NCBI RefSeq assembly: GCF_026586625.1
Contig: NZ_JAODIW010000010.1
Span: 582,755 to 646,754 of the forward strand
DNA: 64,000 bases
From: Halobium salinum
Lineage (GTDB): Archaea; Halobacteriota; Halobacteria; Halobacteriales; Haloferacaceae
Reading direction: 5' to 3'
The notes below the pieces were generated by a model, which saw nothing but the letters and a program-made list of their open reading frames with translations, made no database searches and had not been told where the DNA came from. Of the stretch, positions 1 to 64,000 are shown in pieces (position 1 is the first letter of the stretch; each line of letters begins with the position of its first letter). Position numbers and translations under genes: made by a program.

Positions 1-1
1 G

Positions 2-58
2 ACGGTCGAGGGGGCGAAGGATGCCCACGCCGAGGTCGTCGACGCCACGGCGGAGTAG
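2..58 (+). CDS. C-terminal tail of an upstream gene (partial)
   Basis: Frame starting at base 2 reads TVEGAKDAHAEVVDATAE and ends in TAG at 56-58, just before the convergent gene that ends at 94. The reading is alanine/glutamate rich like the end of a normal haloarchaeal protein. Only 18 codons are visible, so no function can be given and the frame assignment is moderately sure. Confidence 0.45.
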   Translation, partial: TVEGAKDAHAEVVDATAE

Positions 59-93
59 AACTAGAACACGGGGAGCGTGCGCCGGGACCCCCG

Positions 94-1182
94 TCAGTAC
101 TGCGAGTCCCGCAGGATGAACGGTCCGATGTCGAGGGTCCGTTTCGCGACGGTCGCGATGCGGGCCACGTAGGAGATGAGCAGGAGGAAGGGGAGCGACG
201 TGGTCGCGAACGACCCGGAGACGACCCACACGAGGTTCGACACGCCGAGGGTCTCCCCCACGAGCGAGCTCCCGCCGAGGTAGGTCGTCACGAAGCCGGC
301 GACGATGAGCGCCGGGACGGAGAGGTAGAGGATGTTCTGCGAGAGGCTGATGAGCTCCCACTGGAAGTACAGCGTCTTGACGTGCTCGCGCGCCGGGCCG
401 AACATCGAGAGCACCGTCTTCAGTTCGCCGAGTACGTCGGCGGTCTCCGACGGGAGTACGTCCTGGTGGTCGTCGGCGATCCGCTCGACCTGGTAAATCT
501 TCCAGCTGTAGTTGAAGTCGAGCGCCGCCGACAGCACGTCGTAGTCGCCGAACGAGCGCCCTTCGAGCTTCTCTGCCGCCGCGTCGGCGTTCCCGATGAG
601 GCTCTCCGAGAACTCCGCGACCTCGCCGCGGAGCGCCTCGTCGTCGCTCTCGACGACCGTCTCGCGGAGCTGTCGGCCGTACTCCTTCGTCTCCAGGATG
701 AGCGCCCGGAGGAACGCGGAGGGGTCGGCCGGCGTCGGACTCCCGATAATCTGCTCGGTGTACTCCCGAAAGTCCATCGTGTCGCTCATGCGCTGGTGCT
801 GGTCGCCGAGCGGGCCGTTCTCCTGTGAGATGACGATCTGCGAGATAGTCAGGGTGAGCGTGACGCCGGTGATGATGGCGGCGATCATCGTCGAGAACAC
901 CGTCTCGACGGTGTCGGCGGTCAGCGCGTCCGTGAGCAGGTACTGATAGAAGAACGTCCCGCCGAAGACGAAGGCGCCGAACACCAACAGACCGAGCAGG
1001 CCGGTGACGACCAGCCGGTTGCCCTCGAGGAAGAGCCACACCTTGAGCTTCGTCTCGCCGCTTCGCTCGCGCATGGTGTTGGCCGTGCCGACCTCGTCGA
1101 CGTCGGTCGCCTCCAAGTTGGGGTCCTCTTCCTTGGTGTCGATGCTGCTCGACGGGTCGTCGGTCGACGTGTCGTCGCTCAT
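94..1182 (-). CDS. Four-TM haloarchaeal membrane protein, paralogue of the gene at 26552
   Basis: 362 residues with an acidic N-terminus, two membrane segments at about residues 50-120, a soluble helical middle of about 140 residues, and two more segments near the C-terminus. ATG at 1182 is preferred over an in-frame GTG at 1194. The stretch after TM2 (ITGVTLTLTISQIVISQ) and the C-terminal SYVARIATVAKRTLDIGPF align clearly with ITINQVIISRQ and SYVLRLAVVTQRTVAITPF of the protein at 26552-27565, so the two are paralogues. No catalytic motif is seen; function unknown. The topology (2 TM, soluble domain, 2 TM) would suit a sensor or channel-like assembly, but that is a guess. Confidence 0.8.
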   Translation of the reverse strand: MSDDTSTDDPSSSIDTKEEDPNLEATDVDEVGTANTMRERSGETKLKVWLFLEGNRLVVTGLLGLLVFGAFVFGGTFFYQYLLTDALTADTVETVFSTMIAAIITGVTLTLTISQIVISQENGPLGDQHQRMSDTMDFREYTEQIIGSPTPADPSAFLRALILETKEYGRQLRETVVESDDEALRGEVAEFSESLIGNADAAAEKLEGRSFGDYDVLSAALDFNYSWKIYQVERIADDHQDVLPSETADVLGELKTVLSMFGPAREHVKTLYFQWELISLSQNILYLSVPALIVAGFVTTYLGGSSLVGETLGVSNLVWVVSGSFATTSLPFLLLISYVARIATVAKRTLDIGPFILRDSQY

Positions 1183-1436
1183 CGGGGGCGACACCTCGGT
1201 TGCCGGCGGCCGTCCTCACCACGTCGCGTCGCTTCAGGTCGTCGGTGCTGCGGCCGTCCGCGACCGTGGCCGGCCACGGTCGGCCGCCGGTAGTGGCGGG
1301 TCATCCGTCGTCACGTGAGGACTGGCGACGACCACTTTACCGCTCGGGCCCCGCCGACAGTTTGCGGAGGGGTACGACTCGGGAGACCGACGCCGGGCCA
1401 GCGGAGTCATAAGCCGCCTCGCCGACCACTCGTGTG

Positions 1437-1835
1437 ATGGACTCGAGTTCGACGCACGGAGGTCGCGGAACCGTCTTCCTCTGTCTACTCCTCGTCCTCG
1501 GGAGCGGCTGTCTGACGGTCGGGCCGACCGTCGGCTCGGACGCCGCCGACTCGCCGGTGTTCGAGGGCGTCTCGACGACCGACGAGTGGGGGACGAACTC
1601 GGTGCAGGTGTCGCTGCGGCTGACGCCGACGGCGACGACCGACTCCGGGGTGACGAAGCTGTCGGTGGTCTCGCCGGACGGCGGGTCGTTCTACTCGACG
1701 ACGGTCGACGCCGGTCAACAGTCGGTGTCACTCCCGCTTCCCACCGGCGAGTCCCGCATATACGCGGTGAACACCGTCAACGGGACGGTGGTGGGGACGC
1801 TGAACGTGACCGTCGAGGGGTCGACGTACCCCTGA
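1437..1835 (+). CDS. Small putative lipoprotein, unknown function
   Basis: 132 residues from ATG 1437 (a GTG lies one codon upstream at 1434). The N-terminus has a hydrophobic stretch ending in a lipobox-like LVLGSGC, so the mature protein would be lipid-anchored outside the cell. The remainder is rich in Thr, Ser, Val and Asp, looks like a single beta-rich domain and contains NGT/NVT sequons. Not recognised as a named family. It stands alone between a minus-strand membrane protein and an IMPase-like gene. Confidence 0.65.
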   Translation: MDSSSTHGGRGTVFLCLLLVLGSGCLTVGPTVGSDAADSPVFEGVSTTDEWGTNSVQVSLRLTPTATTDSGVTKLSVVSPDGGSFYSTTVDAGQQSVSLPLPTGESRIYAVNTVNGTVVGTLNVTVEGSTYP

Positions 1836-1931
1836 GGACGGGTCGGCCAGTCCCGTCGAGCGGCGGGGAACTCCGGACAGCCGCGCCGACGGACCGAACG
1901 GCTCTTGTCTTCCAACGGACTGTCCTCCGGT

Positions 1932-2780
1932 ATGAGCGATTCCGACGCCGCCGACGAGACCGGCGGCGACGACACCGCGGGAGACACCTCGGAGTGGTCG
2001 CTCCCGCTCGACGACCTGGCCGACGTGGCCGTCGAGGCCGCCCGCACCGGCGGCGAGTACCTCGCCGCGGAGTTCCGGGACGGCCCCGTCGCGGGCGACT
2101 ACGGCGCCGACGACGTGAAGGCCGTCGCCGACCGGGAGGCTGAGGCGCGCGTGCTGTCGGTCGTCCGCGAGGCGTTTCCCGAGCACGCCCTCCACGGCGA
2201 GGAGTCGGGCCACGACGGCAACGGCGACGGGAGCCGGTACGAGTGGGTCGTCGACCCGCTCGACGGCACCAACAACTTCGCGGCCGGACTGCCGGCGTTC
2301 GCCACCGCCGTCGCCGTCGTCCGCGACGGGGAGCCGGTCGTCTCGGCCATCTACGAGCCCCTGCCGGACGACCTCTACCTCGCGACCGCCGACGGCGGCG
2401 CGACCGTCGGCGGGCGGCGCATCGAGGTCGGCAGCGACGTCTCCCTCGACGCCGGTACCGTCTCGTTCGTGCGGGGCCTACCCGCCGTCCGCGACCCCGA
2501 CCTGTGCGCCCGCGGCGACGCGATGTACGACGCCCTCGAAGCGCGGTGCAAGCGCGTCGTCTCGACGTGGTCGCCGTGTGTCGACTGGGGACTGCTCGCT
2601 CGCGGCTCGCTGGAGGGAATCGTCTGTTACCACCCGGACGTGTACGAACAGTACGCGGGCGAGTTGCTCGCCGAAGAGGCGGGCGCGGTCTCCCACGCCG
2701 AGGAGGGGCTGTACGTCGGCGCGGGCGACGAGGAGACGCTGGCGGCGCTCAGAGCGGCGCTCGACGCCGAGGGCGCGTAG
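1932..2780 (+). CDS. Inositol monophosphatase / archaeal FBPase family phosphatase
   Basis: 282 residues from ATG 1932; the frame is open further upstream but that part lacks family similarity. The family signature WVVDPLDGTNNF (metal-binding DPLDGT) is intact, EESG upstream supplies the first metal ligand, and the C-terminal WGLLARGSLEG...AGELLAEEAGA matches the WD/AG region. The family uses Mg2+ to hydrolyse sugar-phosphate or inositol-phosphate esters; archaeal members often act as fructose-1,6-bisphosphatase in gluconeogenesis. The second WD-type aspartate is seen as CVDWG. The acidic 25-residue N-terminal extension is typical of halophiles. Substrate is not predictable from sequence. Confidence 0.88.
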   Translation: MSDSDAADETGGDDTAGDTSEWSLPLDDLADVAVEAARTGGEYLAAEFRDGPVAGDYGADDVKAVADREAEARVLSVVREAFPEHALHGEESGHDGNGDGSRYEWVVDPLDGTNNFAAGLPAFATAVAVVRDGEPVVSAIYEPLPDDLYLATADGGATVGGRRIEVGSDVSLDAGTVSFVRGLPAVRDPDLCARGDAMYDALEARCKRVVSTWSPCVDWGLLARGSLEGIVCYHPDVYEQYAGELLAEEAGAVSHAEEGLYVGAGDEETLAALRAALDAEGA

Positions 2781-2790
2781 TCGGCGTCCC

Positions 2791-3777
2791 CTACCTCAGC
2801 CGGCGCCGGGCCAGCACCGCCACACCCACGACCGGCACGCCGAAGGCCAGCGCGTACGGCGCGAGGTAGGCCGCGGCGACGACCGCGGCTCGCAGGGTCG
2901 TCGCCACGCCGTCGACCGACTGGAGAAACGCCGCGACGACCGGCGTGTCGTACCACTGGGGCCGAGGCTGGATTTCACGCTCCGGCGGCTCCTCGCGCAG
3001 CGTCACCGTAATCGTCGAGTACGCCACCCGGTTCTCCAGCGTCCGAAGCCGACCCTCCAGGCGCTCTATCTCGGACTGCACCTCCGAGAGTCGCTCCTGT
3101 ACCTGCAGTACGGACTCGGTGTCGTTGGCCGACTCGTACAGCTCTCGCAGGCGGTCGCGCTGGGTACGGAGGTTCGTCAGCCGCGCCTCCGTGTCGACGA
3201 CCTCCTCGGTCACGTCCTTCGTCTCGGTGTTCGCCGAGTCGACCCGGCCCTGGGCCTTGGTCTCCTCCATCGCCGCCGAGAAGTTCTCGTTCGGCACCCG
3301 AACGACGAGCGTCCCGGTGGTCCAGGAGTCGTTGCCGCGCTCGTGAACCTGCTCGCTCGAGTCGCTGACGAACCCGCCGTAACGCGCAGTCGCGGCGGTG
3401 ACGTTCCGTCGGGCGGCGTCGTAGTCCTCGACCCGGAGGTCGACCGTCCCCAGCCGAATCTGGACCCGGCCCTCGGCGAACCCCGACGCGCTCGCCGTAG
3501 CCGACCCGCTCCGTTCGGCCGCGCTGTCACCGGCGCTGGCCGTCGCCTCGCTCGCCGCGCCGTCCGCCGCGCCGCCGGCGGCGCCCGATTCGGCGCCCGT
3601 GTCGACGCTCCCACTGCCCCCTCCGCCAGCCGCGTCGTTGCCGGCACCTGAACACCCCGCGAGCACCACCAGCGCCGCGAGGGCGACCACCGCGACCGCC
3701 CGCAAGAGGCGGCGGCCATCCGGCCCCGGTCCGTCGCTCCGTTCGTCGGTTCCACCACACCTTGGCTCCCGTGACAT
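2791..3777 (-). CDS. DUF4349 membrane-anchored lipoprotein
   Basis: 328 residues from ATG 3777. N-terminal Arg-rich start, hydrophobic stretch and lipobox LAGC give a lipid-anchored exported protein; a low-complexity Gly/Ala/Ser linker follows. The DUF4349 core includes TVDLRVEDYDAARRNV, GGFVSDS and VRVPNENFSAAM, then a coiled-coil segment (about residues 195-250) with repeated Leu/Arg/Glu, and a C-terminal TM helix ending ARRRLR. DUF4349 proteins are widespread and uncharacterised, thought to act at the cell envelope. A larger open frame extends to 4707 on this strand but overlaps the well-supported gene at 3940 and is not used. Confidence 0.85.
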   Translation of the reverse strand: MSREPRCGGTDERSDGPGPDGRRLLRAVAVVALAALVVLAGCSGAGNDAAGGGGSGSVDTGAESGAAGGAADGAASEATASAGDSAAERSGSATASASGFAEGRVQIRLGTVDLRVEDYDAARRNVTAATARYGGFVSDSSEQVHERGNDSWTTGTLVVRVPNENFSAAMEETKAQGRVDSANTETKDVTEEVVDTEARLTNLRTQRDRLRELYESANDTESVLQVQERLSEVQSEIERLEGRLRTLENRVAYSTITVTLREEPPEREIQPRPQWYDTPVVAAFLQSVDGVATTLRAAVVAAAYLAPYALAFGVPVVGVAVLARRRLR

Positions 3778-3939
3778 GGATACCAGTCGTCCGTCTGATG
3801 TGTTAAGGGCTCGCTTGGCACAAAGGGCCGTTTTACCCTCTCGATAGCCGTCCTGCGTCGACGGTCCCGTGAAGCCCCGAACCCGGCACGCGACTCCGCG
3901 GTCGGTAGGCCGAAGGCGGCGCCCTCCGTAGTCGAACCG

Positions 3940-4659
3940 ATGCGCCCGTTGCTCACCATGCGCTGGGAACACCTGCTCTTCCTCCACTGGCCCGTCGACC
4001 CCGACCGGGTGGGGGAGACGCTCCCCGAGGGGCTCTCGGTCGCGACCCACGACGGTCGGGCGTGGCTCGGCGTCGTCGCGTTCACGATGCCCGATATTCG
4101 TCCCCGAGGGAGCCCCTACGGCCTCTCCTTCCACGAGGTGAACCTCCGGACGTACGTCCGCCCCGAGTCGGGCGGGCCGAAGGGGGTCTACTTCTACAAC
4201 CTCGACGCGAACGACTGGCTGGGCGTCCTCGGGGCCCGCGCGGCGTTCCGGCTCCCCTACTACCACGCGGAGATGCGCCTCTCTCGGGTGGACGCCGACA
4301 CGACCGGCGGGAGCGTCGACCACGACCCAACCTTCCGGTTTCTGAGCCGGCGCCGCCACCCGGGGGCCGACCCGGCCCGCGTCGACCTCGTCTTCCGCCC
4401 GACCGGCGACCCCGCGCCGGGTGAACCGGGGAGCCTCGACGAGTTCCTCGCCGAGAACTACCGGTTCTACACCGGGTCGCGCCCGTGGTACTGCGAGATA
4501 CGCCACGACCCGTGGCCGCTCCAGTCGGCGGCCGTCACCGTCCGGGAGAACGGCCTCTTCGAGGCCAACGGGTTCGAGCCGCCGGAAGGCGACCCACTCG
4601 TCCACTACACCGCCGCACTCGACGTGCGTGCGGGCCGGCTCCGACGCGTCGACGACTGA
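3940..4659 (+). CDS. DUF2071 (YqjF-like) protein
   Basis: 239 residues. Conserved features of the DUF2071 family are visible: the opening MRWEHLLFLHWPVDP, LPEGLSV, AWLGVVAFTMPDIRPRG, FHEVNLRTYVR, GVYFYNLDAN, and a late FLAENYRFYT. Length fits the family (about 230-250). The family adopts an acetoacetate-decarboxylase-like fold but its reaction is unknown. It is encoded alone, between a minus-strand lipoprotein gene and a small leaderless ORF. Confidence 0.85.
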   Translation: MRPLLTMRWEHLLFLHWPVDPDRVGETLPEGLSVATHDGRAWLGVVAFTMPDIRPRGSPYGLSFHEVNLRTYVRPESGGPKGVYFYNLDANDWLGVLGARAAFRLPYYHAEMRLSRVDADTTGGSVDHDPTFRFLSRRRHPGADPARVDLVFRPTGDPAPGEPGSLDEFLAENYRFYTGSRPWYCEIRHDPWPLQSAAVTVRENGLFEANGFEPPEGDPLVHYTAALDVRAGRLRRVDD

Positions 4660-4779
4660 GCGGGGAGCAGTCCCGGAAGCGGGCACCGCTCCCCCTCTCC
4701 GGAGCACTCCCGAGAGCTGAGGAGGTGGCCGTAACAGTCACCGGTGTTACCCCTCCGCAAATATAATCTGTACGATATC

Positions 4780-4785
4780 TTTATG
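4780..4785 (+). promoter_or_regulatory. TATA-like box for the small ORF at 4811
   Basis: TTTATG within an A/T-rich island (aaatataatctg ... atctttatg) in otherwise GC-rich DNA. Its centre is 28 bases before ATG 4811, the spacing expected for an archaeal box driving a leaderless transcript. Confidence 0.6.
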
Positions 4786-4810
4786 ACCGAGACGGACGTG
4801 GCCTCCACCG

Positions 4811-4930
4811 ATGAGCGTCGACGACTCCCGACCGATGCCGCTCACGATAGAGTTCGACCACGACACCGGCGAAATCCGCATCGAACGGTCCACCCCGTTC
4901 GGCACCTACGCCCGAACTGTCGACCGGTAG
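4811..4930 (+). CDS. 39-residue small protein, probably leaderless
   Basis: Reads MSVDDSRPMPLTIEFDHDTG, then EIRIERSTPFGTYARTVDR and TAG. Composition is acidic at the start and has beta-strand-like alternation (LTIEFD, EIRIER), unlike random GC-rich reading. A TATA-like box sits 28 bases upstream. Haloarchaea carry many conserved proteins of this size; this one is not assigned to a family. No operon partner: the next plus-strand start is at 5099 with its own promoter. Confidence 0.6.
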   Translation: MSVDDSRPMPLTIEFDHDTGEIRIERSTPFGTYARTVDR

Positions 4931-5067
4931 GCGACGCACCGACGACCGGGTGAGCCGGGACAGGGTGGGGCGGCACGAGGTGGGCCGGAACCCAGTGAGT
5001 CGGAGCCCAGCGAGTCGGAACAGGGGTGGCTCGCGACGGGCCGGCGACCCTCACCGATTCCTGTATG

Positions 5068-5073
5068 TTTTAA
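5068..5073 (+). promoter_or_regulatory. TATA-like box of the PH-domain operon
   Basis: TTTTAA in ctgtatgttttaagcc; centre about 29 bases before ATG 5099, which predicts a transcript starting at or next to that ATG. Confidence 0.6.
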
Positions 5074-5098
5074 GCCACGTCCGCCGGAACGACCGGAC

Positions 5099-5230
5099 AT
5101 GAACGAACGTCGGGGAGCGACGACGTGGGTCGGGCTCCCGACGAAGCGCGAGGTTCGGCTCGCCGCGGGGTCCGCGACCGCGCGCCGGCCCGAAGTCGGC
5201 CGAGGCGTCGGCCGCGGGGCCGAGCGATGA
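5099..5230 (+). CDS. 43-residue ORF coupled to the PH-domain gene
   Basis: Reads MNERRGATTWVGLPTKREVR and ends ...GRGVGRGAER; its TGA (5228-5230) overlaps ATG 5227 of the next gene as ATGA. Its ATG is exactly where a leaderless transcript from the box at 5068 would begin, so ribosomes would enter here first and re-initiate at 5227. It may be a true small protein or a leader ORF that couples translation. Unlike neighbours it is basic (many Arg) rather than acidic, which is unusual for a haloarchaeal cytosolic protein. Confidence 0.5.
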   Translation: MNERRGATTWVGLPTKREVRLAAGSATARRPEVGRGVGRGAER

Positions 5231-5688
5231 ACCGGCTCCACCCACGGGTGCAGGTGCTCTGGGCGGTGCGTGCCGCGCTGCTCGCCGTCGTCCTCGGCGC
5301 GATTACGTGGGTCGTGAGCCGCGTCGCACTCGACCTCCCGACGCTGCTCCCCGTCGGCGTGTTCCTCGTCGCGCTCGTCGTCGGTGTCGCCTACGCCGCC
5401 GTCAAGTACCGGCTGTGGGGGTACGAGGTGCGCGAGGACTCGCTGTACCTCGAACGCGGCGTGTTCACCCGCGTCCGGACCGTCGTTCCCTTCGTGCGCA
5501 TCCAGCACGTCGACTCCGCCCGGGGGCCGGCGGAGCGGTTCCTCGGCCTCGCCAGCACTGTCGTCTACACGGCCGGCTCGCGGGGGGCCGACGTGTCGAT
5601 TCCGGGGTTGACGCCGGACGGCGCCGACAGCCTGCAGGACCGGCTGAAGCGCCTCGCCATCCGCGCGGAGGGCGAGGACGCGGTATGA
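5227..5688 (+). CDS. bPH2 (DUF304, YdbS-like) membrane protein
   Basis: 153 residues. Two N-terminal TM helices (AVRAALLAVVLGAITWVV and LLPVGVFLVALVVGVAYAA), then one bacterial pleckstrin-homology domain: KYRLWGYEVREDSLYLERGVFTR, VVPFVRIQHVD, and GLASTVVYTAG. This is the YdbS architecture. It overlaps the following YdbT-like gene by ATGA (5685-5688), a conserved YdbS-YdbT pairing in bacteria and haloarchaea. Role unknown; a membrane complex is likely. Confidence 0.85.
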   Translation: MNRLHPRVQVLWAVRAALLAVVLGAITWVVSRVALDLPTLLPVGVFLVALVVGVAYAAVKYRLWGYEVREDSLYLERGVFTRVRTVVPFVRIQHVDSARGPAERFLGLASTVVYTAGSRGADVSIPGLTPDGADSLQDRLKRLAIRAEGEDAV

Positions 5689-7421
5689 GCCCCCGGCTCT
5701 CCCCGCTGTCGGTGCCGTACCGGGCGGCCCGGAAGGGGGGAAGCCTCCTCTTCACGCTCGTGTTCGCGCTGTTCTCGGGCGCGATGGCGGTCACCAACGA
5801 CCTGGGCGGGCCGCTGCTCGTCCTCGGACTCGTGGTGCTGCTCGTCCTCGCGCTCGTGGGGTACGAAGTGGCCTACTACCGGCGTTACGAGTACGAGTTG
5901 ACGGCCGAGTCGCTCGACATCAGTTCCGGCGTGTTCTCCCGGCGGAACCGCGAGATTCCCCTGCGACGGGTGCAGAACGTCGACATCAGTCGCAACGCGC
6001 TCCAGCGCGCCCTCTCCATCGCCGCCGTCAACTTCGAGACCGCCGGCGGCTCGACCACCGAGGCGGCCATCCGGTTCGTCTCCTTCGAAGAGGCCAAACG
6101 CCTCCAGCGGGAGGTGGCCCGGCTGAAGCGCGGCGAAGAGCCAGGAGCGGGTGAGGCGGGCGAGGAGGACGTCGAGGAGCTGTTCGCCCTCTCGGCGGAC
6201 GAGCTGGCGCTCGTCGGGCTCCTGTCGTTCGACCTCCGCGGCCCCGGCATCCTGCTCTTTCTCGCCTCCGGGTCGGTGCCGGTGGTGTCGGGGCTGTTCG
6301 CCGACGTGGAGGGGCCGCTGCTGGCGCTCGGGGGCGTCGCGGTCCTCCTGCTCATCGTGCTCGTCTCGTGGCTGGCCGGCATCGCGGTCGCCGTCGCCAA
6401 CTACTACGGGTTCACCCTCTCGCGGGCCGACGACGAACTTCGCTACGAGCGCGGGCTCCTGCGGCGCTACGACGGCTCCATCCCGCTCGACAAGGTCCAG
6501 ACCGTGACGGTCGAGGACAACCCGCTCAAGCGCCGTTTCGGCTACGCCTCGCTCGCCATCGAGACGGCGGGGTACGGCCCGGGCACCGGTGGCGACCGCG
6601 GCTCGGAGTCGGCCGTCCCGCTCGCGAGCGTCGAGCGGGTGCTCCAACTCGCGAACGACGTGGAGCCGTTCGGCGACCCCGCCTTCGAACGCCCGCCCAA
6701 GCGGGTTCGCCGACGCTACGCGATGCGGTACCTCATCGCCCTCGCCGCCGTCACGGCGGCCTTCTTCGGCGTCGAGTACGTCCTCGCGGTCGGCTTCCCG
6801 TGGTGGATTCCGCTCGTCCTCCTCGCCGTCGTGCCCGTGGCGGCCCACCTCAAGTGGCTCCACCGGGGCTACTGGCTCGGTGCGGACCACGTCGTCACGC
6901 GCAACGGGTTCTGGCGCCGGCAGACCAAGGTCGTCCCGTACTACCGTATCCAGACCGTCATCGAGTCGCGGACGCCGTTCCAGTGGCGCTGGGACCTCGC
7001 GACCGTCGTCGTCGACACCGCCGGCTCGAACTCGCTCGTGGGCAACGACGCCGCCGCCGTCGACGTAGACGAGTCGACGGCGGCGACGCTCAGAGACGAA
7101 CTGGACGAACGCCTGCGGGCGTCGCTGGCGACGCGACGCGACCGTCAGCGTGCAGAGGCGACGGAGCGCCGACCGGCCGACGCCGACGAGTCGGTCGGTC
7201 GAGCGGCCGACGAGGGAGCCGGTCCAGTGGCCGACGACGACGACGGACGCAATCGCGACCTCGACGGCGACGAAGCGGTCGAAGGGAGCGACCCCGACGC
7301 CGACGGCGAAGGCGAGCACGGAACTAGCGACGACAGGAGGAACAAACCGGGCGACGACAGCGAAAACGAAGTCGACGGCGACACCGACGGGGTCGGGTTC
7401 GGCGCCGACTCGTCGAACTGA
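5685..7421 (+). CDS. Multi-bPH2 (DUF304, YdbT-like) membrane protein
   Basis: 578 residues from ATG 5685; the open frame reaches back to 5307 but that part overlaps the YdbS-like gene. Three PH repeats are visible, each after a TM hairpin: YELTAESLDISSGVFSRR...IPLRRVQNVDISR, FTLSRADDELRYERGLLRR...IPLDKVQTVTVED, and YWLGADHVVTRNGFWRRQTK...VPYYRIQTVIESR. TM pairs lie at about 20-65, 180-240 and 350-395. A highly acidic, disordered C-terminal tail (Asp/Glu/Gly/Arg, about the last 100 residues) is an addition to the family core. Confidence 0.85.
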   Translation: MSPRLSPLSVPYRAARKGGSLLFTLVFALFSGAMAVTNDLGGPLLVLGLVVLLVLALVGYEVAYYRRYEYELTAESLDISSGVFSRRNREIPLRRVQNVDISRNALQRALSIAAVNFETAGGSTTEAAIRFVSFEEAKRLQREVARLKRGEEPGAGEAGEEDVEELFALSADELALVGLLSFDLRGPGILLFLASGSVPVVSGLFADVEGPLLALGGVAVLLLIVLVSWLAGIAVAVANYYGFTLSRADDELRYERGLLRRYDGSIPLDKVQTVTVEDNPLKRRFGYASLAIETAGYGPGTGGDRGSESAVPLASVERVLQLANDVEPFGDPAFERPPKRVRRRYAMRYLIALAAVTAAFFGVEYVLAVGFPWWIPLVLLAVVPVAAHLKWLHRGYWLGADHVVTRNGFWRRQTKVVPYYRIQTVIESRTPFQWRWDLATVVVDTAGSNSLVGNDAAAVDVDESTAATLRDELDERLRASLATRRDRQRAEATERRPADADESVGRAADEGAGPVADDDDGRNRDLDGDEAVEGSDPDADGEGEHGTSDDRRNKPGDDSENEVDGDTDGVGFGADSSN

Positions 7422-7433
7422 GCACCGGCGCGC

Positions 7434-7769
7434 TCAGTCCTCGAACACCTGGAACTCCGTCGTTCGGCCGTCCGGGTCCTCGGCGAAGAACTGGTAGATA
7501 TCGTACGTCTCGTTCCCGTGTGGATCCTCCACGGCCGCGTCGCCGACGCGTTCGTGCATCGCGTCGACCGCCTCGCGGGAGTCGAAGACGAAAGTGAGAA
7601 TCCCACAGTCGTCGGTGTGGTCGCGGGCACAGAAGCCGAAGCGGAAGCCGTCGTACTCTAAAATCGTGCAGTCGGGCTGTTCGAGCCACACCTCGGCGCC
7701 GACGGTCTTGCGGTAGAAGTCGACGACCGCGTCGCGGTTCTCGGTGGCGAAGAAGACGATTCCTGACAC
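7434..7769 (-). CDS. VOC (glyoxalase/bleomycin resistance fold) protein
   Basis: 111 residues, a single beta-alpha-beta-beta-beta pair typical of half-size VOC proteins. Start MSGIVFFATENRDAVVDFYR matches the first strand and helix, and the end EDPDGRTTEFQVFE matches the usual DPDGN.xE.x motif carrying the metal-ligand glutamate. These proteins dimerise; substrate cannot be inferred. It is convergent with the YdbT-like gene and upstream of nothing obvious. Confidence 0.82.
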   Translation of the reverse strand: MSGIVFFATENRDAVVDFYRKTVGAEVWLEQPDCTILEYDGFRFGFCARDHTDDCGILTFVFDSREAVDAMHERVGDAAVEDPHGNETYDIYQFFAEDPDGRTTEFQVFED

Positions 7770-7829
7770 GTTGGTGGGTCGGGACGGGCGGTGAAAAAGA
7801 TGCGCGTAGGGCGCGAGCGCGGTCGGCCG

Positions 7830-8495
7830 TTACTCGTCCCGGGCGTCGGCGACGACCTGCGAGAACTCGCGGGCGCGCTCGGTGACGGCCTCGAAGTCGC
7901 CGGCCTGCACGGCCTCGTCGTCGACGAGGGCGCTCCCGGCGCCGACGCAGACCGCGCCGGCGTCGATGAAGTCGGCGGCGTTGTCGAGGTCGACGCCGCC
8001 GGTGGGCATGATGGGAACCTGGCCGAGCGGGCCCTTGATGGCGCTCACGTGCTCCGGGCCGCCGGTCTTTGCCGGGAACACCTTCACGAAGTCGGCGCCG
8101 GCCTCGTAGGCGTCGATGGCCTCGGTCGGGGTGAACACGCCCGGCGCGACGGGGACGCCGTAGCGGTTGCAGACGCGGACGACCTCCTCGGAGAAGGTGG
8201 GCTGGACGACGAACTCCGCGCCGGCGAGGATGGCCGACCGGGCGGTCGCCTCGTCGAGGACGGTGCCGACGCCGACGACGACGTCGCTCCCGGCGAGCGC
8301 GTCGGTCACGTCGTCGAGCATGTCCATGACGCCGGGCGTGTCGGCGGTGAGTTCGATGGCGGTGACGCCGCCTTCGGCGAGCGCCTCGGCGGTGTCGACG
8401 ACGGTGTCGGCGCCCGCCCCGCGGAGGACGGCGACGACGCCCGAGTCGACTATCTTTCCGATGGTCTCCTGTGTGTCGAGTGTGGGTGCGGTCAT
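7830..8495 (-). CDS. kdgA: KDPG/KHG aldolase family enzyme
   Basis: 221 residues. Class I aldolase of the KDPG family: GVVAVLRG (phosphate/substrate arginine), AIELTADTP (catalytic Glu), GVGTVLDEATA, FVVQPTFS, and DFVKVFPAK with the Schiff-base lysine, then MPTGGVDLDN. It would split 2-keto-3-deoxy-6-phosphogluconate to pyruvate and glyceraldehyde 3-phosphate, the last step of the semi-phosphorylated Entner-Doudoroff route used by haloarchaea. Length and motifs are complete. ATG 8495 is chosen; upstream extension on this strand is open but unconserved. No sugar-kinase neighbour is seen here. Confidence 0.85.
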   Translation of the reverse strand: MTAPTLDTQETIGKIVDSGVVAVLRGAGADTVVDTAEALAEGGVTAIELTADTPGVMDMLDDVTDALAGSDVVVGVGTVLDEATARSAILAGAEFVVQPTFSEEVVRVCNRYGVPVAPGVFTPTEAIDAYEAGADFVKVFPAKTGGPEHVSAIKGPLGQVPIMPTGGVDLDNAADFIDAGAVCVGAGSALVDDEAVQAGDFEAVTERAREFSQVVADARDE

Positions 8496-8718
8496 CGTGT
8501 GTGGCTCCTCGGGGACAGGCCATAAAACGGTCCGTCCCGGTCCTTTTTCGTTCGTGGGTTCGTGTCGAGTGACGACGCCGATTAGCAGACGAGTCGAGCC
8601 GTCGGGGGCTTTCGAGGGTCGTCTCGGAAGTCTCGTCCTCCGAGACACCACCGAACTACTCCGCCAACACCGAGAGAGGGCGAAGGAGCAAAGACCGACC
8701 CGTACCAACTCGGAGAAC

Positions 8719-9165
8719 GTGAAAGAGTACCAGCGGAAGCAACTGCTCGAGCGCGTCGGTCGGGAGAGCGCGACCGTTGGCGTCGACATCCCCGACGAAA
8801 TCGAGGTGCAGGGGGAGACCATCGACCTCCGCACGTTCGTCTTCGAAATCAAGCGCCGCGACACGATTCCGGACGGCGAGCGCGAACGCGTCGAGCAGGC
8901 GAAGCGCAACCTCCGGCGCGAGCGCACGGAACGGTTGGCGAAAATCGAGGACAACGAGGTGAGCTACGAGGAGGGCGACGAACTCGCCCGGAGCATCATC
9001 GGTATCGACCGCGCACTGGACGCCCTGGACCAGCTTCGCCCCGTCGACCTCGAACAGGAGGCCCAGTTACAGGAGGCACAGGACCAGAAGCGCTGGATGA
9101 ACTTTCTCAAACAGGCGCTCGGTCGGGACGGCGGCAGTAACGCCCGCGGTCGCGGAGGGCGGTGA
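8719..9165 (+). CDS. DUF5788-like haloarchaeal protein
   Basis: 148 residues from GTG 8719, where the conserved opening VKEYQRKQLLERV begins; a longer open frame upstream has no such character. Helical and charged, with FVFEIKRRDTIPDGERERVEQ, SYEEGDELARSIIGIDRALDAL and a C-terminal RWMNFLKQALG. I recall this as DUF5788, found across Halobacteria, function unknown. The stop overlaps or abuts the PolX start (9162 or 9171), so the two are probably co-transcribed. Confidence 0.75.
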   Translation: MKEYQRKQLLERVGRESATVGVDIPDEIEVQGETIDLRTFVFEIKRRDTIPDGERERVEQAKRNLRRERTERLAKIEDNEVSYEEGDELARSIIGIDRALDALDQLRPVDLEQEAQLQEAQDQKRWMNFLKQALGRDGGSNARGRGGR

Positions 9166-9170
9166 GAAGC

Positions 9171-10919
9171 GTGAGCCGCAACGCCGAGGTCGCGACCCTG
9201 CTGGAGGAGATGGCCGACCTGCTGGAGGCACAGGACGTCGAGTACAAACCCCGCGCGTATCGCCAGGCCGCGGAGAACATCCGGGACCACCCCGGCGCCG
9301 TCGAGGACCTCGCGGCGGCGGGACGGGAGCGCGTCGAGGAGATAGACGCCGTCGGCGAGGCTATCGCGAGCAAGGTCGTCGAGTTCGTCGAGACCGGCGA
9401 GATAGCGGAACTCGAGGAACTCCGCGAGGAACTCCCGGTCGACATGGCCGGCCTCACCGCGGTCGAGGGCGTCGGTCCGAAGACCGTCGGCGACCTGTAC
9501 GAGGCGCTGGGGGTCACGACGCTCGACGAACTGGAAGCGGCGGCCGAGGAGGGTAGAATCCAGGAGGTGAAGGGGTTCGGGGCGAAGACCGAACAGAACA
9601 TCCTCGAGAACGTCCCCTTCGCCCGGCAGGCGAGGGAACGCGAGTTACTCGGTGAGGCCCGGCCGCTGGCCGACGACGCCCTTGGGTACGTCGGGTCGCT
9701 CGATTCGGTCGAGCGGGCGGAGGTCGCCGGCTCTATCCGCCGCTGGAAGGAGACCGTCGGCGACGTGGACGTGCTCGCCGCGAGCGACGACGGCCAGGCG
9801 GTCGTCGACGCCTTCGCCGACTGGGAGCGCGCCGACACGGTCATCGAGGCCGGTGCCGAGAAGGCCAGCGTCCGCGCGAGCGGCGTCCGGGTCGACCTCC
9901 GGGTCGTCGTCCCCGAGGAGTACGGCTCCGCGCTCCAGCACTTCACCGGGTCGTGGGACCACAACAAGCACCTCCGGAACGTCGCCATCGAGCAGGGGCT
10001 CAAAATCAACGAGTACGGTATCTTCGACGTCTCGGACGTCGACGACCCCGAGGCCGGCCAGCGCGTCGGCACGAAGGTCGGCGGGAGCCACGAGGACGAA
10101 ATCTACGAGGCGCTCGACATGGCCGTCCCCGTCCCCGAGCTGCGGGAGGACCGCGGCGAGATAGACGCCGCCCTCGACGGCGACCTCCCCGACCTGCTCG
10201 ACGTCGACGACGTCCGGGGGGACCTCCACACCCACACCGACTGGTCCGACGGCAACAACTCCATCGCGGAGATGGTCGAAGGCGCCGCCGCGAGGGGGTA
10301 CGACTACCACGTCGTCACCGACCACGCGACCGGCCCCGGGATGGTCGGCGGCGTCGGCCTCGACGACGACGAACTGCGCGAGCAGGCCGACGCCGTGGCC
10401 GAGGTCGCCGCCGACGCCTCCATCCCGGTGTTCCACGGCGTCGAGACCAACATCGACGCCGAGGGCGGCCTCTCGACGGCGGACGACCTGCTCGACGAAC
10501 TCGACGTGGTCGTCGCCTCGCCACACGCCGCGCTCGACCAGGACCGCGAGACCGCGACGAGTCGGTTGGTCACGGCCGTCGAGCACCCCGCCGTCGACAT
10601 CCTCGGACACCCGACGGGGCGCCTGCTCAACCGCCGCCCCGGGCTGGACGTGGATTTCGACCGGGTCGTCGAGGCGGCTGTCGATCACGGGGTCGCCCTC
10701 GAACTCAACGCCAACCCCCACCGCCTGGACGTCCGCGACGAGGTCGTCCGCCTCGCCGTCGAGGCCGGCGCGACGGTCGCCATCGACACCGACGCCCACT
10801 CGCCGAGCGAGTTCGAGCACGTCAGATACGGGGTGCACACCGCCCGTCGCGGGTGGGCCGAACCGGACGACGTGCTGAACGCGCGGAACGCAGACGGACT
10901 CCGCGAGTTCCTCCATTGA
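9171..10919 (+). CDS. polX: DNA polymerase / 3'-5' exonuclease PolX
   Basis: 582 residues from GTG 9171 (an in-frame GTG at 9162 is also possible). Domain order is that of bacterial/archaeal PolX: N-terminal HhH 8-kDa region (about 1-90), HhH repeats LTAVEGVGPKTVGDLYEALG and EVKGFGAKTEQNI, Pol-beta palm with GSIRRWKETVGDVDVL (catalytic DxD), thumb with FTGSWDHNKHLR, then a PHP domain from about residue 345 with DLHTHTDWSDG, VVTDHA, HGVETNID, SPHAAL, HPTGRLL and DTDAHSP, a full metal-ligand set. It fills short gaps in repair, with PHP exonuclease activity. The TTG start of the next gene overlaps its stop. Confidence 0.93.
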   Translation: MSRNAEVATLLEEMADLLEAQDVEYKPRAYRQAAENIRDHPGAVEDLAAAGRERVEEIDAVGEAIASKVVEFVETGEIAELEELREELPVDMAGLTAVEGVGPKTVGDLYEALGVTTLDELEAAAEEGRIQEVKGFGAKTEQNILENVPFARQARERELLGEARPLADDALGYVGSLDSVERAEVAGSIRRWKETVGDVDVLAASDDGQAVVDAFADWERADTVIEAGAEKASVRASGVRVDLRVVVPEEYGSALQHFTGSWDHNKHLRNVAIEQGLKINEYGIFDVSDVDDPEAGQRVGTKVGGSHEDEIYEALDMAVPVPELREDRGEIDAALDGDLPDLLDVDDVRGDLHTHTDWSDGNNSIAEMVEGAAARGYDYHVVTDHATGPGMVGGVGLDDDELREQADAVAEVAADASIPVFHGVETNIDAEGGLSTADDLLDELDVVVASPHAALDQDRETATSRLVTAVEHPAVDILGHPTGRLLNRRPGLDVDFDRVVEAAVDHGVALELNANPHRLDVRDEVVRLAVEAGATVAIDTDAHSPSEFEHVRYGVHTARRGWAEPDDVLNARNADGLREFLH

Positions 10920-11434
10920 GCGGCGTCGAAGGGGCCGAGTCCGACTGCGAGGACCGGCCGCGACTCCTCCTCGACGTGATGCTCGGCAAGCTCGCGACGT
11001 ACCTCCGGATGTGCGGCTACGACACCGCCTACGCGCTCGACCGGGACGTGGAGGCCGACGACCGGCTGCTCCGGATGGCGGCCGAGGAGGGTCGGACGCT
11101 ACTCACCCGGAACGTACGCCTCGCCGAGCGCGCAGGCCGGGACGAGGGCGTACCCGGCGCGCTCCTCCTCGAAACCCGCGAGGTGGTCGACCAGCTCGCC
11201 GAGCTCCGGGCCGCCGGCTTCGTCCTCGCGCTCGCCAACCCGCCGCGGCGCTGTAGCGTCTGCAACGGTCGCGTCGAGGCGGTCGCGGAGGGGGAGAGTC
11301 GCCCGGACTACGCCCCGAACGACGGGTCGGCGTGGCGCTGCCGGAACTGCGGCCAGCTGTTCTGGAAGGGGAGCCACTGGGACGACGTTGCCGCGACGCT
11401 CGCGTCGGTGTCCGTCTCGGAAGAGGAGTCGTAG
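10916..11434 (+). CDS. Mut7-C RNase domain protein
   Basis: 172 residues. Starts with TTG 10916 inside the stop of polX (TTGA overlap); the next in-frame starts would cut the conserved opening PRLLLDVMLGKLATYLRMCG. N-terminal PIN-like Mut7-C fold with LLDVMLGKLA, YDTAYALDRDVEADDRLL, LLTRN; C-terminal zinc ribbon CSVCNG...CRNCGQLFWKGSHW (C-x2-C x n C-x2-C). Mut7-C proteins are predicted RNases or nucleic-acid binders. Translational coupling to PolX suggests a joint role but this is inference. Confidence 0.88.
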   Translation: MSGVEGAESDCEDRPRLLLDVMLGKLATYLRMCGYDTAYALDRDVEADDRLLRMAAEEGRTLLTRNVRLAERAGRDEGVPGALLLETREVVDQLAELRAAGFVLALANPPRRCSVCNGRVEAVAEGESRPDYAPNDGSAWRCRNCGQLFWKGSHWDDVAATLASVSVSEEES

Positions 11435-11450
11435 AACGGGGGTCGACCCG

Positions 11451-12416
11451 TCAGCGACCGTCGCCGCGGCCGCGAGGTGTCCACTGCCGGCAGGCGTCCA
11501 TATCCTCCATGGTCTCGTCGTGGAGACCGCAGTACGGCTGCATCCCCTGCCCGGTCTTGACGTAGTCGAAGTGCGCACAGGAGCCGCAGTAGGAGTCGCC
11601 GGTGGGGTCGGCCCGGGGCTCGTCGTCGCGCATAATCTCGGCGTCCGTCGACGACGAACCTGAGGACGACGGCGTCAACGACCCCGAGGACGACGGCTCC
11701 GAGGGCGACTGCGTCGTCGCCGGCCCCCGAGCGTTCGACCCCTGTGGCTCCCGGATGTCGGTGTCGTCGGCGCCGCCGTCGCTGACGGCGCCGCGGTTGG
11801 TCTGGGTCTTCACGTCACCGTCGGGAGTGTCGCCGAAAAAGCCGATGCCGCCGAGCCCCGACGCCTTCTCGGCGGGCACCTCGACGTACCGCGTCTCGCC
11901 CTGGCGGGTGACCTCCATCGTCACCGTGCCGCCGGGGTCGTTCCGGGTCTTGAAGTTCGCGACGCCGACGAACAGACACCAGAAGGTGGTGATGACGCCG
12001 AGGAAGTACGTCCCGACGGTCGGGAGCGTCAGTTCGGTCTGGCCGGCGAGGCAGTTCGACCCCGACCACTGGCAGGGGTAGGCGTGCCAGAACATGGCGA
12101 CGCCCACCATCGCGATTCCGGCGCCGACGACGGCGGCGGCGCGGGTCCGGCGCCCCGCAGGGAGGATGGTCGAGATGCCGAGCAGGACGGCGGGGATGCC
12201 GACGCCGGCGAGGAGTCCGCCGACGTGACGTGCCCACGTGAGCTGCATGACGGCGTTCTGGTTCGGGGGGGCGAACGCCTCCGTCGTACCGACGACGAGT
12301 CCCGCGACCGCGAGCAACGTTCCGACCACGAAGAGGGCGACGCCGAGGTAGAGTCGGCGGCTCTCGCCGCCACTACCCCGGTCGCCGCCGGTGTACGCAT
12401 CCGCGAGACTGGTCAT
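11451..12416 (-). CDS. Haloarchaeal four-TM protein with C-terminal Cys motif (DUF7139-like)
   Basis: 321 residues from ATG 12416. Four hydrophobic helices at about 23-45, 65-90, 96-118 and 140-165 (the last with YFLGVITTFWCLFVGVANF) are followed by a cytosolic beta-rich patch (TVTMEVTRQGETRYVEVP), a low-complexity Ser/Pro/Gly linker and a C-terminal CGSCAHFDYVKTGQGMQPYC...C cluster that could bind a metal. I recall this layout as DUF7139 in Halobacteria; no function is known. Convergent with the Mut7-C gene. Confidence 0.75.
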   Translation of the reverse strand: MTSLADAYTGGDRGSGGESRRLYLGVALFVVGTLLAVAGLVVGTTEAFAPPNQNAVMQLTWARHVGGLLAGVGIPAVLLGISTILPAGRRTRAAAVVGAGIAMVGVAMFWHAYPCQWSGSNCLAGQTELTLPTVGTYFLGVITTFWCLFVGVANFKTRNDPGGTVTMEVTRQGETRYVEVPAEKASGLGGIGFFGDTPDGDVKTQTNRGAVSDGGADDTDIREPQGSNARGPATTQSPSEPSSSGSLTPSSSGSSSTDAEIMRDDEPRADPTGDSYCGSCAHFDYVKTGQGMQPYCGLHDETMEDMDACRQWTPRGRGDGR

Positions 12417-12580
12417 GGGCGCGCCTACGGGAGGGGTACACAAAACGGTACGTCAGACGGCCGCAAGACGTCGTGCCGTCGGTCGATTCTCGTTCCCGCC
12501 ACTACGGGAGCGGCGTCCGTGGGGCGACACCCCCACGGAACTCCGAAAGGGTTACCCTCCACGGTAGGGAACGTCCGGAC

Positions 12581-12874
12581 ATGTCCGACGACGATGCGGA
12601 AGAGGAGGAGGAGGCGCCCGCCGTCGAACTCGGCGACCGCGAGCCGGTCGAGGGACAGCCGGTCGCCCGCGTCGCCTCCCGGCTGACGTGGCCACAGGAA
12701 GCGAGCCGCGTACTGGAGAAGGAGGGCGACTCGACGGTGAGAACCCCCGACGGTCCGCAGACGCTCGACCAGGTGCTCGACGCCGTCGACGAGACGTACT
12801 TCGACTCTCGGCAGACGTTCGTACACGAGGTCCACGCCGTCATCGGCGACGGCCCCGTGCAGACCGAGGAGTAG
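12581..12874 (+). CDS. DUF5789-like small haloarchaeal protein
   Basis: 97 residues, strongly acidic start, then RLTWPQEASRVLEKEGDSTVRTPDGPQTL and YFDSRQTFVHEVHAVIG. This pattern is shared by a family I recall as DUF5789, usually 80-100 residues and present in several copies per haloarchaeal genome. Single small domain, no TM, no metal motif; function unknown. Own promoter presumed; next gene is 97 bases downstream. Confidence 0.72.
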   Translation: MSDDDAEEEEEAPAVELGDREPVEGQPVARVASRLTWPQEASRVLEKEGDSTVRTPDGPQTLDQVLDAVDETYFDSRQTFVHEVHAVIGDGPVQTEE

Positions 12875-12970
12875 GCGCTCGACCGTTCCGGCGGCTCACG
12901 CCCTCACACACGCCTTCGTGCCACTCCGGCCCCAACACGCTTTTCGCGGTGCCGTGCCCAGTACTCCCGT

Positions 12971-13426
12971 ATGTCGCTCCCAATCGACCCCGCGGCACTC
13001 GAGTCCGGAGACATCGGCGAGAAGCGCGCGACCCTCCACATGGACCACGCGGAGGCCATCGAGCACGTTCGCGAGGTCTTCACCGACGCCGGCTTCGGCG
13101 TCCCGGTCGAGTTCTCGCCCGCCGACCTACTGAACGAGAAGGTCGACGCCGACCGCGACCCCTACTACGTGCTCGGCGCGTGCAACCCGAACGTCGCCGA
13201 CGAGGTGCTTACCGTCTCGGAGAACCGGATGGGCGCGCTCTTTCCCTGCAACGTCGTGATTTGGGAGGAGGAACCGGGCGTCCAGACCGTCTACCACGTG
13301 AGCATCATGCGCATCGGTCGGCTTGTCGGGGTCGCCCCCGACGACGAGGAGATGGCCGAGATAATCGCGACGACCGGCGAACTGGTGGACGAAGCGTTCG
13401 CGAACCTCGACACGGCCGAGCACTGA
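12971..13426 (+). CDS. DUF302 domain protein
   Basis: 151 residues covering one DUF302 domain: EAIEHVREVFTDAGFGVP, YYVLGACNPNVADEVL, GALFPCNVVIWEE, and a C-terminal helix. The ACNP and PCNV elements are the usual family landmarks. DUF302 proteins are small beta-alpha proteins of unknown role, in some species linked to redox or sulfur chemistry. No partner gene: the downstream gene is convergent. Confidence 0.88.
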   Translation: MSLPIDPAALESGDIGEKRATLHMDHAEAIEHVREVFTDAGFGVPVEFSPADLLNEKVDADRDPYYVLGACNPNVADEVLTVSENRMGALFPCNVVIWEEEPGVQTVYHVSIMRIGRLVGVAPDDEEMAEIIATTGELVDEAFANLDTAEH

Positions 13427-13461
13427 GGCCGCCGAACGGTCCCGGGGTGCACACGGTGCGT

Positions 13462-14415
13462 TCACGTCGCGAGCACCGTCATCGACTCCGCGTAGACGAC
13501 GACGCCGACCGCGACCTCGAACGTAGCGAGCGCGAGCACCGGCGTCAGTACGGACCGCGTGCGCTCGTAGCCGTACGCGCCGACGCCGACGGTCGCGACT
13601 CGGAGGAGGTCGTAGCCGGCCCGAGGGAGGTCGACGGCGGCACCCAGCGCGGTGACGAAGCCGAGCAGACCGAGCGCCAGCAGCGGGACGTACATCGGTC
13701 TGACGAGGCGCTTCGGCGTCCGTTCGACCCAGGCGCGGTAGCAGAGTCCCGTCCCGAACCAGAGCCCGACCGTCGCGGCGACCCCGAGCGAGAGGGCGAG
13801 CATCGGGGGCACTCCCTCGCGGACGATAGTCCGGAAGCCGGCGGCCGGAATCGGCTCCGAGAACCAGACGAGAAGCGGCGTGAGGGCCGCCGCGTGCGAG
13901 TGCGGCAGGAGCCTCCGGAGGCGGCCCTGGACGGCGCCGTGGTACAGCAGGCCGTAACCAGCGGCCCCGAAGGCGGCCGACGGGAGCACCGACCCGACCA
14001 CGAACCCGAGGTCGGCCTCCGGTCCGTATCGCGTCCCGACCATCGAGGCCAGCGACGTGTCGGTCACGACAGTCCCGACGACGGTCGCGACGCAGACGAG
14101 CACCGGCGGTGTAACCGCCGCGACGAGGAGCCAGTGCCGGTCTCGGGTCGGCCAGCCCATCGGCAGCCCGACGTCACGAGCGCGGGCGTAGACGACGGCG
14201 CCGAGTCCCAGTCCGCCCAGGTGCCAGACTACGGCGCCGAGGAGGAACGGTGAGCCGACACGAGGTGGCAGAGACGCCAGGAGCGGACCGGCGGCGTCCG
14301 CGAGAAGCGACGACCAGAACGTCACTCCGGCCACGAACAGGGCCAGGAGGCCGAACACGAACGCTTCCGTATCACGCTCGTGCGGGAGTCGGTCGCGAAG
14401 CCGAGTGCCGGCCAT
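13462..14415 (-). CDS. Membrane protein resembling CPBP proteases but lacking their glutamates
   Basis: 317 residues, 8 or so TM helices. The segment GYGLLYHGAVQGRLRRLL followed by a helix ending LLVWF has the layout of CPBP/Abi motif 1 (EE..FRG.l...L), but the metal-binding EE pair is replaced by GY and FRG by YHG. Later histidine motifs are also not evident. So it may be a catalytically dead relative that binds or regulates, or an unrelated membrane protein. It ends 36 bases from the convergent DUF302 gene. Upstream of the start the DNA turns A/T-rich (acagaagatatattaggtaac), a likely promoter. Confidence 0.6.
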   Translation of the reverse strand: MAGTRLRDRLPHERDTEAFVFGLLALFVAGVTFWSSLLADAAGPLLASLPPRVGSPFLLGAVVWHLGGLGLGAVVYARARDVGLPMGWPTRDRHWLLVAAVTPPVLVCVATVVGTVVTDTSLASMVGTRYGPEADLGFVVGSVLPSAAFGAAGYGLLYHGAVQGRLRRLLPHSHAAALTPLLVWFSEPIPAAGFRTIVREGVPPMLALSLGVAATVGLWFGTGLCYRAWVERTPKRLVRPMYVPLLALGLLGFVTALGAAVDLPRAGYDLLRVATVGVGAYGYERTRSVLTPVLALATFEVAVGVVVYAESMTVLAT

Positions 14416-14522
14416 GTCACTACAGAAGATATATTAGGTAACTGTCTTTCGGTGGGTGGCAGAGCCGGTGGGGGCGGCGGAACTGACGATGTAACCGGTG
14501 CTGGCGGCGCCGGCGGGACGCC

Positions 14523-15812
14523 TTACGGCCCGAAGTCCGCGAGGTTGGTCTGGAGGCCGGAGACCATCCCCGACTTGCGACGCAGGTCGTTCGTGGAGAC
14601 CGGGAGGTGTTCGGTCACCCCGCGAACCGCGTCGCCGAAGGTCTCGGCTTCGGCGCCCTCGTCCCCGAAGGCGTTCCGCACCGTCTCGCGGACCTGCCAG
14701 ACGCCGACCGGGCCCCAGTAGTCGTCGGAGACGTGCCGGAGGACGAGCACCTTCGCTTGTCGACCGATGTCCGAGAGGTGCTCCAACACCCCGAGTCGCG
14801 CGGCGTAGTAGGCGCCGGCGGTCTCGTCGACGTACCCCGTCCGACCCTCGTACCCCTCGCGGTCGCTGGACATCCACAATCCGGCCTGCGGGTCGGGGTT
14901 CCAGATGCTCCCCGGCGCCTTCATCTCGACGAGTTCGTACTCCCACTGGCCGGGCGCGAGCACGACCCAGAAGGCGTTGCCGAGGTACTCGTTGCGGTAC
15001 ACCTGCACGCTGTCGACGCTCGGTGTGTCGCGAATCGTCCCGCGGAGGAACTGACCGACCGTATCGTCGACGGCGGTGATGGACCACCGCGTCGGGACGA
15101 GCCGGCGGTTCTCCCCGCGGCCGAGCGCCCCCGCGGAGAGAATCGAGTTTATCTCGTACACGTCGAAGCCGCGGCGGTAGAGGTAGTTCATCGCGCCCTG
15201 GGCCTGCCAGTCGTCGTCCTCCAGGGTCTTCTTCACCGGCCGGGGGACGTGCGGGTTCTCGCCGAGTGCCGCCGACTCAGCGCGGGCGCGCGGGCCGGTC
15301 GGCGTGGCGATGTCGTCGTCGGAGACGTCGAAGTCGATTTCGGGCGCGCCGTCGAGGCCGATTTCGACGCTCACCGGTCGGTCGGCGATGGCGACCTCGC
15401 GCTGGACGCCGACGAACCCTTCCCAGGCGTCGTGGACCGAGGTCGAGGCGTCCGCGCCGACGCGCCGGACGTCCGTCGCCTGGTTCGAGTTGAGGAGACT
15501 GGTCCGGCGCTGGAACACGTCCTCGATGCCGACCCCCTCGTCGTACCAGGCGCCGCTGGTCTCGAAGCGGTCGGCCTGCTCCTCGTGGCCGACCGGCGAG
15601 AGGATGCCGGTGGCGACGTTCGGGTAGTTGCCGGAGCCGACGAAGATGGAGGGGGAGACGGAGCCGAAGGTCGAGTCGCCCTGCACGGCCTCGTCGAAGC
15701 GGTGCTGGAACCGCTCCAGCTGGTCCATAATCGCGTAGGACTTCTCCTTCGCGAGGCGCCGACGCTCGGCGCGTTCGTTGGCCTCTATGTCGACGTACTC
15801 GTCGAGGCGCAT
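14523..15812 (-). CDS. nreA: NreA-type archaeal DNA repair protein
   Basis: 429 residues, the usual size of archaeal Nre proteins. Recognisable parts are MRLDEYVDIEANERAERRRLA at the start, FVGSGNYPNVATGILSP, a central RAESAALGENPHVPRPVKKTL, RRGFDVYEINSILSAGALGRGENRRLVPTRWSITAVDD, EYLGNAFWVVL, and GAYYAARLGVLEHL. The C-terminus QTNLADFGP resembles a weak PCNA-interacting box (Q-x-x-L-x-x-F). Nre proteins act with PCNA in mitomycin-C-type damage repair in Haloferax. Gene stands alone between TFB and a membrane protein. Confidence 0.88.
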   Translation of the reverse strand: MRLDEYVDIEANERAERRRLAKEKSYAIMDQLERFQHRFDEAVQGDSTFGSVSPSIFVGSGNYPNVATGILSPVGHEEQADRFETSGAWYDEGVGIEDVFQRRTSLLNSNQATDVRRVGADASTSVHDAWEGFVGVQREVAIADRPVSVEIGLDGAPEIDFDVSDDDIATPTGPRARAESAALGENPHVPRPVKKTLEDDDWQAQGAMNYLYRRGFDVYEINSILSAGALGRGENRRLVPTRWSITAVDDTVGQFLRGTIRDTPSVDSVQVYRNEYLGNAFWVVLAPGQWEYELVEMKAPGSIWNPDPQAGLWMSSDREGYEGRTGYVDETAGAYYAARLGVLEHLSDIGRQAKVLVLRHVSDDYWGPVGVWQVRETVRNAFGDEGAEAETFGDAVRGVTEHLPVSTNDLRRKSGMVSGLQTNLADFGP

Positions 15813-16134
15813 CGTCCTTTATACCGGACGGACGGGCAAGAACCTTCGGCTGGTCGTCTCCGGGCGGTCGCGTCCGGCTGTGTCGCACGCTCCGTCGCTG
15901 GCGAGCAGGCGACGCTCCTCGGAGCACGGGACGGCGCGTCGCGCACTTCGGGCCTCGCGGCCGACGACCGGGGACCGGCCTCGTTGCGTCCCGTGGCGTG
16001 GGTCAGGCCACGTAGGGTCTGGTCCCGCTCTCGCATTTGAACGTCGGGGCGAGACGAACGCGAAGCTAGCCGGCGGTAGTCGGTGACAGAAAACCGGTCG
16101 TCGAGTGGAATCGGTTACGTCGCGAACGACGCGC
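15813..16134. other. Gene-free spacer between nreA and tfb
   Basis: 322 bases without a supported gene. It must hold the nreA promoter; the only clear A/T box on that strand (TATAAAGG, 15816-15823 on the minus strand) lies only about 9 bases before the ATG, too close for a normal leaderless start. The rest is GC-rich with short inverted pieces (for example ggcctcgcggcc near 15951) and no open frame of coding character. Confidence 0.6.
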
Positions 16135-17154
16135 TCAGCCGTGGATGCCCATCGCCTCGATCTGCTCCTGATACCGATTGCGGATGGTGACCTCCGTCAC
16201 CTGCGCGACTTCGGCGACCTCGCGCTGGGTCTTCTTCTCGTTGCAGAGCAGCGAGGAGGCGTAGATGGCGGCGGCGGCGAAGCCGGTCGGGGACTTCCCC
16301 GACAGCAGTCCCTGCTCGGCCGTCGTCTCGATGATGTGCTTGGCCTTGCTCTGGACCTCCTCGCTCAGTTCGAGTTCGGAGGCAAAACGCGGGACGTACT
16401 GCTTGGGGTCGACCGGGCGCATCTCCAGGCCGAGCTCCTGGGAGACGTACCTGTAGGTCCGACCGATTTCTTTCCGCTCCACGCGGGAGACCTCCGAAAT
16501 CTCCTCGAGGCTCCGCGGGATGCCCTCCTTCCGGCAGGCGGCGTACAGACACGCGGTGGCGACCCCCTCGATGGAGCGCCCGCGGATGAGGTCCTCGTCG
16601 AGCGCGCGGCGGTAGATGACCGACGCGACCTCCCGCACGGAGCGGGGCACACCGAGCGCGGAGGCCATGCGGTCGACCTCGGAGAGCGCGAACTGGAGGT
16701 TGCGCTCGCCGGCGTCCTTCGTGCGGATGCGCTCCTGCCACTTGCGCAGGCGGTGCATCTGCGAGCGCTTCTTCGAGGAGATGGAGCGCCCGTAGGCGTC
16801 CTTGTCCTTCCAGTCGATGGTCGTCGTCAGCCCCTTGTCGTGCATCGTCTGGGTCGTCGGCGCGCCGACCCGGGACTTCGACTGGCGCTCGGAGTGGTTG
16901 AACGCGCGCCACTCGGGCCCGCGGTCGATGTTCTCCTCCTCGACGACCAGACCGGTCTCCTCGTGGATGAGCTCGCCGTCGGCCGTTCTAGTGAGCTCGT
17001 CCGGGTCGAGTTCCTCCGGGTCGAGCGTCTCGGCGTCGGGGTCCTCGGTGGACTCCGTCGACTCCGTCGACGCGCGCGACCCGTCGGTCGTGTCCGCGTC
17101 GCGCCACGCTCGCTGCCGCTGGTCCCCGTTCCGCTGGCGAGTGGGCCCTGTCAT
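16135..17154 (-). CDS. tfb: Transcription initiation factor TFB with Cys-less zinc ribbon
   Basis: 339 residues from ATG 17154. B-reader/linker [35 protein letters not shown] (79-108, shown as adjoining short motifs [11 protein letters not shown] and [10 protein letters not shown]) and two cyclin repeats are complete, ending with the [24 protein letters not shown] that reads the BRE. The N-terminal zinc ribbon is degenerate: residues 44-72 keep the outline (DPEEL...[15 protein letters not shown]) but all four Cys are replaced. TFB recruits RNA polymerase to TBP-bound promoters. A further 9 codons upstream are open, but they would overlap the TATA box at 17183. Confidence 0.95.
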
Positions 17155-17182
17155 CGTATTTATGTGGGGCACCCGGCTCACT

Positions 17183-17188
17183 GATAAA
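17183..17188 (-). promoter_or_regulatory. TATA-like box of tfb
   Basis: Minus strand TTTATC (gataaa on plus) centred about 31 bases before ATG 17154, in caccgcctttatcagtg. It fits a start of transcription a few bases before the ATG and argues against the longer tfb reading that would start inside it. Confidence 0.65.
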
Positions 17189-17302
17189 GGCGGTGGCTAA
17201 TCTCACAGGTTGGCGGCAGGGTTCCCCGGAGACCCCCCGACCCACGAGTCGCCGGCGACCGGAAGCGACCCGTTTTACTGCCGCCGTCACCTCCCCCCCA
17301 AC

Positions 17303-17896
17303 GTGCCAACCATCGAGTGCGACCCGGACGACGCGCGCGCTCGTCTCTCCGAGGCGGGCGTCGACATGGAGACCGGGAACACCGACCACGAACGCTGGCG
17401 GGCCAGCCGCGGCGACGCCACCGCCGTCGCCTACGAGGGCAAGGTCGTCGTGCAGGGCGCCGAACCGAGCGACCTGACGATGCTCCTTCGCGACGGAGGC
17501 GGCCGCGGCCACGTCTACTTCGACGGGGCGTGCCGAGGGAACCCCGGCCCCGCCGCGGTCGGCTGGGCCATCGTCACGAGCGACGGCATCGTCGCCGAGG
17601 GCGGCGAGACCGTCGGGCGGACGACGAACAACCAGGCGGAGTACGAGGCGCTCATCCGCGCCCTGGAGGCCGCCCGCGACTACGGGCTGGACGAGGTCGA
17701 CGTGCGCGGCGACTCACAGCTCATCGTCAAGCAGGTCCGCGGGGAGTGGAACGCGAACGACCCCGAACTCAAGGAGTACCGCGTCCGCGTCCGGAGCCTC
17801 CTGGAGGGGTTCGACAGCTGGACACTCGAACACGTCCCTCGGGAGGTGAACGAGCGCGCGGACGAACTGGCGAACGAGGCGCTCGACGATGCCTGA
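17303..17896 (+). CDS. rnhA: Ribonuclease HI
   Basis: 197 residues from GTG 17303, the length known for haloarchaeal RNase HI; the frame is open to 17210 but that part is not conserved. N-terminal about 68-residue extension, then the RNase H fold: HVYFDGACRGNPGPAAVGWA (Asp74), NNQAEYEALIRAL (Glu114), VRGDSQLIVKQV (Asp137), and HVPREVNERADELAN (last Asp). All four catalytic acids are present. It cleaves RNA in RNA/DNA hybrids. Overlaps the next gene by 8 bases. Confidence 0.93.
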   Translation: MPTIECDPDDARARLSEAGVDMETGNTDHERWRASRGDATAVAYEGKVVVQGAEPSDLTMLLRDGGGRGHVYFDGACRGNPGPAAVGWAIVTSDGIVAEGGETVGRTTNNQAEYEALIRALEAARDYGLDEVDVRGDSQLIVKQVRGEWNANDPELKEYRVRVRSLLEGFDSWTLEHVPREVNERADELANEALDDA

Positions 17897-18626
17897 GCCG
17901 CCGACCCCCGAGGACGGGAACGACGCGAACGATGCGAGCGACACGCACGACGCGAACGACGGGAGCGAGTCCGCGACAGGCGAGTCGGGCGGGGCGAACG
18001 ATACGGCCGATTCGAACGACACGCCCGACACGCCCGAGGACCCGCCGTCGTTCCACCCCGCCGCGGAGTCCGAACTTCCCGAGCGGGTCGTCGACGAGGC
18101 CGAACGGCTCACCCGGCTCGCCGAGAGCGCGGTCGACGGGAACGAGCGGGAGGCGCATCTCGACCGGCGCGCGACGCTGCTCTCCGAGTTCGACTTCACC
18201 GCACGGGTCCGCGACGAGGACGACACGCTCGTGCTCCACCCGGCAGAGTGGGTCGTCGACGGCACGGTCCGGGTCGACCGCATCGACGACACCGGCCGGG
18301 CGGTGGAGGTGCCCCTCTCGGGCGCCGGCGACGAGGACGACTACGAACACGTCGAAGCGCACAACGCGGGGCTCGTCCGGGAGGTGGAGGCCGAACACGG
18401 CGCGGTCCACGCGGCCAACGCACGCGCGTTCGCGGACTACATGTCGAACCACTACGTGCGTCGGCTGGAGGAAGCCTCCAACGAGGAGGTAGCGGTGTTC
18501 CTCAGGGAGTACTACCCGCGTAACGCGTGGCCGTCGACAGAACAAAAATCGGAGGTCGAGGCGTCACTCGCACACCTGTTCGAGGTGGCCGGGACGGACG
18601 CGCCCGGAGCCGTCCGCCGCGACTGA
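17889..18626 (+). CDS. rnhA-operon protein (DUF7108-like)
   Basis: 245 residues, ATG inside the end of rnhA (8-base overlap), so translationally coupled. The first 60 residues are low-complexity repeats of Asn/Asp/Thr/Ala (NDANDASDTHDANDGS). The conserved part begins FHPAAESELPERVVDEAERL and runs through HLDRRATLLSEFDFTARVRDEDDTLVLHP, EWVVDGTVRVDRI to YVRRLEEASNEEVAVFLREYYPRNAWP. Archaeal databases call it rnhA operon protein. Function unknown; the conserved placement suggests a link to RNase HI. Confidence 0.8.
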   Translation: MPEPPTPEDGNDANDASDTHDANDGSESATGESGGANDTADSNDTPDTPEDPPSFHPAAESELPERVVDEAERLTRLAESAVDGNEREAHLDRRATLLSEFDFTARVRDEDDTLVLHPAEWVVDGTVRVDRIDDTGRAVEVPLSGAGDEDDYEHVEAHNAGLVREVEAEHGAVHAANARAFADYMSNHYVRRLEEASNEEVAVFLREYYPRNAWPSTEQKSEVEASLAHLFEVAGTDAPGAVRRD

Positions 18627-18631
18627 CCGGT

Positions 18632-18991
18632 CTACAGGTGAGCGTCGACGAGTTCGCGAACGTCGCCCGCGCGCTCGTCGTCGGTGACGTACTTCGACAG
18701 CATCCAGTCGAGACGGTCGAGAACGGCGTCGACGCCCTTCTGCGTCAGTTCGTACTGGTTCGTCCGCTTGTCCAGTTCGCTCTTCTCGACCAGGTCCATC
18801 TCGACGAGGTCGTCGAGGTTGGGGTAGAGCCGCCCGTGGTTGACCTCGGTGCCGTAGTAGTCCTCGAGGTTGCGCTTGATGGCGAGCCCGTACATGGGTT
18901 CCTCGGCGAGGATGACGAGGATGTTCTGCTGGAACGCGGTAAGATCGCGTGCGATGCCCGAACCGTCGTTGATCGATTGTGCCTCTGACAT
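18632..18991 (-). CDS. PadR-family winged-helix transcriptional regulator
   Basis: 119 residues. FQQNILVILAEEPMYGLAIKRNLEDYYGTEVNHGRLYPNLDDLV is the PadR wHTH (AxxxMYG..I and GRLYPNL), followed by the wing NQYELTQKG and a short C-terminal dimer helix. DNA-binding regulator, ligand unknown; haloarchaeal PadR proteins often control membrane or stress genes. A box ttgtaagt (minus gacttaca) lies about 28 bases before the ATG. Convergent with the rnhA operon. Confidence 0.88.
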   Translation of the reverse strand: MSEAQSINDGSGIARDLTAFQQNILVILAEEPMYGLAIKRNLEDYYGTEVNHGRLYPNLDDLVEMDLVEKSELDKRTNQYELTQKGVDAVLDRLDWMLSKYVTDDERAGDVRELVDAHL

Positions 18992-19368
18992 TGTTTCTTC
19001 GTTCGTGTCTGTGGTTGTAAGTCTTCGTGTCCGTTCGCTGCTTCCATCGTGCCCGGACGCGACGGGGTACCCCCCGAGCCGTCCGGCAGACGACGGCTCG
19101 GCCGTATCATTCGGCCGATGCGTCGGCGGCCGGGGGAATATCCGCCACGGATGGTGCTTGGATTCGCGAGGGAATATTAGCTGGCAGAGTGAAAGAATCT
19201 TTTGGAGACATGCGGAGGGTGTGCCATGTCGACAGTCCTACATTCGGGAGTGTCAACGCGCCGGGACGGACACCGGGTTCGGGGCCGTTCGCCGGTGCTC
19301 CCGGCCCGGACGGGCGCCGACGCCATGTCGAAAGGCATTTTCCCTCACTGTTCGACCGAAAGGACGCA
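18992..19368. other. Divergent promoter region of padR and ppa
   Basis: 377 bases with no supported gene. Two gggaatat motifs (gggaatatcc at about 19135 and gggaatatta at about 19172) stand out as A/T-rich islands. The minus-strand padR box lies near 19017-19023. For ppa, cattttcc about 30 bases before ATG 19369 is the nearest possible box. The plus-strand frame is open through this region but codon character is poor. Confidence 0.55.
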
Positions 19369-19902
19369 ATGACGAACCTCTGGGAAGACCTCGAGACCGG
19401 CCCGAACGCGCCGGAGGAGATCTACGCTGTCGTCGAGTGTCTGAAGGGCGAGCGCAACAAGTACGAGTACGACAAGGACGTCCCCGGCGTCGTACTGGAC
19501 CGCGTGCTCCACTCGAACGTCCACTACCCCTCGGACTACGGGTTCATCCCGCAGTCGTACTACGACGACGAGGACCCCTTCGACGTGCTCGTCCTCGTCG
19601 AGGACCAGACGTTCCCCGGCTGCATCATCGAGGCCCGCCCCGTCGCGCTCATGAAGATGGACGACGACGGCGAACAGGACGACAAGGTCATCGCCGTCCC
19701 CTCCGAGGACCCCCGCTTCGACCACATCGAGGACCTCGAGGACATCCCCCAGCAGACTCAGGACGAGATAGACGAGTTCTTCTCGACCTACAAGAACCTC
19801 GAGGAGGGCAAGGAAGTCGAGACGCTCGGGTGGGAGGACAAGCAGGCCGCCCACGACGCCATTGAACACGCACAGGAGCTCTACGAGGAACACTTCGGGT
19901 AG
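19369..19902 (+). CDS. ppa: Inorganic pyrophosphatase (family I, soluble)
   Basis: 177 residues, standard length. Substrate and metal-site motifs are complete: EIYAVVECLKGERNKYEYDKD, DYGFIPQSYYDDEDPFDVLVL (the DxDPxD metal motif) and DDKVIAVPSEDPRF, ending ETLGWEDKQAAHDAIEHA. It hydrolyses PPi and pulls biosynthetic reactions forward. ATG 19369 is where family similarity starts; the longer upstream frame is not used. Expected to be highly expressed. Confidence 0.95.
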   Translation: MTNLWEDLETGPNAPEEIYAVVECLKGERNKYEYDKDVPGVVLDRVLHSNVHYPSDYGFIPQSYYDDEDPFDVLVLVEDQTFPGCIIEARPVALMKMDDDGEQDDKVIAVPSEDPRFDHIEDLEDIPQQTQDEIDEFFSTYKNLEEGKEVETLGWEDKQAAHDAIEHAQELYEEHFG

Positions 19903-19965
19903 TCGGTCGACCGGCTCCGGGCGACTCGGACCGTCCGTCTCGACACGACCACGTCCGACCAGACC

Positions 19966-19990
19966 CGACTCGACTCGACTCGACTCGACT
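19966..19990. repeat. CGACT pentamer tandem repeat, five copies
   Basis: Five perfect CGACT units directly after ppa, preceded by a similar but degenerate pyrimidine/purine pattern from about 19940. Being a multiple of five, copy-number change would be frame-disruptive in coding DNA, consistent with the non-coding location. Confidence 0.85.
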
Positions 19991-20060
19991 CCACCTGACC
20001 CGACGATATTCTTCACGATTATGGACGCGGGCCGGACGATGAATTATGCGCATGGGTAAT

Positions 20061-20066
20061 CTTTAG
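20061..20066 (+). promoter_or_regulatory. TATA-like box for the small ORF at 20094
   Basis: CTTTAG in gggtaatctttagtcc, about 30 bases before ATG 20094; fits a short-leader or leaderless transcript. Confidence 0.5.
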
Positions 20067-20093
20067 TCCGTCCCCGTGCAACGAACGACCGTC

Positions 20094-20213
20094 ATGAGTG
20101 CCAAGCGTCCACGGCTCGGCCTGAACCACCTGACGGTCGTCCCGACCAACTTCGAGCGGTCCGACGACGTCGGCGACGCGGGTGGGGACCCGCCGGACTC
20201 GGTCGACGACTGA
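20094..20213 (+). CDS. 39-residue small protein, unknown
   Basis: Reads MSAKRPRLGLNHLTVVPTNF and ends ...DSVDD with TGA at 20211. Basic start and acidic end, with NHLTVVPTNFE in the middle. A TATA-like box sits about 30 bases upstream. It has the same length as the ORF at 4811 but no shared sequence. Not assigned to a family. Confidence 0.6.
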   Translation: MSAKRPRLGLNHLTVVPTNFERSDDVGDAGGDPPDSVDD

Positions 20214-20351
20214 GACCTCGGGCCGACCGGCCGGCGTGGGAACCCGCCGGCGACGACAGTCGCTGGCCACGACCGCCGCCCTCGACGGTCGTCGGGAGAC
20301 GGGTCGCAGCCGAGCCAAACCCCTTTCACCACGGGGCAGGTAGAAACGCCA

Positions 20352-21257
20352 ATGGCCGAATGTGACGAGTGTGGCAGGTACGAGAACCTGCCGTATCAGT
20401 GCCGTCGATGTGGGCAGACCTTCTGTGCGGAACATCGGTTGCCGGAGAACCACGACTGTCCCGGGTTGCAGGAGTGGAACGACCCGAGCGGCGTCTTTGG
20501 GACCGGCTCCGACGACGAGACGGGCGGTGCCACGGGACGGGCGAAGGGGACTCTCGACCGGGTGACCGGTACCGGGGGGCCGTTGAGCTACTTCCGCGGC
20601 AACATCTCGTACGTCTTCCTCGCGGTGATGGTCGTCACGTTCCTCCTCGAATGGATCGTGCTACTCACGGTCGGGCAAGGGGCCTTCCTCGCCCTGTTCG
20701 TCCTGCAGGCCGACCGCCTCGGCTACGTCTGGACGTGGGTCACCTCCGTCTTCTCGCACAGCCCCTCCACCTTCTGGCACCTCGCCGGCAACAGCATCGT
20801 GCTGTTCTTCTTCGGGCCGCTCGTGGAGCGGTACGTCGGCTCCCGGAAGTTCGCGGCGCTCTTCCTCGTCAGCGGCGTCCTCGCCGGACTGGCCCACGTG
20901 GGCGTCAGTCTCCTCATGGGAGGCAACGCGGCAGTGCTCGGCGCCAGCGGCGCCATCTTCGCGGTCCTCGGCGTCCTCACCGTGCTGAATCCGGGCCTTC
21001 GCATCTACCTCTACTTCCTCATCCCGGTGCCGCTGTGGCTGTTCACGCTCGCGTACGCCGGCATCTCGGTGCTGTTCTTCATCGAGCCGTCGGTGGCGGG
21101 CGCCGCCGGGCAGGGGAACGTTGCCCACTTCGCCCACCTCATCGGTCTCGTCATCGGCCTCGCCTACGGTCAGCACGTGAAGGGTCGCCGTAGCGTCCCC
21201 AACCAACTCCAGTTCGGCGGCGGTGGCGCCGGCGGTCCGGGCCGCGGCCGGTTCTGA
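20352..21257 (+). CDS. Rhomboid intramembrane protease with N-terminal AN1 zinc finger
   Basis: 301 residues. Residues 4-36 form a textbook AN1 finger: C4, C7, C17, C20, C25, H28, H34, C36. After a linker, six TM helices form a rhomboid core with HLAGNSIVLFFFG, catalytic Ser in GASGAIF (Ser199) and catalytic His in HFAHLIGLVIG (His262). It cleaves TM segments of substrate proteins within the membrane. The AN1 finger, facing the cytosol, may select substrates or bind a ubiquitin-like partner; that is inference. The next gene starts immediately after its stop. Confidence 0.92.
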   Translation: MAECDECGRYENLPYQCRRCGQTFCAEHRLPENHDCPGLQEWNDPSGVFGTGSDDETGGATGRAKGTLDRVTGTGGPLSYFRGNISYVFLAVMVVTFLLEWIVLLTVGQGAFLALFVLQADRLGYVWTWVTSVFSHSPSTFWHLAGNSIVLFFFGPLVERYVGSRKFAALFLVSGVLAGLAHVGVSLLMGGNAAVLGASGAIFAVLGVLTVLNPGLRIYLYFLIPVPLWLFTLAYAGISVLFFIEPSVAGAAGQGNVAHFAHLIGLVIGLAYGQHVKGRRSVPNQLQFGGGGAGGPGRGRF

Positions 21258-22076
21258 ATGCGTCCCGCCCGCCCCGACCTCGCGCCCGACCCGGCCCTCT
21301 CCCGTGCGGAGATGGAGGCTCTCCAGGACGAGGTGCGCGCCGCCGCCGTCTTCGAGGACGACCTGCCGTTCGACCCGGCGCACGTGTCGGCCTCGGCGTC
21401 GCTCACGGCGGCGACGGGGACGGCGTCGGACGAGCAAACCACGCTGGGCGGGGGAGAGAGCGACGCCGCCGACCGCCCGCTCGTCGCCGGCGTCGACCAG
21501 GCGTTTCTCGACGAGCGGGCGGTGTCGGCGGTCGTCGTCGCCCGCGGCGACGAGGTGGTCGAGCGCGCACACGCCGTCTCGCCGCTGTCGGTGCCGTACA
21601 TCCCCGGTCTGCTCTCGTTCCGGGAGGGCGGACCGATTCTCGACGCCTTCGCCGAACTGGACTGCGAACCGGACCTCGCGCTGTTCGACGGGAGCGGTCG
21701 TATCCACTACCGGGAGGCCGGACTCGCGACCCACATGGGCGTCGTGCTCGACCTCCCGAGCGTCGGCGTCGCGAAGGGGTTACTCTGTGGCCGTCCCGCC
21801 GAGTCGACAGACGGTCGGCCGGCGGGGTGGCGGACGCCGATTCGTGCCGACGGCGACGTGACGGCCCCCGAGGGGACGGTCGTCGGCTACGCCTTCCAGT
21901 CGCGACAGTACGAGAACTCGCGGTCCATCAACCCGCTGTACGTCAGCCCCGGTCACCGCGTCGCCGCCGACACCGCGGTCGACCTCGTCGAGCGCCTCGG
22001 TGGCGACTACAAGCTCCCGGAGCCGACGCGCCTCGCCGACGCGTACGCCGACGAAGTGAAGCAGGCGGTCGAGTAG
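21258..22076 (+). CDS. nfi: Endonuclease V
   Basis: 272 residues. Catalytic acids visible: VAGVDQAF (Asp80), PYIPGLLSFREGGP (Glu123) and ALFDGSGRIHYREAGLATHMG (Asp144), plus SVGVAK and SPGHRVAADTAVDLV. Deoxyinosine-specific nuclease that nicks near deaminated adenine. Residues 42-72 are a low-complexity insertion before the first catalytic Asp. ATG abuts the stop of the rhomboid gene with no gap, so they are likely co-transcribed, an odd pairing functionally. Confidence 0.92.
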   Translation: MRPARPDLAPDPALSRAEMEALQDEVRAAAVFEDDLPFDPAHVSASASLTAATGTASDEQTTLGGGESDAADRPLVAGVDQAFLDERAVSAVVVARGDEVVERAHAVSPLSVPYIPGLLSFREGGPILDAFAELDCEPDLALFDGSGRIHYREAGLATHMGVVLDLPSVGVAKGLLCGRPAESTDGRPAGWRTPIRADGDVTAPEGTVVGYAFQSRQYENSRSINPLYVSPGHRVAADTAVDLVERLGGDYKLPEPTRLADAYADEVKQAVE

Positions 22077-22123
22077 CGCACGGCGGCCCGAACCGGGCCG
22101 GTTCTCGACCCGCAAGCAACCAT

Positions 22124-22129
22124 TCTTAA
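22124..22129 (+). promoter_or_regulatory. TATA-like box of the SDR gene
   Basis: TCTTAA in accattcttaacacccc, about 28 bases before GTG 22155; predicts a leaderless transcript. Confidence 0.55.
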
Positions 22130-22154
22130 CACCCCTCCCCCCGACTCGCGGAAC

Positions 22155-22997
22155 GTGCACCCGGACACCGTGCTTATCACCGGCTGTTCGTCGGGTATCG
22201 GCCGCGCGACGGCGCGGGCGTTCCTCGACGAGGACTGGACGGTCTACGCGACGGCTCGCAACCCCGCCGACATCGAGACGCTCGGCGACGCCGGCGCGAA
22301 GATCGCGACGCTCGACGTGACCGACGACGACGACGTGGAGCGCGTCGTCTCGCGAATCGTCGACGAGGACGGCGGCGTCACGGCGTTGGTCAACAACGCC
22401 GGCTACGGCCAGCTCGGCGCCGTCGAGGACGTCCCCGTCGAACAGGTCCACCGCCAGTTCGACGTGAACGTCTACGGCCCCCACCGGCTCACCCGCGCCG
22501 TCCTGCCGCACATGCGCGACGCCGGCGAGGGGACCGTCGTCAACCTCTCCAGCCTCGCTGGCCGCGTCTCCTACCCCGGGAGCGGCGTCTACTGCGGCTC
22601 GAAGTTCGCCGTCGAAGCCATGACCGACGCGATGCGCGCCGAGGTCGAGGAGTACGGCGTCCACGCCGTCCTCGTCGAACCCGGCCCGGTCGAGACGGGG
22701 TTCGCCGAACGCGCCGCCGCGGAGGTCGAGGCCGGCGGCGACGTGCCCGGCGTCGAGCGCTCCGGCGCCTACCCCAAACTGTACGAGATTCTCGAGGACA
22801 TGACCGCGATGGGCGACGACGGCCCCGGTGCGGTCCCGCCCGAGGCGGTCGCCGAGGAGATCGTCAACGTCGCCAGCATGACGAAGCCACCCGCGCGCGT
22901 GCCGGTCGGCCCCGTCGCCGCCTACGGTCAGTACGCACGGTTTCTCCCCGACGGGCTGCGCGACAAGCTATACGGGCTCGCGCGGAAGTTCCTGTAA
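22155..22997 (+). CDS. SDR family oxidoreductase
   Basis: 280 residues from GTG 22155. Classical short-chain dehydrogenase: TGCSSGIG (9-16) for dinucleotide binding, LDVTD, NNAG (80-83), NLSSLAG and YCGSK with Tyr146 and Lys150. VEPGPVETGF follows in the usual place. The Arg in TARN after strand 2 favours NADPH. Substrate unknown; the C-terminal helix set resembles the retinol-dehydrogenase-like group. Confidence 0.9.
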   Translation: MHPDTVLITGCSSGIGRATARAFLDEDWTVYATARNPADIETLGDAGAKIATLDVTDDDDVERVVSRIVDEDGGVTALVNNAGYGQLGAVEDVPVEQVHRQFDVNVYGPHRLTRAVLPHMRDAGEGTVVNLSSLAGRVSYPGSGVYCGSKFAVEAMTDAMRAEVEEYGVHAVLVEPGPVETGFAERAAAEVEAGGDVPGVERSGAYPKLYEILEDMTAMGDDGPGAVPPEAVAEEIVNVASMTKPPARVPVGPVAAYGQYARFLPDGLRDKLYGLARKFL

Positions 22998-23058
22998 GTC
23001 GAGTCCAGCCACGTAGACGGCCGGTCGACTTTCACGCTCGGCGACCCTCCTCACCGGC

Positions 23059-24414
23059 GTGGACGTTCTCACGCCCGACGAGACCTCGTTCTCCCGTCGA
23101 GCCCTCGGTACCGCCCTCGCGAGCCTCGGTGTCGGCGCCGGAGTGGGGCTGGCGGCCGTGCGGTCGCTGGGCTTCACGCGTCTGGCCGCGCTGGTCCTCC
23201 TCGCGTTCGGCGCCGCGTTCGCGGGCCGAACGCTCCTCTCGGTACTGGTCGCGTCGGCCCCTCGACGCCCGCCGACTGCCGACGGGCCCCTACCGACCGT
23301 CAGCGTCCTCGTGACCGCGTACAACGAGGCCGACGTGCTCGCGGACACCGTCGACGCCTGTCGGTCGCTCGACTACCCCGACGAGCGTCTGGAGGTGCTC
23401 GTGGGGTACGAGTCGGCCTCGACGGACGGAACCGCGGCCCTCGCCCGGTCGCTCGCCGACGACGACCCGCTGGTGCGGGCGGTCGCGCGCGAGGGGGCGC
23501 CCGCCGGGAAGGCGGCCGCGACGAACGCCCTCCTCGAGGAGGCGACCGGCGAAGTCGTCGCGAGCCTCGACGCCGACCAGCGGCCCGCGCCCGACGCGCT
23601 CCGCCGGGCCGTCAGCTGGCTCGGGGTGGAGAACGTCCAGTGTGTCAAGGGCCGCTGTTTCGGGACGAACTCCGACGCGTCCCTCGTGGCGCTGTGTGCG
23701 ACCGTCGAGCGCGCGGTCGCCGAGCGCGTCGAGTTCTACGCCCGCGACCGGCTGGGCGGGTTCACCCTCTTCACCGGCGGACAGGCGTTCTTTCGCGCCG
23801 ACGCGCTCGACCGGCTCGGGTCGTTCGACGAGTCGGTGCTCCTCGAGGACCTCGACATGGCGTACCGCATCGCCCGGGCCGGGGGAGCGGTCAGCGTCGA
23901 CCCGGGAATCGTGACGCTGGAGGAGAATCCGACGGCGCTCGGAGCGTGGTGGCACCAGCGAAAACGGTGGGCGCGGGGCGGGATGCAGGTGGCGCGTCGG
24001 TACCTCGGTCGCGGTCTCCTGTCCGGACCACCGTCCCTGCCGGCCCGCGCGGACTTCGCGGGGACGTTCGGCGCCCTACTCGTCCTGCCGGCGCTGGCGC
24101 TCGCGGCTCCCGGCACCGTCGCCGGGCTCTGGCGCTGGGGCGCGACGGCGGTAGCGACGCCCCAGGGGTCGGCGCCGGCGCTCGGCATCCTCGTCGCCAC
24201 GCTCCTCACACCCATCCTGGCCGTCTACGCGACGTTCGCCCTCGACCGACGACAGGGGTACCACCACGACACGCGGGAGTACGTCGCCCCCTTCCTGCTG
24301 TGGCCGTACTTCGCCCTCCAGAGCGCCGCGGTCGTCGCGGCGGCCGTCGAGGAGTTCGTGGCTCGGGCGCCGACCGTCTACGTGACGAGCGCCACCGGCG
24401 ACTCGGAGGGGTGA
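23059..24414 (+). CDS. Membrane glycosyltransferase family 2
   Basis: 451 residues from GTG 23059. Two N-terminal TM helices, then a GT2 domain: VSVLVTAYNEADVLADTVDA, DGTAALARS, ASLDADQRP (DxD), GGQAFFRADAL, LLEDLDMAYRIARAG and WHQRKRWARGGM (Q-x-x-RW). Three TM helices follow. This is the processive, BcsA/hyaluronan-synthase-like layout. It probably makes or exports a surface polysaccharide or glycolipid from a UDP-sugar; product unknown. No polysaccharide gene cluster surrounds it. Confidence 0.87.
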   Translation: MDVLTPDETSFSRRALGTALASLGVGAGVGLAAVRSLGFTRLAALVLLAFGAAFAGRTLLSVLVASAPRRPPTADGPLPTVSVLVTAYNEADVLADTVDACRSLDYPDERLEVLVGYESASTDGTAALARSLADDDPLVRAVAREGAPAGKAAATNALLEEATGEVVASLDADQRPAPDALRRAVSWLGVENVQCVKGRCFGTNSDASLVALCATVERAVAERVEFYARDRLGGFTLFTGGQAFFRADALDRLGSFDESVLLEDLDMAYRIARAGGAVSVDPGIVTLEENPTALGAWWHQRKRWARGGMQVARRYLGRGLLSGPPSLPARADFAGTFGALLVLPALALAAPGTVAGLWRWGATAVATPQGSAPALGILVATLLTPILAVYATFALDRRQGYHHDTREYVAPFLLWPYFALQSAAVVAAAVEEFVARAPTVYVTSATGDSEG

Positions 24415-24471
24415 GCGCCGGAACCGTCGGTGGGGGTTAGCCTTTTCTCTCCCGCTTCGCTGGTTCGGCGC

Positions 24472-24699
24472 ATGGCAGCACTCGACCGACTCCGGCGCGC
24501 GCTGCGGCGATTCCTCAGCCGACGATACGAGCACGCCGTCGTGTACGGTAGTACGGCGGACTCGACCGTGCTCTACGAGGGCGCGGTTCGGGTTCACCTC
24601 GACGGATGGGTGGAGTTCGAAAGCGGAGAGTTGCTCTCGCCGAACGCGGTCGACCGTATCGAGGACCGGAGCCTTCCCGACCCCACGCGGTCCGACTGA
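24472..24699 (+). CDS. 75-residue hypothetical protein
   Basis: Basic amphipathic start (MAALDRLRRALRRFLSRRYEH) then VVYGSTADSTVLYEGAVRVHLDGWVEFESGELLSP, a small beta-strand-rich domain. The pyrimidine-rich ccttttctc block about 28 bases upstream is a possible promoter. Not recognised. It is convergent with the Get3-like gene. Confidence 0.6.
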   Translation: MAALDRLRRALRRFLSRRYEHAVVYGSTADSTVLYEGAVRVHLDGWVEFESGELLSPNAVDRIEDRSLPDPTRSD

Positions 24700-24729
24700 C
24701 AGCCGACGACGGCGTCGGTTCCGGGCCGA

Positions 24730-25953
24730 CTACGCCAGACAGGCTGCCACGACCGCCAGCGCCCGCTCACCCTGTACCTCGTCGGCGAGGAGGGGAACCC
24801 GTTTCACGTCGCGTCCGCGGAAGAGGTCGGTCGCGCGGCCGAGCGCGTTCTGCTGGACCTTCCAGCGGCGCTGGCAGAACTCGCAGTCCTCCAGACTGGG
24901 CGAGACCACCCAGTCCTCGAACGCCTCGGACGCCTCGACGTCGGCGACCTCGCGCAGGTCCTCCATCACTCGGTTGACGACCAGCGTCTGGACCGGGATG
25001 CCGAACTCCCCGAGTCTGGAGACGAGCCGTTCAGACTCGACGACGCTCATCTCCTCGGGCACCATCACGACGCGGAAGTCCGTGCGCTCGGGGTCCTGCA
25101 GCACCCGCCGGAGGCGCTCGATGCGCTCCTGCAGTTCGTCGAGGCCGGGGGCGTCCGTGGGGTCCGCACCCGCACCGAACATCCCCTTCATCCCGTCCAT
25201 CATCCCGGAGAACCGTTCGCGGAGCTTCGCGATTCGACCGACCATCGAGTCGAGCATCTCGGGGAGTTGGAGCAGGCGCAGGGTGTGGCCCGTCGGCGCG
25301 GTGTCGACGACGACCCGGTCGAAGCGGGGGTCGTCGAGGTACTCGAGCAGTTGGCGCATCGCGGCCGCCTCGTCGGCGCCGGGCATCGCCCCGCCGCCGG
25401 TGCCCATCCCGGGCCCCGGCACGTCGTCGTCGCCGAAGGGGTCGAACCCCTCCCCGTCGTCGGCGCCGCCCATACCGGGCATCCCGGCCATACCGCCCAT
25501 GCCACCCATACCGCCGAGTCCGCCGAGGGGTCCCTCCCCGTCGCCGCCCTGACCGAACATGCCCTCCTCGCCGGCCGCCTCGGGGTCGATTTCGGCGGCG
25601 TACAGCGGCACGTCGTCCCGGATTCGCGTCGGCTCCGGCGGCACGTCGACGCCGAGCGTGTCCGAGAGGGAGTGGGCCGGGTCGGTCGAGACGACGAGCG
25701 TCGGGGCGTCGCCGCGGGCGGAGGCGAGCGCCGTCGCCGCCGCCATCGTCGTCTTGCCGACGCCGCCCTTCCCGCCGTAGAGGACGTAGTCGGGGGCGTC
25801 GACCCCCTCGGGCGTCGCGTCGTCGGTCGCCTCCACCGGGATGTCGGCGGGCCCTTCGCTCGGGTCCGACGAACCGCCCCCGTGCTCGCCGCCGTGGTCC
25901 ACGGTGTCGTCGCCGCCGGCGTCGTCGACGGCCTCGACGTCGATGTTCGTCAT
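24730..25953 (-). CDS. Get3/ArsA-family ATPase
   Basis: 407 residues from ATG 25953. Deviant P-loop GGKGGVGKTT (60-69), STDPAHSLSDTLG (switch I), VVDTAPTGHTLRLL (switch II), and CEFC at 357-360, the zinc-binding CxxC that pairs a Get3 homodimer. A Gly/Met-rich insertion spans about 131-191. Single-domain size matches Get3 rather than the two-domain ArsA. Likely delivers tail-anchored or other membrane proteins; arsenite transport is less likely with no arsB nearby. N-terminal 55 residues are an acidic extension. Confidence 0.88.
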   Translation of the reverse strand: MTNIDVEAVDDAGGDDTVDHGGEHGGGSSDPSEGPADIPVEATDDATPEGVDAPDYVLYGGKGGVGKTTMAAATALASARGDAPTLVVSTDPAHSLSDTLGVDVPPEPTRIRDDVPLYAAEIDPEAAGEEGMFGQGGDGEGPLGGLGGMGGMGGMAGMPGMGGADDGEGFDPFGDDDVPGPGMGTGGGAMPGADEAAAMRQLLEYLDDPRFDRVVVDTAPTGHTLRLLQLPEMLDSMVGRIAKLRERFSGMMDGMKGMFGAGADPTDAPGLDELQERIERLRRVLQDPERTDFRVVMVPEEMSVVESERLVSRLGEFGIPVQTLVVNRVMEDLREVADVEASEAFEDWVVSPSLEDCEFCQRRWKVQQNALGRATDLFRGRDVKRVPLLADEVQGERALAVVAACLA

Positions 25954-26199
25954 GGTCGGGTGGTCGCCGTGCGGACTTGTGTACTTCTCGGTCTCGCTCT
26001 CCGGCATCCGGGTCCTCCGAAGGCGTCCTTCGCACCCGGGTGCCGGAGCGGCGGCCCCGTCGGGAACGCCGGGCGCCCTCGAACCGCCGACGGACCCGGG
26101 GCGGGCCTCGCCGGTGTGCGTGACACTCGCGGCCGAGGTCCAGGTATTTACAGGCCCAGCGAATACGGGTTCGTCGCGAGCGAACTCCAACGAGCGAAC

Positions 26200-26475
26200 G
26201 TGCAGACGGGTTCGGCCGACGACGGCGACCAGTTCGGAACCGACCAGCGACGGCTCCGGTGGGTCGGCCGGCTCCGGAGGCACACGAAGCGCCTCGTCGC
26301 GGGGCTCCTGACCCTCGCCGTCGTGGGGAGCGGGCTCGCGCTGGCGGGCTTTCTGTTCTTCACGTACACGGAGCCGGTGCTGTTCGCCCTGCTGGTCGGC
26401 GTGGTGCTCGCGGCCGCCTACGGGGTCGGAACGGCGGTCGAAGGGGTAGGGGTCCTGAACAGGGAGGAGCCTTGA
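26200..26475 (+). CDS. Two-TM small membrane protein
   Basis: 91 residues from GTG 26200. A charged N-terminus (RRLRWVGRLRRHTKR) precedes two adjacent helices, LVAGLLTLAVVGSGLALAGFLFF and VLFALLVGVVLAAAYGVG, then a short tail. No family recognised. It lies 76 bases upstream of the four-TM paralogue at 26552 and may share its transcript. Confidence 0.6.
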   Translation: MQTGSADDGDQFGTDQRRLRWVGRLRRHTKRLVAGLLTLAVVGSGLALAGFLFFTYTEPVLFALLVGVVLAAAYGVGTAVEGVGVLNREEP

Positions 26476-26551
26476 CATCCCTGAACCGCCGACCGCCGGC
26501 ACGCGTATCCCGGAGGCGACCGTTCCGCCCGAGCACGTCACCGTTCTCACG

Positions 26552-27565
26552 ATGAGTCCTCCGTCCGTCCTTCCCGCGTCAGTGGTAGCGGAACTACGAA
26601 CGTTTCGAGAGAGCCCGCAACGATGGGTCTACCTCGTCGGGAGCCGCCCCGTCGTGGGGGTCGGCCTCTTCGCCGCGTTCCTCTCGATTTTCTACGGGCT
26701 GTACGCGGTCGGACTGGTCCGCGTCCAGAACCCGACGGCGATACTGTACGTCCTCAGCAGTCTAGTCGGCGGCAACCTCACCCTGGTGACGCTCGTCATC
26801 ACCATCAACCAGGTCATCATCTCCAGGCAGTTGGGTTCGCCCGGCGAACTGAGAGAGGAGATAGAGAATGTCAACGAGTTCCGCGAGCGGCTGTTCGACT
26901 CCGAAGACCGGCAGGTCGTCCCGGTGACGCCCTCCGACTTCCTGAAGGTGGTGCTGGAGAACGTCAGGCGCGACCTCCAGCGACTCGGCGGCCTGACCGC
27001 CGACGCCGCGGACGACGGGCTCAGGGAGGACGCGAACCGGCTCGTCACCGACCTCACCGACCACGTCGACACCGTGACGACCCTCATCGAGGAGTCCGAG
27101 TCGGGGACGTTCAACACGCTCTCGGTGCTGTTGACGACGAACTACGCCGACCGTATCTACCAGCTCCGACGGCTGAAGTCGAGCTACCGGGAGTCGCTGT
27201 CCGACGAGGCGACCGCCGCCTTGGAGGAGGTCGTGGCCGGACTCCAGGAGACCGACGTCGCCCGGCAGTACTTCAAGACGCTGTACATCCAGACGGAGCT
27301 GGCGTACGTCTCACGCGTGCTCCTGTACGCGGGGGTCGTCAGCGAGACCGTACTCCTGTCGGCGCTGCTCGTTCTGAGCTCGTCGAGCGGGACGACGACG
27401 CCCGAAGCGCTCCCACCCGCCGTGGCGCCGGGGCTCGCCGCCGTCGGCCTTCTCCCGCTCTCCGTGCTGTTCTCCTACGTGCTCAGGCTGGCCGTGGTGA
27501 CCCAGCGCACCGTCGCCATCACCCCGTTTACCACCCCAGAGCAGGAGGACGAACTCGACGTCTGA
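26552..27565 (+). CDS. Four-TM haloarchaeal membrane protein, paralogue of the gene at 94
   Basis: 337 residues. TM helices at about 32-55 and 62-85, a helical soluble domain of about 140 residues, and TM helices at about 255-280 and 290-315. Shares with the protein at 94-1182 the ITINQVIIS block after TM2, the PSDFLK...LE segment (PSAFLRALILE in the other) and the C-terminal SYVLRLAVVTQRT.AITPF. Function unknown. Clean ATG start after an A/C-rich leader. Confidence 0.82.
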   Translation: MSPPSVLPASVVAELRTFRESPQRWVYLVGSRPVVGVGLFAAFLSIFYGLYAVGLVRVQNPTAILYVLSSLVGGNLTLVTLVITINQVIISRQLGSPGELREEIENVNEFRERLFDSEDRQVVPVTPSDFLKVVLENVRRDLQRLGGLTADAADDGLREDANRLVTDLTDHVDTVTTLIEESESGTFNTLSVLLTTNYADRIYQLRRLKSSYRESLSDEATAALEEVVAGLQETDVARQYFKTLYIQTELAYVSRVLLYAGVVSETVLLSALLVLSSSSGTTTPEALPPAVAPGLAAVGLLPLSVLFSYVLRLAVVTQRTVAITPFTTPEQEDELDV

Positions 27566-27626
27566 CCCACACCCGAGGACGGCACCATCCGCAACCCTTA
27601 GTTGCCGAGCCACCCGACAGTCGGGT

Positions 27627-28157
27627 ATGCGACTGTTCCGGTCGAGCGAGATTATCGGCATCGCCGCCGACACGCTCGACTTCGCCCTCGAAGCGTCCGA
27701 GGAGACCCATCCGAACGAGTACATGGGACTGCTCCGCGGCGAGTCGGCCCGGAAACTCGGTCTCGACCGGAAAGGGACGGTGATAACCGACGTGCTCATC
27801 ATCCCGGGGACGCGCTCGAACCCGGTCAGCGCGACCGTCCAGACGAGCATGATTCCCAACGACCGCAACGCGGTCGGCTCGGTCCACTCCCACCCGAACG
27901 GCGTCCTCAGGCCGAGCGACGCCGACCTCGCCACTTTCGGCAACGGCGACGCCCACATCATCATCGGCCACCCGTACGGCCGCGAGGACTGGCGCGCGTT
28001 CGACCGCGAGGGCCAACCCCGCGACCTCCCCGTCCTGGACGTGGAACTCCCGGACGCCGAGTCGTTCTTCGACTTCACGCAGGAGGACATCGACGCCGAA
28101 CTGGGCGAGTCGGCGACCGACACCGGACGGGACCCCGACTTCTGGGAGGACCGATGA
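27627..28157 (+). CDS. JAMM/MPN metalloprotease (desampylase-like)
   Basis: 176 residues. The JAMM zinc site is complete: Glu31 (NEYMGLL), His87 and His89 in SVHSHP, Ser97 and Asp100 (H-x-H-x7-S-x2-D). Haloarchaeal JAMM proteins such as HvJAMM1 remove SAMP, the archaeal ubiquitin-like modifier, from target lysines. This protein carries a C-terminal extension of about 60 acidic residues after the core. It overlaps the next gene (ATGA, 28154-28157). CTTAG about 28 bases before the ATG may be its promoter box. Confidence 0.88.
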
Positions 28158-28690
28158 GCGGAAGCGACGGCGCGGAACCGACCGACGGCGCCGACGAGAA
28201 CGACGGAAACGTGGGGGCCCCCGGGTCGACGACGCCCGGGGGACGACCCACGCGGGCGGTCGCACAGGGTACCTTCGACCTCCTGCACCCCGGACACGTC
28301 CACTACCTCTCGGACGCGGCGGCCCGCGCGGACGAACTCCACGTCATCGTCGCACGCCGCCACAACGTGACCCACAAGTCGCCACCCGTGTTGCCCGACC
28401 GCCAGCGCCGGGATATGGTCGCCGCGCTCGGCGTCGTCGACGAAGCCCACCTCGGCCACCCCGAGGACATCTTCGTCCCCATCGAGGAGATAGCCCCCGA
28501 CGTCATCGTCCTCGGCTACGACCAGCACCACGACCCCGACTCGCTTCGGGCGGCGCTCGACGAACGAGGTCTCGACTGTCGAGTCGAGCGCGCGTCGGGC
28601 CGGGAGCCGCGCTACGAGGACGAACTGCTGTCGACCGGGCAGATAATCGACCGCGTGCTCGAGGAGCGCGGCGGGCGAGGGAACGAGTGA
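28154..28690 (+). CDS. ribL: RibL-like FAD synthase / cytidylyltransferase-fold protein
   Basis: 178 residues. Nucleotidyltransferase signature [14 protein letters not shown] with HPGH at 45-48, then [34 protein letters not shown] and a C-terminal STGQIIDRV in place of the usual ISSTxIR. Resembles archaeal RibL, which transfers AMP to FMN to make FAD. The first 33 residues are an acidic low-complexity extension. Overlap with the JAMM gene implies coupled translation. Confidence 0.82.
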
Positions 28691-28726
28691 GGAGAGCGGC
28701 GTGCGGCCGAACCGGCCCGTGGACCG

Positions 28727-29227
28727 CTACAGTTCGACGCCCGAGGGGATGAGGCTCCGACCGCGGAGCAGGCCGCCGTCGGCGTCGTAGACGAGGAACG
28801 TGCTCTTCTCGTAGACGACGAGCGGCTCGCCCGAGACGTCGACTTCGACCCGGTAGCGTCCCTCGCCGTCGGCTCGTTTGCCGTACTCGCGGGCCGCGCG
28901 GATGAACGGGAGCACGTCGTCCGCGTCCTCGTTCAACTCGAGGATGAAGTCGCCCGTGAGTCGGTTCGTGACGGCGACCACCCCGGTCGCCGTCGGGTCG
29001 TCCGGGTCGCCCTGGAGGCGGAAGGCGACGTCCGTCTCCGCTGCGTCCAGCAGTTCGCCGTCCGCGCCGGTGAACCGTTCGCGGAGGGAGTCCGCCGGAC
29101 GGGAGTCGTCGGTCGTAGCGTCGTCGGCCCCGTCGAAGTCGATTCGGACCAGCGGCTTCTCGGGGGAGCCGCCGTCGTCGACCCAGTCGACGTTCTCGAC
29201 TGTCAGTTCGAAGTAGTCACGCCGCAT
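28727..29227 (-). CDS. DUF5793-like haloarchaeal protein
   Basis: 166 residues beginning MRRDYFELTVENVDWVDDGG. Further landmarks are VAFRLQGDPDDP, GVVAVTNRLTGDFILELNED, DVLPFIRAAREYGK, and the C-terminal YDADGGLLRGRSLIPSGVEL. I recall this as DUF5793, conserved in Halobacteria, no TM, no catalytic motif seen. It is convergent with ribL and divergent from the pilus ATPase. Confidence 0.72.
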   Translation of the reverse strand: MRRDYFELTVENVDWVDDGGSPEKPLVRIDFDGADDATTDDSRPADSLRERFTGADGELLDAAETDVAFRLQGDPDDPTATGVVAVTNRLTGDFILELNEDADDVLPFIRAAREYGKRADGEGRYRVEVDVSGEPLVVYEKSTFLVYDADGGLLRGRSLIPSGVEL

Positions 29228-29566
29228 TCGGTGTCCGACGATTGGGTGCCACGGCGTAAGAACGTAACGCCCTGTACCCGTTTTCGCCGTCCCCGACTCG
29301 CCGCCCCCACGAGTCGTCTTCGGTCGGCCCCGTCCGTGTCACGCAGTCCGCGGACGACTCGCACTGCTGGGCCGTCCAGACCAGTGACCTACGGAGAGAC
29401 TCACTATTGGCGACAGGTTTATCCCCCTCTCCCCCTCGATACGTGCATAGTCCGGGCTCGGGCCGTCGGCCGCGAGTCCGAGTCGCAGCCACCGCGGCCC
29501 CGAGGCCAGTCCGGGGCCGGCGGTCGGCGACGCGTCGGAGGCGGGCCGACTCGGAGACAGCCACCT
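29228..29566. other. Spacer upstream of the pilus-type ATPase gene
   Basis: 339 bases without a supported gene. A clear A/T island, ctattggcgacaggtttatc (TTTATC near 29418-29423), could start a transcript around 29446 and give the ATPase mRNA a leader of about 120 bases, long for this genome style. Nothing else recognisable. Confidence 0.55.
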
Positions 29567-31294
29567 ATGGACGAGGATACGACACAGCGACGACGCACCG
29601 GTAGGGGCACGGGGGCGACCGACGGCGGGGAGACGGGACGAATCGACAACGAGGGGCGGAGAGGCGCCGGGGACGCGACGACACTCGCGTCGCTCCGCCA
29701 GCGGCTCCGCCGCGTCGCGGACGTGCTCACTGGGTCGGCGGTCGACGTCCGGCCGCTCGACCCCGTCCGGGACGGGCCGCTCGGCACGTTCGACCCGCCG
29801 GTCGGCCAAGAGGTGCTCGAGCGCTACTGGGTGGACGCGCCCTACGCATACGTCGTCGTCACCTACGACCGACGGGAGAACGAACACCGCTACCACGCCG
29901 TCGAACCCGACCTCGATGCCTTCGAGCGCGACCTGCTCGAACGCGTGCGCGTCGACGTGCGCGAACCGCTCCTCTTTCGCGACGGGATGCCCGACTCCGA
30001 GGCGGCGCTCGTCGAGACCCTCCGCGAGGAGATTCGCGGCGTCGTCGAGGGGTACGGCGTCGAACTCGACATGGGCACGTTCCACTCGCTCGCGTACTAC
30101 CTCGACCGCGACTTCCGCGGCTACGGGAAGGCCGGGCCGCTGTTCGACGACCCCCACATCGAGGACATCTCCTGTGACGGCTACGGGCGGCCGCTGTTCG
30201 TCTACCACGACGAGTACGACGACGTGGAGACGAACGTCGTCTTCGGGAGCGAGGAGCTCGACAGCTACGTCGTCCAGCTCGCCCAGCGGTCGGGCAAACA
30301 CGTCAGCGTCGGCGATCCGGTGGTGAGCACGACCCTCCCCGACGGCTCCCGCGCCGAACTCGCCCTCGGCGAGGAGGTCACCCCGCACGGCTCCGCGTTC
30401 ACCGTCCGGCAGTACGCCGAGGAGCCGTTCACCCCCATCGACCTCGTCGACTACGGCACGTTCTCCGTCGAGATGATGGCGTACTTCTGGCTCTGCATCG
30501 AGCACAACAAGTCGCTCATCTTCGCCGGGGGGACGGCGTCGGGGAAGACCACCTCGATGAACGCCGTCTCGATGTTCGTCCCGCCCCGCGCGAAGGTGCT
30601 CACCATCGAGGACACCCGCGAACTCGCGCTCCACCACGACAACTGGCTCTCCTCGGTCACCCGCGAGCGGCTCCACGACGGCTCCGACATCGACATGTAC
30701 GACCTCCTGCGCTCCGCGCTCCGTCACCGTCCCGAGTACATCGTCGTCGGCGAGGTGCGCGGCGAGGAGGCCGTCACCCTCTTTCAGGCGATGAACACCG
30801 GACACACCACGTTCTCGACGATGCACGCCGACAGCGTCGAAACCGTCATCACCCGACTGGAGAACGAACCCATCAACGTCCCCCGGGCGATGGTCCAGAG
30901 CCTCGACCTGCTCTCGGTGCAGACGCTCACCCGCCACGCCGGCGAGCGGGTCCGTCGGGCGAAGGTCGTCGGCGAAATCGGCGGCATCGACGGCCGAACC
31001 GGTGAACTCGACTACGCCTCCTCGTTCCGCTGGGACGCCGTCGAGGACACGTTTCAGAAGAACGACAGCGGGCTGCTGGAGGAGATTCGGAGCGAACAGG
31101 GGTGGTCGCGCTCGGAGCTGCTGCGCGAGCTCCGGAACCGAGAGCGCTTCCTCACGACCCTCTCCGAGGCGGGGGTCGCCGACTACCGGCGATTCACCGC
31201 GCTCGTCAACGAGTACTACGCCGACCCCGACGCCGTGATGGACCGCATCGAGGACGAAGAACTGGTGGACGGGCGAGGGGTCGTGAGTCACTGA
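29567..31294 (+). CDS. Type IV pilus / type II secretion ATPase (PilB/TadA-like)
   Basis: 575 residues. About 45 acidic low-complexity residues, a mixed N-domain, then the ATPase: GGTASGKTT Walker A (about 321-329), TIEDTRELAL (Asp box), RPEYIVVGEVRGEEAV (Walker B), NTGHTTFSTMHADS (His box). This is the archaeal TadA/GspE group that powers pilus or archaellum-like assembly. ATG 29567 is preceded by a leader with no earlier good start. Followed 2 bases later by the membrane platform gene. Confidence 0.92.
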   Translation: MDEDTTQRRRTGRGTGATDGGETGRIDNEGRRGAGDATTLASLRQRLRRVADVLTGSAVDVRPLDPVRDGPLGTFDPPVGQEVLERYWVDAPYAYVVVTYDRRENEHRYHAVEPDLDAFERDLLERVRVDVREPLLFRDGMPDSEAALVETLREEIRGVVEGYGVELDMGTFHSLAYYLDRDFRGYGKAGPLFDDPHIEDISCDGYGRPLFVYHDEYDDVETNVVFGSEELDSYVVQLAQRSGKHVSVGDPVVSTTLPDGSRAELALGEEVTPHGSAFTVRQYAEEPFTPIDLVDYGTFSVEMMAYFWLCIEHNKSLIFAGGTASGKTTSMNAVSMFVPPRAKVLTIEDTRELALHHDNWLSSVTRERLHDGSDIDMYDLLRSALRHRPEYIVVGEVRGEEAVTLFQAMNTGHTTFSTMHADSVETVITRLENEPINVPRAMVQSLDLLSVQTLTRHAGERVRRAKVVGEIGGIDGRTGELDYASSFRWDAVEDTFQKNDSGLLEEIRSEQGWSRSELLRELRNRERFLTTLSEAGVADYRRFTALVNEYYADPDAVMDRIEDEELVDGRGVVSH

Positions 31295-31296
31295 CC

Positions 31297-33543
31297 GTGC
31301 TCGGGCTCCACCTGCTCCCGCTCCTCGTCGCGTTCGGCCTCTGTCTGAGCGTCGTCCTCGACCGGCTGGACCGACGGGTCGCCCTCGGGCTCACCCGCCT
31401 CGCCCTCGTCCTGTTCGGCGACTACGTCGGGCAGGACACCGCTCGGCGGACGCGCCAACTGCAACGGATGCGCGGGGCGCACGTCGCCGCCACGCACCGG
31501 ACGTACGCCGCGCGGACGCTCCTCTTCAGCGGTGTGTACGGCGTCGCCGGCGCGGTCATCGGGGTGTACGCCGCCGGCTGGCTCGTCTCGACGCTCGGCG
31601 CGGAAGCGGCGCTCGCCGGCGCCCTCCCCGCTGCGCTCTCGTTCGTGACGAACCTCGGGAACCTCTCTGCGGCCGGCTTCGGTGGATTGTTCCTGCTCCT
31701 CCTGCTGTCGAGTGCCACCATCGGCGCCGGGTTGGCGGCCGCCACGTACTGGGGTCGGTGGGTGGCGCTCGACTCCCACGCCGCCACGCGGGCCCGCGCC
31801 ATCGACGTCACGCTCCCCCGGTCGGTCGCGTTCGTGTACGCCCTCTCGCGGAGCGGGATGCCGTTCCCCGCCGTGATGCGCACCCTCGCCGCGAACCGTG
31901 AAGTGTACGGCGAGGCGGCGACCGAGTTCGGCGTCGCCGTCCGCGACGTGGAGACGTTCAACACCGACGTGCTCACCGCGGTCCAGCACGTCGCCCGGTC
32001 GACGCCGAGTGACGGCCTCCGGGAGTTCTCGGACAATCTCGCCAGCGTCCTCGGGAGCGGACAGAGCGTCTCGACGTTCCTGCGCGACCAGTACGAGCGC
32101 TTCCAGTCCCGCGCGGAGGCCCAGCAGGCGCAGTACGTCGAACTGCTCGCGACCTTCGCCGAGGTGTACGTCACCGTGCTCGTCGCCGGCCCGCTCTTTC
32201 TCGTTACCATCCTGGCCGTCATCGGCCTCGTCCTCGCGGACACCCTCCCCCTCGTGCGGGCCGTCGTCTACGTCGGCCTCCCGCTCGCGACGGTCGCCTT
32301 CGCGCTCTACGTCGACGCGATGACCACCTCGCTCCAGGGGCCGGCCGGCGGCGGCGAGGCGGGAGCGGTCGACGAAACCGGGGCGGTCGGCGGGGGGCGC
32401 GACGGGTCGACTCTCTCGGCGCCGGCCGCGGCCGACGACGACGAGGTCGGTGTCGCAGCCGCGGTCGCCGACGGCGGCGTCACCGCCGGGGCCGACCGTT
32501 GGGCCGAGAACCGCCGTCGACTGGGACTCCACCGGAGACTCGCCCCGCTCAGGGGCGCCGTCGCCGACCCCCTCGGGACCGTGCTCGGACGGCCGACGAC
32601 GACGCTCGCCCTCACCGTCCCGGTCGCACTGCTGTGGGTGGCGCTGACGGCCGACTTCCCGGCCGAGGTCGCGTCGGCCGGCGTCGACGCCGTCGCTCTC
32701 TCAGCGCTCGACGTCACCGCGGCCCTCGGCGCCGTCGACGACGCCCTGATTCAGGGAGCGGCACTCGTCCTGCTCGTCTTCACGGTCGTCCACGAGCTTC
32801 GCCGCCGCCGACAACGGGCGATAGAGGCGGCGATGCCGGACCTGCTCGACCGGCTCGCGAGCGTCAACGAAGCCGGGATGACGGTCGTCGCGAGCGTCGA
32901 GCGGGTCGCGAAGAAGGATTCCGGGGCGCTCGCACCCGAACTGGAGCGGACGTGGCGGGACATCCGGTGGGGTGCCGACGTGTCGACCGCCCTCCGCCGC
33001 CTCGACCGCCGAGTCGGCTCCACGACGGTCACCCGGGCGGTGACGCTCGTCACGAACGCCATGCGCGCGAGCGGCGACGTCGGCCCCGTGTTGCGCATCG
33101 CCGCCGACGAGGCGCAGACGAGCCAGCGGCTGAAACAGGAGCGTCGACAGGAGATGCTCACCTACCTGATGGTCATCTACGTCTCCTTCTTCGTCTTCCT
33201 CGCCATCGTCACCGCCCTCCTCGTGGCGTTCATCCCCGCCATCGACGCGGCGCAGGCCGCACAGGCGGCACAGAGCGCCGCCGCGGGTGGGTCGGGAGCG
33301 ACGACGGCGGGCGGCGGGCTGGGCGCTCTCGGTTCGGTCGACACCGCGGCGTACGCACAGGCGTTCTACCACGCCTCGGTCGTGCAGGCGCTCTGCTCGG
33401 GTATCGTCGCGGGCCAGCTGGGCGGCGGGCGGGTCGCCGACGGGGCGAAACACGCGCTCGTGATGTTGCTGGCGGCGTACGCGACGAACCTCGCGGTACC
33501 GACGCTGACGACGCTGTGGCAGGCGACGGTCGTCGCCGGTTAG
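31297..33543 (+). CDS. Type II secretion F-family membrane platform (PilC/TadC-like, tandem)
   Basis: 748 residues from GTG 31297, two bases after the ATPase stop. Two T2SSF/GspF domains: the first around residues 170-330 (VTLPRSVAFVYALSRSGMPFPAVM ... SDNLASVLGSGQSVSTFL), the second around 505-650 (MPDLLDRLASVNEAGMTVVASV ... MRASGDVGPVLRIAADEAQT). About 8-9 TM helices. The tandem arrangement is usual for archaeal pilus platforms. It anchors the ATPase at the membrane. No prepilin gene lies directly beside it. Confidence 0.9.
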   Translation: MLGLHLLPLLVAFGLCLSVVLDRLDRRVALGLTRLALVLFGDYVGQDTARRTRQLQRMRGAHVAATHRTYAARTLLFSGVYGVAGAVIGVYAAGWLVSTLGAEAALAGALPAALSFVTNLGNLSAAGFGGLFLLLLLSSATIGAGLAAATYWGRWVALDSHAATRARAIDVTLPRSVAFVYALSRSGMPFPAVMRTLAANREVYGEAATEFGVAVRDVETFNTDVLTAVQHVARSTPSDGLREFSDNLASVLGSGQSVSTFLRDQYERFQSRAEAQQAQYVELLATFAEVYVTVLVAGPLFLVTILAVIGLVLADTLPLVRAVVYVGLPLATVAFALYVDAMTTSLQGPAGGGEAGAVDETGAVGGGRDGSTLSAPAAADDDEVGVAAAVADGGVTAGADRWAENRRRLGLHRRLAPLRGAVADPLGTVLGRPTTTLALTVPVALLWVALTADFPAEVASAGVDAVALSALDVTAALGAVDDALIQGAALVLLVFTVVHELRRRRQRAIEAAMPDLLDRLASVNEAGMTVVASVERVAKKDSGALAPELERTWRDIRWGADVSTALRRLDRRVGSTTVTRAVTLVTNAMRASGDVGPVLRIAADEAQTSQRLKQERRQEMLTYLMVIYVSFFVFLAIVTALLVAFIPAIDAAQAAQAAQSAAAGGSGATTAGGGLGALGSVDTAAYAQAFYHASVVQALCSGIVAGQLGGGRVADGAKHALVMLLAAYATNLAVPTLTTLWQATVVAG

Positions 33544-33595
33544 TCACCGAGCCCGTTTCGAGGGAGCTTTCACCTCCCTCCGTCGACCACCGACC

Positions 33596-34303
33596 GTGAC
33601 CGCGAGCGACGGCGACGACGACACCGAGGGCGACACGCCAGCCGGCGAGGCGGCGGACGCGCACCCGACGACCGGCGACGCCCGCACCGTCGGCGACACC
33701 TACGACCGAATCGCCGGCCACTTCGCGAAGACCCGCGAGTACGCGTGGCCGGAGGTCGAGTCGTTTCTGGAGGGCCGCCGCGGCGCCCGCGCGCTCGACC
33801 TCGGCTGTGGCAACGGCCGCCACGCCGAGCGCCTCGCCGAGCACGCCGACCGCGTCGTCGGCCTCGACGCGAGCCGCGGCCTGCTCGCCGAAGCCCGGGC
33901 GCGCGCCGCGGAGCGAGGGTTCGCGGTCGACCTCGTCCACGGGGACGCGGCGGGGCTCCCCTTCGCCGACGACGCGTTCGACCTCGCGGTGTACGTCGCC
34001 ACGCTCCACCACCTCGCGCCGCGCGAGCGCCGGGTGGCGAGCCTCGACGAACTCGCGCGCGTGCTCGCTCCGGAGGGTCGGGCCGTCGTCAGCGCCTGGA
34101 GCACGGCCCACGACCGCTTCGAGAAGAACGAAGGATTCGACACGAGCGTCGACTGGACGCTCCCCGGCGGCGAGACCGTCGGCCGGTTCTACCACATCTA
34201 CGACCCCGCGGAGTTCGAGGCGGACCTGACCGCGAGCGCGCTCCGCGTGGAGGAGACGTTCGTCTCCAGCGGGAACTGCTACGCCGTGGTCGGTGGGCCG
34301 TGA
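33596..34303 (+). CDS. Class I SAM methyltransferase, TRM9/ALKBH8-like
   Basis: 235 residues from GTG 33596. Starts with an acidic 30-residue extension, then YDRIAGHFAKTREYAWPEVESF, SAM motif I ALDLGCGNGRHAERL, motif post I VVGLDAS, and FDLAVYVATLHHLAPRERR. The order YDxIAxHFxxTR and the LHH segment match the tRNA wobble-uridine methyltransferase TRM9 group. So a tRNA U34-modifying role is plausible but not proven. Stands alone, convergent with the RecA-like gene. Confidence 0.8.
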   Translation: MTASDGDDDTEGDTPAGEAADAHPTTGDARTVGDTYDRIAGHFAKTREYAWPEVESFLEGRRGARALDLGCGNGRHAERLAEHADRVVGLDASRGLLAEARARAAERGFAVDLVHGDAAGLPFADDAFDLAVYVATLHHLAPRERRVASLDELARVLAPEGRAVVSAWSTAHDRFEKNEGFDTSVDWTLPGGETVGRFYHIYDPAEFEADLTASALRVEETFVSSGNCYAVVGGP

Positions 34304-34387
34304 CGGCGGCGGGAGGTGGAAACGGTCCGGGAGGAGCAACGGTCCGTGGGGAGGAACCGCGGGGAGGCGGAACGGTCGGGGGAGCGC

Positions 34388-35014
34388 TCAGAACGCCGTC
34401 CACTCGCCGACCCCGCGTCGACTCCGGAGACGGTACTCGCGGTCGTCCTCGACGCGCGTCTCGATGACGGCGTCGAAGGGGTCGTAGAGGGTGTGGAGGG
34501 TCTGTTCGTCGTGCATCGTCGAGCCGACGGTGGCGACGCCGGTCCAGCCGGAGTCCTCGATTTGGCCCGTCAGCACGCGGACGAAGCGGTAGACGCGCTG
34601 GGCGTCGAAGTACATCAGGAGCGTCGAGAGGGAGTGAAAGCCGACGGCGACGTCCGTGTACCCGCGGGTGCGGAACGTCTCGGCCACGTCGGTGAACTTC
34701 ACGCCGATGGCGGTGAGGTTCTCCGGCGACCCGGCGTGTTTGACCAACTCGGTCTCGGCGCCCTCCCCGGGGGCGACGCTGACGCAGTCGACGACGCCGA
34801 ACCCCTCCGGTGGGGCGGTACCGGCGAGCGCCTCGAAGTCCTCGCGCACCTCGTCGGCGCCGTCCTCGGTGGAGACCAGCAGCGCCTGCTCGCCGAGCGC
34901 CGACACGAGCCGCAGGAGGAGTTCGTACTTGCCGGACATCGGCGGTCCGGTGACGAGGACGTTCGACCCCTGGCGGATATCCGCCGTCGGTAACACGTCC
35001 TCGTCGGGGTTCAT
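34388..35014 (-). CDS. RecA-superfamily ATPase-like protein with altered P-loop
   Basis: 208 residues from ATG 35014. GPPMSGKYEL (23-32) is a Walker A in which the usual Thr/Ser after GK is Tyr. ALLVSTEDGADEV, a region ending TDVAVGFHSLSTLLMYFDAQRVYRFVRVL, and a C-terminal strand pair EYRLRSRRGVGEW follow the KaiC/RAD55 plan. Haloarchaea have several such small RecA-like proteins (often named HTR-like, DUF7504). ATP hydrolysis is doubtful. Downstream of the acidic gene and KaiC-like gene on the same strand. Confidence 0.72.
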   Translation of the reverse strand: MNPDEDVLPTADIRQGSNVLVTGPPMSGKYELLLRLVSALGEQALLVSTEDGADEVREDFEALAGTAPPEGFGVVDCVSVAPGEGAETELVKHAGSPENLTAIGVKFTDVAETFRTRGYTDVAVGFHSLSTLLMYFDAQRVYRFVRVLTGQIEDSGWTGVATVGSTMHDEQTLHTLYDPFDAVIETRVEDDREYRLRSRRGVGEWTAF

Positions 35015-35073
35015 ACCGCGACGTTCGGACCGCACCGTACAAAACTCTTCATTCTCGGCCGCCGACGAGGGGG

Positions 35074-35541
35074 TCACTCACGGCGCAGAAACGGGGGGAA
35101 TCGGAGCGCCTCGCGGTCGTCGGGGTCGACCCGGTCGAGCAAACTCGCTCTGGAGAGCGCGTCCGGTCGGTCGGTGGCGCGGGGTCCGGACCGCGTACCG
35201 TCCGCTCCCTCCTCCGTACCCGTCTCCGCCTCGTCCCCGTCCTCGTCGTCGTCTGCGTCCGTCGACTGCGGAGGCCGGTCGTCGACGAGCGTCTCCCAGA
35301 CCGCCGCGTCGTCCTCCAGTTCGGGCCGGAGCGACCCGCCCTTCTGTCGACCCTCGTGGAAGGCGAGTTCGACCATACTCCGGTCGTAGGCGGTGTCGAC
35401 CGCGGAGACGAGTCGGTCGAGTTCCGCCTCGTCCTCGTCGCCGCAGGCGGCCGCGACTCCGAGCGCGAACGCCCGCGTGAGCGCGTCCTCGCGCTCCAGG
35501 CCGGTCCAGTCCGTGCCGAAAGCGTCCTCGTAGCGGTCCAC
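35074..35541 (-). CDS. Acidic hypothetical protein between two RecA-like genes
   Basis: 155 residues. MDRYEDAFGTDWTGLEREDALTRAFALGVAAACG and AYDRSMVELAFHEGRQKG form a helical N-domain; the second half is Asp/Glu-rich and disordered, ending SLLDRVDPDDREALRFPPFLRRE. Its ATG is 2 bases after the stop of the KaiC-like gene, so they form an operon. Not recognised; likely a partner or adaptor of the KaiC-like protein. Confidence 0.7.
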   Translation of the reverse strand: MDRYEDAFGTDWTGLEREDALTRAFALGVAAACGDEDEAELDRLVSAVDTAYDRSMVELAFHEGRQKGGSLRPELEDDAAVWETLVDDRPPQSTDADDDEDGDEAETGTEEGADGTRSGPRATDRPDALSRASLLDRVDPDDREALRFPPFLRRE

Positions 35542-35543
35542 GA

Positions 35544-36263
35544 CTACTCCACGGTCCCGGTCGCGTCGACGGCCACCCCGTCGGCGCCGAACGAGACCGG
35601 GTGGATATCCGTATCCACGTCGGTCCCGCGCATCTTCACGACCTGGACGCCCCGGCGCATCCCGTCACCCTCGAGGTAGTTGTGCATGAACACGACGCCG
35701 TGGGCGAGGTAGTGCTCGTCGGAGTAGGAACTGGGGTCGGTCATCTCGGCGATGAGGACGACGGTGGCGTCGGTGCGCTTGAGCGAGGAGAGAAAGCCGA
35801 TGAGGGTGTCCTCGTCGTCGTCGAGGAAGTACCGCAACAGCATCGTCGAGTCGATGACCAGCCGCTTGATGTCGCGGGACTCGACGAAGCTCACGATGCG
35901 GTTCGTGAGGTTCGACTTGTCGTAGCGGTCGCCCGGCAACCCGAAGAAGCGCTTCCCGTCGTTCGAGAAGGCGTCGAGGAAGGTGACGCGGTCGCTCTTG
36001 ACCGCGCGGCCGAAGTCGAACTCGTAGTTCGCCATGTCCTCGACGATGTCCTCTTTCGTCTCGTGCATGCTCAGGAACAGACACCGCTCGCCACGGAGGG
36101 CGCCCGCGGTGACGAACTGTGAGGAGAAGGTGGTCTTGCCGCTGCCCGGAGGGCCACAGACGACGTACAGTCGGCCGGCGGGGAGCCCCCCGTCGACGAG
36201 GTCGTCGAAACCGTCGACGCCGCTCGAGATACGCATGGGGAGGGTCTTGGACGAACTCGACAT
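35544..36263 (-). CDS. KaiC/RAD55-family ATPase beside cheW
   Basis: 239 residues from ATG 36263. RISSGVDGFDDLVDGGLPAGRLYVVCGPPGSGKTTFSSQF is the single-domain KaiC N-half with an intact Walker A (37-45); MHETKEDIVEDMANYEFDF and RLVIDSTMLLRYFLDDDED give the Walker B region. Single-domain KaiC relatives control motility machines in archaea (ArlH; CirA in Haloferax). Its place next to chemotaxis genes suggests a motility-control role, which is inference. A long open frame upstream to 36599 is not used. Confidence 0.82.
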   Translation of the reverse strand: MSSSSKTLPMRISSGVDGFDDLVDGGLPAGRLYVVCGPPGSGKTTFSSQFVTAGALRGERCLFLSMHETKEDIVEDMANYEFDFGRAVKSDRVTFLDAFSNDGKRFFGLPGDRYDKSNLTNRIVSFVESRDIKRLVIDSTMLLRYFLDDDEDTLIGFLSSLKRTDATVVLIAEMTDPSSYSDEHYLAHGVVFMHNYLEGDGMRRGVQVVKMRGTDVDTDIHPVSFGADGVAVDATGTVE

Positions 36264-36451
36264 AAGGGTTCCCCCTCGGTTATCAGCTTTGAAAAAAACC
36301 GCGGGCCGACCGGCGAGGACGCCGGACGGGGAGCCTCGGCGGTGGCGTCGCCGCCGCCGAAACGACACGCCCCGGGTCGCCTCGGGTCGGGTCGGTGTGG
36401 CGGGTCGTTCGCGGTGGGTCGCTCTCGGGAATCGGTCGCCGGAAGCCGTGG

Positions 36452-36880
36452 TCAGCGGGCGGCGAGCGGGTCCACCCAGACGACGAACCCGTCCTCGCGC
36501 TTGACGACGCCGCGGACCCCCTCGTCGTCGGAGAGCGTGGAGTCGTCGAGCGAGTCGGGGTCGACGGTGATGACCTGGTACACCTCGTCGACGACCCACC
36601 CCATCGCGCCGCCGTCGCCGGCCTCGTCGGGGTCGAAGACGACGATGCGGTTTCGCCCCTCGCCGGCGCCCGACGCGTGGATGTCGAACACCTTCTTCGG
36701 GTCGACGATGGAGGTGGTCCGCCCGCGGAGGTCCATCACGCCCTCGACGTGGGGCGGCGAGTTGGGGATGCGCGTCAGCTCGCCGGCGTCGACGATCTCG
36801 TCGATGTAACTGATGTCGAGGCAGTACGACTCGTCGCCGAGCCCGAACTCCAGCACCTGCGTGGTCGCGGCACGTGACAT
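36452..36880 (-). CDS. cheW: Chemotaxis coupling protein CheW
   Basis: 142 residues. CheW beta-barrel landmarks: TQVLEFGLGDESYCLDISYIDEIVD, LTRIPNSPPHVEGVMDLRGRTTSIVDPKKVF, RIVVFDP, GWVVDEVYQVITV. It links transducer proteins to CheA. A TTTA box at 36908-36911 lies about 29 bases before the ATG, so a near-leaderless mRNA. It is divergent from cheB, unlike the continuous che operons of bacteria. Confidence 0.93.
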   Translation of the reverse strand: MSRAATTQVLEFGLGDESYCLDISYIDEIVDAGELTRIPNSPPHVEGVMDLRGRTTSIVDPKKVFDIHASGAGEGRNRIVVFDPDEAGDGGAMGWVVDEVYQVITVDPDSLDDSTLSDDEGVRGVVKREDGFVVWVDPLAAR

Positions 36881-36907
36881 TTGACTGAACCTCGAAACGG
36901 CCGGAGG

Positions 36908-36911
36908 TAAA
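36908..36911 (-). promoter_or_regulatory. TATA-like box of cheW
   Basis: Minus strand ATAGCTTTACC; centre about 29 bases before ATG 36880. It sits back-to-back with the cheB box at 36954. Confidence 0.55.
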
Positions 36912-36953
36912 GCTATCCCCAGGATTATCAGCCGTGATTCTCGGGGCGGTGTC

Positions 36954-36959
36954 TTTATT
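36954..36959 (+). promoter_or_regulatory. TATA-like box of the cheB operon
   Basis: TTTATT in ggtgtctttattcgg. Transcription would start near 36983 and leave a leader of about 85 bases before cheB, which fits the presence of a Shine-Dalgarno at 37060. Confidence 0.6.
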
Positions 36960-37059
36960 CGGCCCGTTCGGGTAGCGTTTCCCGAGCGAAATGTACGGGG
37001 AACGAACGGACGGAGGTGGTCGCGGGCGACCCGCCGAGGCGGGGCCGTCCCTCGGTCAC

Positions 37060-37064
37060 GGAGG
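37060..37064 (+). promoter_or_regulatory. Shine-Dalgarno that decides the cheB start
   Basis: GGAGG with five bases before GTG 37070, the ideal spacing; the alternative GTG 37064 overlaps the motif and ATG/GTG codons further upstream have no such signal. Confidence 0.65.
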
Positions 37065-37069
37065 TGCCG

Positions 37070-38260
37070 GTGCCGAGCGATAGCCCGCGGGCGGTCGTCG
37101 TCGACGACTCCCGGTTCATGCGCGGACTCATCGGCGACGTGCTCGCCGAGGGCGGCGTCGAGGTCGTCGGCGAGGCCGCCGACGGGAGCGACGCGGTCCG
37201 CGTCGTCGCCGAACACCGCCCCGACGTGGTGACGATGGATTTGGAGATGCCGGAGATGAACGGCATCGACGCGGTCGAGGCGGTTATGGCCGAGGTCCCG
37301 ACGCCAATCCTCATGCTCTCCGCCCACACCGAGGACGGCGCCGAGGTGACGTTCGAGGCGCTCGACCGCGGTGCGGTCGACTTCTTCACCAAACCCGGCG
37401 GCGAGATATCGACGGGCGTCAGCCGACGCAAGGCACAGCTCGTCGAGAAGGTCCGCGAGGTGGCGACGGCCGACGTGTCGACGCCGCTCGCGCGGTCGAG
37501 CGCCGGCGTGGACGGCCCGTCCGGTTCGCGGGCGGGTCCGGGTGGAAGACGGACGCCGGCGGTCGGCTCCTCGTCTCCGGCGGGACCGACCGACGGTGGC
37601 GGCACCGACACCCGACAGGCCGGGTCGGCCTCGGTCTCGAACTCGACGGCGGGGCCGACGACCGACGCCTACGTCGCGAACCCGACGCTGGTCGTCGGCG
37701 CGTCGACCGGCGGCCCGAACGCCGTCGAGCGCGTGCTCTCCGAACTTCCGCGCGCCGCCGACTTCCGCGTACTCGTCGTCCAGCACATGCCGGCGGCGTT
37801 CACCCGCCGGTTCGCGGAGCGCCTCGACGCGAAGAGCGACTACGACGTGTACGAGGCGACCGACGGCGCACGCATCGGCGGCGGCGAGGCGCTCGTCGCC
37901 GAAGGTGACACGAACACCCTCGTGTCCGGGTACGCGAACGGTCGACTGCGGGTTCGACTCACCGACGAGGACTACGACAAGGGCGTTCAGCCGTCGGTCG
38001 ACGTGACGATGGAGTCGGCCGCCGAGGCCGTGACTGGCCCGCTCGTCGGCGCGGTGCTGACCGGCATGGGGGCCGACGGCGCCGCCGGCATCCGCGCGAT
38101 GTCACGAGCGGGCGGACACACGCTCGCCGAGAGCGAAGAGTCGGCGACGATTTACGGGATGCCGAAGCGGGCAATCGCGACCGGTGCCGTCGACGACGTG
38201 CGCCCCATCGACGCGGTCGCGAGCGGCATCTGCGACGCGGTCAGGGATGGTACGAGATGA
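37070..38260 (+). CDS. cheB: Chemotaxis methylesterase/deamidase CheB
   Basis: 396 residues from GTG 37070. Receiver domain with VVVDDSRF, phosphorylation Asp57 in VVTMDLEMPEMNG and Lys in FFTKPGG; then an 80-residue Gly/Ser/Thr linker; then the catalytic domain with Ser212 in VVGASTGGPNAV, His in VVQHMPAAFT and Asp in TGMGADGAAG. It demethylates and deamidates transducer glutamates for adaptation. First gene of a tightly overlapping operon (ATGA with cheA). Confidence 0.95.
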   Translation: MPSDSPRAVVVDDSRFMRGLIGDVLAEGGVEVVGEAADGSDAVRVVAEHRPDVVTMDLEMPEMNGIDAVEAVMAEVPTPILMLSAHTEDGAEVTFEALDRGAVDFFTKPGGEISTGVSRRKAQLVEKVREVATADVSTPLARSSAGVDGPSGSRAGPGGRRTPAVGSSSPAGPTDGGGTDTRQAGSASVSNSTAGPTTDAYVANPTLVVGASTGGPNAVERVLSELPRAADFRVLVVQHMPAAFTRRFAERLDAKSDYDVYEATDGARIGGGEALVAEGDTNTLVSGYANGRLRVRLTDEDYDKGVQPSVDVTMESAAEAVTGPLVGAVLTGMGADGAAGIRAMSRAGGHTLAESEESATIYGMPKRAIATGAVDDVRPIDAVASGICDAVRDGTR

Positions 38261-40635
38261 CGAGTGACCACACACAGGCGTTCATACACGAGGCCGAAGA
38301 GGGTATCACCGAGCTGAACAACGCGTTGCTGGCGCTGGAGGCCGACCCCGACGACCGCTCGGCGATGGACGGCATCTTCCGCGTCGCCCACACGCTGAAG
38401 GGCAACGCCGCGGCGATGGGGTTCACCGACGCCAGCGGCCTCGCCCACGCGCTGGAGGACCTCCTCGACGAGGTCCGCGCCGACGAAATCGAGGTGTCCC
38501 CGGAGCTGATGGACCTCCTGTTCGCCGGCGTCGACGAACTGGAGGCGATGCTGGGTGAGATTGCCGAACACGGCGAGTCCTACACCGACCCCTCGGACAC
38601 CGAGGCGCGCGTCCGCGCCGTGATGGACGCCGGCGGCGTCGACGAGAACGGCCTCGGGGCGCGCGTCGGTTCGGACACCGGCGCCGAGAACGGCGTGGAC
38701 GCCGACACCGAACCCACCGAGGCCGACGGAGCCGAGACCGACGCGGCCGCAGACGACACCGGCCCTGTCGATGCCGACACCGAGTCCACCGACGACGCCG
38801 ACCTCCCGCTCTCGGCGGACGAGGTGCGCGCGGTGGCCGACCTCGCGGCCGAGGCGGACGGCCGGCTGTTCAGCGCCCGCGTCTCGGTCGGGGACAGCGC
38901 GATGAAGGGCGTCGACGCGATGTTCGCCGTCCGCGCCGTCGAAGGAACGTTCGCCGACTTCCGGACCGTCCCCGACCGCGCGGCCGTCGAGGAGGGCGAC
39001 TACGGGGAGGCGTTCGACGTGTTCGTCGCCGCCGAGGACGCGACGGCGGTGGAGTCGACGCTCGACGGCGTGAGCCAGGTCGACTCCGTCGTCGTCAGCG
39101 ACGTGACCGACGCGTTCGACGCCGACGCGGCCGCCGGTGAGCCGGTCGACGCCGACGACGGGACGGCGACCGACGACCGAGGGGTCGGGGAGCGGGCTCA
39201 CGACGGCGCCGACGAGACGGAAGAGGAGACGACCGAAGGCACCGAAGCCGACGACGGCACCGAAGCCGACGACGGCGCCGGGGCCGGTGCTGGCGCCGGT
39301 GCCGACGACGGCGCCGAGACCGACGACAGCGGCGACGCCGATAGCGTCGGCGACACGACGTCGGACTCGCCGCCCGAGAAGAGCACCGAGTCGAGTCGGG
39401 ACGACATCGCCTCCGTCCGGGTGGACGTAGACCAGCTCGACGAGCTGTACGGGCTGGTCGAACAGCTGGTGACGAGCCGCATCAAACTCCGCCGAGAGAT
39501 GGAGGCGGTCGGCGCGGAGAAGTCCGAGAACCTGGACGAACTGGACAAGATATCCTCGAATCTCCAGAACACCGTGATGGACATGCGGCTCATCCCGCTG
39601 AAGAAGGTCGTCAACACCTTCCCGCGGCTGGTTCGGGACGTCGCCCGCGACCAGGGCAAGCAGGTCGCCTTCGACATCGAGGGCGAGGACATCGAACTCG
39701 ACCGGACCATCCTCACGGAGATTCGCGACCCCCTGATGCACATCCTGCGCAACGCGGTCGACCACGGCATCGAGTCGCCCGAGGAGCGCGAGGCGGCCGG
39801 CAAGGAGCCGAAGGGGACCATCGAGCTGACCGCGACCCGCGAGCGCGACCACGTCACCATCCGGGTCGCGGACGACGGCGCCGGCCTCGACGTGGAGCGC
39901 ATCCGCGAGAAGGCCGTCGAGAAGGGCGTGAAGACCCCCGGCGAACTGGAGGAGATGACGGACTCCGAGGTGTACGACCTCGTGTTCCACCCCGGCTTCT
40001 CGACGAACGACGAGGTGACCGACGTCTCGGGTCGCGGCGTCGGGATGGACGTGGTCCACTCCACGGTCAAACAGCTCGACGGGAGCGTGAGCGTCGACTC
40101 CGAGCCGGGCGCGGGGACGACAGTCTCCCTGCGCCTGCCGGTCACCGTCGCCATCGTGAAGGTGATGTTCGTCGAGGTCGCCGGCACCGAGTACGGCATC
40201 CCGGTGAAGAACATCGACGAGGTCGCTCGCGCCCGCGACGTGCGGACGGTCAACGGCCGCGAGGTCGTCGAACACGACGACGACATCTTCCCGGTCGTCC
40301 GCCTCGGCGACGTGCTGGGCGAGACCGCCGCCAGGGCCGCGAGCGGGGAGCCGCCGGCCGCGGCCGACGGCGGCTCCGTACAGACCGGTTCGGACCCGCC
40401 CGGGACGACCGACGACGCGGCGACCGCCGGCGTCGGCGGCGGCGAGGACGGGATGCTGTTGCGCATCCGGCCCGAGAAGCGCGCCGTCGCGCTCCACTGC
40501 GACGCCGTCCTCGACCAGGAGGAGGTGGTGGTCAAACCGCTCGAAGGCGTGTTGTCGGGCATCCCCGGCCTCTCGGGGACCGCCGTCCTCGGCGACGGGG
40601 ACGTGGTGACCATCCTCGACGTGGTGACGCTATGA
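38257..40635 (+). CDS. cheA: Chemotaxis histidine kinase CheA
   Basis: 792 residues. Order: Hpt/P1 with phospho-His45 (VAHTLKGNAAAMGF); a P2-like region around 180-290; a very acidic, repetitive linker around 295-385 (GTEADDGTEADDGAGAGAG type); P3 dimer helices (VDQLDELYGLVEQLVTSRIKLR); P4 with HILRNAVDHGIESPEE, DDGAGLD and GRGVGMDVV; P5 CheW-like to the end. All kinase boxes are present. It phosphorylates CheY and CheB. CheY itself is not in the window. Confidence 0.96.
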   Translation: MTSDHTQAFIHEAEEGITELNNALLALEADPDDRSAMDGIFRVAHTLKGNAAAMGFTDASGLAHALEDLLDEVRADEIEVSPELMDLLFAGVDELEAMLGEIAEHGESYTDPSDTEARVRAVMDAGGVDENGLGARVGSDTGAENGVDADTEPTEADGAETDAAADDTGPVDADTESTDDADLPLSADEVRAVADLAAEADGRLFSARVSVGDSAMKGVDAMFAVRAVEGTFADFRTVPDRAAVEEGDYGEAFDVFVAAEDATAVESTLDGVSQVDSVVVSDVTDAFDADAAAGEPVDADDGTATDDRGVGERAHDGADETEEETTEGTEADDGTEADDGAGAGAGAGADDGAETDDSGDADSVGDTTSDSPPEKSTESSRDDIASVRVDVDQLDELYGLVEQLVTSRIKLRREMEAVGAEKSENLDELDKISSNLQNTVMDMRLIPLKKVVNTFPRLVRDVARDQGKQVAFDIEGEDIELDRTILTEIRDPLMHILRNAVDHGIESPEEREAAGKEPKGTIELTATRERDHVTIRVADDGAGLDVERIREKAVEKGVKTPGELEEMTDSEVYDLVFHPGFSTNDEVTDVSGRGVGMDVVHSTVKQLDGSVSVDSEPGAGTTVSLRLPVTVAIVKVMFVEVAGTEYGIPVKNIDEVARARDVRTVNGREVVEHDDDIFPVVRLGDVLGETAARAASGEPPAAADGGSVQTGSDPPGTTDDAATAGVGGGEDGMLLRIRPEKRAVALHCDAVLDQEEVVVKPLEGVLSGIPGLSGTAVLGDGDVVTILDVVTL

Positions 40636-41465
40636 GCCGCTCCCGGAAGCGGGACGACGCCGGCTTCGGCCGCGTCGTCGAGTTCGTCGCCGACAGCGTC
40701 GACTTCGAGCCGGACTACTACAACGACGACTACCTCGGCCGGCGGGTCACCGCGCGGATGCGCCGACGCGACGCCGACAGCTACGACGCGTACCTCCGCG
40801 AGCTCCGTTCCGACTCCGAGGAGCAGGCCGCCCTGCTCGACGCGCTGACGGTGAACGTCACGAGCTTCTTCCGCAACGTCGAGATGTGGGAGGCCCTCCG
40901 GCCCGTCCTGCGCGAGTTGACGAGCGAGCACCGCCGGGTTCGGGTGTGGAACGCGCCGTGTGCCGACGGCCGCGAGCCGTACTCGCTGTCGATGCTCGCC
41001 CACGACGACCCCGACATCAACGAACGGCGCCTCCGCATCACCGCGACCGACATCGACGGCGCCGCCCTCGACGCCGCGCGCGAGGGCGTCTACGAGACGA
41101 CCCGGACGACCGACATCGGCGAGGAGCTCTCGCCGCTCTCCGACCCCGAACAGTACGTCGAACGCGACGGGGACAGCTTCCGCGTCAGGGACGGAATCAA
41201 GCGCCCCATCTCGTTCGAGCGCCACGACCTCATCCGGGACGAGGCGAAGTCGGGGTTCCACCTCGTGTTCTGTCGGAACCTGCTCATCTATATCGACACG
41301 GAGTACAAGCGGCCGGTGTACGACACCGTGACCGGGGCGTTGGAGCCGGGGGGCTACTTCGTCGTCGGGATGACCGAGTCGCTCCCGCGCGACCTGCGGG
41401 GTGGGTTCGAGACGGTCGACAAGCGTCGACGCATCTACCGGCGGCGGGAGGCCGGGGAGGAGTAG
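40632..41465 (+). CDS. cheR: Chemotaxis methyltransferase CheR
   Basis: 277 residues, ATGA overlap with cheA. N-terminal helical domain with YLGRRVTARMRRR, then the SAM-binding motif VWNAPCADGREPYSLSML and ITATDIDGAALDAAREGVY, RHDLIRDEAKSGFHLVFCRNLLIYI. It methylates transducer glutamates. The usual GCSTGEEPYS motif appears as PCADGREPYS, a common archaeal variant. Confidence 0.95.
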   Translation: MSRSRKRDDAGFGRVVEFVADSVDFEPDYYNDDYLGRRVTARMRRRDADSYDAYLRELRSDSEEQAALLDALTVNVTSFFRNVEMWEALRPVLRELTSEHRRVRVWNAPCADGREPYSLSMLAHDDPDINERRLRITATDIDGAALDAAREGVYETTRTTDIGEELSPLSDPEQYVERDGDSFRVRDGIKRPISFERHDLIRDEAKSGFHLVFCRNLLIYIDTEYKRPVYDTVTGALEPGGYFVVGMTESLPRDLRGGFETVDKRRRIYRRREAGEE

Positions 41466-41468
41466 GGG

Positions 41469-42704
41469 ATGTCGCTCTACCAACTGGCACACGACGGGGA
41501 CGCCGACACCCTCCTGACGAAGCTCAGGGAGAGCGAGAGCGCGGCGGTCCGCAAGCGCGCCGCCGAACTGCTGGGCGGGCTCGGCGAGGACCTCGACGAC
41601 GTCGACCGTCGGGAGGCCGTCGGCGGCCTCATCGAAGTCGCCGCCGGCGACGAGGAGGCGACGGTCCGCGGGGCCGCCATCGACGCGCTCGACGGGTTCG
41701 GCACCGGGGCGGTCGAACGCCTCCTCGCCGAGTTGACCGGCGTCGACCCGGAGGAGGGCGCCGACTGGGTGACGGCCAAACGCTTCGCGAAGGCGCTGTC
41801 GGCCGACCAACCCGAACTCCGGATGGCGGCCGCGAACGCGCTCGGCCGCATCGGCGACGGCGACGTCGTCCCGCGACTCGTCGGCGCGCTCGACGACCCG
41901 GACGCGAGGGTCAGACAGCGGGCCGCCGCCGCGCTGGGGAGCGTCGGTCACTCCCGCGCCATCGGCCCGCTGTCCGGCCTGCTCGAGGACGAGACGCCGG
42001 CGGTGAAGCGTGCGGCCGCCGACGCGCTGGCGATGCTCGACGGCGACGCCGCGCTGGCCCCGTTGCTCTCCCTCCTCGACGACGACGGCGAGACCCTGCG
42101 GTGGATCGCGGCGAGCGCGCTCGGCAACGCGAGCAGCGCGAAGCCGGTGCCCGCGCTCGCGGCGGCGCTCACCGACGAGAGCGAGCCCGTGCGACGCTCG
42201 GCGGTGTTCTCCATCGTCCAGCTGTTGTCGAACGCGCCGCAGGCCCGGAGCCACAAGGTCCGCCAGGCCGTCGTCTCCGAGCTCACGGCGGTCGACGACG
42301 CCGCCGTCGTCGACCCGCTCGTCGCCATCCTCTCGGAGGGGAGCCAGCGGCCGCCCCGGCGGAACGCGGCGTGGCTGCTCGGACGGGTCGGGAGCGCCGA
42401 GAGTCGGGACGCCGTCGGCGACGCGCTCGTCGACGCGCTCGTCGACGACGACTCGACGGTGTCGCAGTTCGCGGCGACCAGTCTGACGAACGTCGGCGGG
42501 GAGCGCGTCGAGCGACGACTGCTCGACCTCGTCGCCGACGGGGCCGTCGCCGACGACGCCCGGGCGAAGGCCGTGTTCGTCCTCGGGCAGGTCGGCGGCG
42601 ACCGCTCCCGCGAGCGCCTCGAACGGCTCACGAACGAGGCCGAGGACAAGGAGGTCCGGAAGCGGGCGTTCTCGGCCCTGTCGAAGCTCGGAGGCCACGC
42701 ATGA
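41469..42704 (+). CDS. HEAT-repeat protein of the che operon
   Basis: 411 residues composed almost wholly of PBS-lyase-type HEAT repeats of about 31 residues (for example VRQRAAAALGSVGHSRAIGPL, VKRAAADALAMLDGDAALAPL). About 11 repeats, no TM. In Halobacterium a HEAT protein of this type sits beside cheF and was reported to interact with the CheY/CheC/CheD-CheF set. It starts 3 bases after cheR and overlaps cheF (ATGA), so it belongs to the operon; it probably works as a scaffold at the archaellum switch. Confidence 0.88.
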   Translation: MSLYQLAHDGDADTLLTKLRESESAAVRKRAAELLGGLGEDLDDVDRREAVGGLIEVAAGDEEATVRGAAIDALDGFGTGAVERLLAELTGVDPEEGADWVTAKRFAKALSADQPELRMAAANALGRIGDGDVVPRLVGALDDPDARVRQRAAAALGSVGHSRAIGPLSGLLEDETPAVKRAAADALAMLDGDAALAPLLSLLDDDGETLRWIAASALGNASSAKPVPALAAALTDESEPVRRSAVFSIVQLLSNAPQARSHKVRQAVVSELTAVDDAAVVDPLVAILSEGSQRPPRRNAAWLLGRVGSAESRDAVGDALVDALVDDDSTVSQFAATSLTNVGGERVERRLLDLVADGAVADDARAKAVFVLGQVGGDRSRERLERLTNEAEDKEVRKRAFSALSKLGGHA

Positions 42705-43567
42705 GCGAGGAGTACAAGATATCAGACGTACGCGGCCGGTTCATGCAGCCGGTGAAGGAGGGCCGCCGACTCAACGACCCGAGTTGGACGAACGGCCGCA
42801 TCGTCCTGTCGAACAAGCGGCTCGTCCTCGCCGGCAACGGTGGGAAGCGCACCGTCCCGCTCTCGAAGGTGGAGGGGCTCGGCGGGCGTCACGACGCCTC
42901 GCAGGCGGTCGCCCGCGTCTCCGGCTACACGAGTCTCCCCTTCGACGGCGGCGAGAACGTCGTCCTCGTCGCCACCGAGGACCACGACACCCTCGAGGGA
43001 GACCTCTACCGAGCGTTCCTCGACCAGGAGGTCGTCTACGCGAAGCATCCGGCGGTCGCCGGGGGGGTCGTCCAGGACAGCGTCTGGGAGCAGGCGCGGG
43101 TGAAGGTCGGCGACGACTCGCTCGACGTGGCGACGAAGAGCGGGGCGTTCGTCCAACTCGACCTCGACGACATCGGCGGCATCTCTACCGGCGAGCGGAC
43201 CGTCGAGGGGGAGATGCGAGGCGTCATCGAGGCCGAGCACACCGAGGGGGAGACGAGCGTCCAGACGCACCTCTCGGGGACGGAGCGCCAGTGCCGGTTC
43301 CTCGCGGCGTACCTCCAGAAGGGCGCCGAACGGAGCAAGGCGAACGTGGACCTCGACGAGAGCGACCGCGAGGTGCTGATGGCGCTGTACTCGGGCGTCT
43401 CGCCGTTCGAGATTCCGAACTTCCTCGGGATGGACACCGACCGCGTGGAGTCGATATTCGAACGACTCATCGAACTCGACGTGCTGGAGGAGGTGCGCGT
43501 CCGCCGCGAGGTGTCGCTGAAGCCGCGCGGGCGCAACATCGCCAGCGAGGCGATGAACGACCAGTAG
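42701..43567 (+). CDS. cheF: Archaeal taxis protein CheF
   Basis: 288 residues; ATGAG overlap with the HEAT gene. DUF439/CheF landmarks: YKISDVRGRFMQPVKEGRRL, WTNGRIVLSNKRLVL, ISTGERTVEGEMRGVIEAEH, and a C-terminal winged-helix ESDREVLMALYSGVSPFEIPNFLGM..RVESIFERL. CheF is archaea-specific and bridges the bacterial-type Che proteins (CheY, CheC, CheD) to the archaellum motor. Last gene of the operon; followed by a convergent gene 22 bases on. Confidence 0.93.
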   Translation: MSEEYKISDVRGRFMQPVKEGRRLNDPSWTNGRIVLSNKRLVLAGNGGKRTVPLSKVEGLGGRHDASQAVARVSGYTSLPFDGGENVVLVATEDHDTLEGDLYRAFLDQEVVYAKHPAVAGGVVQDSVWEQARVKVGDDSLDVATKSGAFVQLDLDDIGGISTGERTVEGEMRGVIEAEHTEGETSVQTHLSGTERQCRFLAAYLQKGAERSKANVDLDESDREVLMALYSGVSPFEIPNFLGMDTDRVESIFERLIELDVLEEVRVRREVSLKPRGRNIASEAMNDQ

Positions 43568-43589
43568 CGGGAACCGTCGGCTCCGTCCC

Positions 43590-44846
43590 TCAGCAGAACG
43601 GGCGGCGCTGTTCGAACTGTTCTTTGAGCGCCCGTCCGACGAGCGAGAGGTCCTCGAGGCGCAGCAGCGACACGATTCCACGGACCGTCCCCCGAGTCGC
43701 GCCGGCGAGCAGGTCCTCGTCCGTGCGCCGGAGGTCGCGCATGAACTCGTCGTAGCGCTCGTTCGAGGCGAGATAGACGAGGTTGCTCAGGAGCAGGCGC
43801 CGATGCATCTTCGGCGCCACGTCCTCGTGCCAGAGGTGGTCGTAGACGGCCATGTTCTCGGCGCCGGTGTCGCGCTCGTCCGGGATGAAGGCGCGGTCGA
43901 TAGTCGCCGCCGCGGCTCGGCCGGACTTCATGCAGACGTGGATGCCCTCACCCCAGAGGGGGTCGATGGTCGGGACGGTGTCGCCGATGGCGAGGAAGCT
44001 GTCGGTGCTCATGCGCCCCGGCGGCTGGATGTGCGCCGACCCGCGGTGTTGCTTCCCGGCGATGCGTTCTGCGTCCTCGAAGCGTGGGTCGCGGTCCAGC
44101 CAGTACTGGAGGTAGTCGTCGACGGTCATCCCCTCGCGGGCGTACCCGCGGTGGGCGTCGTTCTGGACGTAGCAGACGCCGACCTTCGCGGTGTCGGCGC
44201 CGGTGTGGAAAATCCACGAGTAGCCGCCGGGGGCGAGGTCGTGGTCCAACCGGAGCATCATCGCGTCCGTGAGGTCCGCGTAGCCCGCACAGTCGAGGTC
44301 GATTCCGTCGAGTTCGTACTCGATGCCGATAGCCTGTCGCTCGCGCTCGAGGTCGACGACGCCGAGTTTCTTGGCGAGCGGCGCCGCCGGGCCCGTGGCG
44401 TCGACGACGACGTCGGCGTACACCTCCTCGCCCCCGCTGTGACGGACGCCGACGAGTTCGTCGCCCTCCATCACCGGGGCGTTGGCCCGGGCGCCGAAGC
44501 GGACCTCGGCGCCGCGTTCGCGGGCGTCGCGCACGAGGAAGCGTTTGAACTCCGCGAACTCGAGGACGGCGCCGGGCCGGGGGTGGACGTAGTGGTCGTT
44601 CGGCGATTCGAGCACTACGTCGTCGGTGTAGTGCATCACCACGTCGTCCGGGAGGCCGAACGACGACAGCGCCGGCGGGAAGGTGCCGCCGGTGGACTTG
44701 TTGCTCCCGCGCGGGAAGTCCTCCTCCGGCTCCGCCTCGAGGAGGAGCACGTCGTAGTCCCGCGCCGCGAGTTCGCGGGCGCACTGGCCGCCGGCCGGGC
44801 CGGCGCCGGCGATGACCACCTCATATTGGTCGTCGCCGTGGTTCAC
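43590..44846 (-). CDS. Geranylgeranyl reductase family flavoprotein
   Basis: 418 residues from ATG 44846. GxGxxG Rossmann start VVIAGAGPAGGQCARELA, then EVYADVVVDATGPAA, a C-terminal DTVPTIDPLWGEGIHVCMKSGRAAA (GD and FAD-binding motif) and a basic-aromatic tail. Members hydrogenate isoprenoid double bonds in archaeal lipids or menaquinone side chains. PxxYxW-type substrate motif is represented by GGYSWIFHTGADTAKVG. Which isoprenoid is reduced cannot be told. Confidence 0.85.
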   Translation of the reverse strand: MNHGDDQYEVVIAGAGPAGGQCARELAARDYDVLLLEAEPEEDFPRGSNKSTGGTFPPALSSFGLPDDVVMHYTDDVVLESPNDHYVHPRPGAVLEFAEFKRFLVRDARERGAEVRFGARANAPVMEGDELVGVRHSGGEEVYADVVVDATGPAAPLAKKLGVVDLERERQAIGIEYELDGIDLDCAGYADLTDAMMLRLDHDLAPGGYSWIFHTGADTAKVGVCYVQNDAHRGYAREGMTVDDYLQYWLDRDPRFEDAERIAGKQHRGSAHIQPPGRMSTDSFLAIGDTVPTIDPLWGEGIHVCMKSGRAAAATIDRAFIPDERDTGAENMAVYDHLWHEDVAPKMHRRLLLSNLVYLASNERYDEFMRDLRRTDEDLLAGATRGTVRGIVSLLRLEDLSLVGRALKEQFEQRRPFC

Positions 44847-45208
44847 CGCCGCTCACCCCGCGTCCTACGGTCCCGTTCCGTTCGATATCGGTTCCTCCCC
44901 GTTCTCGGTCCCCGGTCGTCCGCTTCGGCCGCCATATCCAGACACTCCGGAGAACGAATCGATAAAACATGGGGCTTCGCGTCGGGCCCGCCCGGCACTC
45001 GCAGGCGTCCCTCACCGCGACGACCTGTCCGACGAGCGCAGTACCAACGCCGGGGACGGGTCGCCCGTCAGATAAATGCTAACACATAACACGGCGTCCG
45101 TGGTATCACTACCTGCGCACTACGGACGGCGTCGCGGGAGCGGACGGGCCGCCGAACGGTCGGGAAGCGACGCGGACGACCGACTGAGGGCGCGAGAGGG
45201 ACGATAGC
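44847..45208. other. Divergent spacer between the reductase and oxidase genes
   Basis: 362 bases with no supported gene. The only strong A/T island is gtcagataaatgctaacacataac (about 45066-45090), a likely promoter for the oxidase gene with a leader of about 100 bases. The reductase promoter should lie near 44870-44960, where aatcgataaaac (44958-44969) is a candidate but distant. Confidence 0.5.
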
Positions 45209-46597
45209 ATGTCACAGTCAACAGAGTCGTACGAAGCGGCAGTCGAGGGGATGCAGGCGACGTTCCGAGGGGAGTTGATATCATCCGACCACTCGTCGTT
45301 CGACGACGCGCGCACGATTTACAACGGGATGATCGACACGGAGCCACGACTCATCGCCCGCTGCGGCGACGTCGCCGACGTCGTCGCCGCAGTGAACTTC
45401 GGGCGCGAGACCGGACTGGACACCGCCGTGCGAAGCGGCGGTCACAACGGAGCAGGTCTCGCACTCGTGGAGGACGGACTGGTGGTCGACCTGTCGGAGA
45501 TGCGTGGCATCCGGGTCGACCCGAACGAGCGCACCGCACGGGTCGAAGCCGGCTGTACCTGGGGGGACGTCGACCACGCAACCCACGGGTTCGGGCTGGC
45601 GACGGTGAGCGGCGTCATCTCCACGACCGGCGTCGGCGGACTGACACTCGGCGGCGGACACGGCTATCTGACCCGAAAGTACGGGCTCACCATCGACAAC
45701 CTGCGTAGCGTGGACGTCGTGCTGGCCGACGGCCGACTGGTCCGCGCGAGCGAGGCGGAACATCCGGACCTGTTCTGGGCCGTTCGGGGCGGCGGTGGCA
45801 ACTTCGGCGTCGTCACCTCCTTCGAGTTCACGTTGCATCCGGTCGACAGCGTGGTCGCGGGGCCGCTGTTCTGGCCCATCGACCGACTCGACGAGACGAT
45901 GCGGTGGTACCGCGAGTGGCTCCCGGAGGCACCGAGAGACGTGTACGCGTTCTACCTCGTCGCCGAAGTCCCGGGGGACCCGTTCCCGCCGGAAATCCAC
46001 GGCGAGAAGGTCTGCGGACTGATGTGGTGTCACCTCGGGTCGCAGGAGGAGGCGGAGGCCGCCATGGGGCCGGCCCGCGAGGTCGCCGAACCCCTGTTCG
46101 AACACGTCGGGCCGATGCCGTACCCGGCGCTCCAGTCGATGTTCGACGACCTCTACCCCCCGGGCGACCAGTGGTACTGGAAGGGCGACTACGTCCGCGA
46201 GCTGTCCGACGAGGCCATAGACACCCACGAGCGGTTCGCCGAGGTCCCGACGCCGAAGTCGACGATGCATCTCTACCCCGTCGACGGCGCCGTCCACGAC
46301 GTGGATGCGGAGGAGACGGCGTGGGCCTACCGCGACGTGAGGTGGTCGATGGTCATCGCCGGCGTCGACCCCGACCCGACGAACCAGGAGGCCATCTCCG
46401 AGTGGGCTCGCGGCTACTGGGAGGCGCTCCACCCGCACACCGCCGGCGCCGCTTATGTCAACTTCATGATGGAGGAGGGCCCGGACCGGGTCCGGGCCAC
46501 CTACGCCGACAACTACGAGCGGCTCCAGCGGGTCAAGGCGGAGTACGACCCCGAGAACATCTTCCACGTGAACCAGAACGTCGAGCCGGCGGGCTGA
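45209..46597 (+). CDS. FAD-linked oxidase, berberine-bridge-enzyme type
   Basis: 462 residues. PCMH-type FAD domain: AVRSGGHN with His79, the residue to which flavin is linked in this family, EAGCTWGDVDHAT, STTGVGGLTLGGGHGYLTRKYGL, then C-terminal BBE motif AAYVNFMMEEGPDRVRATYADNYERLQRVKAEYDPENIFHVNQN shown by YVNFM, YADNYERL and YDPENIF. The second covalent Cys of bicovalent enzymes (Cys before VGxGG) is absent, so one-point attachment is expected. Likely a sugar or alcohol oxidase; substrate unknown. Confidence 0.87.
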   Translation: MSQSTESYEAAVEGMQATFRGELISSDHSSFDDARTIYNGMIDTEPRLIARCGDVADVVAAVNFGRETGLDTAVRSGGHNGAGLALVEDGLVVDLSEMRGIRVDPNERTARVEAGCTWGDVDHATHGFGLATVSGVISTTGVGGLTLGGGHGYLTRKYGLTIDNLRSVDVVLADGRLVRASEAEHPDLFWAVRGGGGNFGVVTSFEFTLHPVDSVVAGPLFWPIDRLDETMRWYREWLPEAPRDVYAFYLVAEVPGDPFPPEIHGEKVCGLMWCHLGSQEEAEAAMGPAREVAEPLFEHVGPMPYPALQSMFDDLYPPGDQWYWKGDYVRELSDEAIDTHERFAEVPTPKSTMHLYPVDGAVHDVDAEETAWAYRDVRWSMVIAGVDPDPTNQEAISEWARGYWEALHPHTAGAAYVNFMMEEGPDRVRATYADNYERLQRVKAEYDPENIFHVNQNVEPAG

Positions 46598-46619
46598 AGC
46601 CACGAACCCGCTTTTTGAC

Positions 46620-47309
46620 TCACTTCCGCCAGTAGAACTTCGGCCCGAGGGTGAGGTAGCACATCGCCAGCACGAGCAGGCCGAACGCGAACACCTCGCC
46701 GTAGAAGCCGGTGAGGAGGATGGCGAGGCCCTGGACGACGCCCATCACGGCCGCGTCCTGCGCGTGGAGGTCGGGGTAGCCGACCGTCGACACCATCATG
46801 GCGGCGAGCAGGCCGGTGACGGCGACGAGGAACATCGGACGGACGGGGCCGATGTACCCCGAGAGGACGCCCGCGGCGAGGATGGTCGCCGCGAGCGTCG
46901 TCTGGACGCCCTCGGTCGCGTCCGACTCCACGTCGTAGGCGGTGTAGAGGCCCAGTCGGGTGACGGCCATCGCGACGAACAGCGCCGGGAGGAGGACGCC
47001 GGCGGCGGCGGCGACGGGAGCGGCGTCGAACGTCCACATCTGTCGGGCGACGAGGGCGACCAGCAGGGCGGGGGCAACGCCGAAGGAGGCCACGTCCGCG
47101 AGCGAGTCGAGGTACTCGCCGGCGGCGGAGCCGCCGTACCGCCGCGCGAGGATGCCGTCGAGGGCGTCTGCCATCGCCGCGAGCAGGATGAGTCGGGCGG
47201 CGAGGCCCACGTCGACCGTCGCCGCGACCGCCGCGAGAAACCCCAGCGAGGCGTTGCCGACGGTGACGGCGTCGGCGACGCCCAGCCGGCCGACGAACCG
47301 CGGTTGCAT
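46620..47309 (-). CDS. pssA: CDP-alcohol phosphatidyltransferase (archaetidylserine synthase, PssA-like)
   Basis: 229 residues from ATG 47309 (an upstream ATG at 47348 is less likely). CDP-OH-P motif DG..AR.......G...D...D is complete with Asp51, Asp68 and Asp72, set among about 7 TM helices. Joins serine (or another alcohol) to CDP-archaeol. In Haloferax PssA is needed for archaeosortase-dependent lipid anchoring of surface proteins; no artA or pssD is in view here. Convergent with the oxidase gene. Confidence 0.85.
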   Translation of the reverse strand: MQPRFVGRLGVADAVTVGNASLGFLAAVAATVDVGLAARLILLAAMADALDGILARRYGGSAAGEYLDSLADVASFGVAPALLVALVARQMWTFDAAPVAAAAGVLLPALFVAMAVTRLGLYTAYDVESDATEGVQTTLAATILAAGVLSGYIGPVRPMFLVAVTGLLAAMMVSTVGYPDLHAQDAAVMGVVQGLAILLTGFYGEVFAFGLLVLAMCYLTLGPKFYWRK

Positions 47310-47683
47310 ACTCGCCGCGTCCCGTCCCCACGGTTTACGGTTTTCCATCGACGCGGACTGTATCGGTTCGGTGAGTGTGACACGAGAACACGGGGGTCGC
47401 GCGGAGTCGGTAGTCTACGGAAGCCCCCGGCGTCTCGGCTCGATGGACTCGCTGCGCCCTTCAGTCGCTCGTTTCACTCGCTCCTTCCAGTGCTTGCGTC
47501 GCCCGTCTTCGCCGAGACGCCGGCCCCTTCCGGAGTCCCGCCCGAGTGCGGTTGGTCAGTCGGTCGTCGTCCCCTCTCCCCGGAGTGACCTACGTCCGAA
47601 CCCGGTCGACGCGCCCATCACCTACCCACCCCTTCGACGGCCGAACCAAGCGACCTTTACCCGTCCCGTCCCGAGGTTCGGGC
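47310..47683. other. Spacer with a long stem-loop element and the halocyanin promoter
   Basis: 374 bases without a gene. It contains the 115-base inverted element listed at 47418-47532. The A/T box gcgacctttacccg (TTTA near 47656) is about 28 bases before ATG 47684 and is probably the halocyanin promoter. Confidence 0.6.
47418..47532. repeat. Long stem-loop element, copy A
   Basis: Outer pair CGGAAG (47418-47423) / CTTCCG (47527-47532), a CCC/CCC internal mismatch, then a perfect 13-base arm CCGGCGTCTCGGC (47427-47439) / GCCGAGACGCCGG (47511-47523). The 71-base loop carries CTCGCTGCGC (47448-47457) and GTGCTTGCGTCGCC (47490-47503), both shared with the element at 54429-54542. Confidence 0.75.
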
Positions 47684-48100
47684 ATGAACCGTCGCGGCTT
47701 CCTCGCTGCCGCCGGAAGCGCCGTCACCGTCTCGCTCGCCGGCTGTGCCGGCGTCGGAGGCGAACAGCCCGGCGACGTACAGATGCGTGCCGTCTCCTTC
47801 GACCCCGCCGAGTACACCGTCTCCGTCGGCGACGAGGTCGTCTGGCACAACCCGAGCACGCGGTCGCACACCGTCACCGCCTACGAGGCCTCCATCCCCG
47901 ACGAGGCCGAGTACTTCGCGAGCGGCGGCTACGAGTCGGAGGCGGCCGCCCGCGAGGGGTGGACCGGCGGCAACTTCGGCGGCGCCATCACGAGCGGCGA
48001 AACCTACAGCCACACCTTCGAGGTCCCCGGCACCTACGAGTACGTCTGCATCCCCCACGAACAGGGCGGGATGCTCGGAACCGTCGTCGTCGAGGAGTAG
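47684..48100 (+). CDS. Halocyanin-like blue copper lipoprotein
   Basis: 138 residues. Tat motif NRRGFLAAAG followed by lipobox LAGC (Cys21): exported folded and lipid-anchored. Cupredoxin domain with ligands His62 (SHTVTAYE), Cys122 and His125 (YVCIPHEQGGM) and Met130, all four present. It shuttles electrons at the membrane surface, as halocyanin does in Natronomonas. Its promoter box is just upstream. No terminal oxidase gene is nearby. Confidence 0.92.
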   Translation: MNRRGFLAAAGSAVTVSLAGCAGVGGEQPGDVQMRAVSFDPAEYTVSVGDEVVWHNPSTRSHTVTAYEASIPDEAEYFASGGYESEAAAREGWTGGNFGGAITSGETYSHTFEVPGTYEYVCIPHEQGGMLGTVVVEE

Positions 48101-48124
48101 CGCCGCGGGCCGAGTTTCTGACCC

Positions 48125-49768
48125 TCAGCCGCCGTCGGGGTAGTAGCCGTCGAACCGGGTCGCGGCGTAGCGGAATCCGAGTCCCCCGCCGACCAGCGCG
48201 AGCGCCATCGTGGCCCCGACGCCGACGACGGCGACCACCGCGGCGTCGACGCCGAGCAGCGACTCCAGCACCTCCCCGACGACCGGCGTGCCGCCGACGA
48301 GTGCCGGCACCGAGAGGAGAACGAGCGCGAGCGAGAAGGCGGCGAACCCGAGCAGGCTCGGGACGACGGCTCTCCGACTTCGAGTGATACGCGAGGCCTC
48401 GAACTGCGGGAGCGCCGTCCCGACCGCGGCGCCGATTCCGGCCGCGGCGACCGGGAGCACGAGTGCGTTGACGACGACGGCCAGCGTCGCGACCGGCGCG
48501 AACGACGCCGCGACTGCGGCCGCGGCCGTCACCGCGGCGGTGAGCGGGACGCCGACGGCGGCGCCGGCCAGACAGCGACCGAGGACGAACGCCCGGCCGG
48601 AGACGCCGGAGGTGAGCGTCACCGGGAGCACGGCCCCCTCGTCGCCGATGGGGTTGAGCGTGAACGCCGCGGCGGTCGCCCACGCGCCGTACAGCGGGAG
48701 CGCCGCCGGGAGCCACCCCGGGACGACGCCGGTCCGAATCGCCGTCGACAGCGGGCCGCCGACGACGAACAGCGGGTAGACGACGTAGAGGAGGCTGATG
48801 GGGGCGCGCCGGGCGCGGAGCCAACTCCGGCGGGCGACGGTCACCGACGCCGGGGGAATCGGTCCGGCCGCTCCCGTGCTCCCGACGCCGAGCCGGTCGG
48901 CGAACCCGCCGGCCATCCCCGACGGTTCGGTTCGTGACTCCGTCGGCGTCACCCGCGGCTCGAACCAGAGCCGCTCGGCGACGCCGACCGACGCGACGTA
49001 GCCGGCGACGGCGACGGCGGGGAGGACGACGGCGCCGGCGGCCGCTCCCACGGCGTTCGCCGCCGCGAGCGTCCCCAGCGTCGCCAGCGAGCCGAACCAC
49101 GCGACCGGCGGTCGGTCGGCGAGCACGACGAGGTCGGCGAGCCACGGGAGGTCGACGCCGCCGGTGACGACGGCGAAGTAGCCCAGAAAGAGGGCGACGC
49201 CGATGACCGTCTTGTAGCGGGCGAGGAGTTTCGAGCGGGCGATGGCGAGGCGGACGAGCAGACCCAGCGCGAAGCCGGTCGACGCGCCGGCCAGCGCCCC
49301 GCCCGCGAGCGCGAGGGAGGCGAAGAGGACGGCCGGGAGCGACCCCGCCCCGACAGCGAACGCCGCCGAGACGACGACGGCGACGGCGACCACCGGTCCC
49401 GTCACGACGAGCGTCTCCACCGCGGCCAGCCCGAGCACCACGTCCCGGACCGGCGCGGCGAGGAGGACCGCCTCCGGGGCGTCGGGGTCGCCGGCCTGGA
49501 CGGTCCGGAGCGCGACGAAGACCGTCACGAAGCCGGCGAGGAGGACGACGGCCGCCCCGGCGGCCCGAAGCGTCGTCGCCGGCGAACCGAACGTCCCACT
49601 CCCGAGGAAGTACGCGGCGACGGCCATCCCGCCGACCGGCAGGAGGAGCAGGACGCCGCTCAGCGCCAGGAGGGCGAGTCGCCAGCCGGCGTCCCGGAGC
49701 CCTCGCAGACGCCGGCGGCTCTCGGTGCGGACGACGAGGCCGGCTCGCCGGGCAGACGGCGGGTTCAC
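48125..49768 (-). CDS. ABC transporter permease, large haloarchaeal type
   Basis: 547 residues with about 12 TM helices. A soluble break of about 60 residues (TESRTEPSGMAGGFADRLGVG) divides two 6-TM halves. Its ATG overlaps the stop of the ABC ATPase gene upstream (ATGA at 49765-49768), making a two-gene exporter. The arrangement resembles Natronomonas/Haloferax ABC-2-like permeases of unknown cargo. Convergent with halocyanin. Confidence 0.85.
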   Translation of the reverse strand: MNPPSARRAGLVVRTESRRRLRGLRDAGWRLALLALSGVLLLLPVGGMAVAAYFLGSGTFGSPATTLRAAGAAVVLLAGFVTVFVALRTVQAGDPDAPEAVLLAAPVRDVVLGLAAVETLVVTGPVVAVAVVVSAAFAVGAGSLPAVLFASLALAGGALAGASTGFALGLLVRLAIARSKLLARYKTVIGVALFLGYFAVVTGGVDLPWLADLVVLADRPPVAWFGSLATLGTLAAANAVGAAAGAVVLPAVAVAGYVASVGVAERLWFEPRVTPTESRTEPSGMAGGFADRLGVGSTGAAGPIPPASVTVARRSWLRARRAPISLLYVVYPLFVVGGPLSTAIRTGVVPGWLPAALPLYGAWATAAAFTLNPIGDEGAVLPVTLTSGVSGRAFVLGRCLAGAAVGVPLTAAVTAAAAVAASFAPVATLAVVVNALVLPVAAAGIGAAVGTALPQFEASRITRSRRAVVPSLLGFAAFSLALVLLSVPALVGGTPVVGEVLESLLGVDAAVVAVVGVGATMALALVGGGLGFRYAATRFDGYYPDGG

Positions 49769-50643
49769 GAGTCGGCCTCGGGACCGGAGTCGACCTCGGA
49801 ACCGGAGTCACCCTCGGGGCCGGAATCAGCCTCTGGACCGGAGTCGACCCCGGAGGTAGGGTCGGAGCCGACGCCGACATCGGTGGCGTCGACGTCACCA
49901 CTACCGGCGGCGTCGTCCCCGCCGGTGACCGCGAGAAACGCGTCTTCGAGCGTCCCGCCGCCGGACGCCCGCTGTGTCAGCTCCTCGGGGGCGCCCTCGG
50001 CGACGAGCGACCCGTCGAAGAGCACGCCGACGGTGTCGGCCAGTTCGTCGACGACCGGGAGGATGTGCGTCGAGAGGAACACCGTCACGTCGTCCTCGGC
50101 GAGGTCGTCGAGGGTCTCCCGGACCGTGCGGGCGGCCCGCGGGTCGAGCCCGCTCGTCGGCTCGTCGAGGAAGACGACCTCGGGGTCGTGGACGAGCGCC
50201 TGTACCAGCCCCGCCTTCTGTTTCATGCCCTTCGAGTACGTGCCGATGCGTTTGTCCGCGTCCGCGGCGAGGCCGAACCGGTCGAAGAGCCGGTCGGCCC
50301 GGTCGCCGGCGCGCTCGGGGTCGAGGTCGCGCAGGCCGGCGACGTACTCGACCTGCTCCCTCGCCGTCAGCTCCTCGAACAGCGGCGGCTCCTCGGGGAG
50401 GTAGCCGATGTTCGGCGTGACGGCGTCGCGGTCGGTCACGTCGGCGCCGGCGACGTACGCCTCGCCGCCGGAGGGTCGCAGGAGGGTGGTGAGCATCCGA
50501 ATCGTCGTCGTCTTGCCGGCGCCGTTGGGGCCGAGGAAGCCGTAGACGGCGCCGCGGTCGACGTGGAGGTCGAGACCCGAGACGGCGACCTCGTCGCCGT
50601 AGCGACGCGTGAGGCCGTCCGTCCGAATCGCGGGGGTGACCAT
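49765..50643 (-). CDS. ABC transporter ATP-binding protein with acidic repeat tail
   Basis: 292 residues from ATG 50643. Walker A GPNGAGKTTT, Q-loop YLPEEPPLFEELT, signature TYSKGMKQKAG (LSGGQ variant), Walker B VVFLDEPTSGLDP and H-switch STH. This is a DrrA/NatA-type export subunit paired with the permease that follows. The last about 50 residues are a tail of repeated DSGPE/ADSGPEGDSGSE units coded by repeat DNA at 49769-49850. Confidence 0.92.
   Translation of the reverse strand: MVTPAIRTDGLTRRYGDEVAVSGLDLHVDRGAVYGFLGPNGAGKTTTIRMLTTLLRPSGGEAYVAGADVTDRDAVTPNIGYLPEEPPLFEELTAREQVEYVAGLRDLDPERAGDRADRLFDRFGLAADADKRIGTYSKGMKQKAGLVQALVHDPEVVFLDEPTSGLDPRAARTVRETLDDLAEDDVTVFLSTHILPVVDELADTVGVLFDGSLVAEGAPEELTQRASGGGTLEDAFLAVTGGDDAAGSGDVDATDVGVGSDPTSGVDSGPEADSGPEGDSGSEVDSGPEADS
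49769..49850. repeat. 18-base tandem repeat in the ABC ATPase tail
   Basis: Degenerate units of about 18 bases on the plus strand, tcgggaccggagtcgacc type, about five copies, coding for SGPEAD/SGPEGD/SGSEVD units. In-frame unit length means copy changes only lengthen or shorten the acidic tail. Confidence 0.7.
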
Positions 50644-50756
50644 AGGGGATGCTGTGACCGCCTGACGCAAAGGAGTTCTGTATGCGGGGTTTCGGGACCG
50701 GTGACGGACCCGGCCCCGCGCCAACGCTTTTGTGCTCTCACTCGCTCGCGTCGACC

Positions 50757-51095
50757 ATGGAGCGAGTCGAGTTCGTCGTCCGCGGGAAGGGTGTCGAGAC
50801 CGTCCCGGAAGCCATCAGCGGCGTTCCTCAGGACAAGCGGGTCGACTACGACGGCGACGGGTTCCGCGTCGTTACGACCGAACAGTACTACCTCAGGACG
50901 AACTCGAACCTGCAAGCCACGACGATTATCGAACTGCTCGACGAGACCACGTGCAGGGTCGCAATCATCTCCGGCGGCGGCGGGTCGGGACTGCTCGGGA
51001 GCACCATGGGGTCCGAATCGAGCGAGGCGAACAAGCTCGCCCGGAAGATCGAGGAGTACTGTGCGGAACGCGGTCTCGACGTGGAGCGGGCGTAG
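50757..51095 (+). CDS. 112-residue hypothetical protein
   Basis: ATG 50757. MERVEFVVRGKGVETVPEAISGVPQDKRVDYDGDGFRV then VVTTEQYYLRTNSNLQATTIIELLDE and a Gly-rich loop SGGGGSGLLGSTMGSESSEANKL before a C-terminal helix. One alpha/beta domain, no TM. Not recognised. Divergent from the ABC operon and convergent with the S3ae operon. Confidence 0.72.
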   Translation: MERVEFVVRGKGVETVPEAISGVPQDKRVDYDGDGFRVVTTEQYYLRTNSNLQATTIIELLDETTCRVAIISGGGGSGLLGSTMGSESSEANKLARKIEEYCAERGLDVERA

Positions 51096-51193
51096 CCGCA
51101 CCCGGGACGACGCGGCCGGCCGGCGACCCGAGCGCCGTCGCTCGACGGCGTGAAAGATGAAGAACTGAAGTCGGCCGGCGACGGAGACCCGGC

Positions 51194-51844
51194 TTACGCC
51201 GCGTCTTCGTCGACCGCGACGTCCTCCTCGTCGACGTCGACGGCGGCCTCCTCCTCGGCGGCGACCTCCTCGGGTCGCGCCTCGAGGGCGAGTTTCATGA
51301 CCTCGACCCGGCGGAGCGGGTAGATGGTCTTCGCGTCGCCGTAGATGGCCGAAGAGAGCCGGCCCTCGACGATGCTGTCGACGAGCTGCTCGAAGGTGTT
51401 GTCCTTCGCGGCGGCCTCCACCTTGTCGATCATGATGCGGCGGATGGCCTGCTCCTGGCTGCGGTCTGCCTTCTTCGTCGTGATGGCGACCGGCTGGAGC
51501 TTCACGCGGTAGTCGTCCGTCGTCAGCACCGTGCGGTTGACGGCGATTTTCGAGGCGCCGCGGCGGACGAGCGAGCGCAGGTAGTCCCGCGTCAGCTCGT
51601 GCTTGACGAACTCGGTGTAGGCCGCGTCGGAGCCGACGTCGGTGACCTTGAACGTCAGCTTCGTGTTGTTCGCGCTCTGGTCCCCGGTGAGTTCACCGAG
51701 GGTGGTCTCGATGGTCCGGCCCATCACCTTCTCGGGCTCGTCGGCCATCGTCTCGCCCAGCTCTTTGCGGTCGAACTGCTCGGGGGCCACGAGGGTGTAC
51801 CATCGCTTGCCCCGCTTCTGTCGTGATACGGATCGTTCGCTCAT
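51194..51844 (-). CDS. rps3ae: 30S ribosomal protein eS1 (S3ae)
   Basis: 216 residues. WYTLVAPEQFDRKELGETM, RTIETTLGELTGDQSANNTKLTFKV, RDYLRSLVRRGASKIAVN and KVEAAAKDNTFEQLVDSIVEGRLSSAIYGDAKTIYPLRRVEV identify eS1. Highly acidic tail of about 25 residues, as expected in haloarchaeal ribosomal proteins. Last of the rps15-recJ-pcc1-rps3ae run; its ATG overlaps the stop of pcc1. Confidence 0.95.
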   Translation of the reverse strand: MSERSVSRQKRGKRWYTLVAPEQFDRKELGETMADEPEKVMGRTIETTLGELTGDQSANNTKLTFKVTDVGSDAAYTEFVKHELTRDYLRSLVRRGASKIAVNRTVLTTDDYRVKLQPVAITTKKADRSQEQAIRRIMIDKVEAAAKDNTFEQLVDSIVEGRLSSAIYGDAKTIYPLRRVEVMKLALEARPEEVAAEEEAAVDVDEEDVAVDEDAA

Positions 51845-52251
51845 TGTGGTGTCGTGTCTGATTCGGTGTCTGCGTTCTGTGTGCTGTTCGCGTTCTCGTC
51901 GTCCTCGGAGTTCTCGGTGGCGTGGTCGGTGTCGTCCGCGTCCGCGTTCGTATCCATGCTCTCGACCGCCTCGCGTCGGCTTCGGGCGTCGGCGACGACC
52001 GTCTGGGCGACCGTCAGGTTCACCACGTAGTCGTCGACGGACGACCCGAGGCCGCCGGTCGTCCCGCGCTCGACCGTCGTGACGACGCGGTCGCCGTCGA
52101 CCGTGGTCGCCATCGAGTCGGTGTTGTCCGGGGTGAGCGCGGCCGCGACGAGTCCGGCGTCGGCGTGGCGCGTCTCGATACGCGCCCGTCGTGAGCCGTC
52201 CTCCGCGCGGGTCGTCCGCGAGCGCCCCGCCTCCGAGTCGGCACCCGTCAT
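51841..52251 (-). CDS. pcc1: KEOPS complex subunit Pcc1
   Basis: 136 residues from ATG 52251. ARIETRHADAGLVAAALTPDNTDSMATTVDGDRVVTTVERGTTGGLGSSVDDYVVNLTVA is the Pcc1 fold (about residues 22-84); the last 45 residues are acidic low complexity (Asn/Asp/Glu/Thr). KEOPS makes N6-threonylcarbamoyl adenosine in tRNA; Pcc1 is the dimer hub that binds Kae1. Overlaps both the gene before (52248-52251) and after (51841-51844). Confidence 0.9.
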   Translation of the reverse strand: MTGADSEAGRSRTTRAEDGSRRARIETRHADAGLVAAALTPDNTDSMATTVDGDRVVTTVERGTTGGLGSSVDDYVVNLTVAQTVVADARSRREAVESMDTNADADDTDHATENSEDDENANSTQNADTESDTTPQ

Positions 52252-53483
52252 CCGAGCGCCTCCCGGAGGGCCGCGATGAACTCGGTCGTGTCGCCGCCGA
52301 AGCGCGCGGCGCCGCGCCTCGCGGTGCCGTACCCCTCGCCGTCGAAGACGTCGGCGACCGACGAGAGCGCCTCGCCGACGTTCCGGGGGTCGACGCTCGC
52401 GACGGCGGCGTGTGCGGCGGTCGTCCCGCTCCCCTCGCTGACGACGAGCGCGACCGACTCCGGCGAGCGGAAGTCCCGCAGGAGTCGGGCCGCCGTCTCG
52501 AGGGCGGACCGGGCGACGGGCGTCGCCGACGTGTCGCCGGCGTCGGCGTCGAGGTCCGACTCGACGCGCGCGACGAACAGACCGTCGTACCGGCCGGTCG
52601 TCGCGTCCGCGAGGGCGCCGTGGGCGACTCGTGCGTGGTCGCGCCACGTCTCGAGCGCCGGCGTCCGGGCGTCGTGGCCCAGCGCCAGCGCGACGCCGGT
52701 TCCGGGACGCTCCCGGGCGACCGCGTCGAGCACGTCGGCGTAGCCGCCGACGGTCTCGAACGGCCCCTCGGGGGTCGCGTAGGGGTGGAGTGCGCGCTCG
52801 ACGGACGCGGCCGCTCGCGGGGTCGCGAACGCCGCCGTCGCGGCTTCGAGAGCGACGGCGGAGGCGACCCGTCGGCCCGCCTCGTCGTCGAGTTCGGCGG
52901 GCAGACCGAGTTCGGCCAGCGTCGCACCGGCCGCGTCGGGCGTCCCCGAGAAGGGGGCCGACAGCAGCGTCGAGTGCGCGAGGCCGTCCGCGAGGTCCGC
53001 GGTCGGCACCGCGACGCCCGGTCGGCGTGCGACCAGGTCGCGACTTTCGGCGGCGTCGAGCACGTCCGGATGCTCGCCCGGCGGGTCGCCGTGGGCGACG
53101 ACGCCGGCGAGTGCGATCACCGGGTCCGCGACGGTGTCGTTCTCGCCCGCTGCGGCGACGTCGACCGGGTCGCCGACCAGTTCGCGGGCGACCGCGAAGG
53201 CGGTCGCGCTCGCCGGTCGGCTCGCGAGTTCCAGGTCGGCGCCGGCGGCGGCGGTGCCGACGGTCACGGCGAGTCCGTCGTCGGTCGAGTCGACGACCGG
53301 GTCGGGAGCCGTGCGGGCCTGGAAGGGGACGCCGGTGGCACGGAGCGCCCGCGCGAGGACGCCAGCCGCCGCTAACGCGTCGCCGTCGGCGCGAGCCGCG
53401 AGGCGCACGAACGGTGCGTCGCGGAGCGCGCTGGCGAGCGCGGGGGCGTCTGCGTCCTCGGTCGGTGCGGGCGCGGTCGACAT
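52248..53483 (-). CDS. RecJ-like DHH-family protein with degraded catalytic motif
   Basis: 411 residues. VRLAARADGDALAAAGVLARAL aligns with the first DHH-family motif (H.DADG..A..I) but the His/Asp cluster is lost. Body ALAGVVAHGDPPG and a C-terminal DHHA1-like GYGTARRGAARFGGDTTEF remain. Archaeal genomes keep this gene between rps15 and rps3ae/pcc1. Archaeal RecJ relatives (GAN) join the CMG helicase; a catalytically weak paralogue would be structural. Alanine rich. Confidence 0.78.
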   Translation of the reverse strand: MSTAPAPTEDADAPALASALRDAPFVRLAARADGDALAAAGVLARALRATGVPFQARTAPDPVVDSTDDGLAVTVGTAAAGADLELASRPASATAFAVARELVGDPVDVAAAGENDTVADPVIALAGVVAHGDPPGEHPDVLDAAESRDLVARRPGVAVPTADLADGLAHSTLLSAPFSGTPDAAGATLAELGLPAELDDEAGRRVASAVALEAATAAFATPRAAASVERALHPYATPEGPFETVGGYADVLDAVARERPGTGVALALGHDARTPALETWRDHARVAHGALADATTGRYDGLFVARVESDLDADAGDTSATPVARSALETAARLLRDFRSPESVALVVSEGSGTTAAHAAVASVDPRNVGEALSSVADVFDGEGYGTARRGAARFGGDTTEFIAALREALG

Positions 53484-53486
53484 CGA

Positions 53487-53954
53487 TTAGCCTTCGAGGA
53501 GTTCCTGGGCGACGTTGTAGTTGTAGGTGAAGTCGGCGTCGAGTTCGTCGCCGCGGTAGTAGGCGACGAGGCGTCGAATCTTCGACTCCGTGTTCTGGAG
53601 CGCCCGCTTGTTCTGGTGGTCCTGCGGGTTCTCGTTCATGTGCTCGCGGAGGCGCACCGCGCGCTCCATGAGGTTCCGGAGGTCCTCGGGAAGGTCACCG
53701 GAGGCGTCGTTCTCCTCCAGAATCTCGGTGACCTTCTTTCCGGTCGCGAGCTTGACGTTGGGGACCGGCGTCCCCTTCACGCCCTCGTCACGCAGTTTCA
53801 TGCCGATCTGGCTCGGGTCGTGACCCTGTTCTGCCAGCTCGACGACGCGGGATTCGATCTCGTCTTCGTCGACGTCGCTCCACTCGGGGGGTTCGTCTGC
53901 CACCGGCTTGTCCGAAGCGGACGAGCCACGGCGGCGGGTGTGCATTCGTGCCAT
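53487..53954 (-). CDS. rps15: 30S ribosomal protein uS15
   Basis: 155 residues from ATG 53954. Archaeal-type N-terminus MARMHTRRRGSSASDKP, QIGMKLRDEGVKGTPVPNVKLATGKKV, then the conserved LMERAVRLREHMNENPQDHQNKRALQNTESKIRRLVAYYR. Binds the central domain of 16S rRNA. First gene of the translation/KEOPS operon; RecJ-like follows after 3 bases. Confidence 0.95.
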   Translation of the reverse strand: MARMHTRRRGSSASDKPVADEPPEWSDVDEDEIESRVVELAEQGHDPSQIGMKLRDEGVKGTPVPNVKLATGKKVTEILEENDASGDLPEDLRNLMERAVRLREHMNENPQDHQNKRALQNTESKIRRLVAYYRGDELDADFTYNYNVAQELLEG

Positions 53955-54271
53955 CGTTCTGAGATTGGAACACACAGGCCGCAGGAGAGCGATACGGGCG
54001 ACTACGTCGCCACGCACGTCCGCAATCCCAAAGTTCGGGCGTCTTGATCGATGACCCCGAACGAGTCAGATTTGCGGCTGTGCTGTTCCCGTCTTGTGTT
54101 CCCCGCGTCCGGGATTAAACGGTTTCGTTCCCGTCTTCGCGAGTCGTCTCGGACGGAACCGTCTCGGTCGGGTCCCGTAACGTCGTGACGACGCTCGAAA
54201 GCCCCTGGCCTCTCGGGTCCGGGGCCTCGCTGCGCGCTTCCCTCGCTCCCTTCGGTCGCTGTGCTTCTCGC

Positions 54272-54353
54272 CCCTCGCACGGATGTACCGCGGACGGAGC
54301 CGCGGCGGCGCGCGCCGAGCGACCCTCGTGTCCGTGAGTACACCGTGCGAGGG
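54272..54353. repeat. 11-base perfect inverted repeat
   Basis: CCCTCGCACGG (54272-54282) and its reverse complement CCGTGCGAGGG (54343-54353), 60 bases apart. Followed by actgagcgagtgagcggagcgaacgagcgaagg, whose complement resembles the loop sequence of the two stem-loop elements. Confidence 0.7.
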
Positions 54354-54428
54354 ATGACTGAGCGAGTGAGCGGAGCGAACGAGCGAAGGAATCGGTTGGG
54401 AGGGCGTGGCTGCGGTCGGGTGGGACTT

Positions 54429-54542
54429 CGGAAGGGGCCGCACGCTCGGCGGCTCTGTCTCGCTGCGCTCCTCGGTCGGTTGCTACGCTCCCTTCCTGCG
54501 GTGCTTACGTCGCCAAACCCGCCGAGCGTGCGGGGGCTTCCG
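54429..54542. repeat. Long stem-loop element, copy C
   Basis: Outer CGGAAG (54429-54434) / CTTCCG (54537-54542), an internal G-rich mismatch, then a perfect 14-base arm CGCACGCTCGGCGG (54439-54452) / CCGCCGAGCGTGCG (54519-54532). Loop of 66 bases with CTCGCTGCGC (54459-54468) and GTGCTTACGTCGCC (54501-54514). Same ends and loop core as 47418-47532, different arm sequence. Confidence 0.75.
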
Positions 54543-54603
54543 GGCGTACCATCACGACTGTCACGAGGAGAAGGCGAGCCGTTGCATCAGTTTCCCAGCG
54601 AAC

Positions 54604-55053
54604 TCACTCCACCCGTCTGAACATCGCGTGGGAGTCGGGCGCCGTCCGTTCGAAGCCGAAGCGCTCGTAGAACCCCTCCACGTCGGCGACGAGGGTCACG
54701 TACGCACGCGAGGGCGCGTGTTCGTCCACCCACTCGACCAGCGCTTCGGTGATTCGCGTGCCGAGGCCTCGGCCTTGTACTGCGGGGTCGACAGCGACGT
54801 CCGAGAGCACGTAGGTGGTCCCGCCGTCGCCGACGACGCGACCCATCCCGACCAACTCGCCGTCGGTGTCGCCTCTCGGGTGGTCGTCGCCTGCGCGGTC
54901 GCGGCGCACCGACACCCCGTACACCGTGTTCGGCAGGCCCGCGCGGGCGCCCTCGAGAGAGCGCGCCGGCATCCCCGCGGCCTCCCGCAGCGCCATGTAT
55001 TCCTCCGGCGCCGGGACCGACTCGTGGAGGGTGTACCCGTCGAGGTCGTTCAT
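54604..55053 (-). CDS. GNAT family N-acetyltransferase
   Basis: 149 residues from ATG 55053. GELVGMGRVVGDGGTTYVLSDVAVDPAVQGRGLGTRI carries the acetyl-CoA loop Q-GRG-LG (motif A), followed by EALVEWVDEH and FYERFGFERTAPDSHAMF. Acetylates an amine; substrate unknown. Divergent from tRNA-Ala, which has its own box 80 bases away. Confidence 0.85.
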   Translation of the reverse strand: MNDLDGYTLHESVPAPEEYMALREAAGMPARSLEGARAGLPNTVYGVSVRRDRAGDDHPRGDTDGELVGMGRVVGDGGTTYVLSDVAVDPAVQGRGLGTRITEALVEWVDEHAPSRAYVTLVADVEGFYERFGFERTAPDSHAMFRRVE

Positions 55054-55133
55054 GGGGGAGGGTCGCGGGCGAGCGCGAAGTAGCTGTCCCGTGCGAGACA
55101 ACCTCACCGCCGCCCGTCGAAACTTCGAAGCCC

Positions 55134-55140
55134 TTAATAA
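55134..55140 (+). promoter_or_regulatory. TATA-like box of tRNA-Ala
   Basis: TTAATAA in aagcccttaataatgg, centred 34 bases before the mature tRNA 5' end, giving a leader of about 7 bases. Confidence 0.65.
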
Positions 55141-55170
55141 TGGTTCCACGGAAGATGTAGATGCGTTCGA

Positions 55171-55242
55171 GGGCTCGTAGATCAGGGGTAGATCACTCCC
55201 TTGGCATGGGAGAGGCCCCGGGTTCAAATCCCGGCGAGTCCA
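55171..55242 (+). tRNA. tRNA-Ala (anticodon GGC)
   Basis: Full cloverleaf: acceptor GGGCTCG/CGAGTCC with the G3-U70 pair that identifies alanine tRNAs, D-arm GATC/GATC, anticodon stem CTCCC/GGGAG around loop TTGGCAT (anticodon GGC at 55203-55205), T-arm CCGGG/CCCGG with loop TTCAAAT, discriminator A at 55242. CCA is not encoded. It reads GCC and GCU. Its last 21 bases are repeated at 55366-55386. Confidence 0.95.
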
Positions 55243-55314
55243 CTACCGTTTCTCAGCGACACCACGCGAAGGAGCGGCGCGACTGAGCCGGTGGCGCGTG
55301 TTCGTGTGCCACGA

Positions 55315-55380
55315 GCCGGGATTTGAATCAGGGAGTGGAGCGAGCGCAGCGAGCGGAACGACCGTGGTTCAAATCCCGGC
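55315..55380. repeat. Inverted T-arm copy facing the duplicated tRNA end
   Basis: GCCGGGATTTGAA (55315-55327) is the exact reverse complement of TTCAAATCCCGGC at 55368-55380 and of the same segment inside tRNA-Ala (55223-55235). The 40-base interval is gagtggagcgagcgcagcg-type sequence. Confidence 0.8.
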
Positions 55381-55386
55381 GAGTCC
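55366..55386 (+). repeat. Duplicated 3' end of tRNA-Ala (putative att remnant)
   Basis: GGTTCAAATCCCGGCGAGTC plus C is identical over 21 bases to tRNA-Ala 55221-55241. Copying the T-arm and acceptor end of a tRNA is the usual mark of integration by a tyrosine integrase. Only 124 bases lie between the copies and no integrase is present, so it is a leftover site or a miniature element. Confidence 0.75.
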
Positions 55387-55401
55387 GCGTTTAGTATCGC
55401 T

Positions 55402-55806
55402 CTACGCCCGACTCCGCTCCACTTCCAACTCCTTCAACGTATCCGGCGTCTCCAACAGCGTCTCCAACCGGGCCTCGAACTCGTCGTCGTCCATCGACCC
55501 CTCGGCGTAGCGTCGCTTCAACACGGTGACGGGGTCCTCGGCAGGTTCCGCCTCCGCGACAGGTTCGGACTCCGCTTCGGTCTCCTCCTCGGACCCGAAA
55601 CTGTAGCCGAACAGCTCCTCCATCAGTGACTTGTCCTCGTCGAACAGGTCGAAGAAGGTCAGCCAGACGATGCCGTACATGATCCAGAACCAGAACGCCT
55701 CGAACGTCGCGCCGCCGCTGACCAGCGCGGCGGCGCCGACGAGGCCGAGCATGACGGCGACGACGTGGGCGAGGTTCGAGTCGAGAAGCTTCTCGGGGGA
55801 GACCAT
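55402..55806 (-). CDS. SHOCT-domain membrane protein
   Basis: 134 residues. Two TM helices (HVVAVMLGLVGAAALVSGG and FEAFWFWIMYGIVWLTFF), an acidic linker and a C-terminal SHOCT motif DPVTVLKRRYAEGSMDDDEFEARLETLLE. Common haloarchaeal architecture. SHOCT is a short helical module thought to mediate oligomerisation; function unknown. The ATG is followed upstream by a short A/T segment (aatatcaccgcatcaggtgataa) that may be promoter. Confidence 0.85.
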   Translation of the reverse strand: MVSPEKLLDSNLAHVVAVMLGLVGAAALVSGGATFEAFWFWIMYGIVWLTFFDLFDEDKSLMEELFGYSFGSEEETEAESEPVAEAEPAEDPVTVLKRRYAEGSMDDDEFEARLETLLETPDTLKELEVERSRA

Positions 55807-55939
55807 GGTCGAATATCACCGCATCAGGTGATAAGCGTTGAACTCCACTCGACCAGTCCCCGGACCGACGAGCGCCCGATTACCTCCCGGTTACGACCCG
55901 GTGATGCCCTCAGGCGACCTACTCCCTGTAGAGAGTGCC

Positions 55940-56494
55940 ATGTCCCCGACGAAACTGCAGACGAGGGACCCCGCTGTCCCCCCCACGCGACGGCCGCTCA
56001 CGCGACGGCGCGTCGTCGCGCTGGGTGTGACCCTGCTCGTCGCTCCCCGCCTCGCCTCGCCCGTCGCGGCGAGTCACAACGACGGCGACGACGACGACTA
56101 CCGGCCGGGACGGACCGGCGGCTGTGTACGCTACTTCGACTACGAGGACGAAATCGAGGAGGAGGAGGAGCGCTTCTGTGCCGGTCCGGAGGGCGCCTAC
56201 TACGAACTGGAGGAGGACGGCGACGAGGAACGCTACGACTGGGACGCGGCCGGGACCCTCCGCCGGTACCGCGAGGAGGAGGCGGACGGCGACGAGGTGG
56301 AGTACTGGTACGACGGGAACGGCGTGCTCAGATACTACCGCCGGGAGGACGACGACGACGACCTGTACGAGGTCCAGTACGACGCGGCCGGCCGGCGCCG
56401 GTGGGCCCACCGCGAGGACGGCGACGACAACGAGGACACCTACTGGTGGTGGGACGAGGAGGGCAACCTGGTCGACTTCTGGGACGACGACTGA
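55940..56494 (+). CDS. Secreted acidic protein with RHS/YD-like repeats
   Basis: 184 residues from ATG 55940 (ATG 55904 is possible). Twin-Arg region TRRPLTRRRVVALGVTLLVAP followed by a short hydrophobic stretch and AxA (VAASH): probable Tat export. The mature part is extremely acidic and contains four units of the type YDWDAAGTLRRYRE, YWYDGNGVLRYYRR, VQYDAAGRRRWAHR, YWWWDEEGNLVDF, spaced about 23 residues, recalling the YD repeats of RHS/wall-associated proteins. Two Cys (CVRYF, FCAGP) flank the first unit. No toxin domain follows. Family unknown. Confidence 0.72.
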   Translation: MSPTKLQTRDPAVPPTRRPLTRRRVVALGVTLLVAPRLASPVAASHNDGDDDDYRPGRTGGCVRYFDYEDEIEEEEERFCAGPEGAYYELEEDGDEERYDWDAAGTLRRYREEEADGDEVEYWYDGNGVLRYYRREDDDDDLYEVQYDAAGRRRWAHREDGDDNEDTYWWWDEEGNLVDFWDDD

Positions 56495-56585
56495 GGGGGC
56501 CCGCGGTCGGGTCTCGGCTCCGGGGCGGGTTACTGACCGGGAGGACGGGCACACGGTTTTTCTCCACGCCACCCCGTCTCTCCGC

Positions 56586-57335
56586 ATGAAGGTCGCACTC
56601 CTCACCGTCGGCGACGAACTGCTCGCCGGCGACACGGTGAACACGAACGCGGCGTGGCTCGCGAGCCGTATCGACGAGCGTGGCGGGTCTGTCGTGCGCG
56701 TACTCACGATTCCGGACGACCGGGCGCTCATCGCTCGCTGGGTCCGCGAGTGGGCCGGCGACTTCGACGCCGTCGTCGTCACCGGCGGCCTCGGCGGGAC
56801 GCCGGACGACGTGACCCTCGCCGCCGTCGCCGACGCCTTCGAGCGCGAACTCGTCGTCAACCCCGAGATTCGAGCGCTCCTCGTCGAGAAGGCAGAACAC
56901 TATCGCGAGGAGCACCCCGACCTGACCGAGCGCTACGAGTTCGACTTCGACCTCGACGAGGCGGCCTCGCTCCCCGAGGGTGGACGACCGCTCGTCGTCG
57001 AGGAGGCGTGGGGCGTGGGCTGTGTCCTGGAGAACGTCTACATCCTCCCGGGTATCCCCGACGAGATGGAGGCCATGTTCGCCCGCGTCGCCGACGAGTT
57101 CGACGGCGACGTGGTCTCGGAGACGTTCCACACCCCGACGCCGGAAGGGGCGATGACCGCGGCGCTCCGCGAGGTGCGCGAACGGTTCGGCGTCGCGGTC
57201 GGGAGCTACCCGAGCACCGGGTCGGAGCCGAATCGCCTGAAGGTGACCGGAACCGACCCCGAGGCGGTCGCCGACGCGACCACGTGGCTCGGCGACCGGG
57301 TAGGCCGTGCCGACCTACCCGACGACGAGGCCTGA
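56586..57335 (+). CDS. CinA-like / MoaB-fold molybdopterin-binding protein
   Basis: 249 residues. LLTVGDELLAGDTVNTNAAWLASRI, VVVTGGLGGTPDDVTLAAVA and ENVYILPGIPDEMEAMF are the CinA/MoCF landmarks. Archaeal single-domain CinA relatives lack the C-terminal deamidase half; here the C-terminus is a small alpha/beta add-on (GVAVGSYPSTGSEPNRLKVTGTD) often annotated as NMN-deamidase-related. Function uncertain: nucleotide pyrophosphohydrolase or cofactor binding. Possible promoter A/T stretch cggtttttctcc before the ATG. Confidence 0.87.
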   Translation: MKVALLTVGDELLAGDTVNTNAAWLASRIDERGGSVVRVLTIPDDRALIARWVREWAGDFDAVVVTGGLGGTPDDVTLAAVADAFERELVVNPEIRALLVEKAEHYREEHPDLTERYEFDFDLDEAASLPEGGRPLVVEEAWGVGCVLENVYILPGIPDEMEAMFARVADEFDGDVVSETFHTPTPEGAMTAALREVRERFGVAVGSYPSTGSEPNRLKVTGTDPEAVADATTWLGDRVGRADLPDDEA

Positions 57336-57370
57336 GCGCGCAGACGCGGACCGCCTGAGCGGCGCCGACA

Positions 57371-57400
57371 CGGACCGCACCGGACCGCACCGGACCGCAC
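57371..57400. repeat. CGGACCGCAC tandem repeat, three copies
   Basis: Three perfect 10-base units immediately after the CinA-like gene. Confidence 0.9.
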
Positions 57401-57510
57401 GCCGACGGTCGCGTTCCGAACGAATCGTTTCGACGGCTGCGTCCCGAGCGCTTCGCACCGGCAGGTAACCGACGGGAAACTCCCGGTTCGAACGGGCTGC
57501 GGTCGACCGA

Positions 57511-57579
57511 TTACCGACCGGTGACCCCGCCACCGACAGTCCGGTCGCGGCGGCGCGGGCGGCGCTCACCGGTCGGTAA
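57511..57579. repeat. 14-base perfect inverted repeat
   Basis: TTACCGACCGGTGA (57511-57524) and TCACCGGTCGGTAA (57566-57579), with a 41-base loop. A third partial copy, GGTCGGTGA, follows at 57582-57590, and ggtaaccgacggga precedes at about 57464. Could be an operator array or a terminator-like hairpin. Confidence 0.75.
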
Positions 57580-57837
57580 CTGGTCGGTGAGCAGGGACAG
57601 TAGACCCTGCGCTGTCGGTGTAGCGTCCGAAGAAGTCGCGCCGGCCGATAGCTCGTGGCCAGCGGAAGCCTAAACCCCCCCAAGGGTCAGGGTCGTCTCG
57701 CGGTCGCACCGCAACGTCCCGTCGCATCCTCTTCACCACCGTCCGGTGGTCCATCGTCGTCGGGCGCCGTCTCCCAGGGCGCCCGTTCTCGGCGGTCAGC
57801 GGTCGATTCGGCCCTCGGCACCGGGTACTCGGGCCGA

Positions 57838-58035
57838 CTATCGGTTCCGGTGGGCGGCCATCGCGCGGTCGTACTCGGCGTCGATGGTGTTGCGCTGGGT
57901 GCGCTCAATCTGTACGTCGCGGTCTGCGTCACGACACGTGCGGAGGTGCTGCGGTCGGTTGTGTGTCGACACCTGCTCGCTGCAGAACGGACAGTTGAAC
58001 GCGGTACCGGTCTTGCTCCCATCCTTAGCGGACAT
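57838..58035 (-). CDS. Small CCHC-type zinc-finger protein
   Basis: 65 residues from ATG 58035. A single finger CPFCSEQVSTHNRPQHLRTC with Cys15, Cys18, His30 and Cys34, then a charged helix DRDVQIERTQRNTIDAEYDRAMAAHRNR. Small zinc-finger proteins are numerous in haloarchaea and some act as regulators of adhesion or stress. It is divergent from the pilin-like gene at 58164 with palindromes between. A/T box agataatt lies about 24 bases before the ATG. Confidence 0.78.
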   Translation of the reverse strand: MSAKDGSKTGTAFNCPFCSEQVSTHNRPQHLRTCRDADRDVQIERTQRNTIDAEYDRAMAAHRNR

Positions 58036-58085
58036 ACACGTTCGGAGTGGAATTATCTACTTGAACGTTCGCTAACCCGGTGGTA

Positions 58086-58106
58086 AGCGGGGCCGATTGC
58101 CCCGCT
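58086..58106. promoter_or_regulatory. Eight-base-stem hairpin in the divergent promoter region
   Basis: AGCGGGGC / GCCCCGCT with a 5-base loop CGATT, located between the zinc-finger gene and the pilin-like gene, upstream of the box at 58134. A separate palindrome GAACGTTC sits at 58063-58070. Either could be an operator. Confidence 0.55.
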
Positions 58107-58133
58107 GTAAGCACACATTCTCTAGGGGATGAA

Positions 58134-58139
58134 TTTTAG
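58134..58139 (+). promoter_or_regulatory. TATA-like box of the secreted gene at 58164
   Basis: TTTTAG in gatgaattttagtag, centred about 28 bases before ATG 58164; predicts a leaderless transcript. Confidence 0.6.
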
Positions 58140-58163
58140 TAGTTCCGATACGTTTCGTTCCCA

Positions 58164-59768
58164 ATGAGACGCACCGGGCCGAGAGTGCCGCCGCTCTACC
58201 GATTCGTCCGTGACCGGTCCGGGGGGGCCGAGTCCATCGGGGTCGTGCTGTTACTCGTCGTGACGGTCGCGGGGACGACCGCCGTGGTCACGCTCGGCGA
58301 CGAGGCGCTCTCGGGGGTCGAGCGGTCGGCCGACGTCCAGCGCGCCGAGCACGCCATGACCCTGCTCGACTCCCGCGGGGCGATGGCGGCGCTCGGCGAC
58401 ACCAACGCCCAGCAGGTCGACTTCGGCCGGGCGGGTGCGGGAAGCTACGGCGTCGACGGGAGCGCCGGTCGAATCACCATCGAACACGTCAACTACACCG
58501 CCGCCGACCCGAACGACGCGAGCGACCCGGAACTGACCGAGACCCTGTACGACGCTCCACTGGGGGCCATCTTCTACGAGAACGGCGACGACCGCATCGC
58601 CTACCAGGGCGGCGGCGTCTGGCGCGTCCGCGACGAGGGCGCGACGATGGTCTCCCCGCCGGAGTTTCACTACCGGCGGTCGACGCTGACGCTTCCCGTC
58701 ATCCGCGTCACCGGGTCGGGGACCGCGTCGGGCCACGTCGGCGCGACGTTCGAACGGACGGCGTCCCGAGAACGGGTGTATCCGAACCCGGGCGCGACCG
58801 CCGACGACCCGAGCGGCGTCGGCGCTCCGTACGACCCCGACGGGACGGACGGGACCGGCGACGAGGTCCCCTACGACAACCCCGTCCGGAACGGAACCAT
58901 CCGTGTGACGGTCCAGAGCGAGTTCTACCAGGGGTGGGCCGACTACTTCCGCACCCGGACGGACGGCGACGTGACCGTCGACGACGCGGCCGAGGAGGCG
59001 GTCGTCGAACTGCAGACCGTCGGCGGGACGATGGGCGACTTCGACCTTCCGACGCACGGCAACGCCGTCAACGTCGAGGCGATGTCCGGCGGTCACCCGA
59101 TAAACGAGTTCGAAGTCACGCTGCAGGACCCCGCCAACAGCAACAACTACAAACACCTCTACTGGTCGTTCTCCGCGACGAACGGCGCCGAACAGTTCGA
59201 GGTACTCGTCTACTCCGCGGACAAACAGCGCTGCAAGAACGGCGGGGAGTTCGCCCCCCTCACCGTCGGCGTCCACTACACGAACGGCACGGCCACCCAC
59301 GAGTGGGAGAACGCGAACGTCGACCCGACCTCCGGCGACATCCGAATCGAGTGTGCAGACATCGACAGCGACGGGAAGCAGGAGCCGCGCATCGTCTTCG
59401 ACCTCGTCGGGTCGACGCCGATGGACTACCAGGACGTGTCGACCCCGGCCGACAAGTGGCAGACCGACCCGAGCGGAGCGTCGGACGCGAAGGCCTACTG
59501 GACCGAACACGACGACGATGCCGCGACGGGCGAACCCCGGACCTTCGTCAAGGGGACCGGGTCGGCCGAGTTGGGCGAACTGACGAACCACTACCTCTCT
59601 CTGATGGGGCCGGACTTCGACCTCGTGGTCGGCGAGACCTCTCCGTCGGGGAAGCGCATCGACGAGGAGGCCTCCTACGGCACCATCGACTACGACCAGG
59701 GCGCCGGCGGCCGCTACATCACGTTCCTCCACGTCACCGAGAACGAAGTCGAAGTGCGGGTCTCGTAA
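58164..59768 (+). CDS. Large secreted pilin-like protein (archaeal DUF7289-type N-terminus)
   Basis: 534 residues. N-terminal DRSGGAESIGVVLLLVVTVAGTTAVVTLG is a type III/pilin-like signal: charged segment, Gly-Gly or similar processing region and one hydrophobic helix. This is followed by QRAEHAMTLLDSRGAMAALGDT, typical of a haloarchaeal pseudopilin-like family. The rest is a long acidic beta-rich ectodomain with NGT/NYT sequons and one CKNG..C pair. Possibly a minor pilin or surface adhesin. Convergent with the minus-strand pilin-like operon. Confidence 0.75.
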   Translation: MRRTGPRVPPLYRFVRDRSGGAESIGVVLLLVVTVAGTTAVVTLGDEALSGVERSADVQRAEHAMTLLDSRGAMAALGDTNAQQVDFGRAGAGSYGVDGSAGRITIEHVNYTAADPNDASDPELTETLYDAPLGAIFYENGDDRIAYQGGGVWRVRDEGATMVSPPEFHYRRSTLTLPVIRVTGSGTASGHVGATFERTASRERVYPNPGATADDPSGVGAPYDPDGTDGTGDEVPYDNPVRNGTIRVTVQSEFYQGWADYFRTRTDGDVTVDDAAEEAVVELQTVGGTMGDFDLPTHGNAVNVEAMSGGHPINEFEVTLQDPANSNNYKHLYWSFSATNGAEQFEVLVYSADKQRCKNGGEFAPLTVGVHYTNGTATHEWENANVDPTSGDIRIECADIDSDGKQEPRIVFDLVGSTPMDYQDVSTPADKWQTDPSGASDAKAYWTEHDDDAATGEPRTFVKGTGSAELGELTNHYLSLMGPDFDLVVGETSPSGKRIDEEASYGTIDYDQGAGGRYITFLHVTENEVEVRVS

Positions 59769-60059
59769 TCGGGCCGCCCCGGTCGGCCGTCGTCGCCTTC
59801 GTACTTCCTATCCCCTCGTCGCGCCGTTGATTCGACCTCGGGCCACCCACTCACCGTCATCTCGTCCACTCGCCGCCCCTCCCGCTCGCTCCCTCGACCG
59901 GCCACCGACCCGGCGAGTAACAGACCGGGACCGACTGCCGGATCGGTCGACCGTTCCGCCGTTCGACCGCAGGACCGCACGACCGTCCGGCTGACGAATC
60001 GACCGACCGACGGCGTACTCGACCGTTCGGCCGACTGGGAACACCGTCCGACCGACCGC

Positions 60060-60902
60060 TCACTCGATGGAGACGTCTATCTCCACGACCGTGACGTAGA
60101 CGCGTTCGACGCCCTCGACGTCGCACTCGACGGTGTCGCCGTCGACCGAGCAGTCGTCCGCGTTCGGCGTCGCGTCCTCGAGGTAGCGCTCCCACGCGTC
60201 GGTTCTGGGGGTCGTGACGTTGAGGTAGAGGTGGTACGGCTCCGTCTCGTCACGTTCGGTCACGAACACCCGTTCGGTGGCGCGCTCGGTCCGGACGAGC
60301 ACCGTCGTCGAACCGGCCACGTTCGTCCCCGCGTCCCGAGCGGGACGGGTCGCCACGACCGGGATGATGGCCCGGTCGGTTCGCATCTCGTCGGCGTCAC
60401 CGTCGTCGAGCACCAGGTCGGGCTGACGGGTGACCACGGCGCCCTCGCGCTCGCTCCGGAGGACGGCACCGTTCGAGTAGACGACCTGTGAACCGCCGTC
60501 GGCCTCGTACACGAGCGGACTCACCTCGTACTCGGTCGTCATCGATTTCGCCGCCGTCGTCGGGTGCGCGGCGGTCACGTTCACGACGGTCGGCTCGTCG
60601 ACGGACAGACCCGCGTCGGCGAGTTTCAGTTCGGTCGCGCGGCTGGGAGCGCTGTCGCGGGCCACGTCGTCGACGTTGTCGGCGAGCACGTCGAAGGCGC
60701 GCTCGGCGTTGTTCACCCGCTCGAAGTCGCGGGCGTCCTGTAACCCCTGCTGGCCAGCGACGTAGACGATACCGACCGACGAGAGCACGAGCCCGAACAC
60801 CAGGACGAAGCCGAGCACCTCGCTCACGCCACGTCGGTCGCCGCGGAGGGCTCCGGCGGCCCCGACACCGGGGCCGCCGGAGCCGGTGTCAGTCACCGGC
60901 AT
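60060..60902 (-). CDS. Pilin-like secreted protein, operon gene 5
   Basis: 280 residues from ATG 60902 (GTG 60896 is the alternative; SD GGAGG fits either). RRGVSEVLGFVLVFGLVLSSVGIVYVAGQQGLQDARDFERVNNAERAFDVLADNVDDVARDSAPSR has the pilin-type signal and the NNAERAFDVLADN motif common to haloarchaeal pseudopilin-like proteins. The ectodomain is acidic, beta rich, with one Cys pair near the end (DDCSVDGDTVECDV). Overlaps the stop of gene 4. Last gene of the operon. Confidence 0.75.
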   Translation of the reverse strand: MPVTDTGSGGPGVGAAGALRGDRRGVSEVLGFVLVFGLVLSSVGIVYVAGQQGLQDARDFERVNNAERAFDVLADNVDDVARDSAPSRATELKLADAGLSVDEPTVVNVTAAHPTTAAKSMTTEYEVSPLVYEADGGSQVVYSNGAVLRSEREGAVVTRQPDLVLDDGDADEMRTDRAIIPVVATRPARDAGTNVAGSTTVLVRTERATERVFVTERDETEPYHLYLNVTTPRTDAWERYLEDATPNADDCSVDGDTVECDVEGVERVYVTVVEIDVSIE

Positions 60903-61398
60903 GCACCTCCAGATGGGAGTCAGTCTCGTCGTACTCGACGACCAGGTTCCCGCCCTGCACCGGCGCTCCCACCTGCACGTCCGTCCGGGTCCTGAACGTG
61001 ACTTCAACCGTCACCTCCGGGTCGGCGCTGTGGAGGGTTACGGTGGCGGCGTCGTCGCCGGCGTCCGAGTCCGTGAGTTCGACCGTGTACGCCGACCCCC
61101 CGACGCGCTCCGGGAGGCGGAACGAGGCCCGGACGTCCGTGTCCGTCCCGCCGGCGACGACGAGGCGGTCCGCCGCGCTCACGTCCGCCGCCACCTGCTC
61201 GCCGAGCACCTCCAACTCGGAGCGGACGACCCGCTCGCGCTGGCCGTCGACGAACCCACCCATCGCGATGAGGAGTCCGGAGATGAGCACCGTCGTGATG
61301 GCGAGGGTGAGGACGTAGCCGAGTGGAGTGGAGACCGCGCGGTCGTGATGACCCGTCGAGGGGCTCGACGTCCGGTTCGGACGAGTGCGCGGTGTCAT
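60889..61398 (-). CDS. Pilin-like secreted protein, operon gene 4 (DUF7266-like)
   Basis: 169 residues. HDRAVSTPLGYVLTLAITTVLISGLLIAMGGFVDGQRERVVRSELEVLGEQVAADVSAADRLV: a pilin-type helix followed by a long amphipathic helix, matching a family I recall as DUF7266. Small beta domain after it (VTLHSADPEVTVEVTFRTRTDV). ATG overlaps the stop of gene 3 (ATGA at 61395-61398). Confidence 0.75.
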   Translation of the reverse strand: MTPRTRPNRTSSPSTGHHDRAVSTPLGYVLTLAITTVLISGLLIAMGGFVDGQRERVVRSELEVLGEQVAADVSAADRLVVAGGTDTDVRASFRLPERVGGSAYTVELTDSDAGDDAATVTLHSADPEVTVEVTFRTRTDVQVGAPVQGGNLVVEYDETDSHLEVHAGD

Positions 61399-62900
61399 GG
61401 CGGCGCCTCCGTCTCGTCGCTGTCCGTCGACGCCATTCCCTCGTCGTCGGTGACGATCACTTCGACTCGCCAGTCACCGGCGTTCGCGTTCCCACCTTTC
61501 TCCTTGACCTGAACGTCTTGGAAGACGTAGCTACCGCCGTCCGGGTTGGTGGCCGGGGTGATTTCGTGTTCCTCCTCTTTGTTCCCGTCGGGGTCGTACA
61601 GGACGAGTCGGACCTGCGTCAGCGACCCGTCCGTGTCCTCGGCCGACCAGTCCACCGTGAAGTCGTACTTCTTCCCGCCGTCGGCGGCGACGCTGAACCC
61701 GTCGACGGTCGACTGTGGGGCCGCGTTGCCACCGTCTCCGCCACCCCCGTCGCCTCCGCCGCCACCACCACCGCCACCGCCGGCGACGGCACCGCCGGGG
61801 AGCGACCCGCCGATGCCGTACCGCCGGTCGTACCCCGAGGGGTCGACCGCGACGGTCGTCTCGTAGCGCGTGTCACCCGCGTCGTAGCTGAGGGTCGCCG
61901 CCGCCGAGTACACCGCGTCCGTGGCGTACGGGGAAGCGTCCACAACCGACGTCTCGTCCTCGTACTTCGTACCGTCGTCGACATCCTCGACGGCGTCCGC
62001 GACGAACAGTTCGTAGGTCCCGCGGACGTTCGGCGTCGTGTCGGTCCCCGCCCGTTCGAAGCGAATCTCGTGGGACTCCGTGAGTTCGGTGAGCGCGTCG
62101 AGGGCCGAGCAGTCCGTCCCGCCGACGTGCTCGTTCTCCACGTCGACGAGGACGTGCCCGTCGGTGGGGGTGGCGGTGCAGCGTGCCTCCATCGTTCGCG
62201 CCGTCCCGTCGTCGCGTAGCAGCGTGGCGCCGACTTCCCCGCCGTCCTCGTACAGGTACAGCTCCCACGTCGGGTCGGCGTCGGAGGGGGCCACGCCGCC
62301 CGCTTCGTCGAACACGACACGGAACATCGAACTGTCGCCGGCGTAATCCTCGGCCTCGTCGCCGTCGTCGGAGAGCGCGTGGAGGTCGGTCGTCGAGACG
62401 TTGAACCGGACGTTGCGGCTACCAGACGCGTCCGCCACGAGCGTCCAGTCGCCGGACCCGTCCGCGGACGTGAACGACCCCTCGACGTCCTGTGTGAGTC
62501 GCGTCCCGGCGACGGTCGACCCCGGGACGTGCTCGACCTCCACGGCTGTGCCGCGGGTCGCCGCGTGAACCGTCACCGCGTCGCTCCAGTTGGCCACGCT
62601 GTGTTCGTACACGGTCTCCCGGTCGCCGTGGTCCGCGTAGTTCGTGTGCGTCATCGCCCCGACCAGTCCGCGCTCGACTGACTCGCGGACGGCGTGCGCG
62701 TCGTTGAGCGCGGCGGCGTCGTTACGCGTCGCCAGGTTCTCCGTGTAGATTGCGGTGTTGAGCAACAGCGCGAGGGCGACGAGGAGCACTGCGAGCGCCA
62801 GCCCCGTCACGAGCAGGAGTTGAGCGCGGTCCTCGCTCCCGTGGTCGCTTCCGTCCCCTTCACCACCGCCGCTACCGCCGACCCACCTCACATCCGCCAC
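61395..62900 (-). CDS. Large pilin-like secreted protein with Gly hinge and Ig-like end, operon gene 3
   Basis: 501 residues from GTG 62900. DRAQLLLVTGLALAVLLVALALLLNTAIYTENLATRNDAAALNDAH is the pilin-like helix. A beta-rich ectodomain follows with a Cys pair (ARCTATP, GTDCSAL). About residues 370-392 are a run of Gly, then a C-terminal Ig/PKD-like domain (FSVAADGGKKYDFTVDWSAEDTDGSLTQVRLVLYD, VEVIVTDDEG). It is the largest member and likely the exposed tip or adhesin. Overlaps gene 2 by 13 bases. Confidence 0.75.
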   Translation of the reverse strand: MADVRWVGGSGGGEGDGSDHGSEDRAQLLLVTGLALAVLLVALALLLNTAIYTENLATRNDAAALNDAHAVRESVERGLVGAMTHTNYADHGDRETVYEHSVANWSDAVTVHAATRGTAVEVEHVPGSTVAGTRLTQDVEGSFTSADGSGDWTLVADASGSRNVRFNVSTTDLHALSDDGDEAEDYAGDSSMFRVVFDEAGGVAPSDADPTWELYLYEDGGEVGATLLRDDGTARTMEARCTATPTDGHVLVDVENEHVGGTDCSALDALTELTESHEIRFERAGTDTTPNVRGTYELFVADAVEDVDDGTKYEDETSVVDASPYATDAVYSAAATLSYDAGDTRYETTVAVDPSGYDRRYGIGGSLPGGAVAGGGGGGGGGGDGGGGDGGNAAPQSTVDGFSVAADGGKKYDFTVDWSAEDTDGSLTQVRLVLYDPDGNKEEEHEITPATNPDGGSYVFQDVQVKEKGGNANAGDWRVEVIVTDDEGMASTDSDETEAPP

Positions 62901-63529
62901 ACGACCACCTCCAGTTCGACCACGGCGTAGACGCCGCTCGCGGCGGTGTCGTCGGTGAAGTAGCCGTCCGCGTCGGCGAGTCGGGTCCCGGTCGGGTCGC
63001 CGCGCCAGTCGTCGACGACGTGGTCGTCGTACAGCGTCACCGGCCGGCTCGCGACGACCGCGTTGTCGCTCGGCTCGCCGAGGTCGACGACGTGGTGGAC
63101 GCGGCGCTGTCCGCCGTCGACGTAGTAGGCGTTCACGTCGAACGCGATTCCGCGTTCGAGAAACGTCTGCGTGAGCGTGCGGAGGAACGGGACGGGCACG
63201 GAGTCGTCGTCCGCCCCGAACGCCTCGTTCGGCGGCTCACCCTGCGTGTACGCCCCACCGCGGCTGGTGTTCCAGTGGCGCGTCCCCGACTCGTTCCAGT
63301 AGAGGAGCGTCTGTCGCAGCTCCCCGCGGTCCCCTGCCACGGCGAGTACGCCCTCCGCCGTCGCCGCCTGCTGGTTCTCGATGTGCTGACTGGACGTGCT
63401 CGCCGTCAGCGGCGTCACCGCCGTGGCCTGCAACGCGAAGACGAGTCCGGCGACGAGCAGGAGGCTCGCGGTCACCGCCTCCAGCGTGTGTGCCTGTGCG
63501 CGGTCGCGGTCGTCCCGGTTCCGAAGCAT
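62888..63529 (-). CDS. Pilin-like secreted protein, operon gene 2 (DUF7288-like)
   Basis: 213 residues from ATG 63529 (GTG 63532 possible). DRAQAHTLEAVTASLLLVAGLVFALQATAVTPLTASTSSQHIENQQ is the landmark of a family I recall as DUF7288. The ectodomain contains LRQTLLYWNES and GIAFDVNAYYVDGGQRR. ATG lies within the stop of gene 1. Exported and anchored by its N-terminal helix. Confidence 0.77.
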   Translation of the reverse strand: MLRNRDDRDRAQAHTLEAVTASLLLVAGLVFALQATAVTPLTASTSSQHIENQQAATAEGVLAVAGDRGELRQTLLYWNESGTRHWNTSRGGAYTQGEPPNEAFGADDDSVPVPFLRTLTQTFLERGIAFDVNAYYVDGGQRRVHHVVDLGEPSDNAVVASRPVTLYDDHVVDDWRGDPTGTRLADADGYFTDDTAASGVYAVVELEVVVWRM

Positions 63530-64000
63530 CACCAGACACTCACCAGGAGCCGGTACGTCTCGCCGTCGTAGGAGACGGCGCGCTGTGCGACGGCGACGTT
63601 CCCGCTCGACGGGGGTGTCGGGCCCGCAGCGAGCGACCCGTCGTCGGTGCCGTCGCCGTCGAAGTCGGCGTCGACGACCCCGTCCGGCCCCTCGACCGTC
63701 ACCCGTACACCGGACCCCTCCGCGTGAAGCGCCGCTCCGAGGTCGGAGGCGTCGGTTCCGAACCGACAGTCGAGGCCGCCGGCTCCGTCGCCCTCCGCGT
63801 CGAAGAACTCGCGGGCGCAGTCGCCGTCGAGGCGGTACGGCTCGGTCGGGTCGGCGACCAGCAGGTCCGCCGCCAGCGACTCGGCGAGGCGGTCGGCCCG
63901 TCCCACGTCCTCCTGCGTGCTGTCGAAGGGGTCGAGCATCCCGGGGACGAACGTCACCACACCGGCGACGGTGACGAGGAAGATGCTGACGCCGACGGCG
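63529..64000 (-). CDS. Pilin-like secreted protein, operon gene 1 (partial, DUF7287-like)
   Basis: The frame is open through the window end; visible sequence begins AVGVSIFLVTVAGVVTFVPGMLDPFDS, the hydrophobic helix of a family I recall as DUF7287, and ends RLLVSVW. The start codon lies beyond the window. The ectodomain has CAREFFDAEGDGAGGLDC, a probable disulfide. Its stop overlaps gene 2. Confidence 0.75.
   Translation of the reverse strand, partial: AVGVSIFLVTVAGVVTFVPGMLDPFDSTQEDVGRADRLAESLAADLLVADPTEPYRLDGDCAREFFDAEGDGAGGLDCRFGTDASDLGAALHAEGSGVRVTVEGPDGVVDADFDGDGTDDGSLAAGPTPPSSGNVAVAQRAVSYDGETYRLLVSVW

Follow-up and report, generated by a model that had tools for sequence, protein, structure and literature searches.

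The window, by which we mean the whole stretch of 64,000 nucleotides of Halobium salinum DNA that we analyzed, contains a tRNA-Ala(GGC) gene that is followed directly by a small unit built around two copies of part of the tRNA:

55171 to 55243, + strand: tRNA-Ala(GGC), the anchor gene (ARAGORN; Rfam RF00005 at 55171-55242, 65.6 bits)
55243 to 55386, + strand: the whole unit, 144 nt (a 92.4% identical unit lies behind tRNA-Ala(CGC) on contig C13)
55244 to 55314, + strand: S module, a hairpin-forming spacer directly 3' of the tRNA (folding of S modules from 92 units)
55315 to 55333, + strand: inverted T-arm copy, whose core at 55318-55327 is the T-loop plus the 3' strand of the T-stem (repeat search)
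55328 to 55365, + strand: L module, type I, CAGGGA...AGCGAGCG...CGACCGTGG (conserved core of covariance model R1)
55366 to 55386, + strand: direct copy of the tRNA 3' end, from the T-loop to the acceptor (21/21 against 55221-55241)

The template of both arms is a segment of 21 nt near the 3' end of tRNA-Ala(GGC), 55221-55241. A repeat search finds this segment, GGTTCAAATCCCGGCGAGTCC, at 55221-55241 and again at 55366-55386, identical at 21/21 positions and with a spacing of 145 nt, exactly as the initial sequence-only reading of this DNA had described. That reading also reported a 13-base inverted copy at 55315-55327; the copy is present and exact, but its length was understated, the match really covering 19 nt at 89% identity (55315-55333). 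The 19-nt inverted copy pairs with tRNA-Ala(GGC) and with the downstream direct copy alike, and the stretch of the window that contains the unit has a folding z-score of -3.8 against shuffled sequences. A search of the whole window with Rfam 15 returned only tRNA and an S15-Halobacteria ribosomal protein leader above threshold, and no family within the unit; the leader lies at 54014-54092 on the - strand (67.2 bits). The 144-nt interval contains neither an integrase gene nor a remnant of one, the sole overlapping open reading frame in our list (70 aa, 55298-55510) being mechanical, and a scan of genome contigs with the downstream reading frame as query gave no match.

The window unit recurs in the same genome behind tRNA-Ala(CGC) on contig C13. 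The identity between the two units is 92.4%; that between their flanks is 0.51 upstream and 0.46 downstream, against 0.49 and 0.48 for shuffled sequences. Two tRNA-Ala genes with unrelated surroundings share one precisely copied 144-nt unit. The suggestion of a tRNA-end duplication or miniature element made in the sequence-only reading fits this gene-less unit, which is bounded by tRNA-end copies behind both tRNA-Ala genes. In 30 genomes, a copy of at least 16/21 is found at 7 of 31 tRNA-Ala loci and is absent at 24, and therefore we can discard an old, static duplication, the outcome that had been named as refuting an integration-related origin.

A blastn search with 55100-55450 against 60 genomes detects segment 55318-55378 of the window throughout the order, at an identity of about 90%. 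The 24 copies at 21 loci are mostly located behind tRNAs (Ala, Gly, Ser, Arg, Asp, His, Lys, Thr, Leu, and Pro). The covariance model R1, which comprises the inverted arm, L, and the direct arm, was built from 22 copies. It has 37 matches in this genome, 26 of which are located 37-264 nt downstream of a same-strand tRNA, where only same-strand upstream tRNAs were considered among the 47 Rfam tRNAs; one further match lies behind a tRNA-Pro that only ARAGORN called. At E<=1e-5 plus stricter filters, R1 matches 99 of the 116 genomes sampled within the order (21 of 24 in a smaller sample) and 0 of 124 sampled genomes from elsewhere in the phylum. A 22-base pattern, searched across about 85,000 species, matched 81 stretches; among the matches listed, which represent 80 of these stretches, all come from halophilic archaea or unclassified euryarchaea by record title. 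One match to this pattern (L402) is in Actinarchaeum halophilum, which we take to lie outside the classical Halobacteria. The window unit is one member of a non-coding, cassette-like repeat family that occurs at tRNA 3' ends throughout the Halobacteria; the reality and the anatomy of this family are well supported.

The family is tied to tRNA genes, at least 35 kinds of which are followed immediately by units. In an independent sample, collected by pattern, 68 of 86 matches lie no more than 400 nt downstream of a tRNA (23 kinds). The remaining 18 include six at contig or stretch ends, nine within 139 nt of a tRNA when introns are allowed, one after a partial tRNA end (L392), and two without a tRNA (L371 and L419), which brings the total within 400 nt downstream to 77 of 86. 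On the acceptor side the direct arms in this sample agree with the adjacent tRNA at 768 of 816 positions (94%), and with other tRNAs at 48%. In the genome studied here, 23 of the 47 tRNAs are followed within 400 nt by a copy of their own last 20 nt (at least 15/20), and in 12 the copy is 20/20; in the upstream control, also of 400 nt, the best match does not exceed 13/20 for any of the 47. A chance origin of the tRNA-end copies is excluded. When arms were compared with all 47 tRNAs, the adjacent tRNA was the best or tied match of the direct arm in 19 of 25 units and of the inverted arm in only 13 of 25. This test was applied to 32 of the 37 R1 matches, of which 25 lie no more than 300 nt from the tRNA and 7 lie beyond that distance; four without a GTTC anchor and one without an upstream tRNA or anchor were set aside.

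Some similar sequences are located elsewhere. Away from tRNAs, at G000 C13:205105, C9:250993, and C2:250578, hairpins whose cores are L-like (AGGGAG...CGACCGTG) form arrays; they may be relatives of the L module. In L067, identical 54-nt parts of a unit, at 8305-8358 and 11221-11274, are 2.9 kb apart with a gene for a DUF6895 protein between them. A general intergenic hairpin motif (GAGCGAAGCGAG) was considered as a source; its count was dropped and the control was useless, because the motif reads identically backwards. A loose GGGA...CGAC pattern was also rejected as a marker, its 767 matches being mostly coding.

Units begin at the tRNA 3' end with the S hairpin, continue with the inverted T-loop and T-stem and the L module, and end with a direct copy that runs from the T-loop to the discriminator; with inverted arms, they are about 110-145 nt long. 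The identity of the direct arm to the tRNA (202 units) is 0.24 at offset -3 and 1.0 from offset -1, and falls from 0.99 at the tRNA 3' end to 0.62 just beyond. In the inverted arm, identity is limited to the T-loop and T-stem (180 units); in the profile of 202 units, it is 0.87-0.99 over the T-loop and the beginning of the T-stem, and has dropped to 0.52 at +10 and to 0.32 at +12. The units in both profiles were picked for their matching arms, and therefore only the outer drops in identity are free evidence. The inverted arm is present in 139 of 168 units; what the sequence-only reading took as a hint of a second event is a standard part of the unit. Where the direct arm is mutated, the inverted arm retains the tRNA base in 41 cases and shares the altered base of the direct arm in 6, a count that is biased because the inverted arm was located by its match to the tRNA and that leaves out viral stretches and loci with less than 300 nt downstream.

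The two modules differ in their folding. S modules have a mean folding z-score of -2.47 (n = 92 units), compared with -0.40 for control DNA 120 nt further on, and L modules without their arms fold weakly (mean z -0.80). The L modules fall into two or more sequence types that are unrelated to each other: besides type I (CAGGGA...CGACCGTGG) there are further ones, for example AGTCGC...CGTCT...CTCCGG. Genome G285 has no R1 match and harbors only units with the latter kind of loop, at 6 of the 30 tRNAs read, and the assumption that a genome is free of units when R1 gives no match is thus rejected for G285. In L408 (position 4518, GTTCAAATTTGAATC) and L419 (position 672, GTTCGAATTCGAATC) the arms are fused at the T-loop; these are possible recombination products.

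The units turn over rapidly. At a single orthologous locus, tRNA-Leu(taa), examined in 51 of the 52 genomes of one genus (G221 ends at a contig edge and was left out), five species have no unit, 27 have one, 16 have two, two have three, and one has four. Species whose upstream flanks are 92-97.5% identical nevertheless harbor different units (e.g., G126 and G205 at 97.5%). On a tree of the upstream flanks, the S types require 13 changes and the L types 14, compared to means of 14.7 and 14.7 for shuffled labels; typing and tree include 29 of 30 species (G229 has no unit), one S type was set by hand (G232), inverted loops were pooled with the forward type, and 2 of 41 units are without an L type. 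S and L types turn over within one genus as if placed at random on the tree. Among the 39 units typed for both modules, 13 of the 16 possible combinations occur, and the sequence across which the two modules reassort is a common stretch of 10-12 nt. L is inverted between its arms in G138 and G202, and the DNA past the arrays is variable as well. G208, which has no unit, represents a near-empty site: its sequence just past the tRNA is similar to what follows the arm copy in G215, and beginning at about 120 nt the two flanks can be aligned.

Arrays also appear to be polar. In 45 arrays with at least two copies, the proximal copy matches the tRNA better in 23 and the distal copy in 4, with 18 ties; viral stretches and loci with less than 300 nt downstream were left out, and the sample, like that for the arm boundaries, is biased toward loci fetched for matching. 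The p-value of 3e-4 overstates independence, because the sample includes many orthologous Leu and Asp arrays. Unit 1 of the tRNA-Leu(taa) array in G199 is approximately equal to unit 2 in G200, so that the arrays are shifted by one unit. Behind tRNA-Lys in G232, four identical 111-nt units are arranged in tandem, and behind tRNA-Leu in G286 an array has the order A-B-A-C, with both A units identical; these are recent events.

Gene-bearing elements inserted at the same tRNAs reveal the relative age of the units. The elements at tRNA-Arg(tct) and tRNA-Arg(tcg) each have a tRNA-end copy of their own as attR, after which come S, the inverted arm, L, and the direct arm. The attR precedes the S module, and thus the unit is older host flank that the element displaced; the units at both Arg loci therefore predate the insertions and are not their scars. 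The same layout rules out that a unit is the attR half-site of an ordinary integrated element. The stretch of about 32 kb from tRNA-Arg(tcg) to a matching tRNA-end copy (G000 C2:291753-323746, L261/L293) looks like an integrated element, and a PF00589 gene at C2:322780-323160 adjoins its far end, 0.5 kb off. At tRNA-Met (G000 C13:622671-639948, L258/L259), copies of the unit are located 43, 13,456, and 17,140 nt downstream, two of the three preceded by a 3' half of tRNA-Met; no PF00589 match is found in this stretch, which probably consists of nested integrated elements. On C11, a tRNA-Glu and two 3' fragments with the same end (G000 C11:1437457, 1451256, and 1519543) are accompanied by PF00589 genes at 1438307, 1452101, and 1488483.

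Carriage of the units by viruses or plasmids was considered and rejected. A blastn search (E<=1e-3) gave 0 matches in 50,697 phage and 72,556 plasmid records, the haloarchaeal share of which was not counted. Among 101 viral stretches containing a 14-mer, none has an inverted arm, and the only one with a T-arm after the 14-mer looks like a tRNA gene itself. The 11 viral stretches with a 17-base pattern contain one unit (L533), located behind a tRNA-Glu; we read both the tRNA and the unit as host DNA.

Our preferred explanation, to which we give somewhat less than an even chance, is that small non-coding cassettes were added at the tRNA 3' end through site-specific recombination in the T-loop. 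The T-arm of the tRNA would act as an attB-like site for a putative site-specific recombinase, most plausibly a tyrosine recombinase, and the crossover would take place in the T-loop. The DNA inserted there would be a small unit, circular or single-stranded, with a T-arm copy of its own that matches the tRNA. The incoming unit would restore the 3' end of the tRNA, and the old 3' end, shifted downstream, would become the direct arm. Repeated tRNA-proximal insertion would generate arrays in which the newest unit is proximal and the arms of older units decay. The inverted arm could form a hairpin with a double-stranded T-arm stem, similar to folded single-strand att sites, or it could be a second, inverted binding site that permits inversion and the exchange of modules.

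The sharp boundaries at the T-loop, the tandem arrays, their polarity, the exactness of the mobile segment, and reassortment point to T-loop site-specific recombination. Copying of the local tRNA, turnover, mixing of S and L types, identical tandem units, the near-empty site in G208, and the inverted L modules also count in its favor, although four identical tandem units can also originate through unequal exchange. PMC8371274 lists the T stem-loop among the three regions of a tRNA that integrases are known to use. Against recombination counts that we saw no recombinase, excised circle, or single-stranded form, and that the number of PF00589 genes does not correlate with R1: the mean is 9.3 both in 15 genomes with matches and in 15 without, the latter group including G285 with its units of other loop type. 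The weak folding of L counts against a strongly folded site, and a simple attP x attB exchange leaves unexplained why the inverted arm matches the local tRNA when loop types are common to different tRNAs.

An alternative explanation, which we consider unlikely, invokes replication without a dedicated recombinase: template switching at the T-arm and recombination between short repeats would make and remove units, and interspecies homologous recombination would spread the variants. The T-arm would undergo an inverted triplication, followed by duplication and deletion between direct copies of about 20 nt. The arrangement D - S - inverted D - L - D is indeed that of an inverted triplication, and PMC3119063 describes haloarchaea with many deletions between direct repeats of less than 20 nt. 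The four identical tandem units and the fused arms of L408 (GTTCAAATTTGAATC) are compatible with this route too. However, the L and S families are common to various tRNA kinds, genera, and families, so they were not created anew each time; furthermore, the arms are bounded by the start of the T-loop and the tRNA 3' end, and the reassortment of S with L spans a common sequence of 10-12 nt.

It is improbable, in our estimate, that the hairpins help the host to terminate tRNA transcripts or to process their 3' ends and are maintained by selection. The strongly folding S hairpins directly behind the tRNA, the location of the units on the tRNA strand, and their presence in 99 of the 116 sampled genomes of the order would agree with such a function. 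However, no unit is found at 24 of 47 tRNAs here, at 15 of 30 in G232, and at 24 of 30 in G285, and 5 of the 51 species are without any unit at the orthologous tRNA-Leu; the types change as if random on the tree, and no Rfam family other than tRNA is found at the unit. The preference of the inverted arm for the tRNA base (41 versus 6, with the bias noted above) is also unlike a selected hairpin.

We disfavor as very improbable the scar of a lost integrated element suggested by the sequence-only reading, with the tRNA as attL, the copy as attR, and the interior deleted: tyrosine integrases do leave copies of tRNA 3' ends, this genome has integrated elements with such copies at their ends (PF00589 next to one at C2:322780), and the direct repeat is present (21/21), but interior and spacing are conserved over the order, the same L and S families recur at many tRNAs and genera in a layout repeated behind dozens of tRNA kinds, the attR of the Arg-tct and Arg-tcg elements lies outside the unit, and the inverted T-arm copy characterizes 139 of 168 units.

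In this genome and one other, a fast-changing, patterned array stands at the end of about half of the tRNA genes; in a third, this is the case for 6 of the 30 that were read. If T-loop recombination is the correct explanation, then tRNA genes are standing platforms of a small-cassette system, beyond their role as targets of large elements, and many short partial tRNA copies in haloarchaea that are now called prophage scars would call for reinterpretation. Since its arms are copies of the host tRNA and its arrays look polar, the system provides a clear, testable model of mobile DNA adapting to new tRNA targets.

We found no description of such tRNA-anchored units in the open-access literature, the scope of our search, with subscription papers and preprints outside it; the nearest descriptions, in PMC3119063, are prophage-tied partial tRNA copies, short-repeat deletions, and SMR-A in Haloquadratum. 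As described there, SMR-A resembles the units in being a non-coding haloarchaeal sequence of about 110 bp with inverted repeats, tied to palindromes and mobilized in an unknown way, and it is found inside the palindromes of IS605-type elements without target duplication (PMC3119063). In contrast, the units studied here are located behind tRNA genes and have tRNA-end copies of about 20 nt. With integrase attL and attR sites at archaeal tRNA genes, as presented in PMC8371274, the units share the tRNA 3'-end copy, the T-loop and acceptor region as target, and accretion at one tRNA. They differ in being gene-less and about 110-145 nt long, in their conserved interior and inverted T-arm copy, and in their simultaneous presence behind at least 35 kinds of tRNA.

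The attP of CTX-phi type phages is a folded single strand, in which the stem of a hairpin rebuilds the double-stranded target. The stem of a unit hairpin would likewise restore a duplex target; however, no phage is involved here, the sole unit in the scanned viral contigs (L533) being the one behind tRNA-Glu that we read as host DNA. Integrons are arrays of tandem cassettes whose attC sites are imperfect palindromes with a variable inner part, and whose cassettes reassort; archaeal integrons are reportedly the subject of a published study. The direct arm does not contain the attC R-box, the consensus of which is GTTRRRY; its sequence is GTTCAAA here and GTTCGAA in many other units. The units are also unlike integrons in carrying no genes and in having a tRNA gene as the fixed site, and an integron integrase was not seen, judging from PF00589 counts only. 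The similarities to integrons are the tandem units, the best-matching copy next to the fixed site, the imperfect palindrome, and reassortment. A tentative proposal, which we judge rather more apt to fail than to hold, is that the arrays belong to a distinct haloarchaeal recombination system, in which tRNA genes would be the fixed entry sites of cargo-less cassettes and a T-loop recombinase would add, invert, reassort, and retarget hairpin modules tailored to the tRNA, producing integron-like polar arrays.
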